Of a stretch of DNA of 64,000 nt, positions 1 to 64,000 are shown in pieces. Below the pieces are notes generated by a model. It saw nothing but the letters and a program-made list of their open reading frames with translations. It made no database searches and had not been told where the DNA came from. The position numbers were made by a program, and so were the translations under genes. Source of the stretch: Hypomesus transpacificus (Eukaryota; Chordata; Actinopteri; Osmeriformes; Osmeridae); assembly GCF_021917145.1 (NCBI RefSeq), contig NC_061074.1:10070860-10134859 (forward strand), given 5' to 3'. Position 1 is the stretch's first letter, and every line of letters begins with the position of its first letter.

Positions 1-912
1 AACATAAAGCAATTGCTCCAGGCTGTTGATTTTGCATAGCCTCTGCAAGGTTTGGCATAATACGAGGAGCAGGTTTTAGTAGTATTGGGAGGAAAGGCCT
101 TGAATAAGTACATTTATCTTTATTTAATGTGTAAATGAATGTTGTTCACAACAATTATTTACTGCTCTTCACATTATCACTATAAATCCTGAAGATTTAA
201 AGTATATAAATATGTATATTAGTTGACATTATGGAAATAGAAAAAAATGGCTTTTATGTTATCAACCTAGATTAATAACCTGTATTAGTTCATTAGGATT
301 AGTTAATTATAAAATTATTCCAGCCATATAAGAAATACAATCTTGCTGCATTGTTTACATAATATTTTAGTGTGTAATTGATATGCTATTGATGTATTTT
401 GCACTCTGCCTGGTAAATACAGACCAATCCTTGACATTGACCACCAAAATAAAGCAATATAACAAGCAAAACCTGAGCTGAGTGTGAGCCTAGAGATGCC
501 ATCAATAGGGATTGATAGATTTTGTGCCAAGGTCTGGTCGGGATTCGGTTTAATTTGTGGTTCATCTTGTGCATAGGCTACTAGCAAGCAGGGCATTTCA
601 TGAACACAGGCCTGTCATTTTTTAGGTAAATTTAACGGACAAAATGCCAATGTCTGAACATTTGTCCAAAAGGCTATAGTTTACATGTTACAGTCATACA
701 TGCGACAAACGGTAGGCCTACGCCCAAAATTTAAAGGATTTGGTATCTTGTTGGCGCAATTTACCCGGAAGTCTATGGGACGAAGTAATTCATGTTTACG
801 TTCATGAATTGATGACGTAGTCCATGTTACATTTTGTATATGCCAATTTACAGCCTATTTAAATGGATGCATAACTTAAAATCTACCTAATATAGGTGTT
901 TAATATCTAACC
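1..912. other. 5' flank of the orphan gene, no gene seen
   Basis: AT-rich sequence with only short unconvincing open frames on either strand. No repeat family, tRNA or coding exon could be supported. It presumably contains the promoter of the small gene starting at 913, but I saw no clear TATA box. Confidence 0.5.
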
Positions 913-1796
913 ATGGCATTAAATGAAAAACCCGTTCAAACATTGAAAGGGGGACTGGAGTACGTCAGGGATAATGATGTTTGCTCCTGTTGTGCTTTGC
1001 AGTATCTTGACCGGATGGCTCTGGAGGACTCCGTCCCACAGCAGGTCTTCTCCAGTGAAGGGAAGGCGGTGCTGACGGCCAAACTCCTGCTTCTGGACCA
1101 CATGACCCGTCTGGAGAACGAGGTCATTGAACCCAAGAGGAAGAGAAGCTTCCCAGGGTCCAACACTCCACTGGATCGCCTCTCCATAAGCACCATGGAT
1201 CCTAAGGGCTCTAAGCAGAGGTACCGGCACTAATTAGCAGAGGGATCGGCCGTCGCTATAGAAACACTCCATTTTTCAGCAGTGGAGGATCAAACATACA
1301 AAGTAGTTTGATTGGCCGAAATGCTATCAAGCTAGAACCACTCTGTATGAGCAGCTTAACTGTTAAGTAAATAATGTGATGTTGCTCTATATTGATTCCA
1401 ATCCATAGTATTCCGGGGAGTCAGGTGGCTGAATGGTGAGGGAATCGGGCTGGTAATCTGAAGGTCGCCAGTTCGATTCCTGGCTGAGCCAAATGACGTT
1501 GTGTCCTTGGGCAAGGCACTACACCCTACTTGCCTCGGGGGGAATGTCCCTGTAGTTACTGTAAGTCGCTCTGGATAAGAGCGTCTGCTAAATGACTAAA
1601 TGTAAATGAAAAAGGAAATAGTATGTGTTGTTGCTGGCAAGGTGAGGAATGATTTCTTGGCATGTGATGTACACACAGTAAATGTCTTTGGGATTTCTTT
1701 TGTCTCTACAGGAAAGTGGTAGAGCTACCGAGAAGAAGAGTCAGTGTTCCCATCGACAGGATTGGAGTAGGTCGTCTACCCAGCAGCCGGGGGTAG
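913..1796 (+). CDS. Small two-exon gene, unknown 130-aa protein
   Basis: Two exons join cleanly. Exon 1 is 913-1220, ending in AG before a GT donor at 1221. Exon 2 is 1712-1796, after a pyrimidine-rich acceptor ending at 1711, with stop TAG at 1794-1796. The junction is phase 2 and restores an Arg codon. The ATG has a good context (ACCATGG). The 130-aa product is soluble, with no signal peptide or membrane segment. A CSCC cluster lies near residue 19, a helical stretch ([20 protein letters not shown]) follows at about 50-72, and the C-terminal third is very basic, with two similar motifs, TPLDRLSIS and [12 protein letters not shown], one on each side of the intron. Possible polyadenylation signals (AATAAA) lie at 2217 and 2352. 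I do not recognise the family. The phased splice and the repeated motif argue that it is real. It is not related in sequence to its neighbour masp1. Confidence 0.6.
1415..1608 (+). mobile_element. tRNA-derived SINE, copy 1
   Basis: About 190 bp inside the intron of the orphan gene. The 5' part resembles a type II (Leu/Ser-like) tRNA with an A-box like TGGCTGAATGG and a B-box like GTTCGATTCC. A conserved unrelated body follows, then a 3' tail containing TCTGGATAAGAGCGTCTGCT and ending in TAAATG repeats. Seven further copies in this window share the whole structure. Confidence 0.85.
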
Positions 1797-2021
1797 AGTG
1801 CTCGTGCGAGAGCCCCTGATCTAGATAGGTATAGAATGGACATGCCACAAACCACACAGCACAGCAGTGCTTACAGTAAAACCATGGAGAACTCTTAACT
1901 CATAGTGGAGCCTTAAAATAACTTCTCTAACAGCACTAGAGACATGACATTAAACAAGTTTATCCCTGTCTGTTTTCTCTGTCTACAGGGTAGCCATCAC
2001 AGAAGGATTATGCATGTTAGG

Positions 2022-2100
2022 CACACAGCCTCACACACAGCCTCACACACAGCCTCACACACAGCCTCACACACAGCCTCACACACAGCCTCACACACAC
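2022..2100. repeat. 12-bp minisatellite
   Basis: About six near-perfect copies of a 12-bp unit (AGCCTCACACAC) downstream of the orphan gene. It is open in two frames and gives artificial His/Thr-rich peptides. Confidence 0.9.
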
Positions 2101-2612
2101 CCCCCTGCCTCCTACTTCCATCAGCCTACATATATTTTTGGGCAGAAATTACCCCCACTCCCTGCTCACCACCACACATACACCACTCCTTCAGATACAA
2201 CTGATAAAAACAGATCAATAAAATACCATATAAGCACACAGACATAACTTCCATCACACCTTTAGGTCACACAAGACTTGCTTTATGTAGTTCATGCACA
2301 CATGGTCTGTTCACTTTGACTGGAGGCTGATTGAGTGGCAATGGCCTTGACAATAAACTGTATGACTAAACTGCCTTAGTTGTTTTGACAAAGTCTGTTT
2401 TCATTTACTGATGATAGTGTACACATTAAAAGAAAATTTAATATAATTGTCGGATAACACAGGTCGATATTTTGGAACCGTCGAATGCTTTTGGAAACAA
2501 TATAACGCTGCAGCAAAGGCTTCGGGCATATGAAAATAAATTGGTATCTTGCTCATGCACTTTATCTGGAAGTGGAGGACACTGGCTCCATCATGTGGGT
2601 AGAATCATTCAA

Positions 2613-2696
2613 TATCTGAGTCATATGTCTGCCCTTTAACCAATCAGGGGCTCAATCTGAGTCATGTGTCTGCCCTTTAACCAATCAGGGGCTCAA
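2613..2696. repeat. 42-bp tandem duplication
   Basis: Two adjacent 42-bp copies differing at one position. Each contains an ACCAATCAG (CCAAT-box-like) element. A pyrimidine-rich repetitive stretch (TCATTCCCCTCC units) follows at about 2835-2920. No coding potential. Confidence 0.8.
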
Positions 2697-3290
2697 TGCT
2701 ACACAGGTTGTGCGAACAAAAACATGAGTATAATGGAGAGATGATGACAACTACAGAGGCAAAAATGGAAGTCGCTGATGTAGAGATAAAAACAAAATGG
2801 AGAAACTCTGAATCCCCATTGGCGTCCCGTGCCACCCTCCATCATTCCCCTCCCTCCATCCCTCTATCATTCCCCTCCATCCCTCGAACATTCCCCTCCC
2901 TCCATCCCTCTATCAGGATTTGGCAGAGGCTGTCTGTGAATCTTTGGGGTCTGAATAACATCAGAGCAATCCAAACCACACGCAAAACAGTGCATATATT
3001 AGGTTAGACATCACAGGTGACCTCTGATGTCAGAAACAACCTGAACAATGGAAAGGAAACCATTGTGATTTATATAGATTGCATTCAGGAGGACTTTACT
3101 TGGACAACTGTTTATAAGTATTATGATAAACATGTTACAGAACAAAGGTCAAACGCCACCAGCCATCGATAACAAAACAAAGACTCCACAACGAAGTCTG
3201 AGGCAGCTCAGCTTATATAACCATTCTAATGAGTTTAACACAAAACAGCACAAAACAGGTGCGTCTTAATATTTCGGTGATGCAGATCGG

Positions 3291-3369
3291 CGCTCAGATA
3301 CCGTGCAATCCGTGACACATACAGAGATGCGCTCAGACGCCGTGTGATCCGTGACACATACAGAGATGC
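3291..3369. repeat. 39-bp tandem duplication
   Basis: Two copies of a 39-bp unit beginning CGCTCAGA. It lies just beyond the likely polyadenylation site of masp1. Confidence 0.8.
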
Positions 3370-3388
3370 TCTATAAGTAAATACAAAC

Positions 3389-3394
3389 TTTATT
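3389..3394 (-). terminator. masp1: Likely masp1 polyadenylation signal
   Basis: AATAAA on the minus strand, about 475 bp beyond the masp1 stop codon. It is the first canonical hexamer I found downstream, so the 3' UTR is probably around 0.5 kb. Confidence 0.45.
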
Positions 3395-3868
3395 GATGGT
3401 CTTGGAAATGTATTACCTTGTGTACGTAAGGTGGTTTCTCAGAAGAGACCATTTTGGAGGAACCCATATTACAAACACTGGGAAATGTCTGATTTGGGGT
3501 TAATCAAACATGGATTTGGATTCATATTAAATTCATTGCTTTATAACAGGTTATGTATAGTATAGTTGTTGGTAGCAACGCTGGGCTGAATATAGAAGGC
3601 TTTTGACAGCAGTGGAGCTGTCTATGACATCTTTAGATATTCTTTTAAGCTTTATACATGAAGTGTTTTGTGTATTTTGTAATAGTATTAGCGTTTGACA
3701 GATATTATACATAGCTCACATCGACATTTAACCCCAACCTGTGAAGCTAATTTACAGTACAGTTTGCATAGTGATTTCTTGTGACAATATATTTCAGAAT
3801 ATAAAAGCGTGTAAAAGTGACTTGTTCTGAGTCAGAGGAGTGTACAGAGGAGATCAGGGGTAAATACC

Positions 3869-4719
3869 TCACCACCAAGATCCAGTCCCCAGGTGAGCGT
3901 GCAGCCAGTCTACGTAATTAGCCACCCTGGTGTAGACCCCATACACTCTCTGACTCCCGCACTCCTCTGGGCCCCCCCAGGACACCAGTCCATGGGCCAC
4001 CCAGCGTCCTCCCTCAGGGTCCTCCATCACAAAGGCCCCTCCACTGTCCCCCAAGCAGGTGTCATGGCCTCCTTCGTAGAAACCGGCACAGAACATGTTG
4101 TCGGTGATGTTGTAGTTGAGAGACCGCGAGGCGTAGCTCGACTCGCACTCCTCCTGAGCCACCACCGGCAGCTTCACGTACTGCAAAACGTCTGCCACCA
4201 GGCCCGTGTCCGAGGCATTAGGGTTGGAGATGCCCCAGCCTGCCACCAGCCCCAGGGTGTTGAGGGGCGGGGCGTGGTGTCCCTTATCCTGTGGAGGGGG
4301 AAGGCAGACGGGACGGACAAGCTGGCTGAACGGGACCACGTGGCTCAGCTTGACCAGGGCGATGTCGTTGTCGTAGTTACGGGGGTTGAAGTTGGGGTGG
4401 AGGACGATCCGCTCCACGGAGCGGTTTACGGCCTGGTCTTTGGCACTTGCGTTGTGGAGGCCGAGGTAGACGCGAATGTGTGCAGGCGCCACGGGCACCA
4501 CGCTGGCGTCACGGCGCTGAGAACGCAGCACGTGGGCGGCAGTGAGGACCCAAGACTCAGAGAGAAGTGCACCGCTGCCAAACCAGCTATCCTCCGGCAC
4601 ACGAGACACATCATCTATAGTCAACAGAACCTGCCAGGGGAAGAGGCCTGACACTGCATTGCGCCCGCCAACGATGCGTTTCATCTGGGCAGGGAAGGGC
4701 TGTGATGGCTCCCCGCACG
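3869..4719 (-). CDS. masp1: masp1 exon 11: MASP-3 serine protease domain
   Basis: One uninterrupted exon carries the activation peptide and the whole chymotrypsin-like domain. It opens with CGEPSQPFPAQMKR, then the activation bond R|IVGG. The catalytic triad is His in LTAAHVL, Asp in YDNDIALV and Ser in CLGDSGGA. VAGWGISNPNAS, DNMFCAGFYEGG and WGGPEECGSQRVYGVYT closely match the mammalian MASP-3 exon as I remember it. An intronless AGY-serine protease exon is characteristic of MASP-2/MASP-3, whereas MASP-1 uses six exons with a TCN serine codon. The active-site serine codon here is in a GAC AGT GGG context (AGY type). The antisense open frame over the same bases is a shadow. Confidence 0.95.
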
Positions 4720-7700
4720 CTGGAAAGACATGTTTAGATATTACTTATATTATCACAGCAATCAATATTTTTGATCCCTTATGGACTACTTTTGAACATG
4801 CCAAACGTCGTCAAAACATATCCTACGATTCCTTTAGGGATTTGTGCCTTAAAGGGGAAGTTCCCCAAAAAATCTAAAATATATTTGTATCCATTTATAT
4901 ATATAGTTGTCAAGTTTCAGATATTGGCTTCTCTCGAACATAATGGAGGGAGAGGGCACTCTGTTTGTGGTGTTCAAAGTACTAAAGAAAATACCTTTGG
5001 AAAACTCAACCTTACCAGAAATCACAACTTGGTTCTTCTAGATAATCCACACTTTGTTGTGAGCAGTTTCATTTAGGAACTATATTCATGGGGTTTAGTA
5101 GAGCCATCTCATGATTGTGGTGTGGGAGAACTGTCTTTTCATGCCTTTTCCACCTTCATTCTTAAGTATCACATGAGACTATAAGGGTGTATGAAAGTGC
5201 ATATCTCACATCTCACCAGGTATACAGGTAGGGAGTTTGGTTCCAAGTTCTACGTTGATCCAATCTCCCCTTTCCCCACAGGTATAAGTGCCTGCAGAGT
5301 GTATGGTACAGTTTTACATACACATAGAACAGCACTGCAGTAGAGTGTGTGCGCTAGAGACCGGTCGACCCACTGTTAGTCTTGGGGTGAATCTGCAACA
5401 TGGAGGCCCTGCAGCTGTACTGAATCTTAGACCCATAATGAGTGCCACTGTCTGGGCTCTCGAAGGTCACGTCAGCCATGGCAACCTTCTCTGGAGCTCC
5501 ACAGTCCACTACTGAGGAGGAGGAGGAAACACAGTTATGACGGACCGAGTTCTTCGTCTTAAAAGGTGCTCTGTGATCACAGATATGAAACAATGTGTAG
5601 AAAATTCGATTTGTGAACTGTCTAAAATAGAGAGAATTGCAGGCAGCAGATCAGACACTATCCTTTTTGAAAAGGTCCACATGCAACAGATAAAAGCTGT
5701 TCCCCTAAGAACAGGTTATGCCAGATTGACTGATTGAACACATTACAATGATACAAATGGGTTGACTTGGAGAGCAAATTTATGAATTGCTGGAGAGTGA
5801 TGAACCACTCATTTTAGTACTGTACATCATCATGTAGGCACAATCCTATACAGATCCAGAATGGTTAGAGATTCCCAACATATGTCTATCTTGGATATTA
5901 ATGTTTGTTATTTTGACATGTCTCTGTTAGTAACACAAACACAAACAAACTCCATTTAATAGATTCCAGGGCCCGAGTTTATTGCAAAGAGAAATATTTG
6001 AACATATCAAAAATACACAAAGTCTCAGATTAGGAGTAAAGTTGAATTGACGGCATATAATAGAATTATATATGACTTCTCTTCTAAACACCAATCTTAC
6101 CTACTATACTGTTAACAACTGCTGCCTGACAGGGAACTCTGATGTTGTGGCATTCTCATAGGGGTCTAGAGCAGTGTCTGACTGGTTAGAACTCAGAGCA
6201 GAAATCAGAAGATTCTCTGAGATTTATTTTCTGGAGGGCAGCGGAACAGGGTATGAGGCACGAGAAGAAAGAGAGGAAAAATGAAAAGACAGTATAGTAA
6301 AATACACAAAACACAATTCATAAGGTTAGTGCTACAACTTCAAAAAATTGATCCTGACCATGATATCAGTCATATTAAATTGGTATGTTCTGTTTTGTTA
6401 TTTCTTACTTTCGCACTGTGGAAGACTGCTAGTCCAGTTGCCATCTTTCTGACATTCTATCTGGTAGTGACTCAGCTCCTCTCCATCCTTTTAGACAGAA
6501 AAAGAAGGAGAGAAATATGTGTTTATATTGTAGCTGATATTCACAGGATTCCTGTGATTTCATCCACAAATGAGGAGGAACCAGTATTGCGGGAAGGAGG
6601 TGTGCCGCAGCACGCAGCAGCAGTACACGTTCCTGTGGCCACGTGAGGAACTGTTCCTCGTCATAAATAGCTTGATCCACTGTTAGCGGCCACAAGAGGG
6701 CAGACAAGATCTTATTAAGAAACAAGCCTTCTTTTTATGAGTGAGTTCTAAATATTACCGACGCTTCCGTCAGAATGAGTTATTTTTTCAAAACGAAAGC
6801 TTTTAGTTAGCGTTTTAGTTAGCTTCCGTTACCTAGCAACCTAGCATAATACTCGTAGCAATGCTACTACCTGCTAGTGTTACTTGTTAGCCTCCTAATT
6901 GTAAATTTTGAAGCCATACTATAGCGTTTGTCATATAGTTTTTGTCTATAGGAAAAAAGTAGGTTGGAATGTTCAGAATCACACGTGTGACGGTACTCTG
7001 TGGGGCCCCTTTCGAACGATCACATATATGTGACGCTACTAATTAACAGGTTAAATTGATCTCAGGCAAAACCGTTGTCCTCATGGCATACATTCTCTCT
7101 ACACAGGCCAGCCTTACCTTAAACAGACTGTAACCAGGGTCACACGTCACCAGGATATGATCTCTGAAAGAGTATTGGACCTGGGTTGGGTTCAGCTGGC
7201 CGTGGAGAGGTGTAGGAGGGGCTGGACACTGTTGGCTGGCTGAAATACAGGATGGGTCACAAATGACTAAGGAGAAACATACACACAAAAAATGTATGAA
7301 TGTAAAGTAAATGCTAATGTCTCATCATAAAAAATGTTGGGTAATAATTGATTTGGGCTGCATTTTAAAGGTTCATTCATCCTCCGCCTCACCGACAGAG
7401 GTGTATGTCATCCTCCAGCCAATGTTCTCCCCAGAGTTGTCACTGTGGAAATACACCTCCACCTTGTTGCTCTCTGTCTGGATCCTGCCTGGTGACTGGC
7501 CACCACAGAAAGGTCCAAACTCCTTCTGTCCATCCTGGATCTGAGGGTCACAAGTCATGTCCATCACCATCACCATTAACATCACATTTAGTCATTTGGC
7601 AGACGCTCTTATCCAGAGCGACTTACAGTGAGTACAGGGACATTCCCCCCGAGGCAAGTAGGGTGAAGTGCCTTGCCCAAGGACACAACATCATGTGGCG

Positions 7701-10700
7701 CGGCGGGGAATCGATCCGGCAACCTTCTGATTACTAGCCCGACCCCCTCACCGCTCAGCCATCTGACTCCCTATTAACACCCCCCCCATTAACATCACCA
7801 TCTTGTGTGTGTAAGCTATTCAAGTCAGATGCACTGCCCAAACCATAATGCAATTTGTGTTTGGGGATTATCATGTATGGCTTCAACTTGCATTAAGCAT
7901 CCATTTCAGGAAAGATAAACTGTAGTAATCGTACTTTCAGACAGGGATGTGAGAGATCTGTCTCACCCATAGATAGTGTTTAGTGCAATTTGTTGTGGGC
8001 ATGACGGAGATGCCAGTGTGGCCAAAGGAAAGTCCACAGCGCCCTCCAGTTCCCAGGTACTGGGTCAGAGGGAATGTTACTTATGCCTAATCCACTGTCT
8101 ACCTTGCTGTGACCTTTCATAGCATAGTCTGGATTGACCTCTGGTTTACCCAGATTACTTGCATGTTTTTGTAATAGTTTAGCTCTAATGCATACAAGCT
8201 GAATGAACAAAACAACTCTGGCAATCTCTAAGCTTCAGCTTCGTTTGTGCTATGTATGGTCTTGGTTAGAAGGAGTGCACATGGCATTGTAGCAAGGACA
8301 GGTGACATCCAAGTAACGCTCATCGTGATGTAGTCATAGGTACAAGTAACCCTCACCTTGACGTAGTCATAGGGAAAAGTAACCCTCACCTTGACGTAGT
8401 CATAGGGAAAAGTAACCCTTACCTTGACGTAGTCATAGGGACAAGTAACCCTTACCTTGACGTAGTCATAGGGACAAGTAACCCTCACCTTGATGTAGTC
8501 ATAGGGACAAGTAACGTCAGGGTGATCCTCAACGTCAAAGGTTTTGTCAAACTCCAGTACAAGCAGGAATCCTTCCTCCAGCTGGATGCGGTAGAGGCAG
8601 TCCGAGCTCTTGGGGTAGGGGTTAGGGAAGTCAGAGCTGGCCAGCACTCCTGACCGCTCAGTGAACACGTTGTCACTACACTGGACTGAAACACATCACA
8701 GGGAGCTTCTTTAGATCATCTACAGAAGAATATCATAAATGTTACATGCGCTCAAAATATTATCTAGATGCACCGTGGCGTGGATTCTACAAGGAATTAA
8801 TGAGAAGGATTATTTGATGTTCATATACTCTTGTTTACACTAGGCAGAGTAGTGATCGCAGAGTTTGAGAAATAAATATCAATAGCTCTCTATCACCTTT
8901 AAGAATGAGAATGTTATAGCCAAATTGAGTGGTAGCAGAGGAAGCTAATTAAAATTTCTCAGAGCATTAGCAAGCTTTCCCCTGAGCCTTTATCCCTTAA
9001 TGGACTACTGTGGGAACAAAATTATTTTAAAACATTATGTATGTAAAAGGAAGTAGCTATGGATTGAGTTAATTCCACACACACAAAAATGTTTGAATGA
9101 AAGGTTTCTGGCGATCTAAAATTGATCAAAAAATAAAGCAAAAAGTGTGTAAAATGTACCTCGACAGGTCCTGTTGTCTGAATGCAGCAGGTAACCGTAG
9201 CGACAGGAACAGTAGTAACCTGCCACAAAATTGTGGCAGAAATGGTCACAGACCAAGTCCTCATCGTTCCTGTCTCTGCACTCATCAACGTCTGTGTGGT
9301 GGGCATGCGACAATGAGTTATGAGGAGATGAGGAAGGGAGAGAGAAAGTGTCAGTCACCAGGAATCTTCTTAAAGCCAAGCGCACTTATTTAGTCTAATT
9401 CTTTACCTTAAGCAAAACACAATAACGTGGTTACTGTAGTTTTCAGTTTTTTTTTGTAAACTTAGTTATAGTTTTCAAGGTTATTTTGAGTAAAATGCTA
9501 AACAATATAAAATACGTAGTATTACTGGTCATAGAATACAGCACAGAGGGAGCATATCTATGAGACGCAGCTTTACGTGATTCAAGTCCGTTTTTTTCCT
9601 TGTCAGTCTTACAGAACGAACAGAAGCGTAGGAACACAGATATTAGCACACATTTATTAGACTAAACACTGAAACATTCATATTTTGTGTCTTGTTTTAG
9701 GTTTGTAATCAAATACGATGGATGTATTTGATATCTGGACCCTCACCTACGGCACTGTAATGGGCCTGGAAACCAGAAAAGTGCTCCTCATCGGAGAAGT
9801 CCGACCTGAAACAGACACTGAGAGAGTTCTTGGGTGAGGTGATGACTCGCTCCCCTGGAACAAGCTCAGTGTCTGTGTTCTCTCGGCCACAGAACACAGC
9901 TAGCTCCTCCCTTTCCGCCTCCACCTGAATACACAAACACAAACACGTTTTTAAAAAGCACACACGTACCGTGTGCACACACGTACCGACAAGGCAACTT
10001 AGTCCTGAAGAAGGAAGCTCAGAGATACGAATTTGCATGCCTGTGAATCAGCTAAAGGGAACTAATTGTGAACTACATGATTGATTCATTCCACCTTCCT
10101 CCTCTACACCACAACCCATGAGAGACCCTGGTTAATGTTGTTTACATTATAGACAAGGGCAGTCGCCTTATCTGGTGCTCTGATAGCATGTTTACACTAG
10201 GACTGTCACTGAACGGACGATTACCCCCGACGAACACAGAACACAAAAAGCCAAAAGGTCTACAAGAAAAGGAGTCCTTGCAACATTGTTGCAAAAAATA
10301 TTTAGCTTCCGACAGTAAACTTGTTCATGAAGTTCACAAATGACTTAAACTTAAAAATACAAAATCAATCAATCAAGAGTGTTGTTGCTATAGTGCATTG
10401 CTGTAGGACTAACATATGAATGAGGAGGTGCAACGCTACGAGCTAACTCAAGTGGAATGAACGCTATCAACTCCTTGGACAGGACACTGTCTGTCCTTCA
10501 CACACACAACCATTTGTCAATCCAGTCTACAACCATTCGCACTTACGTTACTGTAATACAGATAATATTGAGAGAAGTATTGTTGTTTAAAAAGCTATAC
10601 AACAACACTATTTAGTACCCTTCTAGTAACAGATCAGACGTTTTTTTAAACATATGGTAACAAAACATCTGATCTGTGTTACCAAAGGGGTACTAAATAG

Positions 10701-11810
10701 TGGTGTTATATATGTAATTATACAGGCACAACAGACAAAGGGCAGGCAACGTCTGCTTCACTGCTGTCCTGTCCAAGACTGCGGGGATCCTGACCGATTT
10801 ATGGTCTTCAGAGATGGAAGGACCACAAAAGCCTGGCAAACCAAGATATACGACAACAGCAGCGCCCACTGTGCTTGCTTTTACTGTGCTTATTACTGGC
10901 ACAAACTATCTGTTCAGCTATTATCCTGTGGTGTTCAGGTCCATTCCCCTGCACACTGGGCAGAGAGAAGAAGCCTGGCTGGAAAGAGAAGAAGCCTGGC
11001 TGGAAAGAGAAGAAGCCTGGCTGGAAAAGATATCCAAGAGATACTACTTTAAAATAGACAAAACTAGACATCAGAACAGCTGATTTTTGCAGTCTGCTTT
11101 TCATAAAATACTTTCACATGGTATATATAAATATCCTATAAACAATGACGGCAAATGTGATAGAAAATAAATGTTTTCCTCCAAGAATGGGCTGACACCA
11201 TGCACTTTAGCACTTTTAAATAAAAATAATTGTCAATAGCCTAACTTGGCATTTTCATGCACCCCTGGATTTCGAATGCACACGTATAAACTTACCTTTA
11301 CACAGTCATATTCACAGAGATAGGACGGCTCCAAATCGAAATGAACAAAGTAAAGTCTAATTTGGAAACCTTCCGGGACGCTTATGTTCCAGCAGAGCTC
11401 TGACTCCTTGGGATATGGTTCTGGGAAGTTCGGTGACCGGATGATACCATACATGTTATTCAGTGGAACAACCAGTGCCCCGACGGACACCATGGACAGC
11501 AACTGAATAAGAAGTCTAGGAGGAGATAAAAGTGTACATGTAAACTTTCATAACGAGAAAATCAAATGGTAGACTGCCATTCCACACATCGTTTGAAAAA
11601 TGACAGGCTACAGCGTGCGGGCGTTAGCAAATAGTGACATTCATCATGCATATGAATAAGGTTAACGTTAATGCACATAAAGGCAATTGTAGAATTTTGG
11701 GGAGAACTACGCGACATATGCTGTTTAGGAACCAGTCATACGATATTTAAATTGAAGTCCATGCATATTCTCGAAAACGCTTACCTCATCACTAATGGAG
11801 TTGCATCCAT
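3869..11810 (-). CDS. masp1: MASP-3-type complement serine protease (masp1)
   Basis: Eleven coding exons, minus strand, in order: 11785-11810, 11296-11515, 9747-9924, 9160-9291, 8489-8685, 7393-7540, 7118-7239, 6409-6487, 5362-5511, 5217-5291, 3869-4719. Phases agree throughout, giving 2178 nt and 725 aa (human MASP-3 is 728). The order is signal peptide (exons 1-2, first residues MDATPLVM), CUB1 (exons 2-3, with LNNMYG and YLCEYDCVK), EGF (exon 4, DVDECRDRNDEDLVCDHFCH), CUB2 (exons 5-6), CCP1 (7-8), CCP2 (9-10) and protease (11). MASP-3 is a mannose-binding-lectin-associated plasma protease known in mammals to activate pro-factor D. CUB1, EGF and CUB2 mediate dimerisation and collectin/ficolin binding. 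Exon 8 is only 79 bp and was found by its CCP motif (QIECQKDGNW). Oddities are a 33-bp repeat over the exon 5 donor, a weak donor after exon 9 and no MASP-1 protease exons. Confidence 0.93.
6205..6230 (-). CDS. masp1: Candidate MAp44-like alternative terminal exon
   Basis: In the intron between CCP1 exon 8 and CCP2 exon 9, a pyrimidine-rich acceptor (CCGCTGCCCTCCAG) ends at 6231. Reading on in the phase left by exon 8 gives about eight residues (KNKSQRIF) and a stop. In mammals the MAp44/MAP-1 isoform of MASP1 ends with a short Lys/Asn-starting tail (17 residues in human) encoded at exactly this intron position. An AATAAA follows at 5978-5983, about 220 bp on. Sequence similarity is too short to be convincing. 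Position, phase and the nearby poly(A) signal are the evidence. Confidence 0.35.
7584..7771 (-). mobile_element. tRNA-derived SINE, copy 2
   Basis: Reverse-oriented copy of the family seen at 1415. It lies in masp1 intron 5 only about 45 bp from the exon 6 acceptor. Tail motif at the left end and tRNA-like head at the right end. Confidence 0.85.
8330..8520 (-). repeat. masp1: 33-bp minisatellite over the masp1 exon 5 splice donor
   Basis: Five full 33-bp units plus partial ends. Each unit (minus strand) encodes 11 residues, TCPYDYVKVRV, and contains a complete exon end plus donor (CAAG|GTRAGG). The GT dinucleotides start at 8488, 8455, 8422, 8389 and 8356. The first is the position expected from other MASP genes. 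The second and third carry the stronger GTAAGG. The repeat stays in frame with the CUB2 exon without a stop. Confidence 0.95.
10601..10708. repeat. Palindromic MITE-like hairpin
   Basis: Left arm about 10601-10640 and right arm about 10667-10707 are inverted copies. TTTAGTACCC on the left matches GGGTACTAAA on the right, with GTAACAGATCAGA/TCTGATCTGTGTTAC inside. It lies in masp1 intron 2. No coding potential; probably a short non-autonomous DNA element. Confidence 0.7.
10963..11027. repeat. 21-bp triplicate repeat
   Basis: Three perfect 21-bp units beginning AGAGAAGAAGCCTGG, in masp1 intron 2. It is open in several frames on both strands, which explains the repetitive pseudo-peptides there. 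Confidence 0.85.
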
Positions 11811-13419
11811 GTCTGGATTGCTTTCTGCGACACTAAATCACGCACTGCACTTCAAATTCGCGCACACGCTCTTTACTTCACTTGAAATCCTTCACGAACG
11901 CAGTTTAGTGATAGAGAGACACTGGCGGAAGCGGGCATGCATACTCGATTAGATTCGAACGTACTATTACCATCGAATTGGTTTTCTAATGTCTTGAACC
12001 AAAATCCCCGTGTCAGACCAAGCGTCTTCATCAACAAGACCCAAAGCTGCTTGTACACAGAGACTCAAACACCAGACCAATAGCCTGCTAAAAACGGGAA
12101 AGATTAAAATGAAATGCTTTATAGCCTTTATTTGCCAAGACGTTTTGCACTGTTTCTGAGACTAATGGACGCAACCCGGACTGACCTCACATTCCTTGTC
12201 ATTGAGATATAGCCTGCATTTTAAATCTTATATAAAAATGAAAATGTGGTTTTCAAAACTGAGTAGCCTATAGCCTATAATGCCAGTTAAAATTGACTTC
12301 CTCCTCTTTCCTGTACGGTCCAAAGAAATATCTCTTGCTAAGTATAGGCTATATTTACCACTTGGAGGCGCTCTTTGTGTTCTTTGCTTCAACATTCCCA
12401 GTTTATTGCCGTGTTAAATGATTACCCCTGTATTAAGTTACATTTGTTTTGAGACTCATGTAGCGGATCCTTAAAAGCGTTGTAGTCTAGTCTTCACAAT
12501 CAACCAACTAAGATCTGGTGGCAAGACGTTTCTTTGGACAAAAAACTTTTCAAATAGGAGGACAGAAAGCAGAAAATATTTTTCCGTACAAGATAGCTAT
12601 CAAAATCAGTAAGCAAGCGGATCAAGTGTAGACTTGTGAACTTAGCCTACATATTGCCAAGTGAGTCATAATAAATACATGAGTTTAGAGACCTTTTCAG
12701 GTTGCTTCACCAGGTTGATGAGTGTTCCCCCCCCCCCCTGGTGGACTATCCTTGCACTGCATGCACCAGATGATCTTCAAAATGGACGCCGTCAATTAGT
12801 GACCCGTGCGGTTTTGAATTCAATATTTTATCACATTTAGACATTTATATTTTTACTGATACTTCAATAGGAATATTTATTGGATTGATGCAACTTAAAA
12901 TGACATAATATTGTGTAACTTATTTTATAGAAACTTCGTTTTAAAAATGTGTGTAGGCAGTGACGGCTGGTGGTAAAACTGTTTGAGTGGGCAAAACAAT
13001 GCACAGAAGTTGGCTATTAACTTAGTAGTCCGGAGGTCAAGTCTGAAGCTAGGAGCAAAACGGAGCATAGCCGGCTCCTCCAGGTGAGCAAAATGGTATA
13101 TTTATGGCTAGGATGTGTTCTTCTGTAGTTGATAATCCAGTTCTCCAAAGCACCCGCCACCGCATGTATAGTTACCGGCTGTTAGCCAGCTAGCTAGCAA
13201 CCAGTTAGCTAATAGCCTACTTGGTCAGCTTTGTTTTCCTGGGCGCTGTTGAGGTAATATTGTGGTGGGACTGATAAGATTATTATAGCAATAAACCACT
13301 AGAGGGGAATCAAACGATTATAAATCCTGTAGAGCAATCGAAGCCAATATCCGAACGATTGGAGTGGATAACATTATAGGCGCAAACCGCATGGTGCAGT
13401 CTCCAGTCAGTGACTTTGT
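11811..13419. other. masp1 upstream region, no further gene seen
   Basis: Sequence 5' of the masp1 start codon. No confident TATA box, coding exon or RNA gene. A G/C-rich dispersed-repeat-like stretch starts near 12957 (GCAGTGACGGCTGGTGG), resembling the terminal sequence of common fish hAT-type elements, but I could not find its other end. Confidence 0.4.
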
Positions 13420-13439
13420 TACTGACCCAAAACGATGGT

Positions 13440-14180
13440 TTGATGGCGCTTCTTGCATACAGAAATGCCAAGGTCGGAAAATGTAATTGCCTTCCTCAAT
13501 CTGTCACTAATTTGTATGTTGATAGTCGGTGATTATTTCATTAAAACGTTTATTGCCTAACCCTTCAATTCAGCAACATTTAATTTATTGGCTAAACAAG
13601 GATGTCACACGTGTTGCGGGTTAGACTGGTTAGGCCACTTGATGTCACATGTTGATGTTTAGCCTATTCACTTGAACAGCTTTCGGAATGACAAGACAGC
13701 AGAGGCGTTGTTAGACATAAAACTCTACTAGGGCACAGGCCCCTATTCATATTCCTTTTTTTCTGTCAAGCTTCCTGCACACAATGCACTATAGGCTACA
13801 GAAACTCCAGTTGCTTAACCCACTATACAACAGTTCAGGGACCCAAGTTTGATATCAGCTTTGGAAGGGACATCAATAGTTAATGCAAGCACACATATTT
13901 CTTTTGCATTCATTTGAACGCAAATACCGTTTTTTTTTATTTTACAAGCATTGATTGGGATACTGCGTTTATTTTTTTCAGAGATTATCAATCTAAATGA
14001 ATGCACTGACTAATAAAGTAAATTGTTATAACTCAAACTTTAGATTTTACTGGGGCACAGCAGATATATGCTGGGGCACGTGCCCCAGTAAAAAGGGTCT
14101 AACGACGCCCCTGCAAGACAGTGGATAATATCATATTGGTTTGAGAATGTCTATTGTGGTTTTAGGCTATTACTGTAACA
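13440..14180. repeat. Old dispersed repeat, interrupted by a hAT element
   Basis: The segment starting GATGGCGCTTCTTGCATA (about 13440) and running to TTGAGAATGTCTATTGTGG (about 14160) is a diverged copy of 46114-46660. The two share many blocks (for example CCCTTCAATT, TTATTGGCTAAA, GGGTTAGACTG). The copy here is split by the element at 13700-14113; the other copy is not. Family unknown. Confidence 0.7.
13700..14113. mobile_element. Non-autonomous hAT-type element with 8-bp TSD
   Basis: 414 bp bounded by inverted ends (CAGAGGCGTTGTTAGAC and its near complement GTCTAACGACGCCCCTG) and flanked by the perfect 8-bp direct repeat CAAGACAG at 13692-13699 and 14114-14121. The TSD length and CAGNGGCG terminus fit hAT. 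There is no transposase frame. Confidence 0.85.
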
Positions 14181-17100
14181 TTGGGGATCCAGTTCTAAGT
14201 GTGGATGGCAGTACGTGCCAGTACGGGCATAGCCTACGTGTGTAAAGCGAAAGTTGCATTTGATAAATCAAGTAGGCGGCTTATCTACTACAACTAGTCT
14301 GACAGGTCATTTAGAATAAGTAACAAAAAATACTTGAGGGAAGAGGACACTTGACTGATGCGCATTGTCAGGCTGAGGGTTAATGGGGGCTCTCTGGATG
14401 ACGAGGTCCGCTATCTACTCAGACCGTGTTCCCTCTGGTGCTTTGTTATTCTGAATGACCGAATTTACCGACGTTGTCTCATTTGTTGGAGTAGCCTAAT
14501 GGCATCCTTCAATGAATTTATATTCATTCATCCTCCTCTCAACCTTGTCACTTAACCTCTTGTTCCATCCTCTTAGTGTTTATGACCATCCCTAACAACC
14601 CACATACAGTAGCTACCTTCCCACTTCTGGCCTGGAGATAGTTCCAGCTGGATTTGTGGGGTCTTCAAAGCACCTACGTTTCCTAATTGAAGCAAAGTAA
14701 AGTTCTTTTTAGTTTTGGTTTTATATTTATTTTTTATAACATATTTGCTGGAGGAAAGGAGGAGAAGAGTAAGAGGGAAAGGAGGGCAAGATAATCTCAC
14801 TCAAGAATCTTCCCAGGGGATTGGGGCTTCTGATGCTTATCACACATTCACAATTCTACTTATCAGCCAGCGTGGGCGGCTGCATTTGTGGACGTGACGA
14901 TTCAAGACAAACATCATCAAACGGACGAGTTAAGCTCGCCCAGCGATCAATAGCTTTTCTCCTTGTTGTAGGAGAATGTCGTGACGTGAGTGACATCGTC
15001 TGCCTTTACTCAGAGGTCACTTCAGCCATTATTGTAATCATGGAGGGGAGGTGAAGTTGGCATTATGTTACTTGTATAAGTTAAGCTTTGCGGAAGAGCA
15101 GTGCTCTCTAAAAAGTGTCATGCAATGTGCTGGTGACTTATGTTGGCTTATCAAGCACTTCCTGTATCGAAATGATGTGAGAACATGAGATAGCCGACAT
15201 AATGCGAATCTTATCGTATCAAGTGTATGGTGAAGGTACATCAGATAAGTGTCTTATAGCTGCTTTGATTGGTTTAAGATAAAGGCCATTCTGCCTAAAG
15301 GTGGAGGGGATATAGTAGGAAGGATGTGCCAGACACCAGCAAATATCCTACAGGCTGGATGGGTCTAGGTTAGCCACTAGAACAGAGAGCATTGCAGATA
15401 AGTCTGTGTCGGAGTTTGTGCGTGTCGTGCTGTCTTAAGCTTGGAGCTGCTAAACTAATTTCCTGGATGGCCTGAGCAGCTGAATAGGAAGCGTGCCTCA
15501 GGGCTTGGCCAGAGAGCGCCCCCTGCTGCTGCTCAGCCTGCTGCTGCACCCTGGGGTAAAGACTGATGGAGGTAAACAGAGGTTGTTTCGTTGCCCTGCT
15601 TCCAAACAGCAAACAGCCATGCTGTGTCTTAGATTGAGCTGGCGTCTGATGGCGAAATAAACTCATTAGCCGCTGGTTTCTGGCCTGGACATAAATATTC
15701 ATCTTTTGTGTGTGTGGGTGTGTATGTGTGTGTGTGTGTGTGTGGGTGTGGGGGTGTGTGTGAGAATTTCCATGTATCTGTTAAGTCACAAAGAACATTG
15801 AACCTCCTCCCCTAACATTGTGGTCTCCCCTGGTCCCTAAATGGGATCATCTGATGTCTTGATCATTTTTGCTGCAGCAGGCCAGCTTTCGCAAATGTTA
15901 TTTGACATTATTCTGGGATCAGATCATGGACAGATCATGACATTTCAATACTAACATGTCACAAGTGATTCAAATGCAATCTCTTAATCAGTTCAGAATA
16001 TATTAATGTTTTGTTTAGATTAATTTAGATTACAAGATGTAAAAGGAATAACTTTGCGTGAAAGAAAAGAGGCAGCTGAATTGGATATCAGGGCACAGCA
16101 TCTCATGCACCAGCCTCTACTGCCTCTACTGACTCTACTGACTCCACAAAACATAGCAGTTCAACAAAAACACTGTTACTCATGGTGTTCAGTTTTAATT
16201 AGTAGACCCAACTCCCTGAAATGTTTAAGTGACTTTTACTTAATAATTCTGTGGAATTAACATGGCTGATGTTGGCAGTGTGACGTCTAAAGGACAGGCA
16301 TGTGTGCTGGTTTATTGGCATCCCAGATAGCTGTTGATGGAAAGATATGGCTTAACAAAAGGGAGATTATGTGTGATAAGAAAACAGTTCTGTATCTCCT
16401 GCAATAGGTGTGATTTATCAGACATAGATTAGATGGCTTATCAATAATTTCTTTGTCTCGTCTTGACTGACAGACAGCCATTTGTTTGTGTCTCATCCAA
16501 AAAGACATGGAGTCCCTCTAATCTGACCCTCACTGGTCATCTGAGAGATCAGACCTTGTCCTGTACCTTGGGCTAGCAAGATACAATCTTAATGTGGGTT
16601 ATTCCTTCAAGGTGCTGTCTCCATCCATCCACCCACACACTCTGCCACAGACAGAGGTTAGGACTGGCTAACAGCACTTTGATATTTCAACCTGAAGCGA
16701 TGGAAAACTCAGGTGTTGACAGCCGCTGTTCATTTGACATACTTTCTTAATTTTACAAAACAGCCTTTTCTCCTGGTTGTTTTGTGAGGACTTTGCATGC
16801 AACTGTATCTGTACAGACATATTACTAGCCTAACTTACAGGTCGCGCAAGAACAACATGTAATAGCCGGCCAATAGTGTGACATCTGAGGATGGAAACAC
16901 AGATATTTTAGGAGGTTTTAAAGTGCATGTAATTTAGAGCATTTGCATACTTCACTGACAAATTAATGGGTGTGCAACTTGAAGTTGTGGTTATACCATC
17001 CCCAACAATACAGACCCTACAGGAACTTTAACAGATGTGTATTTATATGTATAGTTGATGCGTATTTACAATGATGGTTGAGCAAGGCATTGCGTCACAC

Positions 17101-17233
17101 CTTGAATAGAACCGTAATTAGCCTAAATTAGTCCACCATCTTTTTGTCAGAAGTCCATGGCGTACATGACGAAGAACACACACAGAACATCAGTCTTAGT
17201 GTGGAATCTACACGTTGGTTCTGAAACATATAT
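14181..17233. other. Intergenic region between masp1 and sst1
   Basis: No coding exon with splice support was found on either strand. It contains a (TG)n microsatellite at about 15709-15765. The rest is unremarkable single-copy-looking sequence. Confidence 0.5.
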
Positions 17234-17239
17234 TTTATT
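17234..17239 (-). terminator. sst1: Likely sst1 polyadenylation signal
   Basis: AATAAA on the minus strand, about 270 bp beyond the sst1 stop codon, which would give a short 3' UTR. Confidence 0.5.
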
Positions 17240-17509
17240 CAAGTAAACAATTAAAAATAGTTTATCTGCCAAAATGCATAAAGCACAGTCGACAGCAAAA
17301 TTGCATACATTCATACATCTTTCACGTGAATTTTCTCTGAAAAGCCTAAATGATCAATCAAAACTATCATAATTATTATTGTTAACAGATTCTAATTTTT
17401 ATGTACATTTTTGGAGAGGCAAGTTTGGCCATGATGATGCATGGGATTTGGGCATGAATTACATGCCATGAGATGAAATGCTTCACGCGGTGAATGGTAT
17501 TTTAATGAA

Positions 17510-18562
17510 TTAACATGAAGTAAAGGTTTTCCAGAAGAAATTCTTGCATCCCGCTTTGCGTTCACGAGGAGCCAACTGTGGACCAGCAGCGCGCTCCAAC
17601 TCAAGACGCACATCCTCTTGCTCGGCGCCACGAGACAGGTCTTCAGAATCCATCGCTTCATTTTCCGCTTGGACGAGCTCCGACAGAAGTTCTGCAAGTG
17701 TGTACCGAGCAAGTTCCTGGTGATAAAATAAATACAAGTTATTCCTCTGTTTTTGGAAACTACCTCAATTATTTTCTAGGCTACGGCATTGCAACATCGA
17801 TGCAGATAATCGTCACGTAAATGCAGATAATTGCTGCATACACGTGTCACTTTATAATTGTTTTTATATTGATTTATCTTCTAGTATAGGCTACTTGATC
17901 ATGTGGCAATGTTACATACTAATAGCAATTTAAATGTAATATAGTAAGTACGCAAAGTACATGTTTTGAGTCGATCCTGTTACATGCAGGTACTTTCTAC
18001 TTAACAGTTTTATTAACAAATGTCCACTTCATATCAGGTCTTAAGCAGCATAAAATGCCACCGCCTTCGTCATACCCCGGTAATTATAGAACATCATGGT
18101 CATCAAATCAAATTCCGCATCTATGTACACCAAGAAAGGTAACACTTCAACCCTTAGTTGTAGGGAAAACTAGGCCGTCATAATCGTAAAAGTACATTTA
18201 CGACATCTGAAGCCATGTCCCTGAGAAGAAAAGTACATTTACGACATCTGAAGCCATGTCCCTGAGAAGAAAAGTACATTTACGACATCTGAAGCCATGT
18301 CCCTGAGAAGAAAAGTACATTTACGACATCTGAAGCCATGTCCCTGAGAAGAAAAGTACATTTACGACATCTGAAGCCATGTCCCTGAGAAGAAAAGATT
18401 GTTAAAGCTCCCAGAGCTCTGTACCTGTTTGCCTGCAGGTGCCAGGAGTGATCGCTGGAGCAACTGGCGAAGTTTGGCATCAGATGGCGCGGCGGATACA
18501 CTGCTCATGACCAGGGCGACGGAGACAAGCCCCAGGACGCACGGGATGCGTGAGGAGAGCAT
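17510..18562 (-). CDS. sst1: Preprosomatostatin-1 (somatostatin-14)
   Basis: Two exons: 18425-18562 (46 codons) and 17510-17716 (68 codons plus stop). The intron sits in phase 0 after AGKQ, the site used in human SST. The 114-aa precursor starts [18 protein letters not shown], a clear signal peptide ending near SAAPSD. The prohormone has the conserved [17 protein letters not shown] and DVRLELER segments, then RERK and the perfect 14-residue hormone [14 protein letters not shown] with its Cys3-Cys14 ring. Monobasic processing at LER would release a 26-residue extended form rather than mammalian SS-28. It is a secreted inhibitory hormone of hypothalamus and endocrine pancreas acting on SSTR G-protein-coupled receptors. 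The promoter carries a CRE and a TTTAAAAG box. The intron holds a 41-bp minisatellite. Confidence 0.98.
18188..18392. repeat. 41-bp x5 minisatellite in the sst1 intron
   Basis: Five near-identical 41-bp units (start AAAAGTACATTTACGACATC) occupy the intron from about 33 nt after the sst1 splice donor. Perfect array homogeneity suggests recent expansion and probable length polymorphism. Confidence 0.95.
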
Positions 18563-18687
18563 CTTCTTTCGGATCTCTGGGGAGGCAAGGATTGGATTAA
18601 GACTGTTCAGTTTATCGGATACTTGTCAAACTGGCTTCTTCGTTTACGCTGCTCCCTCTTTTGCTCAAGATCATCCTACAAACAAGT

Positions 18688-18712
18688 CTTTTAAAGGGTT
18701 CAAATGACGTCA
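18688..18712 (-). promoter_or_regulatory. sst1: sst1 core promoter: CRE and TATA variant
   Basis: A perfect palindromic cAMP response element TGACGTCA at 18705-18712 is followed 8 bp later (minus strand) by CTTTAAAAG at 18688-18696. This is the arrangement and the unusual TTTAAAA TATA variant of the mammalian somatostatin promoter, where CREB was first characterised. Expected transcription start is about 25-30 bp on, near 18660. Confidence 0.85.
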
Positions 18713-19283
18713 GATGGAAAGGGATTGGGGGGGGGGCTTCTGTGCGCGTAGCGCTCCCTCACCAATGATCCTACGTGACAAAGTTTTGATTAGAAGCTAC
18801 GAATCTGTAAGGAATTTGTGATCTCTTGTTCAACCAGTTAACTAGTGTTGTGTTCCAGCGGAATTAAACCAATTTACAAGTTTTCTCTGTAAGAAATGCA
18901 ATCTGATTGTCATGATGTCCCACGACTTTGATCACAGGGCAACTGAACACAAAATAGATAATGATAAATAAATCAAATGGTGAAAATGTTCATAAAAGCT
19001 TGGGTGTTGTATTTAACGTGTGTACACCTGTGGTATTCCTGGTCAAAAACCATGACATGAATCGGTGAGACTACAATGAATGTAAAAACATTCAAGCACA
19101 TAACAATTATCTAATGGACTCTTATGGAGTATCCATGAGTGTTTGTCATTATAAAAACAAGTCATACATGATGCTTTTATAACTCATACATGAGTTGTAG
19201 GCTATGAGCCCAACGAGGCCTACTGGAATGCAGAATTAATTAAGATGCACAAGTACATATAAGTACATAACACAAGTAATCCT

Positions 19284-19475
19284 TGGGAGTCAGGTGGCTA
19301 AACGGTGAGGGAGTCGGGTTAGTAATCAGAAGGTCGCCAGTTCGATTCCCGGCTGTGCCACATGACGTTGTGTCCTTGGGCAAGGCACTTCACCCTACTT
19401 GCCTCGGGGGAATGTCCCTGTACTTACTGTAAGTCACTCTGGATAAGAGCGTTTGCTAAATGACTAAATGTAAAT
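19284..19475 (+). mobile_element. tRNA-derived SINE, copy 3
   Basis: Full-length copy with tRNA-like head, B-box GTTCGATTCCC, conserved body and TAAATG tail, upstream of sst1. Confidence 0.85.
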
Positions 19476-22270
19476 CCCCCTGTGATTGCTGAAAGAAGTC
19501 AGTCGTATCTTTCAATATGTTCCATGGGTATTGGTGGGTATGGAACTCACCCTTCACTTTGTCCAACAATAAATTCAGTTAAAACATGTAAGTAATACCA
19601 AACAAAACCTAACCATCCAACTGAAACACATCATCAGTTTTGGATGTTGAATTAGGTACAAAATAGTAGTGTAGAAACGCGTTAAACATCATATATAATG
19701 CCTGTTTGTTTGTGTTCTGCCCATCTATGTCCCTATTTGGACAAACCCTCTTGGGGTCATTGTGACGAGAATGTTGTAAAAAGCGTAACAAACACTTCCC
19801 ATTATAGGTCAATATTTTAACATTAGCATCAGTCCTATTACTCGCTCCAATGTTCAATATAATAATAATAATTTGTGGAGCCTTAATAATCTTTGTGCAA
19901 TATTTTTTAATAGACCACTCTAAATGCCCCATGCTTTTCACAGTTTACCATTGCTTTGCCACCGAAGGGAAACAAATGAGTTAGCTGGCTACAGTGCGCA
20001 TGCAGTGTGTCCATGATGAAAGCTCTTACTATCAATGTTTATGGCACACAGTTTATTATTTTCACATACTGGTTTGTACTTTGGCAGTAGTGTAAGGCAT
20101 GGAGATACAGTACACCAGGTCTGGTTAGGGTTAGGAGGGCTTGGTTTGGTTGGGCCAGACTGAAGGTGGTGACAAGGTTGACTGGAGGGCTTTTATCCCT
20201 CACTGTGCGATCCACAGGTGCGTCATCTATCTAGTGGGGGAATTCATTTAGTCATTTTGACAAACTGTCACACGATATGTCTCTTCTGGAATTCGATAAA
20301 AGAGACAAAATAGATCATGAATAATCCACGTATGAACTGACAGACGATAAAAGTAAATATTGGATGAATGTGGATTGAGTACAGAGCTAGTGATAAAAAA
20401 ATTAAAAAATCTTTCCAGCACCAACCTGTGCTGTTTGATGCAGAGAGTCAGAATGTTGATCGACTGATAGATTATGTCTCTATAATGGGCATGAGGGCAG
20501 TATAAGATTAGTCAAACGTGTTATCTAGGTGGACTGTTTACAGAGGATCTCCAAACGACTGCTCTCCTCCTGTTTCTGCGTACCGAAGCACACTGCTCCT
20601 TCTGTAGTCCTGGTAGTTTCTAATGGGAGGGAAAAAGGCATTCATCACTATAAGAACAAATATAATACAATAAAAATAAATGAACACCTGGTAATTATCT
20701 ACAGAGCAAATTGTTATTTTCTTTTTTTTAATAAAATACAATGACAGTGAAGTCTATTTGATACGAATTACAAATCCCCTCAGTATTAAACTACACAGAT
20801 CCGGTCAGTGTCATTGTTCTATTTTAAGCCATAATGCCATGAGTGACCTCACCGACTTGTGCCATGAGAAACCTCCTGCTGTTCAAATTTGTTTAATCTC
20901 GCCACACCACCAGATCCAACACATTTTAAAGATCCCACTAAAATCATTTCACAGCGTCTTATTGAGTTTCAGCACGGGTGATCATCTTCTGCATTAGCCT
21001 GAAGACAAAGGCCCGATGAACACACACACAGAGGAGGGCTCAAGTCGCTTCTTCCACAGTGTGTCACGTTTTCCTTGTGTCTTGTGGAGAGCCCTGCAGA
21101 ATGTGCCCATGTGAGGGCCACTCTGCTGCCATCTGGCTGTGACCACGGGTACAGCTGATGACAGCCAAGTCACCAGCAGACATGGATGACGGGAGAGAAT
21201 ACGGGGGAGACGAACGAGAAGAGGCAGTCACTTCATGCCCCATTAGCCCAGCTGACGTGTAATTACTCTCCTTCCTGCCTCTCTCTCTCTCATCCCCCCC
21301 CCCCTCTCCTTCTCTTTTCTATCTTTCTCTCACTCTCCTCTTTGTCTCTCTCTTAGATTCACACATGCACACATATGGTGGGCTGTTTGTGTGTGATTAA
21401 TCTACTGGCTTGTCTTCTGTTCCGCATCAATTGCCAGCCATCCCTCCCCTTCTCTACCTCAACATCCATTATTCATGAGCAATACGTAGGTGTTTTATAA
21501 ACATAAAGGTGTGAGTCACGCGCGGCTTTTATCTAGCTGTCACATTCCTTGTTTTTTTTTTAGGATGTCATTCGGAACACACGCGTGTACAGTATGTTTG
21601 TGAATCACTTTACACTGTCACATTTATGGGCTGTCAATGTTTTTGGTCAATGTTGGCCCCAATTTTCTCCCGATGTTTGTGATATTGCATTGCTCTCGCA
21701 ATCTCTTTCTTTTTCGTTTCTTATGTGTAACTATGACTTCAGTCCCTTGGACATTCTGTACTGTGGACAGTCAACCAACAGTCAGCCACCACTCAATGAC
21801 CTGCAAACTCATAATCCAGGCTGTTGCCAGTGTGTCACATTTGACCGCCTCAACTCTCTGCCTCCTGACACGTCCAGCTGGGACTTCAGACACTGCATCC
21901 AAAAACAGCAACTGACCAATGCAGTAGCAGGACAGTGACAATGGTTATCGTTTGTGTCAGTAAAAGCCCCTTTGGTATCTTGGGTTGTCAACTATGTGTT
22001 GGTCAGACCGCATTTGCTGCGTCAGAGCAGGTGTTGAGTACCACAGGGCTCCGCAAATGGCTGTCATGTCCAGCTTCTTGTTCACTTGGAACACCTCAGA
22101 CTTCAAGAGACAACTCTGATACCATCTTCAGATGTTGTCGGATGACTCATTTTTCTCGATATGGGGGGGGGATCACTCGTAGGAGATCACTCGTCCTAAC
22201 AGGCATCCATCACTAGTGCCACCTTCTACGCTTTGGTGTTTGTTAGTGCTAGCATCAGGACATTAAAATT

Positions 22271-22460
22271 TACATTTAGTCATTTAGCAGATGCTCTTAT
22301 CCAGAGCGACTTACAGTAAGTACAGGGACATTCCCCTCGAGGCAAGTAGGGTGAAGTGCCTTGCCCAAGGACACAATGTCATTAGCACGGCCAGGGGAAT
22401 CGAACCAGCAACCGTCTGATTGGTAGCCCGACTCCCTAACCACTCAGCTATCTGACCCCC
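22271..22460 (-). mobile_element. tRNA-derived SINE, copy 4
   Basis: Reverse-oriented copy. Its tRNA-like end abuts a LINE-like segment at 22462, so one probably inserted into the other. Confidence 0.85.
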
Positions 22461-22461
22461 A

Positions 22462-22860
22462 TAGACTGGGCTCACTAATCCGTTCAGCAAGACTCTTGGG
22501 CTGCCAGAGAAGGTGACTGACCTCACGGGGAAGGATTCCCAGAAGTGGTTCCTGCCAGCGGCCATTAGACTTTTACACAGCCTCTCAGACGGCAGGATCA
22601 CCAGTGTTGGTGGGGCTCCACTCAGGCTGCTCACAATACTTTATATTGTAAATTACGGCAAATTTATATTTTATTTTATTGTATATTTTATTTTTATTTT
22701 ATCCCACTTAGTATTGCTAGTTTATGTACCTTTAGTATAGTTAGACCACATATTTAAATTTAAGATTCCTATATGTTTATTGAATGCACCTTCCTGCCAA
22801 AGCAAATTCCTTGTCTGTGCAAACTTTCATGGCGAATAAATCCCTTTCTGATTCAGATTT
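22462..22860 (+). mobile_element. Probable non-LTR retrotransposon 3' end
   Basis: The stretch contains GCAAATTCCTTGTCTGTGCAA, GGCGAATAAA and CTGATTCAGA followed by a T-run. This is the typical end of fish LINE copies with an AATAAA and a short-repeat tail. An AT-rich block precedes it. No intact reverse-transcriptase frame. Confidence 0.5.
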
Positions 22861-25023
22861 TTTTTTCTTTAAACAAAAGTACAAAAAGGTCAAGAACAAA
22901 AAAACTTTGTATCAGTCTTTGTCAGGGGTGCCAATAATTCCAGAGATGACTGTATCTATTGCAAAGAAATATCCTGTTTTCATACTATTATTGAGAGAGG
23001 ATTGCAAAGGTTAAATGATAACACAGAGCAGTTCAAAAAAGAAGCATCGATGCAATACCTTAATAATCTGCCAGCTAATTGCCAAAAATAATACAAATGA
23101 AAGTGGAATGAGTCATTGACACTATACGTATAGAACCCAGTCCTCTGAGTGTTTTAATTAAGTTAAAGGTCATTGACTTCTTCACCTCCCACTTACCTGT
23201 ATTTCTCTATGAAACTCTTATTCTCTATCGTTCACTCACTTTCTGATGATGGTTCTTACCCGCCTGCTGCAGAAAGAATATGCCACAGTAAAAAGACTGT
23301 ACCCAAAGTATGGTACTGTGCTGAAGTAATGGTACACTAGAGCTAGATGACAACTAGAATATACAATGAGGAGTCTGAAATAAAGTAGATCTATGTGCTG
23401 AAGTTTGGGCTACTGTGTTGGCCTTCTCCTCCGCAGAATCTGATCTTTTAACTGATAAATTATTTGAATCTCATTCAGTCCATTGACCAACTAGTTATAG
23501 ATAAAACAAATGTGTTCCTTTGAGTAATTGTGGCTCTGCTGTCCTTCTCTGAACCATAAACAAACAGAGTTTGTGGTTCTAAGAGAAGCTGTTTGCATCA
23601 CTTAGCAGTGTTTAACACACACAGCTTCATGATCCAGTAAGAAAATGAATGAATCATTCATCGCGTCATCAGAATCAGTCCAATCCTGAGCTGTAATCAG
23701 CCTAAATCAGTGATAATAATTACAAAATGGAAAACTTGTTTGCAAATCGCCATCTATAAATAGTCTTCCATTCCTCATTCACAAAATGGAACAGCATCTA
23801 CCACGTGCTGACACAACATTTTGTGATGGACAAGACTATTTTTAATGTAACACAAAACAAGTAAAATTTTGTCGCTTTGGCTTTCACCTAAACACCAATG
23901 AGAAATTTACAGTGTCCTCCAATTGTTATAATCAACCATTGCACCCAGCGACGCTAGCCCACGCTGAATTCCTATTGACTTAAGTGCACCAGAAGGCCTT
24001 CGTCTGAAGCAAGGGGTACACACTGCTGTAGTTAATTATATCTCAGCACTGAAGGATTTAGTTTCCATCTTACTTTTAGAGACAGAGCTGAAAGGAATGG
24101 AGGGATCTTTGGATATGTGCGTCTGTATGTGAAAGCACAAGCAGAAGAGGGGTGTATTATGTATTTATGGGCTGTGTCTGATACATAGCTGAGGCATCCC
24201 TTCTCTCAGCGATGTGTTTGTCTAACAAGTGGGAAGTTCAGCAAAAGAGTCAATGGCATTTAGTTTTCGCTGATGAATGCATGCTAAAAACTGTAAAAGA
24301 GCACCTGCTCTCAGAATCAATCTCTATTGACAACTAAATACTACCTTTGTAGCATCCAATTTATTTATCCTTGTGTCACTAACGATCCCTTCTCTTGGGG
24401 TATCTCTCCTCCTAGCTGTACTGAATACTCCTTCAAGTTTCATTCCCTTAGGCACGTACATCTGTTCCACTATCTCACTTTCTAGAATACATTTTGGGAG
24501 ATCTTTGTTGTAATTCAAGATATTAATTGACAGACATCTCAAACTAAAGTGTTTGTCTTTTTCCAGAATATGCGTCCACTTAAAACTGACAGTAGGTACT
24601 TGTCATCTTCCTGTGTGTTTGATAGTATGTGTGTGTAGATAGATCTGAAGGGCATTTGTAGACAGTGAGAGTGGGAGTGATGGTCTTGATTGATGGCTGC
24701 GATATATTCTTATCTCTGGCTCCATGCCCTCGTCACTGGCTGTCACCTGGTGCGATTGGTTAGATGGGCCGGTGTGTCTCTCCAACATAGAGCTGTGTCC
24801 TTATCTGAGCCAGCCGGACACTCTGGCTGCTCACGTCACCTCTGGTCCAGGGCCTGCTGAGGCTGGGTGTGAAGATGTGTGTGTGAAATAAACCAGATTT
24901 ATTTTCGGAATTTGTTCTATTATCATAGTTCTGATTCTGTGAGAAGGTCTTGTCTAGGCGAACTGTGTGTTAGTGTTACATTTCCTATAAAGGCCTATGT
25001 GTGTGTGTGAGTTGGAGAGAGAG

Positions 25024-25054
<31 letters not shown>

Positions 25055-26765
25055 CTGCAGTGGAAAGGCCACCATTAGGAAGATTTTTCACCTGTCAAAA
25101 TATATTTGAATGTCAAAAACCACATGACTGGAACGATTAGGACGTGAAAATTGATCATCTTTGAGTCACTTAGCTAGCTTCTGACTCTCTACAAATGGTA
25201 GTGGGATGCGTCTGCTGGGTGCCAATAGGCTGCGGTTTAAAAGGTCAGTGAATGGTGGTGATTCATAGCAGTGAGGTAGATCACTGATTGCTTTCAGTTT
25301 CCTCTTGTAAGTCAATGGCAGTTGTATAATATGATATTATCAAGAGATCGGTATTATTGACATTGTATGATACTTACTTGAGGGCTGACTCCTCAAACCA
25401 AATCCACCAGAAAACAACCTTGCTTCCGCAATCAACACCGCCTCCCTCATCCTGCTATCAGCCCGACTGCAGCCCCTAGAAAAGTTTCCTTTTTAGTTTC
25501 TCATCCACAGAGAAAAGCAATTACAACTCTGCACACTTCTGCTCCTGGACAAATTGAAAACAACAGCTATTACAACCTGATTCGATACAGTTTGATATTT
25601 TAGGCATTAATTGTTAAATATCTACAGTTGGATGGAGTCCATCGCTTCCATAACAATGTGTGAGCATGTCCTGTACAACTCTTATCTTTGGTTTGAAGCT
25701 GATTCTATGAATTGATTCCCTAAAATTATGATTCAGAAAAACTGCAAAGAACACAATTTTATTAGAGTTCCACATACAGGTGTGCCCTCTGTTAATATAT
25801 ATATATATTTTTTTTTTCAATTTGACAACAAATCTGTGTAACGAAAATATAACAGAATAAGACTTGTTTTCCAATTTGGGAGGTCGATTGAGATTTATAT
25901 CAACAAATGTTAGAGGAATCAATTGATTTTTTATTCAGCTCCAGAACCAAAACCAAAACAACAGCTCTCTGGACCTCTCCACTCTGGATGATTTTAATTA
26001 TTTGAGTTAGTGAGACAGTAGCAATTGCATACTGTTTCAATAAAAATGGACAATACCTGTTGTTGTTATTATTAGAAAAATGGAAATGCATAAAATAGAG
26101 ACAACTTGTTTCAGTGTTGCTGAACACATTGTCATGAACACAATCCTTCTAGCCTCCCACTAACAAGCTACGTGGCTCTGCCATTGGAGTTTGGCCTGTG
26201 GATTTCTACGTACTGGTAACACACACCCCTAGGAGACTAAATTCTAAATGATTCAATTAATTGCTGATGTTGTGGGTAGACTGCTTCTTTACTCATAGTT
26301 CACATGGTGTTTACACATTTCATAATCAGTGACAGCAGATTTGCATATTGTTTTTGTGTTTTTCTGCATGCGAGACTTTGTGCGTGTGGTTATGCCCGTG
26401 TGCCTGCAAATTAGATACAACAGTGTGTGTTTATGTGTGAGTGAGTGTGAGGTCTCTCACTGCTTGATGTAATGGGCTTCTTGCTGTGCGAATGGCTGTC
26501 ATCAACTTAGCTTTCATCAGCATCAGAGGACATTAAAGACCCCGACACAAACTCACCCCCCTCCCCCCCCCCTCCCAAGCAGCTGGAACCCATAAAGCCA
26601 AGCTCACTGACTCGACTGAAGTCAGAGTAAAACTGTTGTTCTTGACCAGTTTACTTGTAAACCTGTTGCCTCCCAGTGTATATTTTCTATGAATTTACGA
26701 ATCTTTAAGCTTCTATCCTCACCATGATTCTTATCCAATCCGTATTAGCCAAACTTTTCTAACAT

Positions 26766-26952
26766 TACATTTACATTTAGCAGACACTCTTATCCAAAGC
26801 GACTTACAGTAAGTACAGGGACATTCTCCCCGAGGCAAGTAGGGTGAAGTGCCTTGCCCAAGGACGCAACGTCATTTTGCACGTCCGGGAATCGAACCAA
26901 CAACCTTCTGATTAATAGTCCAACTCCCTAACCGCTCAGCCATCTGACCCCG
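26766..26952 (-). mobile_element. tRNA-derived SINE, copy 5
   Basis: Reverse-oriented copy of the same family, slightly shortened in the tail (ACATTTAGCAGACACTCTTA). Confidence 0.85.
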
Positions 26953-28359
26953 ATCATCAACATCAACATTACACTGTATGTATGACGACAGCCAAAACTC
27001 CATAATGGAGAGACTGATATGAGCCTACTGTTTTTAAGTGTGACATGCTTCCTTATCTCCAAGGTACTGGAGCAGTAGAGTGGACTAATTCCTTTGATGT
27101 GTTTGTGAAAGAAGGCGGCCAGGAAGACAATACCATCTTGTGATTGACAGCTCCACTGATTGGACACCTGTTGAATGTTATTCAGAAATGTGGATGACTG
27201 ACTGTAAAAGATTGAGCATTGTTAAATGTGAAATTATGGACATCCAATGTGAGAGAAGAAGATATCGTAGTTTGAATTGTCATGTTTTTGTCATGTTTTC
27301 GTCTATAAAACGTTAGTTGTACATTAGTTGACCGACATGGTTTACCTTTTGCTATTTTCCTCTCTCTTTTTGACACACTCTCTTGGACACAACCTAAATG
27401 ATAAACATCCCCTTTGTGTAAACACCACAGTGGCAAGACGTTTTAACGCTTGATAAAGTTGCTTTTCAGGTTAGGTAATCAAAAGGCCCATGTGTGTCCA
27501 AATATTTGCACTGTTTCAGAATCATAATTAAGTAACAATTACTGCAAACCAAATGTCTTTTCTCCATTGTCTGTGGGTGAAGCCACAGGGGACAAAACTG
27601 GCTAAAGGTGTTCCTGTTTGCACAGCCAATAATCAGTAATGAAAAATGCATCAAACGGCCCATTAGTCTTTTCCTGGAGTTGCTTAATCAGTCACAGCAC
27701 ACGAACGGGGCCCACCATCGTGTGCAAGCCATCTCCTATGTAATCGGGTGCCATCTCCTAATGCTCTGTACTGCAGCAGCTTTTTCCATTAGGACTGAGA
27801 GCATATTTTTTCCTCGTCTCCTCAGTGTCACTTCTAATCACGTCACCGCACTGTGTCTCTCTGGGTGTTTAACACGACAAAAGGATCCCTTGTGGGGGCT
27901 AATTATCTCTAATCATGGTAATGTGGCCACACTCTTAGCTTGGCGGTGGACATCCGTGATCATCCTCCTAGAATTGTTCTCCCCTTGTATCAACTAATGT
28001 AAAGCTTTAGTGTGTATAATTAAAGTGTAAATGAGCGTTTGTGTGTGAGAGAGAGAGACAGAACAATTGTGGCAGAGAATTACAGTAGAGACCGTTGGAG
28101 AATGACAATCTGTAAGAGACTGAGTGTTTGTCACATTCAATGTGGCAAGCCACGCGCCCTATGAGTAGTAGCAAAACCACACATGTTCAATGACATTCAA
28201 TTATTTATCTTTTAATTCATAAATTAGACAGGTACATTCTCTTGATTTCAGGAATTTAGTTCAAAACATATGTTGATTGTTTTGCATTAGTCAGGTGCAA
28301 GTCCAGGATTCTGTCATGTGGAGTGATTAGCAGCAGGATCTCTGAAGGTAGGCAGGATC

Positions 28360-29203
28360 TCAGCAGGAAGTGAAACCCTTCCAGTAGAAGTTCTTGCAGC
28401 CGGCCTTACGCTCACGGGGAGGAAGGCTGTTTGGGCTGTCCACCGATCGCTCTAGCTCGACACGCAGGTCGTCTTTAGCCCCCGAAGTGGAGACCTCACT
28501 CTCCTGGGCTTCTGCTTCAGGCAAGGACAGCTGGGATAAGATATCCTCCACTGCCCGCTTACTCCAGTCCTGAAACAAACACACACATTCATCATTAATG
28601 TCCAGGTTTTGTTATCTGAGAACAGGCCCTATGAAATGTGAAATATATATATGTGAAATATATGTACAGTATATATATATACTTAGGTACTTATATTATA
28701 AGTATATAGGTACTTTTCTTTAGAATAGGAAACTATTCCCAGTAGGGTTTAGATTTCTAAAAATGAATTTTCAACAGCAGTGACACATTAGACCATCAGA
28801 AAGAGTAAATGGTTGGTCATAGGACTACACTTCACAGCTTTTGAACTATTTGAGTTCAATCCCCTAAAAAGTCACAACAGCTCCTGCAATACCATCTCCC
28901 CATCTCCTCACCAAGAGCACATAACAGGATATGACACTGTACTACGAAACACACACAAAACAGAGCGACACCTGTCATGTCCGAGACATCTTATGAGATC
29001 AATATGACCCGAATCCAATCAATCGTAGTAAAATGTTCTGCTGTGAGCTTCCTCACCTGTGTGGCCACGCCAATGGCACGGGCTCTCTGGAGCAGTCTGC
29101 GATGGCGGAGGTCCAGATCAGGCTGAGAGGTGGCGCCATGGTTACACAGCATCAGGGCAAGGCCTAGTAGGGCCAAGGCACACTGGATCTGGCAGAACTT
29201 CAT
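28360..29203 (-). CDS. sst3: Preprosomatostatin-3 ([Tyr7,Gly10]-somatostatin-14)
   Basis: Two exons: 29057-29203 (49 codons) and 28360-28569 (69 codons plus stop), with a phase-0 intron at the same place as sst1. The 118-aa precursor starts [20 protein letters not shown] (signal peptide). It then has a divergent propeptide in which [10 protein letters not shown] and DLRVELER are still alignable with sst1, and ends [18 protein letters not shown]. Tyr7 and Gly10 are the hallmark of teleost somatostatin II, called sst3 in current nomenclature (formerly PSS-II, sometimes sst2). Cleavage after LER would give a 28-residue form. The peptide is known in fish islets as a distinct hormone. It lies about 10 kb upstream of sst1 in the same orientation, consistent with local duplication. 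A weak ATTAAA signal lies at 28211-28216. Confidence 0.96.
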
Positions 29204-29307
29204 CGTAACACAACAGTATCGGCACAGGCTGAGCGGAGCTGAACTGGACCCGAGAAAGGTACAAAATGAGGTGTTGTGGATGTAGAGACTGGTTGGGAAA
29301 CAGAGCT

Positions 29308-29333
29308 CTTTTAAAGCTTCTTCGATCTCGTCA
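29308..29333 (-). promoter_or_regulatory. sst3: sst3 core promoter: CRE half-site and TATA variant
   Basis: The same CTTTAAAAG box as in sst1 lies at 29308-29316, preceded by GTGACGAG, which keeps only the TGACG half of the CRE (29329-29333), at similar spacing. This suggests a shared promoter ancestry with reduced cAMP control in sst3. Confidence 0.65.
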
Positions 29334-30539
29334 CCTAGCTTCTGGGAGTGACATGTGGCGTATCAGGAATGGTGAACTTCCCCTGCTGCATAGTGATGAT
29401 GGAATCTCATGTCATAAAACACTGAGGAACTCAAAGATTATATTTGCTCTTCAATTATGGCACAAAGACAGCTGTGGGAGATGTAGAAACTTTAAACACG
29501 ACCCCACAATGAAACAATTAGCCAACATAGATTCTGCACTCTCTGCTAATCTAATTCAAATACAACCAGAAAATGTCTGTATAATAAACGGACTGTAAGA
29601 CAAGAAGCAAGAGGCGTAGAGTAAAAATCAACAAAAGGGATGACATCACTGAGCACTGCAAGACAAGGCTTTAATAGAATTAAAGTGGAATAATTAAAAT
29701 AGTTTTCCACACATCTCACTTAGACATCTTAATTCAGCAGGATCTGCTTATTAGTCTTCTAAAATCATAGAACAAACTAACCATGTTAGACACACACTCA
29801 GGGTTGGAAATATAATTGAACCCTAAGCACATACACATTTTGAATTTTCAGTAGTTTACACTGTGTTTCCTATCACTATTAAAAATAATTATAAAAAAAA
29901 AAGATAAATTCAAGCTGGTATTCAACAGACATTTTGTTTAATTTTCCAACTAAACACCGGAAGCTGTATATCTGTGCTGTACTGATGTGCTTGTTTGCGG
30001 TGAGATCTTAACCGCAGACAATACTTATGCCTTGACTGCCACCTTGTGGCAACCAAACTATCAGGCATGTGAAGGATTTCCATAAACCATTGATGCTCAG
30101 TCTAGTTCCACCTTAATTATTATGTTAATCACAAAAGCCATATAAAATAATCCACTGTTATCAGCAACTAAAGATATGTTAAGTTGACAAGTGACCAGAG
30201 AAAATACATTCAAAACAGATCACCTTTAGTTCCGTTTGACTTATAATTCAAATGAAAGAGTAGTTATGTAAATCTATATTCAAATACTAACGAACTGTGA
30301 ACACGGTTTTACAAATGTATTTATTTTTTTTATATCAATATTTTAGTTACAAAAGTATCAAAACTTTTTGCTAAAGTAAGACACTACTTAAAAAAAGGGT
30401 GTTAAAAAATTACCTTCTGAAAATTCCAAAGGTTCATATTTGCAAGAAGTTTGGAACCAACAATACACTTCCTATAGATTGAAGTAGACAAATTAACTAG
30501 GCAATAACATAATTGGTCAGCAGCCAATAGTCACTGTAA

Positions 30540-31105
30540 TGGAGTTTTTCCTCTGCAGAGATGGGAGAGCCTTCAAGTAGGAGGGCAGGCAAGGGCATAC
30601 GATAGCCCTACTGGAGTTCTGGAACTCTTACACCTAACTGAAACCATGAGGAAAAAGATGATCTGTTCTGATGAGACAAACATGGAAGTGTCTGATTTGA
30701 ACGTTTTGCTTGACACTGGGTACTTCTGTAATCTTCTGAGATTAATCCTGCATGCATTAATTAGCATGACTATGACATGAAGCGCACTAGATAGCAGCCC
30801 AATGGATTCAGGACAAGTCTCTTAAGACAGAAATGCTTGAAAGGATCTGCATGAAGGAAATTGCCGTACAAAGCTGGTGCACACAGTCATTGGAAGACTC
30901 AGATTTACTGCTGCCAAACTGTCTCTACAAAGAAGGCATTGAAAGATCTAAATCATTGAATACTTTTTAAAATGATATTTTATTTTTGGGAAATTTGCAA
31001 ACGTTTATAAAATATGTTTTTTATTTGTTACTATGGAGCCTTGTGTGTGGAACAACAAAAACAGGGAAAGGTTAAGGGGGGATACTTTGTCTAGGCAATG
31101 CAAAT
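30540..31105 (+). mobile_element. Decayed Tc1-like transposon
   Basis: The block matches the widespread fish Tc1-like element piecewise: GCAGAGATGGGAGAGCCTTC, TGTTCTGATGAGACAAAC, then AGGATCTGCATGAAG and a 3' end with GAATACTTTTTAAAATGAT, GGGAAATTTGCAAACGTTTA and a terminal GATACTTTG. The transposase frame is destroyed by deletions and stops. Confidence 0.65.
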
Positions 31106-31569
31106 CTAGACAATGATAGACATGTTTGGTAGGAAATTCTTAATAACGTTACTAAACTTTCCTGTCAAAAACACATGTTTTAAATACAAACAAAAGTATA
31201 ACATTTTACAGTGTTAAGAAATGTAAGTAAATCCAACACAAATACAGTTTCACTGTGTCAGGCATTCTTTTACAAACTCTGTTAAACCAACCTCAGCAAT
31301 AAAAACCTTTAAATTCAAAGTATTATACAACATTACTACCACCAACATGTTAAATTTGTGGTGAGGACATATAATGCATGGATCATCAATTCTGGTACTG
31401 CCCATGTGTAGTCTTTTGGCCAGAGGTTCAATAGTGATTAAATTCACATTATTATATTACTCTATAACACTGCAACACTATTGGTTGATCTGGAAAGTCC
31501 AGATGATGCAATATCAAAACCAAATCAAGGCAGTGCAGTCTATGTAGACAGACGGAATGAGCTGAGTTA

Positions 31570-32020
31570 TAGCCTATGGCCAAAATAACTATGTGGACAC
31601 CTGCTTGACAAACCTTGCATTTCAAAATCATAGGCATTAATACAGAGTTGGTAACACTTTGCTTCTATAACTGCCTTCACTCCTCTTTTCAAAACAGACA
31701 TCAGACAGTCGAAACATAAATGCAGGATTTTCTTCCATTCAGCAACTAAATCTAAAGCTGAGCACAGGTGACTGCAGCTGACTTGCAGATGGTGTTAGAA
31801 ACCATCCGAACGGTGTTCGGACGTGGCATTGAGCTATGAGATCTGTGTTGGCCAGTCAAGTTATTCACAGAAAACTGACAACATAATTCCAAAACATTTC
31901 TGTATAGACCTCTGTGCATGGTGTGCTTTTTGTGACTCGATGATAACAAATCCTGCATTAGTGTAACAACACACATTGGAAGTCCGTCCTGAAGAGTTGA
32001 GGCAATTCTAGAAGCACATT
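31570..32020 (-). mobile_element. Second decayed Tc1-like relic
   Basis: Starts with GGCCAAAATAACTATGTGGA and CAAAATCATAGGCATTAATA, which resemble the end of another common fish Tc1-like family. Scattered matches such as GGCCAGTCAAGTTATTC and CATTTCTGTATAGACCTC follow. No intact frame. Confidence 0.55.
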
Positions 32021-32443
32021 TGAGGGGCAAAAAAAAACAAACAACAAAAAATACGCAAAGAAAACTCCAACAAAAGCTTTTTGTTTTCACTTCTGTATTG
32101 CTTCTGCTATCAGGCATCCATAGGTGACCTGTATAGTACTCATAGCACCAGGATTACGAAGCACCCACATTAGTCTAGCAGTCAGGCAATTTGACAGGCA
32201 GTTAATTTTCATTCAAACGTAATCAAAAGGCTTGACTACTTCCTAAGCTATCATGAGTAGTCCAAACCCTTTACATATTAAAATAAACAAACGGACAATC
32301 GTACTGAAAATTATTGCAGACAAGTCAAGTCAGAAACGTTCCTAATACAAGTGAGGTCATAAACTGATTTGACTTCTGTGCTGACCCTTTGTGGCTCAAG
32401 GGCAGCAATGCATTTCCAGTCTCCAGGCTGCCTGCTAAGGCTG

Positions 32444-33921
32444 CTACTGCTTCATACAGACCTGACAACGGCTGACAATGCTTCCTGGGCAATCCCCCTT
32501 CACTGTTTGAGGCGTAGGTTTACTGTACAGAGGAAGGGTGGAGAACACACTTGCGTTCAGTTACACTTCAGTAAAAGGAATTAAAGATGCATAGGGTGCA
32601 ATATGATGTTTACCTGAACATGTTGTTAGGGTCCAGGGAAGCCAGCCAGTAGCTGTAAGAGTCAGTGTAATAGTTACAAGTCCCTCGTCCGTGGCACTCG
32701 ATGAAGGGAATTTTCCGGAACTCCTCCAGACAGGAGCCTGGGGAGGCCAAAGGCTGCCCTGAACCCTCTGCTCCAGCGCCCGTTTGCTGAACATACACGC
32801 AAACACACACACACACATACGTTTCAACATTTCAGAATGTGTGGTGTCTTGGTAGCGTTTATCGATCTTTCTCTTCATCCTTACCATGACAAATGAGTAG
32901 CCAGTCCACAAGGGGACCCAACTAAGCGGACAAGAGGGGACCTGTACGGTTTGACTGTGGACAGCAATCACGTTTGCTTTGGTCTCACACACAGCACACC
33001 TAAGGCAGGACAGGAAACACAACAGTTAGAGATGAACTGATATGAACATTTTCGTCCGATATGGCCGGCGATATATCGTGCATCCTTAACAACAATTTAT
33101 GACCACAAAAATATTGTCACAACTACCACAAAATGGTTGTACATGCCTTGAATGCCCCTTGGTTGGATATATATATATATATATATATAATCAACACAAA
33201 CTATATTATTATGTATTTGCATTAAGGATTTCTTTATCAACATAACTTTTTTCATTTACACCTACATCATGGGTATCTCTAGCATCTGTGAAATAGCAGT
33301 TAAACTGTTGACCAGGGTTAAGTTCACCTGCTGACATATTTTTCGAGAGAGTCTCCGGATATCAGGGCCATGTCGCTGGGCATGGCCTCAGCTGTGGACA
33401 GCCAGTAGGAGTAGTCGTTGCGCGAGGCGTAGCGACAGGTGCTGTCGGTGTTGCAGAAGAGGAAGGGCATGGTGGAGAAGCGAGGTAAGCAGCTGCCCAG
33501 GGTACCTATAGAGGATGAGCAGCAGAACGAGGACACCATGATGGTTATAATGATTTGTTGTGATATAACTCACATAACTATGATGTTATGTGCGCATGTG
33601 TTAAAGAAATAGAGACCGTACCATATAACAAATGATGTTGTGTGTTAGAGAAAGAGAGACCGTACCATATAATGATGATGTTGTGTGTTAGAGAAAGAGA
33701 GACCGTACCAAGGTCTTGACCGTGTCCTCTGTTGTTGCCGTTAATGAAGAGGAGAGAGTATCCGGAGTAGATCAGGCTGCTTCCTCTTGGGCACTGGGGA
33801 ACGGTCCTGCCCTGGCTGTGTCTGCTGAACAGGAACCCGTCCTCTCTGGGGCCAGGGTAGTAGGGGCCCGGGGTCCCTCTGGGGCCCTTAGCTCCTGAAG
33901 ACCCTGGCTCACCTTGTATAC
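32444..33921 (-). CDS. col4a3: col4a3 exons 48-52: NC1 domain
   Basis: Exons 33709-33921, 33328-33505, 32885-32999, 32614-32786 and 32444-32522. NC1 starts at [10 protein letters not shown] and has the two homologous halves with their cysteines ([79 protein letters not shown]). NC1 directs chain selection and end-to-end hexamer assembly. The residues of the inter-protomer sulfilimine bond appear kept: Met in EAMPSDM and Lys in MFSKPTP. The last exon, only 26 codons, reads [17 protein letters not shown] where family members have KAGEL/KAGDL, introducing an extra Cys and shortening the tail (Gln end). Confidence 0.93.
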
Positions 33922-36537
33922 CTGATAAAGACAAAGTAGTTTGAATCTTTTTTTGGGTTAGAATGCGTTTGTCTTCGTCTACAACAAAGCTGATTTTTTG
34001 TTGTTGAGTAAAGATTAAAATAGAGGCATTGTTTAGCCACCTTGTGGTCCAGGGATGCCTCTGTCTCCCTTATCTCCCTGGAAACCGGCATACCCTCTTG
34101 GCCCACTCAAACCAAAGTCCCCTTTAGGGCCTTGGAGACCTATGGGGGAGAGGGAAAATGCATTTATATTAAAGCACCCATCTTAATGAAGTCATGCTGA
34201 TGAAGGTTCAGCTCTTCGTACCCTCTGATCCTTGTCTCCCTGGAGCTCCAGGAACTCCGGTTTCTCCCCTGGGCCCTGCAAGCCCTGGCACACCCGGATC
34301 TCCAGGGACCCCCTTCTTATCAACCACGACAGCACGGCCCTTTGCTCCTGCGGAACAGCAGCACATAACAGAAACAAAAATCCCCTGTTCAGAAATCTTA
34401 GGTTGTAAGTGGTTGCTCATGACGGTGTGAAAATACGTTGATGTACTGTGAAAATGTTCGTCCTGCACCTTTTTGTCCCGGTGATCCTTTCTCTCCAGGA
34501 CCACCTGCTCCCCCAGGAAGTCCTGCGTCTCCTTTCTGACCTGAGGAGAGGAAACCAGCAAGTCTTTACCAAATTCAATATAAAAGTAATTACTCAGGAC
34601 ATATCTGACATGTGGCCATTATTTAGTATCATTTGAATATATAAAATAGTATAAAATGTGTTTAGGGTCAGTGAATGTCTAGTTTTCAGAGTATAATATT
34701 TTATTCCTTTAGAACATTTTATTTTAAGAGATCTGAAAGGATAATGGTGAACTTGGATGCATATAGAACACACATTTGGATGGGAGACTGTTATGGTGCT
34801 ACATATTGTGAATTACCATCGGGCCCCATTGTTCCAACAACACCCATTGCACCCTTGTCCCCAGAAAAACCAGGATTTCCATCGACACCCTATCAGGAAA
34901 CATGGTGTTTAGTGGCACTGCAAAAAGGTGTCTCTCTTCCCTGTTGCAACTTATCACCATACGTATACCTTTTATCCTTTAGTCTGCATGTATAAGAGAG
35001 AGCTAAAGGACGGTTTAGTAGTAGAACTCACCGGACTGCCTTGCTCTCCACTGTCTCCTCTGTACCCTGGCGTACCCAGAAGGCCCATGGCACCTTTGTT
35101 CCCCTTATCGCCATTGAACCCTGGCCCCGGAGGACCTGGGGGCCCACGAGGGCCCTGCATTCCTACACACAGGGAGACAGGGATCAGAAGGATCAACAAC
35201 TACACAAAAGACAAAGAGTGCAAACAAGGAAACCTTAAAGTGGTGTGGTACCAGCTATTGCTCTGGTCTAGAGAGTAACTATATAGTCCATCTCTCCAAT
35301 GTAGAGAGTAACTATATAGTCCATCGCTTGCAAAATTACAATCATTTGGTATCTTGATCACACAATAAATCCGGAAGTTGGTGAGATCGGCTCAACCATG
35401 TGGGTGGACAAATTGCATAATTCTCCACTTACTAATTGCGTAAGTGGAAAAATATGTGAGGGGCTTATTTGTGTGTGTACGTGTGTCTGTGTGTGTGTAT
35501 GTGTGTGTGTGTATGTTCATGTGTTTGTGTGTGTGTCCGTAAGTAACTGGATTTACAGTACCTGGGACTCCAAGGCCACCGTTTGGGCCACGTTCCCCTT
35601 TTGTCCCCTCAAAGCAGACTCCATTCTGACCAGGACTACCAGGGAGGCCTGGGGGACCACGCAGGCCTGGGGGGCCCATGTCCCCTAAAGACCCGGGGGG
35701 ACCAAGGGGACCATAGGGCCCAGGGAAGCCCGTGTCCCCCTTCAGTCCTGTGAAGGATTTTAATTAGATGTAATTTCCATTTGGATTAGTAATGGCAGTT
35801 CTAATAGCTTTAGGTGGGAAATGCAATGGTGCATATGAACGGCAAATCAGATGTTCTGTGTTTAGTGTGTGGGATCCCACCAGGCTGGCCTGTCTGTCCA
35901 TCTGCTCCTCTTGGCCCAACATCGGGGGCTGAGGAGAAAACAGATGATCAAAAAGCAAGCAAGCAGGCAGGGGATGCACATTCATTCAGTATTTCATTTA
36001 ACACTACTGTATTTGATATATTGTATAAATATACTGTTTATGGCGTATTTTACGAATACATGCATGCCTGCTGCCTCTGTACCGTGAATTGTCAAAACAG
36101 CAAGCAAGCATGCAGATGATGATGATGCAAAATCATGTTATGTTTAGGGTCATACATATCGCAGAACTAGAAGTTTGGGTCTATGCCTGTCGGATTTGCG
36201 CCGTGAATGATCAGACAGTTCTCTAACCTCCCATGTCCCCTTTCTCTCCTGCCGGTCCAGGGATGCCGTCCCTGCCCTGGCTCCCTCTGGGCCCAGCTGC
36301 ACCCGGGTCCCCTGCAAGCCCTTGGTTCCCTATGGAGAGTGATGGCGGCTGATGGTCAGAGATCTGAACACCAGAAGCTCAAACGCAACGGCGCCATATT
36401 GTTATGCAGCAGAAGCTTTGGTAGTTTTGTATGTGATCTACCTGGCGGGGCATTCTGGCCATGGCAACCACCAGAACCAGGAAGTCCATCAAAACCTTTC
36501 TCCCCAGAGGGCCCTGGGCTGCCTAGTAGAGTCAAGA

Positions 36538-36627
<90 letters not shown>

Positions 36628-39600
36628 AAGACAGACAGGGAGAAACACAGACAGGGAGAAAGACAGACAGGGAGAAAGACAGACAGAATAGTATCCTTTG
36701 TCATTTCAGCACCACATGATAATGATAAGTATTCCTAAAGTGATATGAAATGTGGCATACAGACAGAAAGGACTTAGTACTTGTAATGCAAGCCAGGATT
36801 GAATAGCATACTGTGCATTTGGCTGGTATAACAGATACATGTGCTACAAAAAAAAAAAAACCTCGAGATCCTGGGATTCCCTCTCTCCCTCTGGGCCCTG
36901 TGGAGCCTAAAGGTCCTGGAGACCCAAACCTTCCAGTATCACCCCTCTCCCCCATCTCTCCTGTCACTCCCGGCAACCCTGGCTCGCCCTAGGACACAGA
37001 GAAGATGCATTACTATATGGTACGTGCAGAGGATTTGATTCCAGTCAAATAATGTATAATATATATTTTCATTCGAAACACATTTTGTTGATTATCAATG
37101 AATTCCCTTCTTGATCTAGATCACATTCGTTATGGAAGTCATTGGCACTGCTGCCATGTTTTATAAAAACTGCATGCTGTGTTTAATCTTCAAACTGTAT
37201 AAATATAATTACAATATGATCTAAACATTAGTTTTTATGTATCACTTATAAACTCCCCAACATACAGTACATGTATAATATTTTGTCAGTCCTCAGGTAC
37301 ATATGCTACTGCCATGTCTGTGGGCTATACTTCTGTACCTTCTCCCCAGGTCTCCCCTGGGTGCCTGGTTCAAGGAGGCCGGCCTCTCCTTTAGCCCCTT
37401 TAGGTCCGTTCATTCCTGGTGTACCAGATGAGCCAGCTGCTCCACGGACACCTGTCGCACCTTTCTCAGCCTTCACACCTGGTCAGGACCAAACCAACGT
37501 ACCAAACGCATCAGCACGTAACCAGCGGAGATTACATTAACGCTAACATGGCAGCACAACTGATGCAATCAGTAATAAATATTATATTATGAATAATGTT
37601 ATATAATGAAGCAAGTCCATTATGTTGATTTCGATTACATTAGGGATGCACCGATATGGAAATTGTGGCCGATACCGATACGGCCGCCGATATATCGTGC
37701 ATCCCTAGATTAGATGGTTACCTGGCAACCCCATGTCTCCTTGAGCACCAAGAATTCCAAGTAAACCTGGAGCCCCTTTTTGTCCATCTCTGCCAGGATC
37801 TCCAGGGGGACCTAAACAGGATGTGAGGTAGGAGGACCACATGAGGCATGGTTGACACATAACAGGAGGACAAGTTATTTTATTTTCCTGTCTATGGCCA
37901 TTTTGTTGGATTCCTGTTGTAGGCTACTGTCCCAATTGGACCCTGTCATTGGGTTTGCGGGAAGGCGTGTCTCCACTGTGTGTCCTGTGTTGTATAATGT
38001 TGTTGACATTTGGCAATGCTGTTCTGTGTCTGTGTTTCTGACCCCTGCTGCACACTAATTACCTTTGTAATGATAAATAACCCAACCCATTCATTTGAAT
38101 AAGGTGTGTTGGAGCAGGGAAACATCTAAAACATACAGGACAGGGGGCCCCTGAGGACCAGGATTCGACACCCCTGGGATAGATGAGTCAGGTGGCTGAG
38201 CGGGTAGAGCATTGAGATAGTAATCTGAAGGTTGCCAGTTAGATTCCCGGCCGGTGCACATGACGTTGTGTCCTTGGGTAAGGCACTTCACCTTACTTGC
38301 CTCGGGGAAAATGTCTCTGTACTTACTGTAAGTCGCTCTGGATAAGAGCGTCTGCTAAATAACTAAATGTAAATGTAAGGTTGTGTGTTGATGCGAACCT
38401 GGAGGCCCACTGCTCCCTGGGTTTCCGGTCCTCCCGCTTTCCCCTCTCGGTCCTGCGAGTCCTGGCTCCCCTTTCTGCCCATTTTGTGCTGAGGATCCTA
38501 AAAACATCACAAAGGGCTTAGAAAACCTGTTCAACTTTTTATACAAACCATCTGTGGTCTTTAATCGTCAAGTCATCGAGTCAATTGCAATGAAGCCACA
38601 GCACGTGTGAAATTTGTCTTATAAATAGGATTTTATCTAGTTCTGTAATCTGTAATTTCTGTAATCTGTAATTTCTGTAATCTGTAATTTCCGTCGCGCC
38701 GTAAAATTGGGTTGGAATGATGAGATGCTTACCCCGAGGCCCTGCTTCTCCGGGATCTCCGAATGTTTCGAAATCAGTTGATAAACCTTTAGAACCCTTC
38801 GGCCCCACGTCTCCCACCAAGCCCCGTGGTCCAGCTGGCCCTCTGGCTCCGCCTACCCCCATTAGCCCTGGTGGGACAGGAAGAACTAGCATCACAACCA
38901 ACCTCCGTGCATGTGTGTGTGTGTGTGTTATAATGGTTTGGCTTGTGCTAGTGCAGGAACATAAAAAAAGTAAAAGCCACCTCATTCAATAATATTCAGC
39001 ATTCACAATGGAGTACAGTTCCACAATAGAACAACAACAGTCAAATTAACCCGACAAACAAAATCCAAAAAACAAAATCCCATTTACTGTAGTCTCATTA
39101 AACACCTCAATGCCAGTCCATATACAATATAATATTCCACCCCGGTGTTGACAACCAGGCACATGCAACCTCTTGGCTCAGGTTAAGAGTTACCTTTGGG
39201 GCCAGGTCTTCCAACAACCCCAGGTTTGCCATCTGTTCCTGGAGTACCACAGACCCCCGACGGCCCCACATCTCCCGCAGGTCCTGCCAGAACACACAAA
39301 CAGACTTTTTCCATAACGGTGGTTCATATTCAAATCCCAAAAGGATTAATAACTAGCATCACAAAGCAACACCAGTTGAGATATACTGTATCTTGAATGC
39401 AAGGCCGTAGCCATGTAGTCAACATTGGGGGGGACGAATTACATTTTTTATGATCATTTCGGACAGCGTGCGTGGTTGCCTGTCGTAGCGTAGCACATTT
39501 ATATTTTCATTATTAATATATTAGGGTGGACATTTAGACCAGATTTGAATATTTTCGGTGGGATGTGTCCCCCTCAATATGTATTATGATTACGGCCTTG

Positions 39601-42600
39601 CTTGAATGGATGAACGTGATTGTTGTCTGACCTGTAACCCCTGGTGCCCCATCTGTTCCTCTGAAGCCCTTTAGGCCGGTAGCCCCTCTTGGGCCTGGAG
39701 GACCATCAAAGCCGGGTGGTCCAAACATGCCCAAAGGCCCAGGCATCCCCTCCCCAGGCAGGCCTTGATCCCCTTGCAGCCCCTTAAAGCCCCTGGGTCC
39801 TGTTGGTGGGACAGATAGGCAGGGGGCCAACAGATAGCTGATGATTGATTATCTTCTCAACTTCACCTTACACTGATTTTGGACCATGATTTGGACCATT
39901 ACTGCTCTGCACACTGTAGTGTTACCATAGAGCAGGGGGTGTCTAACTCCGGTCCTCGAAGGCCCCTGTCCTGCATGTTTTAGATGTTTCCCTGCTCCAA
40001 CACACCTGATTCAATTAAATGGGTTGTTATAACGACCATTCATTAGAATCAGGTGAGCTGGATCAGGGAAACATCTAAAACATGCAGGACACCGGAGTTG
40101 GACACCCCTGCCACAGAGTGTTGAAGAAATAAAAAAAAACATGTTTTGTTGACATAAATACACAGTTCAGTATCTTCAGACCAAGAGGGTTTTGTTTATA
40201 TAGCTGCAACACAGTGTGCCTAAACTCTGGGGTAAAGAATACTGTACTGTAGTTGTCTCTCCAGGGGGGGTGTATCCGTACATGTGGTTTGTACCTGTGA
40301 AGCCGATGACTCCTCTGATGCCTACAGGTCCCTGCGATCCCGGGGCTCCCGGGTTACACCCCCCAGACTCACCAGACAAACCTGGCAACCCAACAAGTCC
40401 CGTATTGCCTGCAGAGCAACAAAAACATTCTTAGAATCATTTTTCCGTTTTGTTAGGGTTAGGGTTAATGCTTTTTTTATTTTAAACATTTGATCGAAAT
40501 CATTTTTTTATATTTTTTTAACCTTTTGAAACTTTTAGTTTAAAAACTTTTGAGGGGAAATCATTTTCATTTTTTCACCAACTTTTTGTCAACTTTTCAA
40601 AACATTTGTTTCAAATATTGTTTCAAACCTTTTGAAACTTTTGTTCACGTTTTTTTGGGGTTGACCAGTTTTCCTGGGAAATTTTTCTTCTTTTACTTGA
40701 GGATTTAGGTTGGTGTAGGTGCAGTTCTATGGGCGTATGTGAAGCCCTCTGTGACATTGATTGCACAAAGGAAAATTTGATTTGAATATATTCCTGTGTG
40801 GATAAACGAACCTCTGTCCCCCTGTTGTCCATTTGTTCCAGGTATACCTGGAGGACCACCCAGCCCAGGCAGGCCAGAATCTCCCGTTGCCCCCAGAGCC
40901 CCATCCTCTCCTGGGCTGCCTTGCCGACCGGGAGGCCCTAGGAGGCCTGTGCGGAAATCACCCTGAAAAACAACATGATGGCACCCAATGGAAACACAGA
41001 TAACCAGTATAGTGCACAAACACACACTAACACGTGTGCACACACACACACACACACACCTTGGGACCTGGCATCCCAGGTGCTCCTGAAGGGCCAGGCC
41101 GTCCCATGATCCCAAAGCCAGGGAAACCAGGAGCGCCTGGCTGGCCCTTGTCACCTGCCACATGGATGGACATGTCGATAAGCACCAGATAAACAGGAAT
41201 GAGAGTTTGCCTATTAGAGCATAGCTTACGGAAAATAACTATCTAACCTTTAAAGCCTGTTTCTCCAGGAGGGCCTTGCACAGACAGTCCTCTCTCCCCC
41301 TTCAACCCCATCTGGCCAGGGAAGCCAACATACCCAGTGATACCAGGATTGCCTACATTGCAAATGATAACAGCGCAGATCATAGGTAATGGTAAATGCA
41401 GTGTGTTTTCCCTTCTCTTGTTTGCGAGAGCCTCGACAGAAAGAAGATGCACTCACCTAGAGGTCCAGGGTTGCCTGCCAGCCCTTTTTCTCCCTTCCTT
41501 CCTGGGTCCCCTGGCGTTGTTATGGTTTCACTTTGTTCGCCCTTCTCTCCTGAGAGATGGGGAGGGGGGGGGGGGGGTGGGTTATGTCATGTAATAGACA
41601 ACTGGGTGACCTTCACAGATTTGATGAGTCGAGCCAAACCTACCTGGGTCTCCAATTCTCCCTCTCAGGCCTTGTATTCCAAGGTTACCCTTCTCTCCAG
41701 GGTCCCCTGGTAGCCCCAACCCAGGAGGCCCATGGACCCCTATCTGCCCTGTTCGTCCACGGGGGCCATCCTCCCCAGCGGTGCCCCGGTCCCCCTTGGC
41801 TCCTGGAGGTCCCTTTAGAAAACACACAGGTCTCTTTCTGCTGCACATACAACACAAAATGTGTAAAGTAATGATCATATGATAAGAGTTGAGTGAATAT
41901 GGCATTCATATTTGTACTCATAAAGAGAATAAGGAATGTGATTACAGGGTTTCCTTTCGGGCCTTGCGGGCCTTTGATGCCTGGATATCCAGGGATGCCT
42001 TCATCTCCATCTGAGCCAGGAAACCCTGGACTTCCAGGGGAGCCTGTCGGACCTGGACTCTCTGGCGAGCCGATGAAGCCTGGATTTCCCTTGGATCCAG
42101 TTGATCCATGCATACCCGGGGTTCCAAAGGGACCCTGTGTGAAAAGGACCAAGTGTTTCACCACGGCAACGTCAGTTAAATATGAGTCAAATTAAACAGG
42201 GAAATACAGGTCAATTAATAAAGGTTAACGTACCGGAGGACCAGGGGGGCCAGTGAGACCACTCGTGCCCTTGTACCCTTTCGTCCCCAGAGGGCCATTC
42301 TGACCTGGACACATAAATAAAGCTAAGTAACGTCCACAGTAGAGAAAAATGGGCAACATCTTTCCACACTGTGACAACCTAACCATGTTGACAATTTGAC
42401 CTCCCAGAGCCTCATACAGACTATGGGCTGAAGGCCAAAGAATCATGAGGATCCATTAGAGCTAGGTTACTGTCGTGTCCTGTCGAGAGTCAGATGGCTG
42501 AGCGGTGAGGGAGTCGGGCTAGTAATCAGAAGGTTGCCGTATTGAATCCCTGCCGTGCCAAATGACTTTGTGTCCTTGGGCAAGGCACTTCACCCTACTT

Positions 42601-45600
42601 GCTTCGGGGGGAATGTCCCTGTACTTGCTGTAAGTCGCTCTGGATAAGAGCGTCTGCTAAATAACTAAATGTAAATGTAATGTAAATGTGTCCAGGTGTC
42701 TTACCTGTCTCCCCTGGCTTGCCTGGTTCCCCAGTAGGACCAGGAGGCCCCGGTTGCATATTCATCTCAGTACATATTCGACAGACATCTCCTTTCTCAC
42801 CTAGTAACATAAGAACATGCTGATTATGATGTCCAAATTAAAGAGACACATGAGATTACACCATAGGGATAGTAGTCAGGGTGCTTACCTCCTTCACCAA
42901 TGTTTCCTGTAATGCCAGTAACTCCCCTGATACCTTTGAGGCCTTTAGGACCGGGTGGTGCACTGTTACTGTTATCTGTGGATGAAGCTTAGTCCAATTA
43001 CAGGTTCTCTTCTGTGAGTAAGAAGTTCGCTGTCCCAGTATGGCCACTACTGAAGGACAAAACTGGTTACCTGTGATTCCGGGGTCACCAGGATCACCAA
43101 GAGGACCTTCGTCTCCTGGAGGGCCGGTGGCCCCAGGGGGTCCGATGATATTGGGGGCAGGTTCTCCTCTTGTCCCTTGCAAACCAGGCGTTCCTGGAGC
43201 ACCAGGTTTTCCTGGGCGTCCAGGTATGGACTGCCCTAAAAAACACTGCATTAATCAATGTGTCTATGTGAGACATAGAGAGAGAAACAAAACAGAAGAT
43301 GGGAAAGTCACACGCGGAGAAAGAACATCTGTGAGTGTATGCATCTGTTTGGGGGGTCAGATGGCTGAGCGGTTAGAGAGTCAGGCTATTAATCAGAAGG
43401 TTTTCGGTTCGATTCCCGACCGTGCAAAATGACCTTGTGTTCTTGGACAAGGCACTTCACCCTACTTGCCTCGGGGGGAATGTCCCTGTACTTACAGTAA
43501 AACGCTCTGGATAAGAGCGTACGCTAAATGACTAAATGTTCACTGCGATCACTCAAGCATAAGTTATTATGACACTAGAAAGAACAAACACAATGTTACC
43601 TGATGCACCCTTCACTCCAGGAAAACCAACTACGCCTGTAATACAACAGTAAGAAAAACAGTATTGCAAATGTGAATTCATGAATCACCTGGGAAACATG
43701 CAACAGGTTTGTTAGTTCATCCAACAAAACTAAGGCCATCATTTTTGAATTGGTAACAAGTCTAATGGATTATGAAGTAATACGATTTATGGAGACGCTC
43801 AGTAGTGATTTAAATCTGAGCGACACATTGCCACCTTTGTATTACAGTTATCAAATGATCAAATTTCAATGCTTTTCTGTGCTTCTGTCAGATTTAAAGT
43901 ATGGTTCCCATAATTCCATATTGGGAAACTATAGGACCCATAGGGCTTAGTAAATATTATTACCTTGATCACCAACACGGCCAGGACGGCCAGTGAGACC
44001 AGGAAAACCTGGTTGCCCTTTTATTTTCACCAACACACGGACCACCTGAATCAAAATGACTTCAAATGTTAGTCAACACTCACTAAGCTGGGGATAATGG
44101 GTCTGATAAATGATACAACTATAATAATGTTGACGGTTTATCACTCACATCTCCAGGAGGTCCATAAGAACCAACGTCTCCTTTCACCCCCTGAACACAA
44201 AGTCACCATACAGTCAGTGTAGTACCGAAAACAGCTAGCAAAGGATAACTCGCTGTGTGAAGGAATTCTGGATTGGTTGAATGTGGTCGGTAAAACTAAC
44301 CTTTGACCCCTGAATCCCAGGAGGCCCCAGGTAGCCCGTTTCACCTTTTTCACCCTAAGTGAAGAAAAAAAACATGTTAGATAGACAGAGATTACACAAA
44401 CAGACAGGTTGTATGATTTCTGTTGTACTAGATGACAGCTTACAGTATGTTAGCTTGACTGAATGACAGTTAACTGCGTAATTACCAGAAATCCATATTC
44501 CCCTTGAATGCCTTCCTTTCCTGGTTTACCCTAAAAGACGTGCCGGTTTCAAACAAATTAGTTTGTGTGACTATACCCACCAGAGTGAACTAAGCTTCGG
44601 TGTGAGCATCTACCAATGCACAATCACATTGTCCATAACATGATTAATGTTTATTAAATATGATTTTCAACACATGTAAGGTTTGTTTTACCAATGACCC
44701 TGGGACCCCTTGGTCGCCTTTATCTCCTTTAAAACCCTGGCGACCTGGAAAACCCTGAGGAGAAACAGAAGCGTTTAATGGAAAAAAGACTAAATAAGCG
44801 CAGCTAGTTCTGGCAGGGCAATCGGGCAGCGCGCGTTATCGGGGACGTAAGGCGTCTTACTCCACCTTCCTTACTCCACCCACTACCACACCCATGTAGC
44901 AGCGCATATCCATTGGGCCACGTCCAATAAGGCGTCTTTAAAAGACGCGCGGATATGCACACACTCACCCCGGTCGTTGTATGATCAGTGCTGCTGCCAC
45001 CCTCCACCGTCCCCTTCTCCCCCATGCTGTCTGTGTATCTATCCAACAGGGGGATTATATCTCTATTGCTCCCTGCCTCATATGTCATGTATGTATGTGT
45101 TGCATCGAGGAGGCAGGGAGTGCTTCCCTTAGATCATCCACTCCGCCAAAGTCAAATCTACATGTCCATGTCATGTAACAATAAATGCTCAAATCTAATA
45201 CGTGATTGTCTTGACTGAACTGAAATTAATGTCATCAAATAAAAACACAAAAATCATTGGGATTTGAATTAGTGGACAAGGCCTAGTCTCTCAAGTCAAA
45301 GTGGATTCTGGGGAAACTCAGTGGTACTCACAGGCAGGCCTCGACACCCCTTATCCCCAACATCACCTGGCTCCCCCTGCAAAAAAAAACAACCAATTGA
45401 TATGATATTTGAGTCTTGAAACAAAACATAAAAGTAAACTAACCCTAATTAAGTGCTATACCTTCAGCTCTTTGGGGCCTTCTGCATACAACTTGATGCC
45501 CTTCTGCCCAGGTACACCTGGAGGCCCTTGGTCGCCCTGACAAAACATGTGTCCATTATTGTAAGCACTAAAACAATTCACATGACACAGATTAAAATGC

Positions 45601-48600
45601 AAAACCATCATCTTTAATTCAACGGGAATATTCTTCTACATCGTTATTGATTGAGCAATTTCTGTTTTTGTCCAGTCTACCTATTTTAGGGGAAAGTAGG
45701 GATACTTGTATGGTTACAGGTATTTTTCATTTGGTGGGTATATACGTTTGTGTTATAACATAAGACTGTTGTTGAGCTGCTCGTTTTAGGTATTATCTTA
45801 TTTATATCTTATTATCGTATTTGTCTTTTGAGATTGTTGTTGTGGTGTAGGTTCCTGCAAACAACGTTATCTGTCCAAAAGATCAGATATGCAAGCGCTT
45901 CTTACAAAAAAGGCTATTTTTTCTTTTCTTTGGGAGTCTGGGGTGGGGGTGAGGACATAGGGGGTCCTCCTGTTATGTGGTGTCTATGTTTGTTTGGCTT
46001 TAGATAGTGTGTAGTTCACACTCCCGAACAGCAGGTGGTGGTGATGCACCTCTTAACGTTGGTTGCAATCTGCCATTAAATCAAAATAAAAAAACGAAGA
46101 AAAAAAAGTAAAGATGGCGCTTCTTGCATAGAGAAATGGCAAGGTTGAAAAAATATGAAATTGCCTTCTTCAAACGTCAATTTGTCATTCATTTCCATCT
46201 GGATAGTTGGTTGATAAACGTTTCATTAGAACGTTTGTTGTCTAGCCCTTCAATTATTTAGCAAAATGTAATGTATTGGCTAAAGAATGTCACACACGTT
46301 TCGGGTTAGACTGCAGTAGCCTGACATCAACATTCTATAGTCGGCTGACTATAGAATTATTGTATAGACTATAGCGTTATCCCCAGTCAAAAGTATAAAC
46401 ACACAGGGACATCATAAACATTCAACGGTCTAATTAGATCCAGTTATCCTGGTAAAACATGTAATGCTATTCATTTATTGTCAAGACACAGGTCCAAGTA
46501 GCCTATTGTAAAAATGAGAGCCAAGAGTAATCAGTAGAAATGATAAACTGTAGGCTGAAGCTACTTTATGTCAGGCTACATTATTATATTATTATTTAAC
46601 AACTATCAGAATGACAAGCAACCAGTGGTTTGAGAATGTCTACTGTGGTTTTATTTACGCTGTAAAAAGAAATGTTTTTTTTTAGCTGATAAACCGTGAA
46701 TGCATCATTCAGGCTGTTTGAAAGGTGAGATATCCCCCATCCCCCCAAACCCTAATCTTTTGGGGGTTTTCTGTACCACATACTCCAATGGTGTTGGTGT
46801 ATAGGCTACCTGTATACCATGAGACTTAGAGGAAAGCCTGCATACTACGTGAAAGGAAGGAATACCTGTATACCATGAGACTGGGAGGAATACCTGTATA
46901 CCTTTTGTCCTGTTGGTCCTCGAAAAGCAGGACTAGGACCTTCTTGGCCCTAAAGAGGAACAACGAGCAGTTAGACACAGATAGACATCATGGACAACTG
47001 TAACCATGGACAGCACATATGACTCAGAAACTGACCTTTTCTCCCTCTAACCCCGGTAACCCTGGTAATCCCTGCAAAATAAAATTCAAAGAACAGGCTG
47101 CAATTTGTAAAAATATTGAAATCGTTTGTAAAAGGACAGGTATTTGGAAAATAATGCAGTCCATGAAAGTCCTTCAAGTAATGAAAGTGAAAACTGACCG
47201 GAATCCCACTCAATCCTTCAGATCCAGGGAGGCCTGTCAGTCCGGGAAACCCCTGTTGACCCTAAGAAGCACAAAATGAGTGAGTTTCACAGCATATCAA
47301 GATGTATATATAAGATAACTACTGATGCTGTAATATCATAAGGGAGTGAAAATAGCAACAGACAGGAAGGCCTTCTAACCTTCCCCCCATTTCTCCCCGG
47401 CACGCCACGCTGCCCTTTCAAACCAAGGGGTACTGGGAAGTAGTAGGAGTCTCCCTGTGAGGACAACAAAACACCACTCACAAACACTCTCCCCTATATC
47501 TTACAATTACTGAATGATTTATCAGTGCATCCATATATACAGGTACCTTTAGCCCCTGGACACCGGGAACACCCTGCAGGAAAACATGAGGAAAGCAGAT
47601 GTAAACTATGTATAAGATCGACACCTAAATAGCACCGGGCACCAGCACTGTGGAGAGAGTCTGACTCACCCACTGCCTGCTGGTAGATACTCTGATGCAA
47701 AGCTACAATAACGAGAGACGACTATGACAGCTATGGTTGTCTGCTTACTCTTTGACTGTGTGTTGATCTGAGTGTGTACAGCACTTTCAACGTGTGTTGT
47801 TTTTTAAATGTACTATATAAATAAATGCTGACTGATTGATTGCTTAGCAACAGCTCACAATGAGGGACAGCAGTTACATACAGTTAATCCAACAGTCCCA
47901 GGTAACCCAGGAGGTGCTGGATAGCCAATATCTCCCTGAAATAAAAAAGACAGGGTCATTGTTAAATACGTGGCACGTTGATAATGGGTTGTGAAAGGGA
48001 GCGCAGGGAGAAATCATACAAATATTCATGTAATTAGATATTAAATGGACTGAAACTGCACCTTGGTCCCATTGCATCCTGGTACTCCTGTTGGCCCCAT
48101 AGGTCCTTCATGTCCTGGAACACCCTGACATCGATGTGACAGATATCCATTTTTCAGAAACAACAGTACACTAAAGCCATAATTAAAAGTTAAGAAGTTC
48201 AAACTACAACTGCAACAATAGCAGGCAAAGTTTTTGCTTCTAATTTGTGTAGGCTACATACTTCTAACATACTTACGGGCTGTCCAAAAGGTCCAGGAAA
48301 TCCTGGTTTTCCAGGCAGTCCCTGTAGAAAAAAACTATAATTGTTAGCATGTCTTATAGATGTGATTAAGTCAGAGAGTTAGACTGACTTACTTTTAATA
48401 TTGGTAATTTCACTAATGTGCAATGCATCACTTTACATGCTACAGTGTAGTAAGGTGGTTGATTTAGAGACCAAAACTTCTGTGTTTTCTGCAGTGTTCT
48501 GTCTTATTACAGTTCAATTCGCTGTCTTTCTTGGCTTGTTTTTGAGATACAAATACTTTTCCCTTTATTTATTTTAGGTTACCTTTCATGGAGTCGCACC

Positions 48601-51600
48601 CCTAGTTTAGGAATGGCTGCAGAAGAGAATTCTGCACACACAAACTGTTATTATGTAAATTCAAGTATCGAAACATAAACAGTCATACCCGGGAACCTTT
48701 GGATCCTGATAACCCAGGAAAGCCGATGTTTCCCTGTGAATAAAAACATACAAAGTTAGTATCAAACACGTTAATAACTTCTACATGTTCACCCAGACAC
48801 ACACACACACAGTGATGTAGTGTCATATTTAGGTACTTGAAGGAGGCCTACCTTTGGACCTAGAGGCCCCGGAGGACCTTCCATTCCTAGGAAACCCTTA
48901 ACCCCCGGAAATCCATCGTAACCAGGATAGCCCCGCTCACCCTACAGGGAGGAACAGTGAGAGAGTGACCCACTAAAAGAAAATTAAATCGACTAAACAC
49001 ACATTTCTTTGCTTTTATATTTATTCACTTAATTTTCAGTTTGAACAGTTCAATGGCAATAATCAACAGATAATACTTCTGATTAAGAAAATTATGTTTA
49101 AGGGTTAAGACACATTTAGATTAGAACAGTGGTTCCTAACCCTGTCCTCAGGGAACCCCTGTCCTGCATGTTTTTGATGTTTCCCTGCTCCAACACACCT
49201 GATTCAAATGAATGGGTCATTATCCAACTCTGCAGTGGCCTGCTTATGATCATTCATTTGAACCAGGTGTGTTGGAGCAGGGAAACATCTAAAACATGCA
49301 GGACAGGGGGTCCCGAGGACCAGGATTAAGAACCACTGGATTAGAAGGTAGCATTTTTTCTTGCTTTGTAGAAATCTCCAGTTTTGTTCACAAACAAAAG
49401 TTTCACACCCCTCTTGTAAAGCACTCCTTGGCAATTCGAATCGAAATATGAAATATATGGGGAAAAAATATTGTGACTGATATCAGTATAGTACAGTCAT
49501 CACACTATGTATTTTACCAGTATTTTAGATTCCTTATTGCAATCTTGTTTTCTATCTCTTTTTTATTCATAAACAAGGCTGCAGATGCGTGACAGTCAGA
49601 TAACAATATTTCTTTGGCAGCCAGTGCCATGACACATCACCACATACCTGTACACATCCAAGGTATTTCCCACCTGGGTGGCCCTGCCTGTCACCGGGTC
49701 TAAACAACATAATGCTTGGCTATTGCTACTGCAGTTGTACCACATAAGTGAGGGAACTGTATCCATTTGTCAACTGTATATTTCTGTTATTTTTCCATAG
49801 AAGAAGCTGAATTTCAGTTCTTACTTTTGTAAAAAAAAACAACAACAAAAGCACTCCTGTCATATAATATAAGAAGAGTTTGGCAAGGTGGGAAAAGAGT
49901 ATTCTTAAATCTAAATTAAATACATGAAATGAGAGCATTATACATTGTTATTAAATATGTTTTTCTACAAAATTGGAAATTTACTTGTGTATGATTGTGT
50001 ATATTCACATACTAACGGACAACTTGAATATATGTAAGTATGTCAGAACTCATACTTTGTAAGCATACTTTAAGTATATAATATAGCTTGGTATAATGAG
50101 TCCTTAAACAGGAAGAAACTTGTGTGTTTTCAAAGTATTGACCTGATCAAGTATGTAAATGTGTTGATTGTACTCTTGTCAAAACCATAATGACCAAAAG
50201 TAAAATAAAAAATAAAAACAATAATAATATTCTTTGGCTGGTGCGTGAAGGTTGAGCCAGCAGCTCTGTCCAGGTGGTACCTCTCAATGCGGTACCTCAG
50301 ACTTCCAGCAGAGAGCACTGCCCAGGTCAAGACTCAGGCTAGTATCAGAAAGGAGACCATCTGGCTGGGCTGTAGTTTATACTGGGTCGTGTGAAGTACA
50401 ACAAGGAAGACTAATGATACAAGGGCGCTAATTAGCTATGTGATGGATGAATAGGACATGTGGAAACTTACTTTGTTGCCTTTCACTCCATCGCAGTGAC
50501 ACCTGGAGACGCCTGCACAGCTACAGGACTACAACAAACAAATAGAAACAAGAATTTTTGTGAGAAAAAAATAAACTTAAGAAGTAAAGCTGGTGACACA
50601 AGTGTTGTAGTTTGATGTAGTCTGTTTCATGTTTGTATAATGGAGAAAAAAAACATTTTGTTTTGCTAAACATGTATCCTAATCGACTGCATTACCGTAT
50701 CAAACTTATTTCTCCGTTATATACCACTATATACTTATTTCTCAGGTATATACCACGATACATGTGCAAGGTCAAGATAAAATAATTGTCAATGTCTCAA
50801 TCTTTCCTGCAAACCCCATCTCTCTTCCCAAAGCCCTGTCCTGTGTTGCCTCTGGCTCGGTCTACCATGTAATCCCAGGACCTCTTATCTCAGGTACCAA
50901 CCATCCTGAAGTAGGTCAGACACAACAAGAATGCAGACAATCTCAAATGAAGTTTAGGTTCTTCTGGCCTGATTCGCCTTGTTTCCTATAGTAACGGAAT
51001 GTCCCTTTGTTGACTGACTGTAGCGTGTTCCTAATGAATGAGCTTGTCTGTATGCAGGAGAGACAGAATAATCAGAGAGATGCAGGAAGATAGACACACT
51101 GTCCACAGGGGTTGTTTGGGTTTTGCAAGACATGCAACACTGATGGCAAGGGTAAGAGTTAGACACAAGACAGGCCCCTCCATACAGGGTCTTATCTGTA
51201 TTTCTATCCAGACACACAGCATCCGTCCAGGTACACAACGCATAAAAAAGAAGAGCGAAGTTGGTTCTGACTTCTCCAAGAGGCATAAAAGAGACGTGAA
51301 CTTGATGCTTCAGCAAGATTAAGATTAAATCTAAAGTAGAAGAATGTAGAGACAATAGTTTTTTGTCTTTTTTGTCTTTAAAACCAGGTAATTTTCACTC
51401 TCAGATTAAAAGTACTTGTCAAAACTGACATGATCTGGCAAAACTCTGAACCTTGACACGTACAGTGAGTATACAATTCAGATTTTGTTGTTGTCTATTA
51501 TCATTTTTTATTATTACTTCTGTGATTATGTAAATCTGAAATTGAATGTGTGGGTGTGTGTGTGGGGGAGATGAAGTGTTATTTATTATGTTCTTATTGT

Positions 51601-54600
51601 CTTGACAGCATCTGGGGATGATGTTAAGACTATGTTCCTGTCTCGTGACCTAGCAAACAGTAGATCCACTGATTCATCTTCAGATACAGACCTGCACACA
51701 CCTGCAGGACGGAAGAGCCGATAAGTGGGTGCAGGGTGACCACATGGGTCATGAAAGAAAGGAGATTGACAGAATGTAGAACATGAAAAGATCGAGGGCA
51801 AACAAAAAGATAGAGAACTAAAGACATGTTTTTGCACCAAAACAATCCTGCTCCCAGGAGATGAAGAGGGTGGCACGTTGGTAAGTTAACCCAAGTGTAG
51901 GTTGCATCTTCTGCCATGATGACTGGAATTGGGCATTTCGAAGACCTCCCAGGGCCAGGTGGGTGCCCAGGAATTGGTTTATGGCTGGGCGGAGCTACTC
52001 TGTCAATAGTTTGTCGCTACCATTGGTGCTGAAACAAAGCTCTGACTGGTCTGGGGGCGAGAACCCGGTCTTTGTACTACTGGGAAGATGAGTCAAAGTA
52101 AGGAAAGGGGAGCTGATTGAAGATTAGAAAAAGGTATGATTGCTGAGCAGGTGGAGTTGAAATCATGGAAAACTGAGGGGAGATGCCTTGACAGCTAATC
52201 CAAAACTGAGCAAACTCAGTCAGAAGTTGTGTGCGGTCTTGGGACCACTAGGTTGAAGCAATCACCAAGTGGATGAAGTGGGGTTTCCTTTCCAAGTCCC
52301 CGGTCCACCGAGAGAAGGTTCCCTCTGCAGAGGAAGATCTTGAGTTCCTTTTTGCTTTTAATTTATCTTCAGAATAAACAAACACCTCGAATTTACTGAA
52401 ACCTTTTGGTCCGCGTCTTTCTAACACAGCCCACAGACATTCTGCTTTTGAACACAGTCAAAGTGGGTACAAGCGGGTATGTGGCCCTCTTAAGATCAAA
52501 AAGATTACAATCTTCTTTTCTCTGAGAATACCAGAGAACAGAACCTTTTTCAGACCTATGGCAGAACTTCAAAGCTGTAAATTCAGCACATTCCAAAACA
52601 AGAAGAAATGCAATATGTGAGAGTTCACATGTGGGCATCTAGTATGCAGGTGACTGCTGGCCTATTACGGTCAAACACTTCCTCCCCAACACCACCTTAG
52701 TTCTGAGGGGAAACTTCACAAGAGTGAATTTCTTCTTTCTCCTTCAGAAAAAAGGTTCCATCCATAACCATTATGCTTGTATGATTATTGCTTTATGGCA
52801 ATCCCTCTCCCCCAATTTTTCTTTAATAGATTCACATACAGTTACTACATCAAACAATGGTTCACTTCCAGAACCATTTGAACAATAAAATGTCAAGCCT
52901 TTTAGAACCCTGAGTGTGTCATCTCGTGTTCTCAACATTTCAGATGTCCTTTCTTCCCTCTTCCCTCTCACTTTGTCTCATCATTGCCTTACTCCCCCAC
53001 TGTTATTTGATTAAAAAGTATATGCCATTGGGCATTACTATATTCAATACAATATAATATATACTATACACTTCCAGAGCTATGTGTTCTGTTTACATTT
53101 ACACATTGTCTAGTTTTGAAACCAGCAATACAATGTGAGTCTGTATGAACAGAACATTTTTTAAACGCCACTCAGTCTCTGGTGCAAGCATGGGACCAGC
53201 ATGTCTGGGCATGTGCAAGACACAGTCCTCCTGGCAGCAACCGGAGACACCCCTGATGGTGTCTTCTGGACCAGGGGGCTTACAAGATAGTGTCCCTGCA
53301 ACCTCTGGATCAGGGACAATCCTGCTGGTGTCCCCCACAGCTTTAGAGAATAAGAAAGCTGGTCTACTCTGCCCTAGACCAAGTCCTGGGGTCCAAGCCA
53401 AGGGGGGGACTGGATCCCATGGTACCCCATCGGGGCACTTCCTGGCTAGGGGCTTGGCTGTGCTCTCTCATTCTCCATCGAGGAAATCACGCGGAAAACC
53501 AACAGCTGGGTATCCCTGGGGCGACGATGGGAGAAGCAGGCTTTAGCTGAATAGGGGGGACTCTGAAATAACAGTCCAAAATGACAAAGGCCTGAATGAG
53601 AAGGCTATAAAAACTGGTTCAGGGCCAGGGTTAGGGCCAGCGTTAGGGCCCGGGGTTAGGGCCCGGGGTTAGGGCCCGGGGTTAGGGCCAGCGTTAGGGC
53701 CCGGGGTTAGGGCCAGCGTTAGGGCCCGGGGTTAGGGCCAGCGTTAGGGCCCGGGGTTAGGGCCCGGGGTTAGGGCCAGGGCCAGAAAAAGGAAGAGGGA
53801 CAGAGGCGAGTTGATTAAGACCACATGCTCATACCAAATCAAGGTTTTGCTAAGGACCCAATTTGACTTGGCTATCATGTTAAAATGGTCACTGGCTTGT
53901 GTGACTTTTTGAAACAGACAATGACATGTCAGATAAATGTTTCTGTTCCTTATATGTCTTTGTCCATCTCACTTCCTTTGCGGGGGCGCATAGTTCCCTG
54001 GTCTACTACTCACTATAATTTCCTTTTTCACATTCCAAGAGTTTTCCTGCATTTCCTGAATTTCCTGAAAAATAGGTAATTTAACAAGCGTCATATTCTT
54101 TGTAGTACATCCTCCTCCACATTTGAAACAACCTTCGAAACGGAATGTTTTATGTTTTGTGGTTTTCCCACATTTTGAATTTGTGAAGGTCACAAAAATG
54201 TAGTGACGATTACTTTCTGTTGGGGAATGTTTGAAACAGGTTTGCTTACAGTGGATGGATTCATTGATTTTAGCCCATTCCAATTTACCCCAGGTTGTTC
54301 AAATTAGTTTGACAACACTTCTCGACCCCATTTTCAAATATAGACACAGAACCTTGACCGGGAAATTGTTTAATTTCACCTTTTTGTTCTTGTGCCACCC
54401 CAAAGTTTATTATTTTTGTTCTTGTGCCACCCCAAAGTTTATTATTTTTGTTCTTGTGCCACCCCAAAGTTTATTATTTTTGTTCTTGTGCCACCCCAAA
54501 GTTTATTATTTTTGTTCTTGTGCCACCCCAAAGTTTATTATTTTTGTTCTTGTGCCACCCCAAAGTTTATTATTTTTGTTCTTGTGCCACCCCAAAGTTT

Positions 54601-56598
54601 ATTATTTTTGTTCTTGTGCCACCCCAAAGTTTATTATTTTTGTTCTTGTGCCACCCCAAAGTTTATTATTTTTGTTCTTGTGCCACCCCAAAGTTTATTA
54701 TTTTTGTTCTTGTGCCACCCCAAAGTTTATTATTTTTGTTCTTGTGCCACCCCAAAGTTTATTATTTTTGTTCTTGTGCCACCCCAAAGTTTATTATTTT
54801 TGTTCTTGTGCCACCCCAAAGTTTATTATTTTTGTTCTTGTGCCACCCCAAAGTTTATTAGACCTTGTACTTGTGCTTGGTGTTCTTAATTTCTTTCCAA
54901 GCTTCATTTTGTTTGTGCACTGAAACAGATTATCTTGCAGTATTTCCATGCATTTCACACCCTCCATTCTGCCTTTATTTTGAACAAGATGCCCAGTCCT
55001 TGCAGATGAGAAGGACCATCCCAGCAAGATGTTGTCATCACTTTATTTCACTGTAAGGCTGGCATGTCATGTTAGGTTTGCTTAACACATAGCGCTCTGA
55101 CATTTGGCCAAAAACCTTTATCTTGGTTTCACCTGACCACAAAACCTTTTCCCATAATGCACCTAGGAAGCTTCACTCTCATGATTTCTACTAGACTCTA
55201 TACACGCTTTCTGATGGTTCTTTTTGAGTAACTGCTTCATTCTTTCCATCCTCCAATCCAGGCCCGTGCTATACAGAGCTCTTGAAATGGTTGAGTGGTG
55301 CACTTATAACCAATCTGAATCGGTTAAATTATACTGGCAAATATTGCCAGCATGTGCACTTGCACAGTATATCTAAAGTGTTATTCTCTGTGTGGTCTTC
55401 ACTACTGTTAAGGCAAGTCACTGTGTGTGTGACTCCCTGGTGAAATAAAGGAATAATGACATAAATCCCTTAAATACAGTAGGTGTAATTGCACCAGTGG
55501 CCCTCTTCTTAGTAGAGCAGGGCATGCTGTGTGAACACAGCACACTCTCGTTATCATGACATCAACAGTGACAAGACTGAGCCTGTGCCTTACAGATGTC
55601 TAGTCCTGATAACAGTCCTGTTAAACAAATACAGACAACAGACATGGTTCTCACAGCAAACTTGCAGTCTCTCTCTCTCTTTGTGTCTCTCTCTTTCTCT
55701 CTCTCTTTTTCTCCTTCTCTGTCTCTCTTTGTATCACCCTCTTTCCTTCTCTCTGCACATTGTATTACTGTAATAAGGATGTATTTCAAATGCAATTCAT
55801 TTGTTGTTAAAACGGCTACTTAATATTTGAGCCTGCTCCAGTATAGATGGCTATTGGTTTGTCCCCACTTTGTGTTAACAGGCCTACTGGCTACTGCACT
55901 GTTGCATGTGTATTGTTTCAATCAAATGTGAGTAGAGTCAATTCTGGTCTCCTTGTCACCTGGTTGTGCTTTAAGTTTACTGTAAAGAGGATGATGATGA
56001 AGATCATGAGAAGGGGGAATTTCAAGAGATTACTAAAAAACACACAATTTCTGTTTACACCACGTCAAATCCTTAACTTCACCTCGTGGATTTAAGTTTC
56101 TGTTCTGAAACCCACAAAAAGAATCCGGTAGCTAAAGCAATAAATAACAGCGCCCCCTCTGACACAATCGACAAAACAGAGGCTGATTGAATTCCATCAC
56201 AACTTTCAGAACTCCATCACAACTGTCACAACTGTCATTAAACACATAATAATTAATAGACGTATTCGTGAAAATACATCAAGCGGTAAAAACACAGTTT
56301 CAAACTCTGTATCATTAAGAACTGTAAAAATCTTTTTTACGCCACTACCCTAAAAGGCAGCCCATAGGTTGTGACAATTTGTGACAACAAATGCAGGCTA
56401 CAATTTTACAAACTTAAACATGCAGAGTGTTGTGTAACATCTAGAGTATTCACACATGTCGGTGATGCTCAACGTTTTCCTTGGAGCATATTTCATACTC
56501 ACATCCTCTGTCACCCCAGGTGGGATACTGGCCCCGAGCAGCAAGCATAGAGGGAAAACACACTGGAGCACGACCGGCACACAGTGGAAGCCCTTCAT
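32444..56598 (-). CDS. col4a3: Collagen type IV alpha-3 chain, complete
   Basis: 52 phase-consistent exons, 5001 nt, 1666 aa (human COL4A3: 52 exons, 1670 aa). Exons 1-24: 56503-56598, 50472-50528, 48852-48941, 48689-48733, 48277-48321, 48062-48124, 47882-47935, 47547-47573, 47380-47454, 47199-47261, 47036-47071, 46902-46949, 45462-45536, 45332-45376, 44692-44754, 44486-44530, 44301-44354, 44149-44190, 43964-44045, 43600-43635, 43071-43235, 42889-42975, 42705-42800, 42234-42304. Exons 25-52 are given in the next entries. Order: signal peptide, Cys-rich 7S start, interrupted Gly-X-Y domain, NC1. The chain trimerises with alpha4 and alpha5 in glomerular and other basement membranes. Assignment to alpha3 rests on NC1 ([35 protein letters not shown]) and on the head-to-head col4a4. 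Confidence 0.95.
33610..33710. repeat. 43-44-bp tandem repeat at the col4a3 exon 48 donor
   Basis: About 2.5 units. Each contains the donor-like GGTACGGTC on the minus strand (GT starts at 33708, 33665 and 33621). The repeat begins at the true donor of exon 48. Confidence 0.85.
33709..42134 (-). CDS. col4a3: col4a3 exons 25-48: second half of the collagenous domain
   Basis: Exons 25-48: 41946-42134, 41644-41812, 41457-41549, 41248-41352, 41060-41154, 40812-40962, 40295-40408, 39632-39799, 39194-39283, 38733-38867, 38399-38497, 37722-37811, 37339-37478, 36862-36988, 36442-36522, 36228-36329, 35881-35928, 35562-35747, 35032-35162, 34817-34889, 34469-34540, 34222-34347, 34041-34139, 33709-33921. 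Early exons (3-18) are whole Gly-X-Y codons of 27-90 bp starting with an intact Gly codon; most later ones split the first Gly codon, as in other COL4 genes. Short interruptions break the Gly-X-Y pattern, as type IV collagen needs for flexibility. Cysteines occur in some of them (exon 23 CRICTE, exon 31 GGCNPG, exon 33 GVCGTP, exon 39 GGCHGQ, exon 42 NGVCFEG). Confidence 0.93.
36536..36690. repeat. (GA)n microsatellite
   Basis: About 90 bp of pure GA/CT repeat plus a GACAGACAGGGA-type extension. It lies in col4a3 intron 38, just upstream of the exon 39 acceptor, where its CT strand lengthens the polypyrimidine tract. Confidence 0.95.
37641..37707. mobile_element. Short hAT-type MITE next to a splice donor
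   Basis: 67 bp with inverted ends (TAGGGATGCAC / GTGCATCCCTA) and an imperfect 8-bp target duplication, GATTACAT at 37633-37640 and GATTAGAT at 37708-37715. It sits 14 nt from the end of col4a3 exon 36 (its duplicated target starts 6 nt from the exon). A partial relative lies at about 33057-33090. Confidence 0.75.
38083..38178. repeat. Partial palindromic MITE, copy A
   Basis: One end of the element seen in full at 39933 and 49127 (GTTGGAGCAGGGAAACATCT, then CAGGACAGGGGG). It is directly followed by SINE copy 6. Confidence 0.7.
38184..38376 (+). mobile_element. tRNA-derived SINE, copy 6
   Basis: Same family, in col4a3 intron 35. Its tail ends about 20 bp from the donor of exon 35 (38399). 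Confidence 0.85.
39400..39600. mobile_element. 201-bp hAT-type MITE with perfect TSD
   Basis: Inverted ends CAAGGCCGTA / TACGGCCTTG and a perfect 8-bp direct repeat CTTGAATG at 39392-39399 and 39601-39608, in col4a3 intron 32. Confidence 0.9.
39933..40110. mobile_element. Palindromic MITE, copy B
   Basis: Long imperfect inverted repeat: CAGGGGGTGTCTAACTCCGG ... CCGGAGTTGGACACCCCTG, with GTTTCCCTGCTCCAACACAC inside mirrored on the other arm. In col4a3 intron 31. Confidence 0.75.
42486..42688 (+). mobile_element. tRNA-derived SINE, copy 7
   Basis: Same family with a tripled TGTAAA tail, ending about 15 bp from the donor end of col4a3 exon 23 (42705). Confidence 0.85.
43352..43540 (+). mobile_element. 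tRNA-derived SINE, copy 8
   Basis: Same family, in col4a3 intron 20. A-box TGGCTGAGCGGTT and B-box GGTTCGATTCC are both close to the tRNA consensus. Confidence 0.85.
44810..45235. other. GC-rich inserted segment, possible LTR fragment
   Basis: col4a3 intron 14 holds a GC-rich block with TTTAAAAG (about 44937) and, 250 bp on, AATAAATGCTC followed by CTTGACTGAACTGAA. A TATA-like box followed by a poly(A) signal is typical of LTRs, but I found no clear ends or target duplication. Confidence 0.25.
45540..46800. other. col4a3 intron 12 with a second copy of the dispersed repeat
   Basis: No coding sequence. From about 46114 to 46660 it carries the diverged copy of 13440-14180 that lacks the hAT insertion. 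It is preceded by a CAGGTGGTGGTGATGCACC motif and an A-rich tail (46085-46110) typical of a fish retroelement end. Confidence 0.5.
46806..46902. repeat. Tandem repeats at the col4a3 exon 12 donor
   Basis: Three copies of TACCTGTATACC spaced unevenly. On the minus strand each gives GGTATACAGGTA, the donor of exon 12 (GT at 46901). Confidence 0.7.
48942..50471. other. col4a3 intron 2
   Basis: Contains MITE copy C; otherwise AT-rich sequence without a supported feature. Confidence 0.5.
49127..49339. mobile_element. Palindromic MITE, copy C
   Basis: Full-length relative of copies A and B with inverted ends CAGTGGTTCCTAA / TTAAGAACCACTG, in col4a3 intron 2. Confidence 0.8.
51917..52428. mobile_element. 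Possible solo LTR of an old retroelement
   Basis: A block starting TGATGACTGG and ending TTTCTAACA contains a late AATAAA (52373) followed by a TTTTGGTCCGCGTCTTTC-type end, as in retroviral-type LTRs. No target duplication was found and no internal genes are present. Confidence 0.3.
53625..53785. repeat. TTAGGG-containing minisatellite
   Basis: Around ten units of 16-17 bp alternate GGTTAGGGCCCGG and CGTTAGGGCCAG forms. Each contains the vertebrate telomere hexamer TTAGGG, but separated by GC-rich spacers, so it is not a true telomeric array. Confidence 0.9.
54387..54862. repeat. 32-bp satellite array, about 15 units
   Basis: Near-identical 32-bp units (containing GTGCCACCCCAAAGTTTATT). The unit is not a multiple of three, so the long open frames through it are artefacts that cycle through all three frames. 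Confidence 0.97.
54880..55330 (-). mobile_element. Third decayed Tc1-like relic
   Basis: Contains pieces such as TTGGTTTCACCTGACCACAA and ACCTTTTCCCATAATGCACC, plus CTCTTGAAATGGTTGAGTGG, which resemble the antisense of a common fish Tc1-like transposase. No intact frame. Confidence 0.5.
56503..56598 (-). CDS. col4a3: col4a3 exon 1: signal peptide
   Basis: 32 codons from ATG to GAT before the donor GTGAGT. The hydrophobic core ([16 protein letters not shown]) ends near [10 protein letters not shown]. The phase-0 junction to exon 2 (50472-50528) continues [19 protein letters not shown], comparable to the human COL4A3 7S start, with Cys pairs and CDG.KG. I chose this ATG because the frame upstream has no other Met and the only other nearby ATG is out of frame. 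Confidence 0.85.
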
Positions 56599-56621
56599 TT
56601 TAGAGCCAACAGCGGTCCCAT
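56595..56621 (-). promoter_or_regulatory. col4a3: Upstream ORF overlapping the col4a3 start
   Basis: An out-of-frame ATG 23 nt before the main start encodes MGPLLALK and stops at a TGA that overlaps the col4a3 ATG (ATGA). If transcribed, it could lower or regulate initiation or feed reinitiation. Confidence 0.5.
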
Positions 56622-57442
56622 GCAAACCCCTGTGTAATCTTCCTTAAGCTGGTATGCAGTTTCGCAGTCCACACTGAATCGCATTAAATTACCACACTTT
56701 CTCTATACAGGTTGATGTGTATTGATAAATGGCAATCACATCTGTATATCCAGTGAGCGCTTTATCTCCTTCGTGATAGTATCTTGAAATTGCTATGTAA
56801 CAAGTCTTTTGGGACGAAATTGTCCAAAAATATACTGTGCAACATTCAGGCGTCCAAAAAATTATGTATAGCCAATGTTGGAAAAGTGAGTGTGTGAAGT
56901 ACCTGCTGAAGATTGAGCGGCTATAAGACTCAGCTCATTGGCCGAGCTTCTGTAATGCCATAACCTAACTAAGATCCGATTTGTCTGTTAAACTCTCAAG
57001 GTTTTTTTTTTTTTGACGAAATTGTTCCAAATGTTGTACTGTGCACCGTATTGCCTACTCCAACATGTCACACGAAGTGCCCTATGAAGTAACCCGATGT
57101 GAAATAGAATTAAAGTGTGCATGATCTGACAAGATACTTTGCGCTCTGGGGGATTGATAGGGTAACAAGTGCGGTTGCACAGCGATGGAGTACTTCCTTC
57201 ACACTTGTTGAAGTCAAGTGTTTCTGTAAGGTTTTAGGCTTGATAGTTAATTTTTTCTTGTTTTCTTTTCTTTTCTGCAACATAAAACTATTGGACATTA
57301 GTCATTTTAAATAAGTTATTACTTTAATCATAGGCGAATGTGATGCTTTTCTATTCAAAAAGCAAGTGCAAGGACAACGACAGTGATATTTAAACTTGTG
57401 AAACAGTGTCTGCGTCGAACATCACAGTGGACAACGTTTAGG
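56622..57442. promoter_or_regulatory. Shared col4a3/col4a4 bidirectional promoter region
   Basis: The minus-strand col4a3 starts at 56598. The first, non-coding col4a4 exon appears to end at 57442 (AGG before GTAAGTGT). The intervening 0.8 kb must hold both start sites, as in the conserved COL4A3-COL4A4 arrangement. Two diverged copies of ACGAAATTGTCCAAA...TACTGTGCA lie at about 56812 and 57017. I saw no TATA box in a clear position. Confidence 0.6.
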
Positions 57443-58152
57443 GTAAGTGTAATTTAACTTTAAAGAATTTTTTTTATTTTGTCAAGGTGTATGGACGTGC
57501 CTCGACGCACATTATTTAGTTGTTTTGTATGTCAATGGTCTGAATTTCCTCTAGGCTACGTAGTTTTCAGTGAATGCGTCTTTTTCATTGATATTTTGTG
57601 GAATTCTTCAATTTAGTAGGCTAATATACTCCCCATTTTCATGTTACTTGTTACATTTTTACATAGCTAGATTTGACTACTTGGTTTTTAGGCATTTTGT
57701 GGCCATTTATAAAGCATTCAATTTATATGCGTTTCTATTCTGCAAAACCAGATTTTTTACAAAACCAGCAAATTCCTGTTTCTTTCCTGTTTCAATGCAA
57801 TTTGAAGTCATTTACATCTTAGAGTTATGTGGAGTGAAGTGTACAGATCATGTTTGTGTTGAAGAGGAGGATCATAACGATGAGATGGGCTCTATCTCAG
57901 TTTGTGATCTGTTAATCAGTGGCTAAATATTTTAATCCAGTGCCCTTTTGTGATAAACCCAATCTGTGCACCAATCACAAGACCTAAATTATTTTTTCTG
58001 TAATGCCATTCAGTTTATTGAGACATTAGCTGATGGTTACCTATATAATTGTTGAAACAGCATTGACTTGAACAATACCCTGATCAGTCAATCTACCTGG
58101 CTTCCTGTGTGGAGATAATCTATTAGGCTTAACATATGTGTCCGCATCCTAG

Positions 58153-61100
58153 GAGAGGACAGGAGGTGGGGTCGTATCCTTGGCTGTGGAACAGTCAGAG
58201 GCTAAACACAAGGGGCCAAGGACTTGAAACGGGAAACGCCCCGAGTGGCTCAAATGACATTCTCTATCTGCTGGACCACCTGTTGCAGCCTCCATCTGGG
58301 GTGAGATGCATAAGCTTTCATATTCTCTCCCATCGACAGACTGACTGTGTACTCTCACTGGTCAGTTTCTCTTTGAATCGGAAAGAAATAGTTGGCAGAT
58401 ACTGTGTCTGGTTCATGCACTCCACTAAACCTAGTTGTTTTAAATCCAAGAAGAGGCGTGAATGCGTGTACACTGAATAGAGGCCTGTATTTGAAATTGT
58501 CCTTTTGCACAATGTGTTTGCCCAGTTTGTATTGCTGATCCATCCGTGCTTCATGTTATAAACAGAGAGGATCTGCATAGGCTACATAGCAGAATGAACA
58601 TTCAGGATTTTTGTAGATGACAGAACAGGGATGGGATGTAATGAAACTACATTTCAGTTAAAAATAATATTTTGTCTTAACTCCTGTGCCTGTTTTTCTG
58701 TCCAGGTGGCTTGTGTTCGTGTTGGTGGCTGGACAGACCGTGTTTGGGGTGAGTGGATGCATTTTAGTATATGACCAAGGTTTTACACAAGAGTTATGCA
58801 TTATGATTTGTCTACAGTATTTAGGCCTAATTATTGATGGCAGTCATGTGATTCACGTGACTGTTTAATACATGTGATTCACGTGACACCTTTTGCCAGG
58901 TATTTTCTTGTTGCATGTGTCAACCTAGCTCCGCACCGTCTTGCCAAGGAAAATAAGATCCCATGATTACTTCCTGACTCCCGTCCTTAGTTCACACAGG
59001 TTGAGTTAGGTTAGGTGTTGGGAGATTTGAACCAGTGCAACCTTTTTGGAGGACCTATGAAAGACAATGTACAGAACCAAATGTGGTATTATATATTTTA
59101 AATATTTCCCTGTATGTCCAAACACGTCAGAAAGAGTGAGAGCATGACCAGGATGGATACAGAACATTACTCCTGATTTGACAGAACTCCAGATACGCAC
59201 ATTCTTTCATTGCATATGGAAATTAAGCCTTGAGAGTAGAGGCTTATCGCCAATCTAACCAGATAAAGCCATCTTGTCTGCATGCCTGACTAGTGCTCCA
59301 CAAGCACAAGGAATTTTACAAGCCTCTTTTAACACAGGCAGGCTAAGGAACATGTTGCTGTACCACATAGGTGTTCCACTGGTCTGGCGGTTAAAACCCT
59401 CTCCGATCCCCCATTACCACCCTACATACTGGGGTAGGTGTTGGGGGTGGTGGGAATGGAGAACGGGAGGTGATGGGGGTGGGGAGGAAGGTGCAGAGAA
59501 GGTGTGGGGTACAGAATAATTGTACTTTGATTGTACTGATTAAGTGCCATTAATCCTAAAGACTACCTACCTTTGTCGAGTGGTGTGTATGTGTGTGTAT
59601 ATGTGTGTGTATATGTGTGTGTATATGTGTGTGTATATGTGTGTGTATATGTGTGTGTAATGAGGGAACCATGACTGTCCGTCATGTGCCCACACGTGTT
59701 CTCTCCATCCTCTAATCAGTAATCTGTGAGAGATTTTTAAAGTGAGGCGTGCAATCACAATGATTTGAGATTCATCGACCTTCACATCTCTAAACCCACA
59801 GAGGTGATGTCATCAAGAATACTTACATCATTAGATCCTCCATAAACATCTGTCTCTGTTTAGTGTAGAAGTGTTACCGTGCGTGTCCACTACAGCGGTG
59901 CAGAGCGGCGCGGAGCGTCGGCTTCCTATCCATTTTCAATGAAACCGGGCGTTGACGCTCGCGTACGCTCCCACAATGCCCTACACCAGCGTCAACGCCC
60001 GGTTTCATTGAAAATGGATTGGAAGCCGACGCTCCGCTCCGTTGTAGTGGACACGTACCGTTAGGATGGTGTGAGATGATGATGCAGGCTGTTTTTTGAG
60101 CAGAGCTTGGTGTGCAGCAGGGCCTAACTGTCACCGTTGTGGGTAGCAGTGTCTAAGGCTGTTGCCATGGCATCTCCAATGCTGTGGTAATTATGGGATA
60201 GAGGAAAACGGTTCTTCTCCACACTTAAGTGTCAACACCTCATTATTCACTACGCTTTGTTTAGGGTAGAGAGTACCATATGCTACAACAAGCATGTGCT
60301 CTATGCTGTTTGGGATTTTTTTTGTGTTTCATTATGTACTTTAGGCCGTTAATTTCAAAGTTTTCATTATTTTTGTTTTCATTATTATGTTTTAAGTCTA
60401 ATACTAAGGTTGTTACCCCGTAAAATACTTTATTGTTATTGAATACAACAAAATGTTGTTTGGCAACTCTCAGACAGCCACAAGAGCAAGAATATTTAAA
60501 CATAAACCTCTCAAAGGAATTTAAATTAAGAAGATAGAAATAATGATTTAGTAAATAAACAAAGAGAACCCACTGTAAAATGTATACACAATTGCACATA
60601 CATATTATGCCAAGGATGGGCAAACAGTCAGTTACCCCCTAATTAAAGGTAAACGGATCCAGGAGATGGAGTGATGGAAGATAAAATAAAACGTGATTTT
60701 CAGTTAGTTGATTGAGCTCTGTCTGAGCTCATTGCAGAGGTCAAAGGGGTCAACTGGGCCACTGTGTCACTAATAACCTTCTCTGGCTCAGGTTGTTCTG
60801 GGATTATAGCAACAACACCTGAACAGTAGTTTCTCAGATTGTCAACATTGTATCCTCGATGATTATTTACTAAGCTCTGGTTACTGGGTCATATGGGCAA
60901 CACAAGGGTAACAGCTGAAAGCACTAGATATTAATGCCCTTTGTTAACAACAGTACTGTTGTTTGTCTTCATGTTCTCATGTTAATTACAAATGTTCTTT
61001 GTTTTTGAAGTTCCAAAGAGATACTTTACTGATGATGTGTGACTCTAAGTTATAGTTACGTTTACTCCCAAATGTATGTTTCTGTTGTTGCATTCTGTAT

Positions 61101-61197
61101 GATACTGATCTGTTATGCCTTGCAGGGCGACATATTGGAAGAATGTGGTGGACGGGACTGCACCACTTGCCAGTGTTCCCCTGCCAAAGGAGCACGG
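58153..61197 (+). CDS. col4a4: Collagen type IV alpha-4 chain, 5' exons (partial)
   Basis: Non-coding exon 1 ends at 57442. Exon 2 is 58153-58300, with the start codon at 58254. Exon 3 is 58706-58748 and exon 4 is 61126-61197; the gene continues beyond the window. The first residues, MTFSICWTTCCSLHLG then WLVFVLVAGQTVFG, form a signal peptide split by a phase-2 intron. Exon 4 reads GDILEECGGRDCTTCQCSPA and KGAR, matching the alpha4 7S start (human CGGRDCSVCHCVPEKGSRG). 7S cysteines cross-link four protomers. Alpha4 is the obligate partner of alpha3, and the head-to-head layout with col4a3 supports the call. No Gly-X-Y exon was recognised between 61198 and 64000, so intron 4 exceeds 2.8 kb or hides a small exon. 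Confidence 0.88.
58749..61125. other. col4a4: col4a4 intron 3
   Basis: Contains a 12-bp GTGTGTATATGT repeat (59577-59659) and the palindromic element at 59879-60058; otherwise no supported feature. Confidence 0.6.
59879..60058. mobile_element. GC-rich palindromic MITE
   Basis: Left arm 59886-59955 and right arm about 59990-60053 are inverted copies: GTGTCCACTACA matches TGTAGTGGACAC, and CCATTTTCAATGAAACCGGG matches its complement. It could fold into a hairpin of about 70 bp stem. Inside col4a4 intron 3. Confidence 0.85.
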
Positions 61198-64000
61198 GTA
61201 GGACTTCACCCCCAACACCATCCACACCTCCATCACCCCAACCTTTACTTTCACCTTCCACCATGCACAACTCCAGCCTTAACCTGATTACAGAGGAATC
61301 ATCCTCCACATTGTTGCCCTATGCTACTGTCAGACTAGGGCTATGAGGCAGCATGGCTGCAGATAGACAGAGGTAAATATTATAATTGTAAATCCATATT
61401 TTCATCACCCACCCACCCTTTTCAAAGTACACAATGTTTGCTATTGTAAACATTGAAATTGGTTCTTGTGATTTCAATCTGGCATTAGGCGTATCAGCAT
61501 AAATTAACAGGGGTCTTTATGTGAGGGCCTAGAGAACAAAGAAAGGTGTCAAACTTCTCCATGTGTGTTTCTGAGGAGAAGGAAGTGAAGCATTGCCCAG
61601 TGGTGTGTTAATGGAGTAAAGAGGATTAGTGTGAGACACAGCTAATGGGATTAGCAGTATTCTGTGTCAGGAGGCGATATCCCTGAGCAGAAACAGCCCA
61701 GCCTTCTCCAGGCCCCCCGAGTCTGGTGAGATGTTGGCACACTGACCTGCTTCTGTGTCAAGGGGGCCATGCCTCATAACACTTATATGGCCATGTATAG
61801 GTAAAGGTACATAGGTGCCCGTGTCCAACGCTGCACTCACACAACCAGGTGTGCCTCAGTGAGATGTGCGTCCGTACAACGCTACACTTTCTCATTCCAT
61901 TTTGTTGAGTTTCGTACTTTGAAATGTTTCGTCTATTCCGTACGTTAACAGTGTGACGAAGCATAAGCGTGCTGGTTTCCATTTGCTGGAATGTGGCAAT
62001 GTGAGTACACAGATGTTGCATAGACGGCCAAAGCCCCAATGATATCCTTTAACGGAAAAGTGACATATTTACTGCCCCCTTGTAAAGTAGAGGTGCACAA
62101 TTACAGTGGGATCCGCAGTAAAGTAGTGCACACAGGTGCCCGGAGAATCTTCAAGAGCATAAACGCACACTTACACTTACACGTGTTACTGACACACGAC
62201 GAACAAGGCACACACGCAATATTCAAATGTACAGCACTCGATTTACAAACGCACACACTCTCACACACCTGTTTTGTGATGGAGAGCCTTTTCCAGAGTC
62301 TCCCTCTTTAATCAGAACCCCTGTTTGAGGAAGACCGGAGACATCTCTGGAATGTGGAGCTCATAAATTAGTGATGATCCTCCTAAAAATCCCCTCCCCA
62401 GATTCCTGCTACCACCAGCAACCTACTCCAACAACCTCACCAGTCCTCAACCATTTAACAGGGCCTGGAAGTGGGTTCAGCCATTTAACAGGGTCTGGAA
62501 ATTGGTACAGCCATTTAACAGGTCTGGGAATGAGGGACTAGTGACCTAACGGGGAAAGTTGCAGACACAGCCATCTGCAAAGTTCAGGATGCTTGCTCTG
62601 CAGTCACCCAACATCTGGGAGTGTTATATATATATTTTTTATATAAAGACATGTTCATACCAGTGCAATTCCCATTGGCGGCACATTTGTGCAGTGCCGG
62701 TTGGCCTCTCGCAAGATCCATGGCCAGGGGCAGCGCCAGATCATTATGCAGGTGCTGAGGGGGTGCCAGATCATTGACAGGGGGAGCTGCAATTATATAT
62801 ATTTACATTTAGTCATTTATTCATATTATATATAATCTAAGTACTATCAGGGCCGGAGTGGGACCCCATTTTCAGTCCGGCAATTAAATGGCCAAAACCA
62901 GCCCATCCCCACCAGGGGCCCAGCCATACGTTGAACTGAAATCGAAAATTAATGCGAGTGCGCATAGCGCAGGAGCAAGACTTTTTGGATTAATTTCAGT
63001 GCAAAATAGTTTTTGGAGTTTTATCTAGCCTAATGTAAACACTACGTTGGACTCATATTGTTTTATTTTTTCCGGAAATTACAACCCACATTTTTACCTG
63101 AAAGATTCAGGGCTTTTGAGAAAATGTATTTTTCCCACCCTTGCAGGAACCTATAAAGTGACAGCTAGATCTTTCTTTTTTTTACCTGGCTTTTTCAGTT
63201 CCTCCTGGCCAGTTGCGTAGCCAAAGGGGTGGCCGAGGTGACACTGGACCCCCCTGATATCCGACTGGCCACCCCAGGTGCCAACCCAAAATGTAATTCG
63301 CTATCCATGGCAATTGGATGCTGATTGACATTTAATTTATCTCAAGTTATCTTGTTAAAAGAAGCGTTTCTTTTGACATCTGGCAGTGCATTTTTTCAAT
63401 AGAGGATATATCCACAGTTCACCAGTCAGTCGCTACACTATTTTTGTACTTTAACTGCTTAGATTCCTTGATGAAATGCCTTATCAATTTATTAACAATA
63501 CAAAAGATTAACGCTGCAGTCAGATAGCTACCCTGTTTGCTATTGTATAACGCCTGTTCGAAATACGTATTTCAGAGTAGGGCTAGCCATGATCAATTAG
63601 TTGATTGAAGATAATAATGGGAATATGTTTATGACTGAGATTGGACTCAAATGTGGGTAATTGGATGTGTAAGCCTACATGTTATTTCTGCTTAGTGTTC
63701 ACTTCAAACATTAAAAGAAACGGTGAGATAGCAGACTTCTTCAAAAAGCTGAGCAAACAGGATCAGGTGGAAATAGACCCCAGTCCTTGCACCACCCCAA
63801 GAACTCAGAGCAGCATACTAGTCAGTCAGTTACATGCCAAGTTTAGCCTGTGTTTGTAGGCCACACATGTAAGCCGACACAAACGTTTTTTTCCCAGATT
63901 AAGCCTCACTTTAAAATGTTGGTTGTTGATTTATGAGTGTTCTTGTTTTGATGGCTGTGGCATTTTTTGTGTGAGTATACACTAAAAGTTATGTTTTAAT
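61198..64000. other. col4a4: col4a4 intron 4 to window end
   Basis: Contains a triplicated 31-bp repeat with CAGCCATTTAACAGG (about 62450-62535). Fragments near 62848 (CAGGGCCGGAGTGGG) and 63210-63290 (AGTTGCGTAGCC, ACTGGCCACCCC) look like ends of hAT-type elements. No further exon supported. Confidence 0.45.

Follow-up and report, generated by a model that had tools for sequence, protein, structure and literature searches.

A 33-bp minisatellite carrying an exon end and its splice donor in the masp1 gene of the smelt Hypomesus transpacificus

In the smelt Hypomesus transpacificus, the junction between exon 5 and intron 5 of masp1 lies in a 33-bp minisatellite that carries five splice donors of equal predicted strength, all of which join exon 6 in open frame within an intact coding chain. 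Our favoured reading, to which we give a probability slightly above one half (about 0.52), is that the junction was multiplied by a recent minisatellite, that the ancestral donor (donor 1) remains the main one in use and that the other units are mostly spliced out. Positions (Table 1) are those of the window, i.e. the whole stretch of 64,000 nucleotides analysed (NCBI RefSeq assembly GCF_021917145.1, contig NC_061074.1, 10,070,860 to 10,134,859).

Genes of the MASP1/MASP-3 type are defined by the domain order CUB1-EGF-CUB2-CCP1-CCP2-serine protease and by a MASP-3 protease encoded in a single exon. The smelt gene conforms to this plan in its MASP-3 splice form, as judged from its exon chain, with the protease in a single 851-bp exon of the MASP-3 type, and from its 96% identity to MASP1 of Osmerus mordax. 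Isoform X1 of the latter (P0001) is the closest protein among the matches listed, with 691 of 721 aligned positions identical. Exon 5 lies between the acceptor tttcag/TCC and the donor AAG/gtgagg (slashes mark splice junctions), joins exon 6 in frame and matches CUB2 of human MASP-1/3 (3dem) with an E value of 8.3e-35. Pfam searches with P0001 and with the 765-residue smelt isoform (see below) returned CUB, Sushi (one stretch) and Trypsin as passing matches, EGF-type matches falling below the cut-offs. The intact coding chain, the 3dem match and the 96% identity to the Osmerus mordax protein all confirm the identification as masp1 that had been made in a first-pass annotation of this DNA. The adjoining gene is that of somatostatin-1, 99% identical to somatostatin-1 of Osmerus eperlanus (P0121).

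Table 1. Positions in the window of the masp1 features and of the units of the 33-bp array.
Feature	Position	Strand	Description
masp1 coding region	3869..11810	-	11 exons encoding 721 aa (MASP-3 form), uninterrupted between ATG and stop; 691/721 vs P0001
masp1 exon 5	8489..8685	-	197 bp, first half of CUB2, ends at donor 1
masp1 exon 6	7393..7540	-	second half of CUB2; common acceptor of the five donors, accctcag/ATC
Unit 1	8483..8515	-	27 bases of exon, 6 of intron; GT of donor 1 at 8488, YIK/, ancestral position
Unit 2	8450..8482	-	donor GT at 8455, AAG/GTAAGG
Unit 3	8417..8449	-	same sequence as unit 2; donor GT at 8422
Unit 4	8384..8416	-	TTT (Phe) in place of the TGT (Cys) of units 1-3; donor GT at 8389
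Unit 5	8351..8383	-	same sequence as unit 4; donor GT at 8356
Unit 6	8318..8350	-	diverged terminal unit; donor lost, ACG/ATGAGC; U1 pairing -1.6 kcal/mol

Tandem Repeats Finder places the array at 8310-8515 (period 33, 6.2 copies, 94% matches), and six 33-bp units are found on the minus strand from 8515 to 8318. Five tandem units, each with an exon end and a donor, had been described previously; these five are present, but the array comprises a sixth unit, which is donorless. With its head-to-tail units, of a length within the usual range of about 10-60 bp, the array is a minisatellite in the one sequence examined. It exceeds chance expectation, the unit (with at most three mismatches) occurring five times in the window and in 0 of 100 shuffles. 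Units 1-5 all keep AAG/GTRAGG and vary at three columns, which become seven once unit 6 is included. Between unit 6 and unit 1 there are four differences, and between unit 6 and any one of units 2-5 there are six; units 1 and 6 have in common an ATC that is GTC in units 2-5. This shared ATC, together with the identity of unit 2 with unit 3 and of unit 4 with unit 5, suggests an early duplication that gave rise to units 1 and 6, followed by later amplification between them. The differences among the units are too few for a test of selection.

The overlap of an array with an exon end is not in itself remarkable, since the 25 arrays of period at least 10 cover 3.8% of the window and 0.76 overlaps with the 20 masp1 junctions are thus expected by chance. 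A general attraction of arrays to exon ends was also considered, using the 11 of 28 array intervals that lie within four gene spans (intervals outside gene spans were excluded, and the exon ends of the collagen and somatostatin genes are approximate), and was rejected, as proximity was not significant for either type of splice site. Near donors, five of these 11 arrays were found within 30 bp against 2.50 expected (P 0.075), three within 5 bp against 1.54 (P 0.19) and three within 2 bp against 1.44 (P 0.15); near acceptors, the corresponding figures were one against 2.42, 0 against 1.50 and 0 against 1.38.

Other arrays in the window deserve mention in their own right. At 33597-33710 (minus strand), some 2.6 copies of a 43-bp unit form an array that starts at a likely exon donor (GQDLG/GTACGG), in a gene recognised by eye that we take to be type IV collagen-like; this array, the second of the window at a likely donor, holds three GGTACGG motifs. 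A GT repeat seems to follow directly on a collagen-like exon at 41012-41060 (minus strand), whose donor would then sit in a dinucleotide array. A 41-bp array of 5.1 copies and 100% matches (18188-18397, minus strand) lies 29 bp past the donor of somatostatin-1 exon 1 and holds five acceptor-like TTTTCTTCTCAG motifs. Intron 2 of masp1 contains a 21-bp array of three units (10964-11027, minus strand) with an acceptor-like TTTCCAG in each, and 15 identical 32-bp units stand in tandem at 54381-54860, where three plus-strand frames are open.

The strength of the donors was estimated from the pairing energy with the 5′ end of U1 and from a frequency matrix. Pairing energies for donors 1-5 are -10.1, -10.0, -10.0, -10.1 and -10.1 kcal/mol, a perfect consensus giving -14.0, and all five score 7.2-7.3 bits in the matrix, in which none of the 529 other GTs of the masp1 coding span (used and array donors excluded) reaches 7 bits. 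Among the nine other used donors of the gene, only that of CUB1a surpasses the array donors in both scores. The array donors are thus predicted to be strong and equal, which agrees with the earlier view that they are usable (about -10 kcal/mol and at least 7.2 bits in the matrix); the accompanying claim that the second and third match the consensus better than the first is supported by neither score. Tandem alternative donors are recognised by at least two consensus-like donors that share one acceptor and by the use of more than one of them in RNA; the smelt sequence offers five consensus-like donors for the acceptor of exon 6. The predicted fold of the array RNA is unremarkable (z -1.46, with 14 of 200 shuffles equally or more stable), and in a predicted 500-nt context the five donors are mostly paired, to a similar degree (mean unpaired probability 0.14-0.21).

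When joined to exon 6, donors 1-5 give proteins of 721, 732, 743, 754 and 765 residues, in each of which the sole stop is the terminal one. The five joins are therefore open, and the in-frame ladder of 0, 11, 22, 33 or 44 added residues foreseen in the first-pass annotation is exactly what is found. A stop-free unit with a length that is a multiple of three would, by our own arithmetic, arise by chance in roughly one case in five; selection would leave a unit of this kind as well. CUB2 contains 4, 5, 6, 6 and 6 cysteines with donors 1-5, units 4 and 5 having Phe where units 1-3 have Cys, and the whole proteins contain 29, 30, 31, 31 and 31. The smelt donor-1 protein has 29 cysteines, against 28 in Osmerus mordax, as a result of an extra Cys80. 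This residue (EYDCVK; 11302-11304, minus strand, exon 2, CUB1) corresponds to Tyr in 105, Phe in 10, Ser in four and Ala in one of the 120 homologues listed. Cysteine parity was considered as an argument on donor use and set aside as weak, the whole protein being odd (29) with donor 1 and even (30) with donor 2.

A search for homologues gave 701 matches, and our counts were made on the 120 listed, some of which are isoforms of one species. The length of the junction was measured from the FD(V/I)EDHP-type segment to the FCG that follows the junction. In 118 of the 120 homologues listed (of 701), spacing is that of smelt donor 1, with no length change across the junction; among them is the closest relative, P0001, whose protein offers indirect evidence for donor 1. 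One exception, P0027, lacks the exon-6 side. The other, MASP1 of Coilia grayii (P0080), has six additional residues just after the junction that resemble a short local duplication (EAGQKGEAGQREL). When the repeated region was searched for in representatives of 90% clusters, no repeat-bearing protein was found (786 candidates, 0 at E ≤ 0.001). As the database holds one representative per cluster (P0001 stands for 10 members), isoforms with an insert could be hidden inside clusters. Within this limit the search had power, since in local phmmer runs with no word filter the isoforms with 1-4 extra units obtained E values of 2.8e-6 to 7.8e-31; the four single-copy proteins tried obtained 8 to 310.

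The position of the repeat within CUB2 bears on what the additional residues may do. The calcium ligands of rat MASP-1 CUB2 are Glu216, Asp226, Asp263 and Ser265 (PMC5300068). The Asp of the repeat, which is present in 120 of the 120 homologues listed, aligns (3dem) with position 226, provided that positions in the chain follow the mature numbering; under the same assumption, the equivalent of Glu216 is upstream of the unit and those of Asp263 and Ser265 are in exon 6. The calcium-binding loop previously assigned to the repeat is therefore there in part: the putative calcium Asp and its adjacent Tyr are repeated, but by this numbering the repeat would hold one of the four side-chain ligands. 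In a structure of P0001 predicted from 33 aligned homologues out of the 120 listed (mean pLDDT 72.5, pTM 0.46), the junction K251/I252 lies inside the strand 249-254 (block mean pLDDT 78 and 88). An extra unit is thus predicted to fall within a beta strand, three residues past the putative calcium Asp, and would probably break this strand unless another copy of the motif takes its place.

It is the conservation of the protein at this junction, seen in 118 of the 120 homologues listed, that leads us to favour donor 1. We propose that a 33-bp segment spanning the exon-5/intron-5 junction (27 bases of exon and 6 of intron) underwent a tandem duplication and later expanded to six units, and that intron 5 came in this way to begin with four additional donors, equal to the ancestral one that precedes them. 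Donor 1 would yield a working CUB2 in most transcripts, units 2-6 being removed with the intron, and donors 2-5 may be used at a low level, which would insert 11-44 residues in frame into a CUB2 strand. Such an array may persist because its unit is 11 codons long and stop-free, stray use of an extra donor triggering no nonsense decay.

The published cases considered here do not agree on which of several close donors wins. Where human genes have tandem splice sites, a single site is generally dominant, with minor ones lower by a factor of ten or more, and in coding regions most of the minor sites are found downstream of the major one (PMC8055015). The same source, in a statement mainly about acceptors, holds that upstream minor sites are used more than downstream ones of similar strength. 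Exon 1 of ER-alpha has a pair of comparable donors separated by 33 nt, and splicing takes place at the intron-proximal one, for a cause that the authors of that study state is not known (PMC6002489). The intron-proximal donor is also preferred in wild-type DOK7, where it is the stronger one, and suppression of the upstream site is weakened when the latter is given the stronger sequence of the downstream site (PMC5585400). Transposed to the smelt gene, the proximal preference in ER-alpha and DOK7 predicts use of donor 5 and 44 extra residues, against our favoured reading.

This intron-proximal rule is a possible but rather unlikely alternative. All five donors would bind U1 and donor 5 would be used, the main protein then being longer by 44 residues in CUB2; a single YDYVK copy would fill the place of the strand, the others being looped out. 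The equal predicted strength of the five donors is what such a rule calls for, the proximal use in ER-alpha occurs at exactly the 33-nt spacing, and this distance is close to the footprint reported for U1 (23 nt upstream, 12 nt downstream; PMC6002489). Donors 3-5 moreover give an even number of CUB2 cysteines (six), as does donor 1 (four). Against it stand the constant junction length in the 118 of 120 homologues listed, the predicted insertion within a strand beside the putative calcium Asp, the failure to find a repeat-bearing protein among the 786 candidates at E ≤ 0.001, and the easing of upstream suppression in DOK7 when the upstream site receives the stronger sequence of the downstream one (PMC5585400).

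A graded mixture, in which splicing is shared among several donors at similar levels and a variable repeat number results in a length series of the protease, was the idea of the first-pass annotation and seems to us unlikely. It would fit five equal, in-frame donors and the identity of units 2 and 3 and of units 4 and 5, which points to a recent change in copy number; it is disfavoured by the same negative search (786 candidates, E ≤ 0.001) and by the odd number of CUB2 cysteines (five) in the donor-2 product, the latter argument being weak, as the whole proteins have 30 with donor 2 and 29 with donor 1. More speculative still is the idea of a splice-donor VNTR, whose repeat number would set the number of competing donors, so that individuals would differ in their ladders of CUB2 lengths, with altered binding of collectins and ficolins; we regard it as doubtful.

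A shift of the intron boundary, or the gain of an intron by tandem duplication of AG/GT (Rogers model), in which the CAAG/GT units would act as donor and acceptor, is very improbable. The unit does contain AAG/GT, and related cases are described in the potato RdRp duplication over an intron-exon boundary (PMC4974935) and in 24-nt repeats of fission yeast (PMC3629103); however, no clear polypyrimidine tract or branch site was seen by eye in the units, and the exon chain requires no new intron. Intron gain would show as a new intron that relatives lack; the protein spacing at the junction is that of the relatives (118 of the 120 listed). An assembly or sequencing artefact is the least probable reading of all, for although arrays are error-prone and the identical pairs (units 2 and 3, units 4 and 5) could conceal an error of one unit more or fewer, the array is short, at about 200 bp, and three columns vary among units 1-5, or seven with unit 6.

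The smelt array resembles tandem alternative splice sites in its possible mode of operation, and intron gain by tandem duplication in its origin. With tandem alternative 5′ splice sites (TASS, GYNNGY) it shares clustered donors and a single acceptor; in contrast to the TASS catalogue, where donor shifts of 4 nt are the commonest, its donors are 33 nt apart, all shifts are in frame, and the five sites are near-identical because the junction itself is the minisatellite (PMC8055015). ER-alpha exon 1 has donors of comparable strength with the same 33-nt spacing, but two sites and, in the excerpt, no repeat described, where the smelt has five in a repeated context (PMC6002489). As in potato RdRp (PMC4974935) and fission yeast (PMC3629103), a segment bearing a splice site has been tandemly duplicated, and in potato RdRp the duplication likewise spans an intron-exon boundary; whereas a new intron was made in these two cases, an existing donor junction is multiplied in the smelt, with no new intron seen.

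Coding and intronic VNTR minisatellites, in which copy number varies between individuals, similarly consist of tandem units with identical neighbours. The smelt unit differs from these in straddling an exon-intron junction, and its copy number would alter both the number of donors and, possibly, the length of the protein. No described equivalent of a minisatellite that repeats an exon-donor junction was found in the open-licence literature searched.

The array thus offers a natural test of splicing choice, with five near-identical donors in near-identical context and one acceptor. Each donor leaves a distinct in-frame length, so the length of the product reads out the rule by which a donor is chosen. 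Should several of these donors prove to be in use, and copy number to vary, the masp1 minisatellite would represent an unusual way in which the length of an innate-immunity protease can change.
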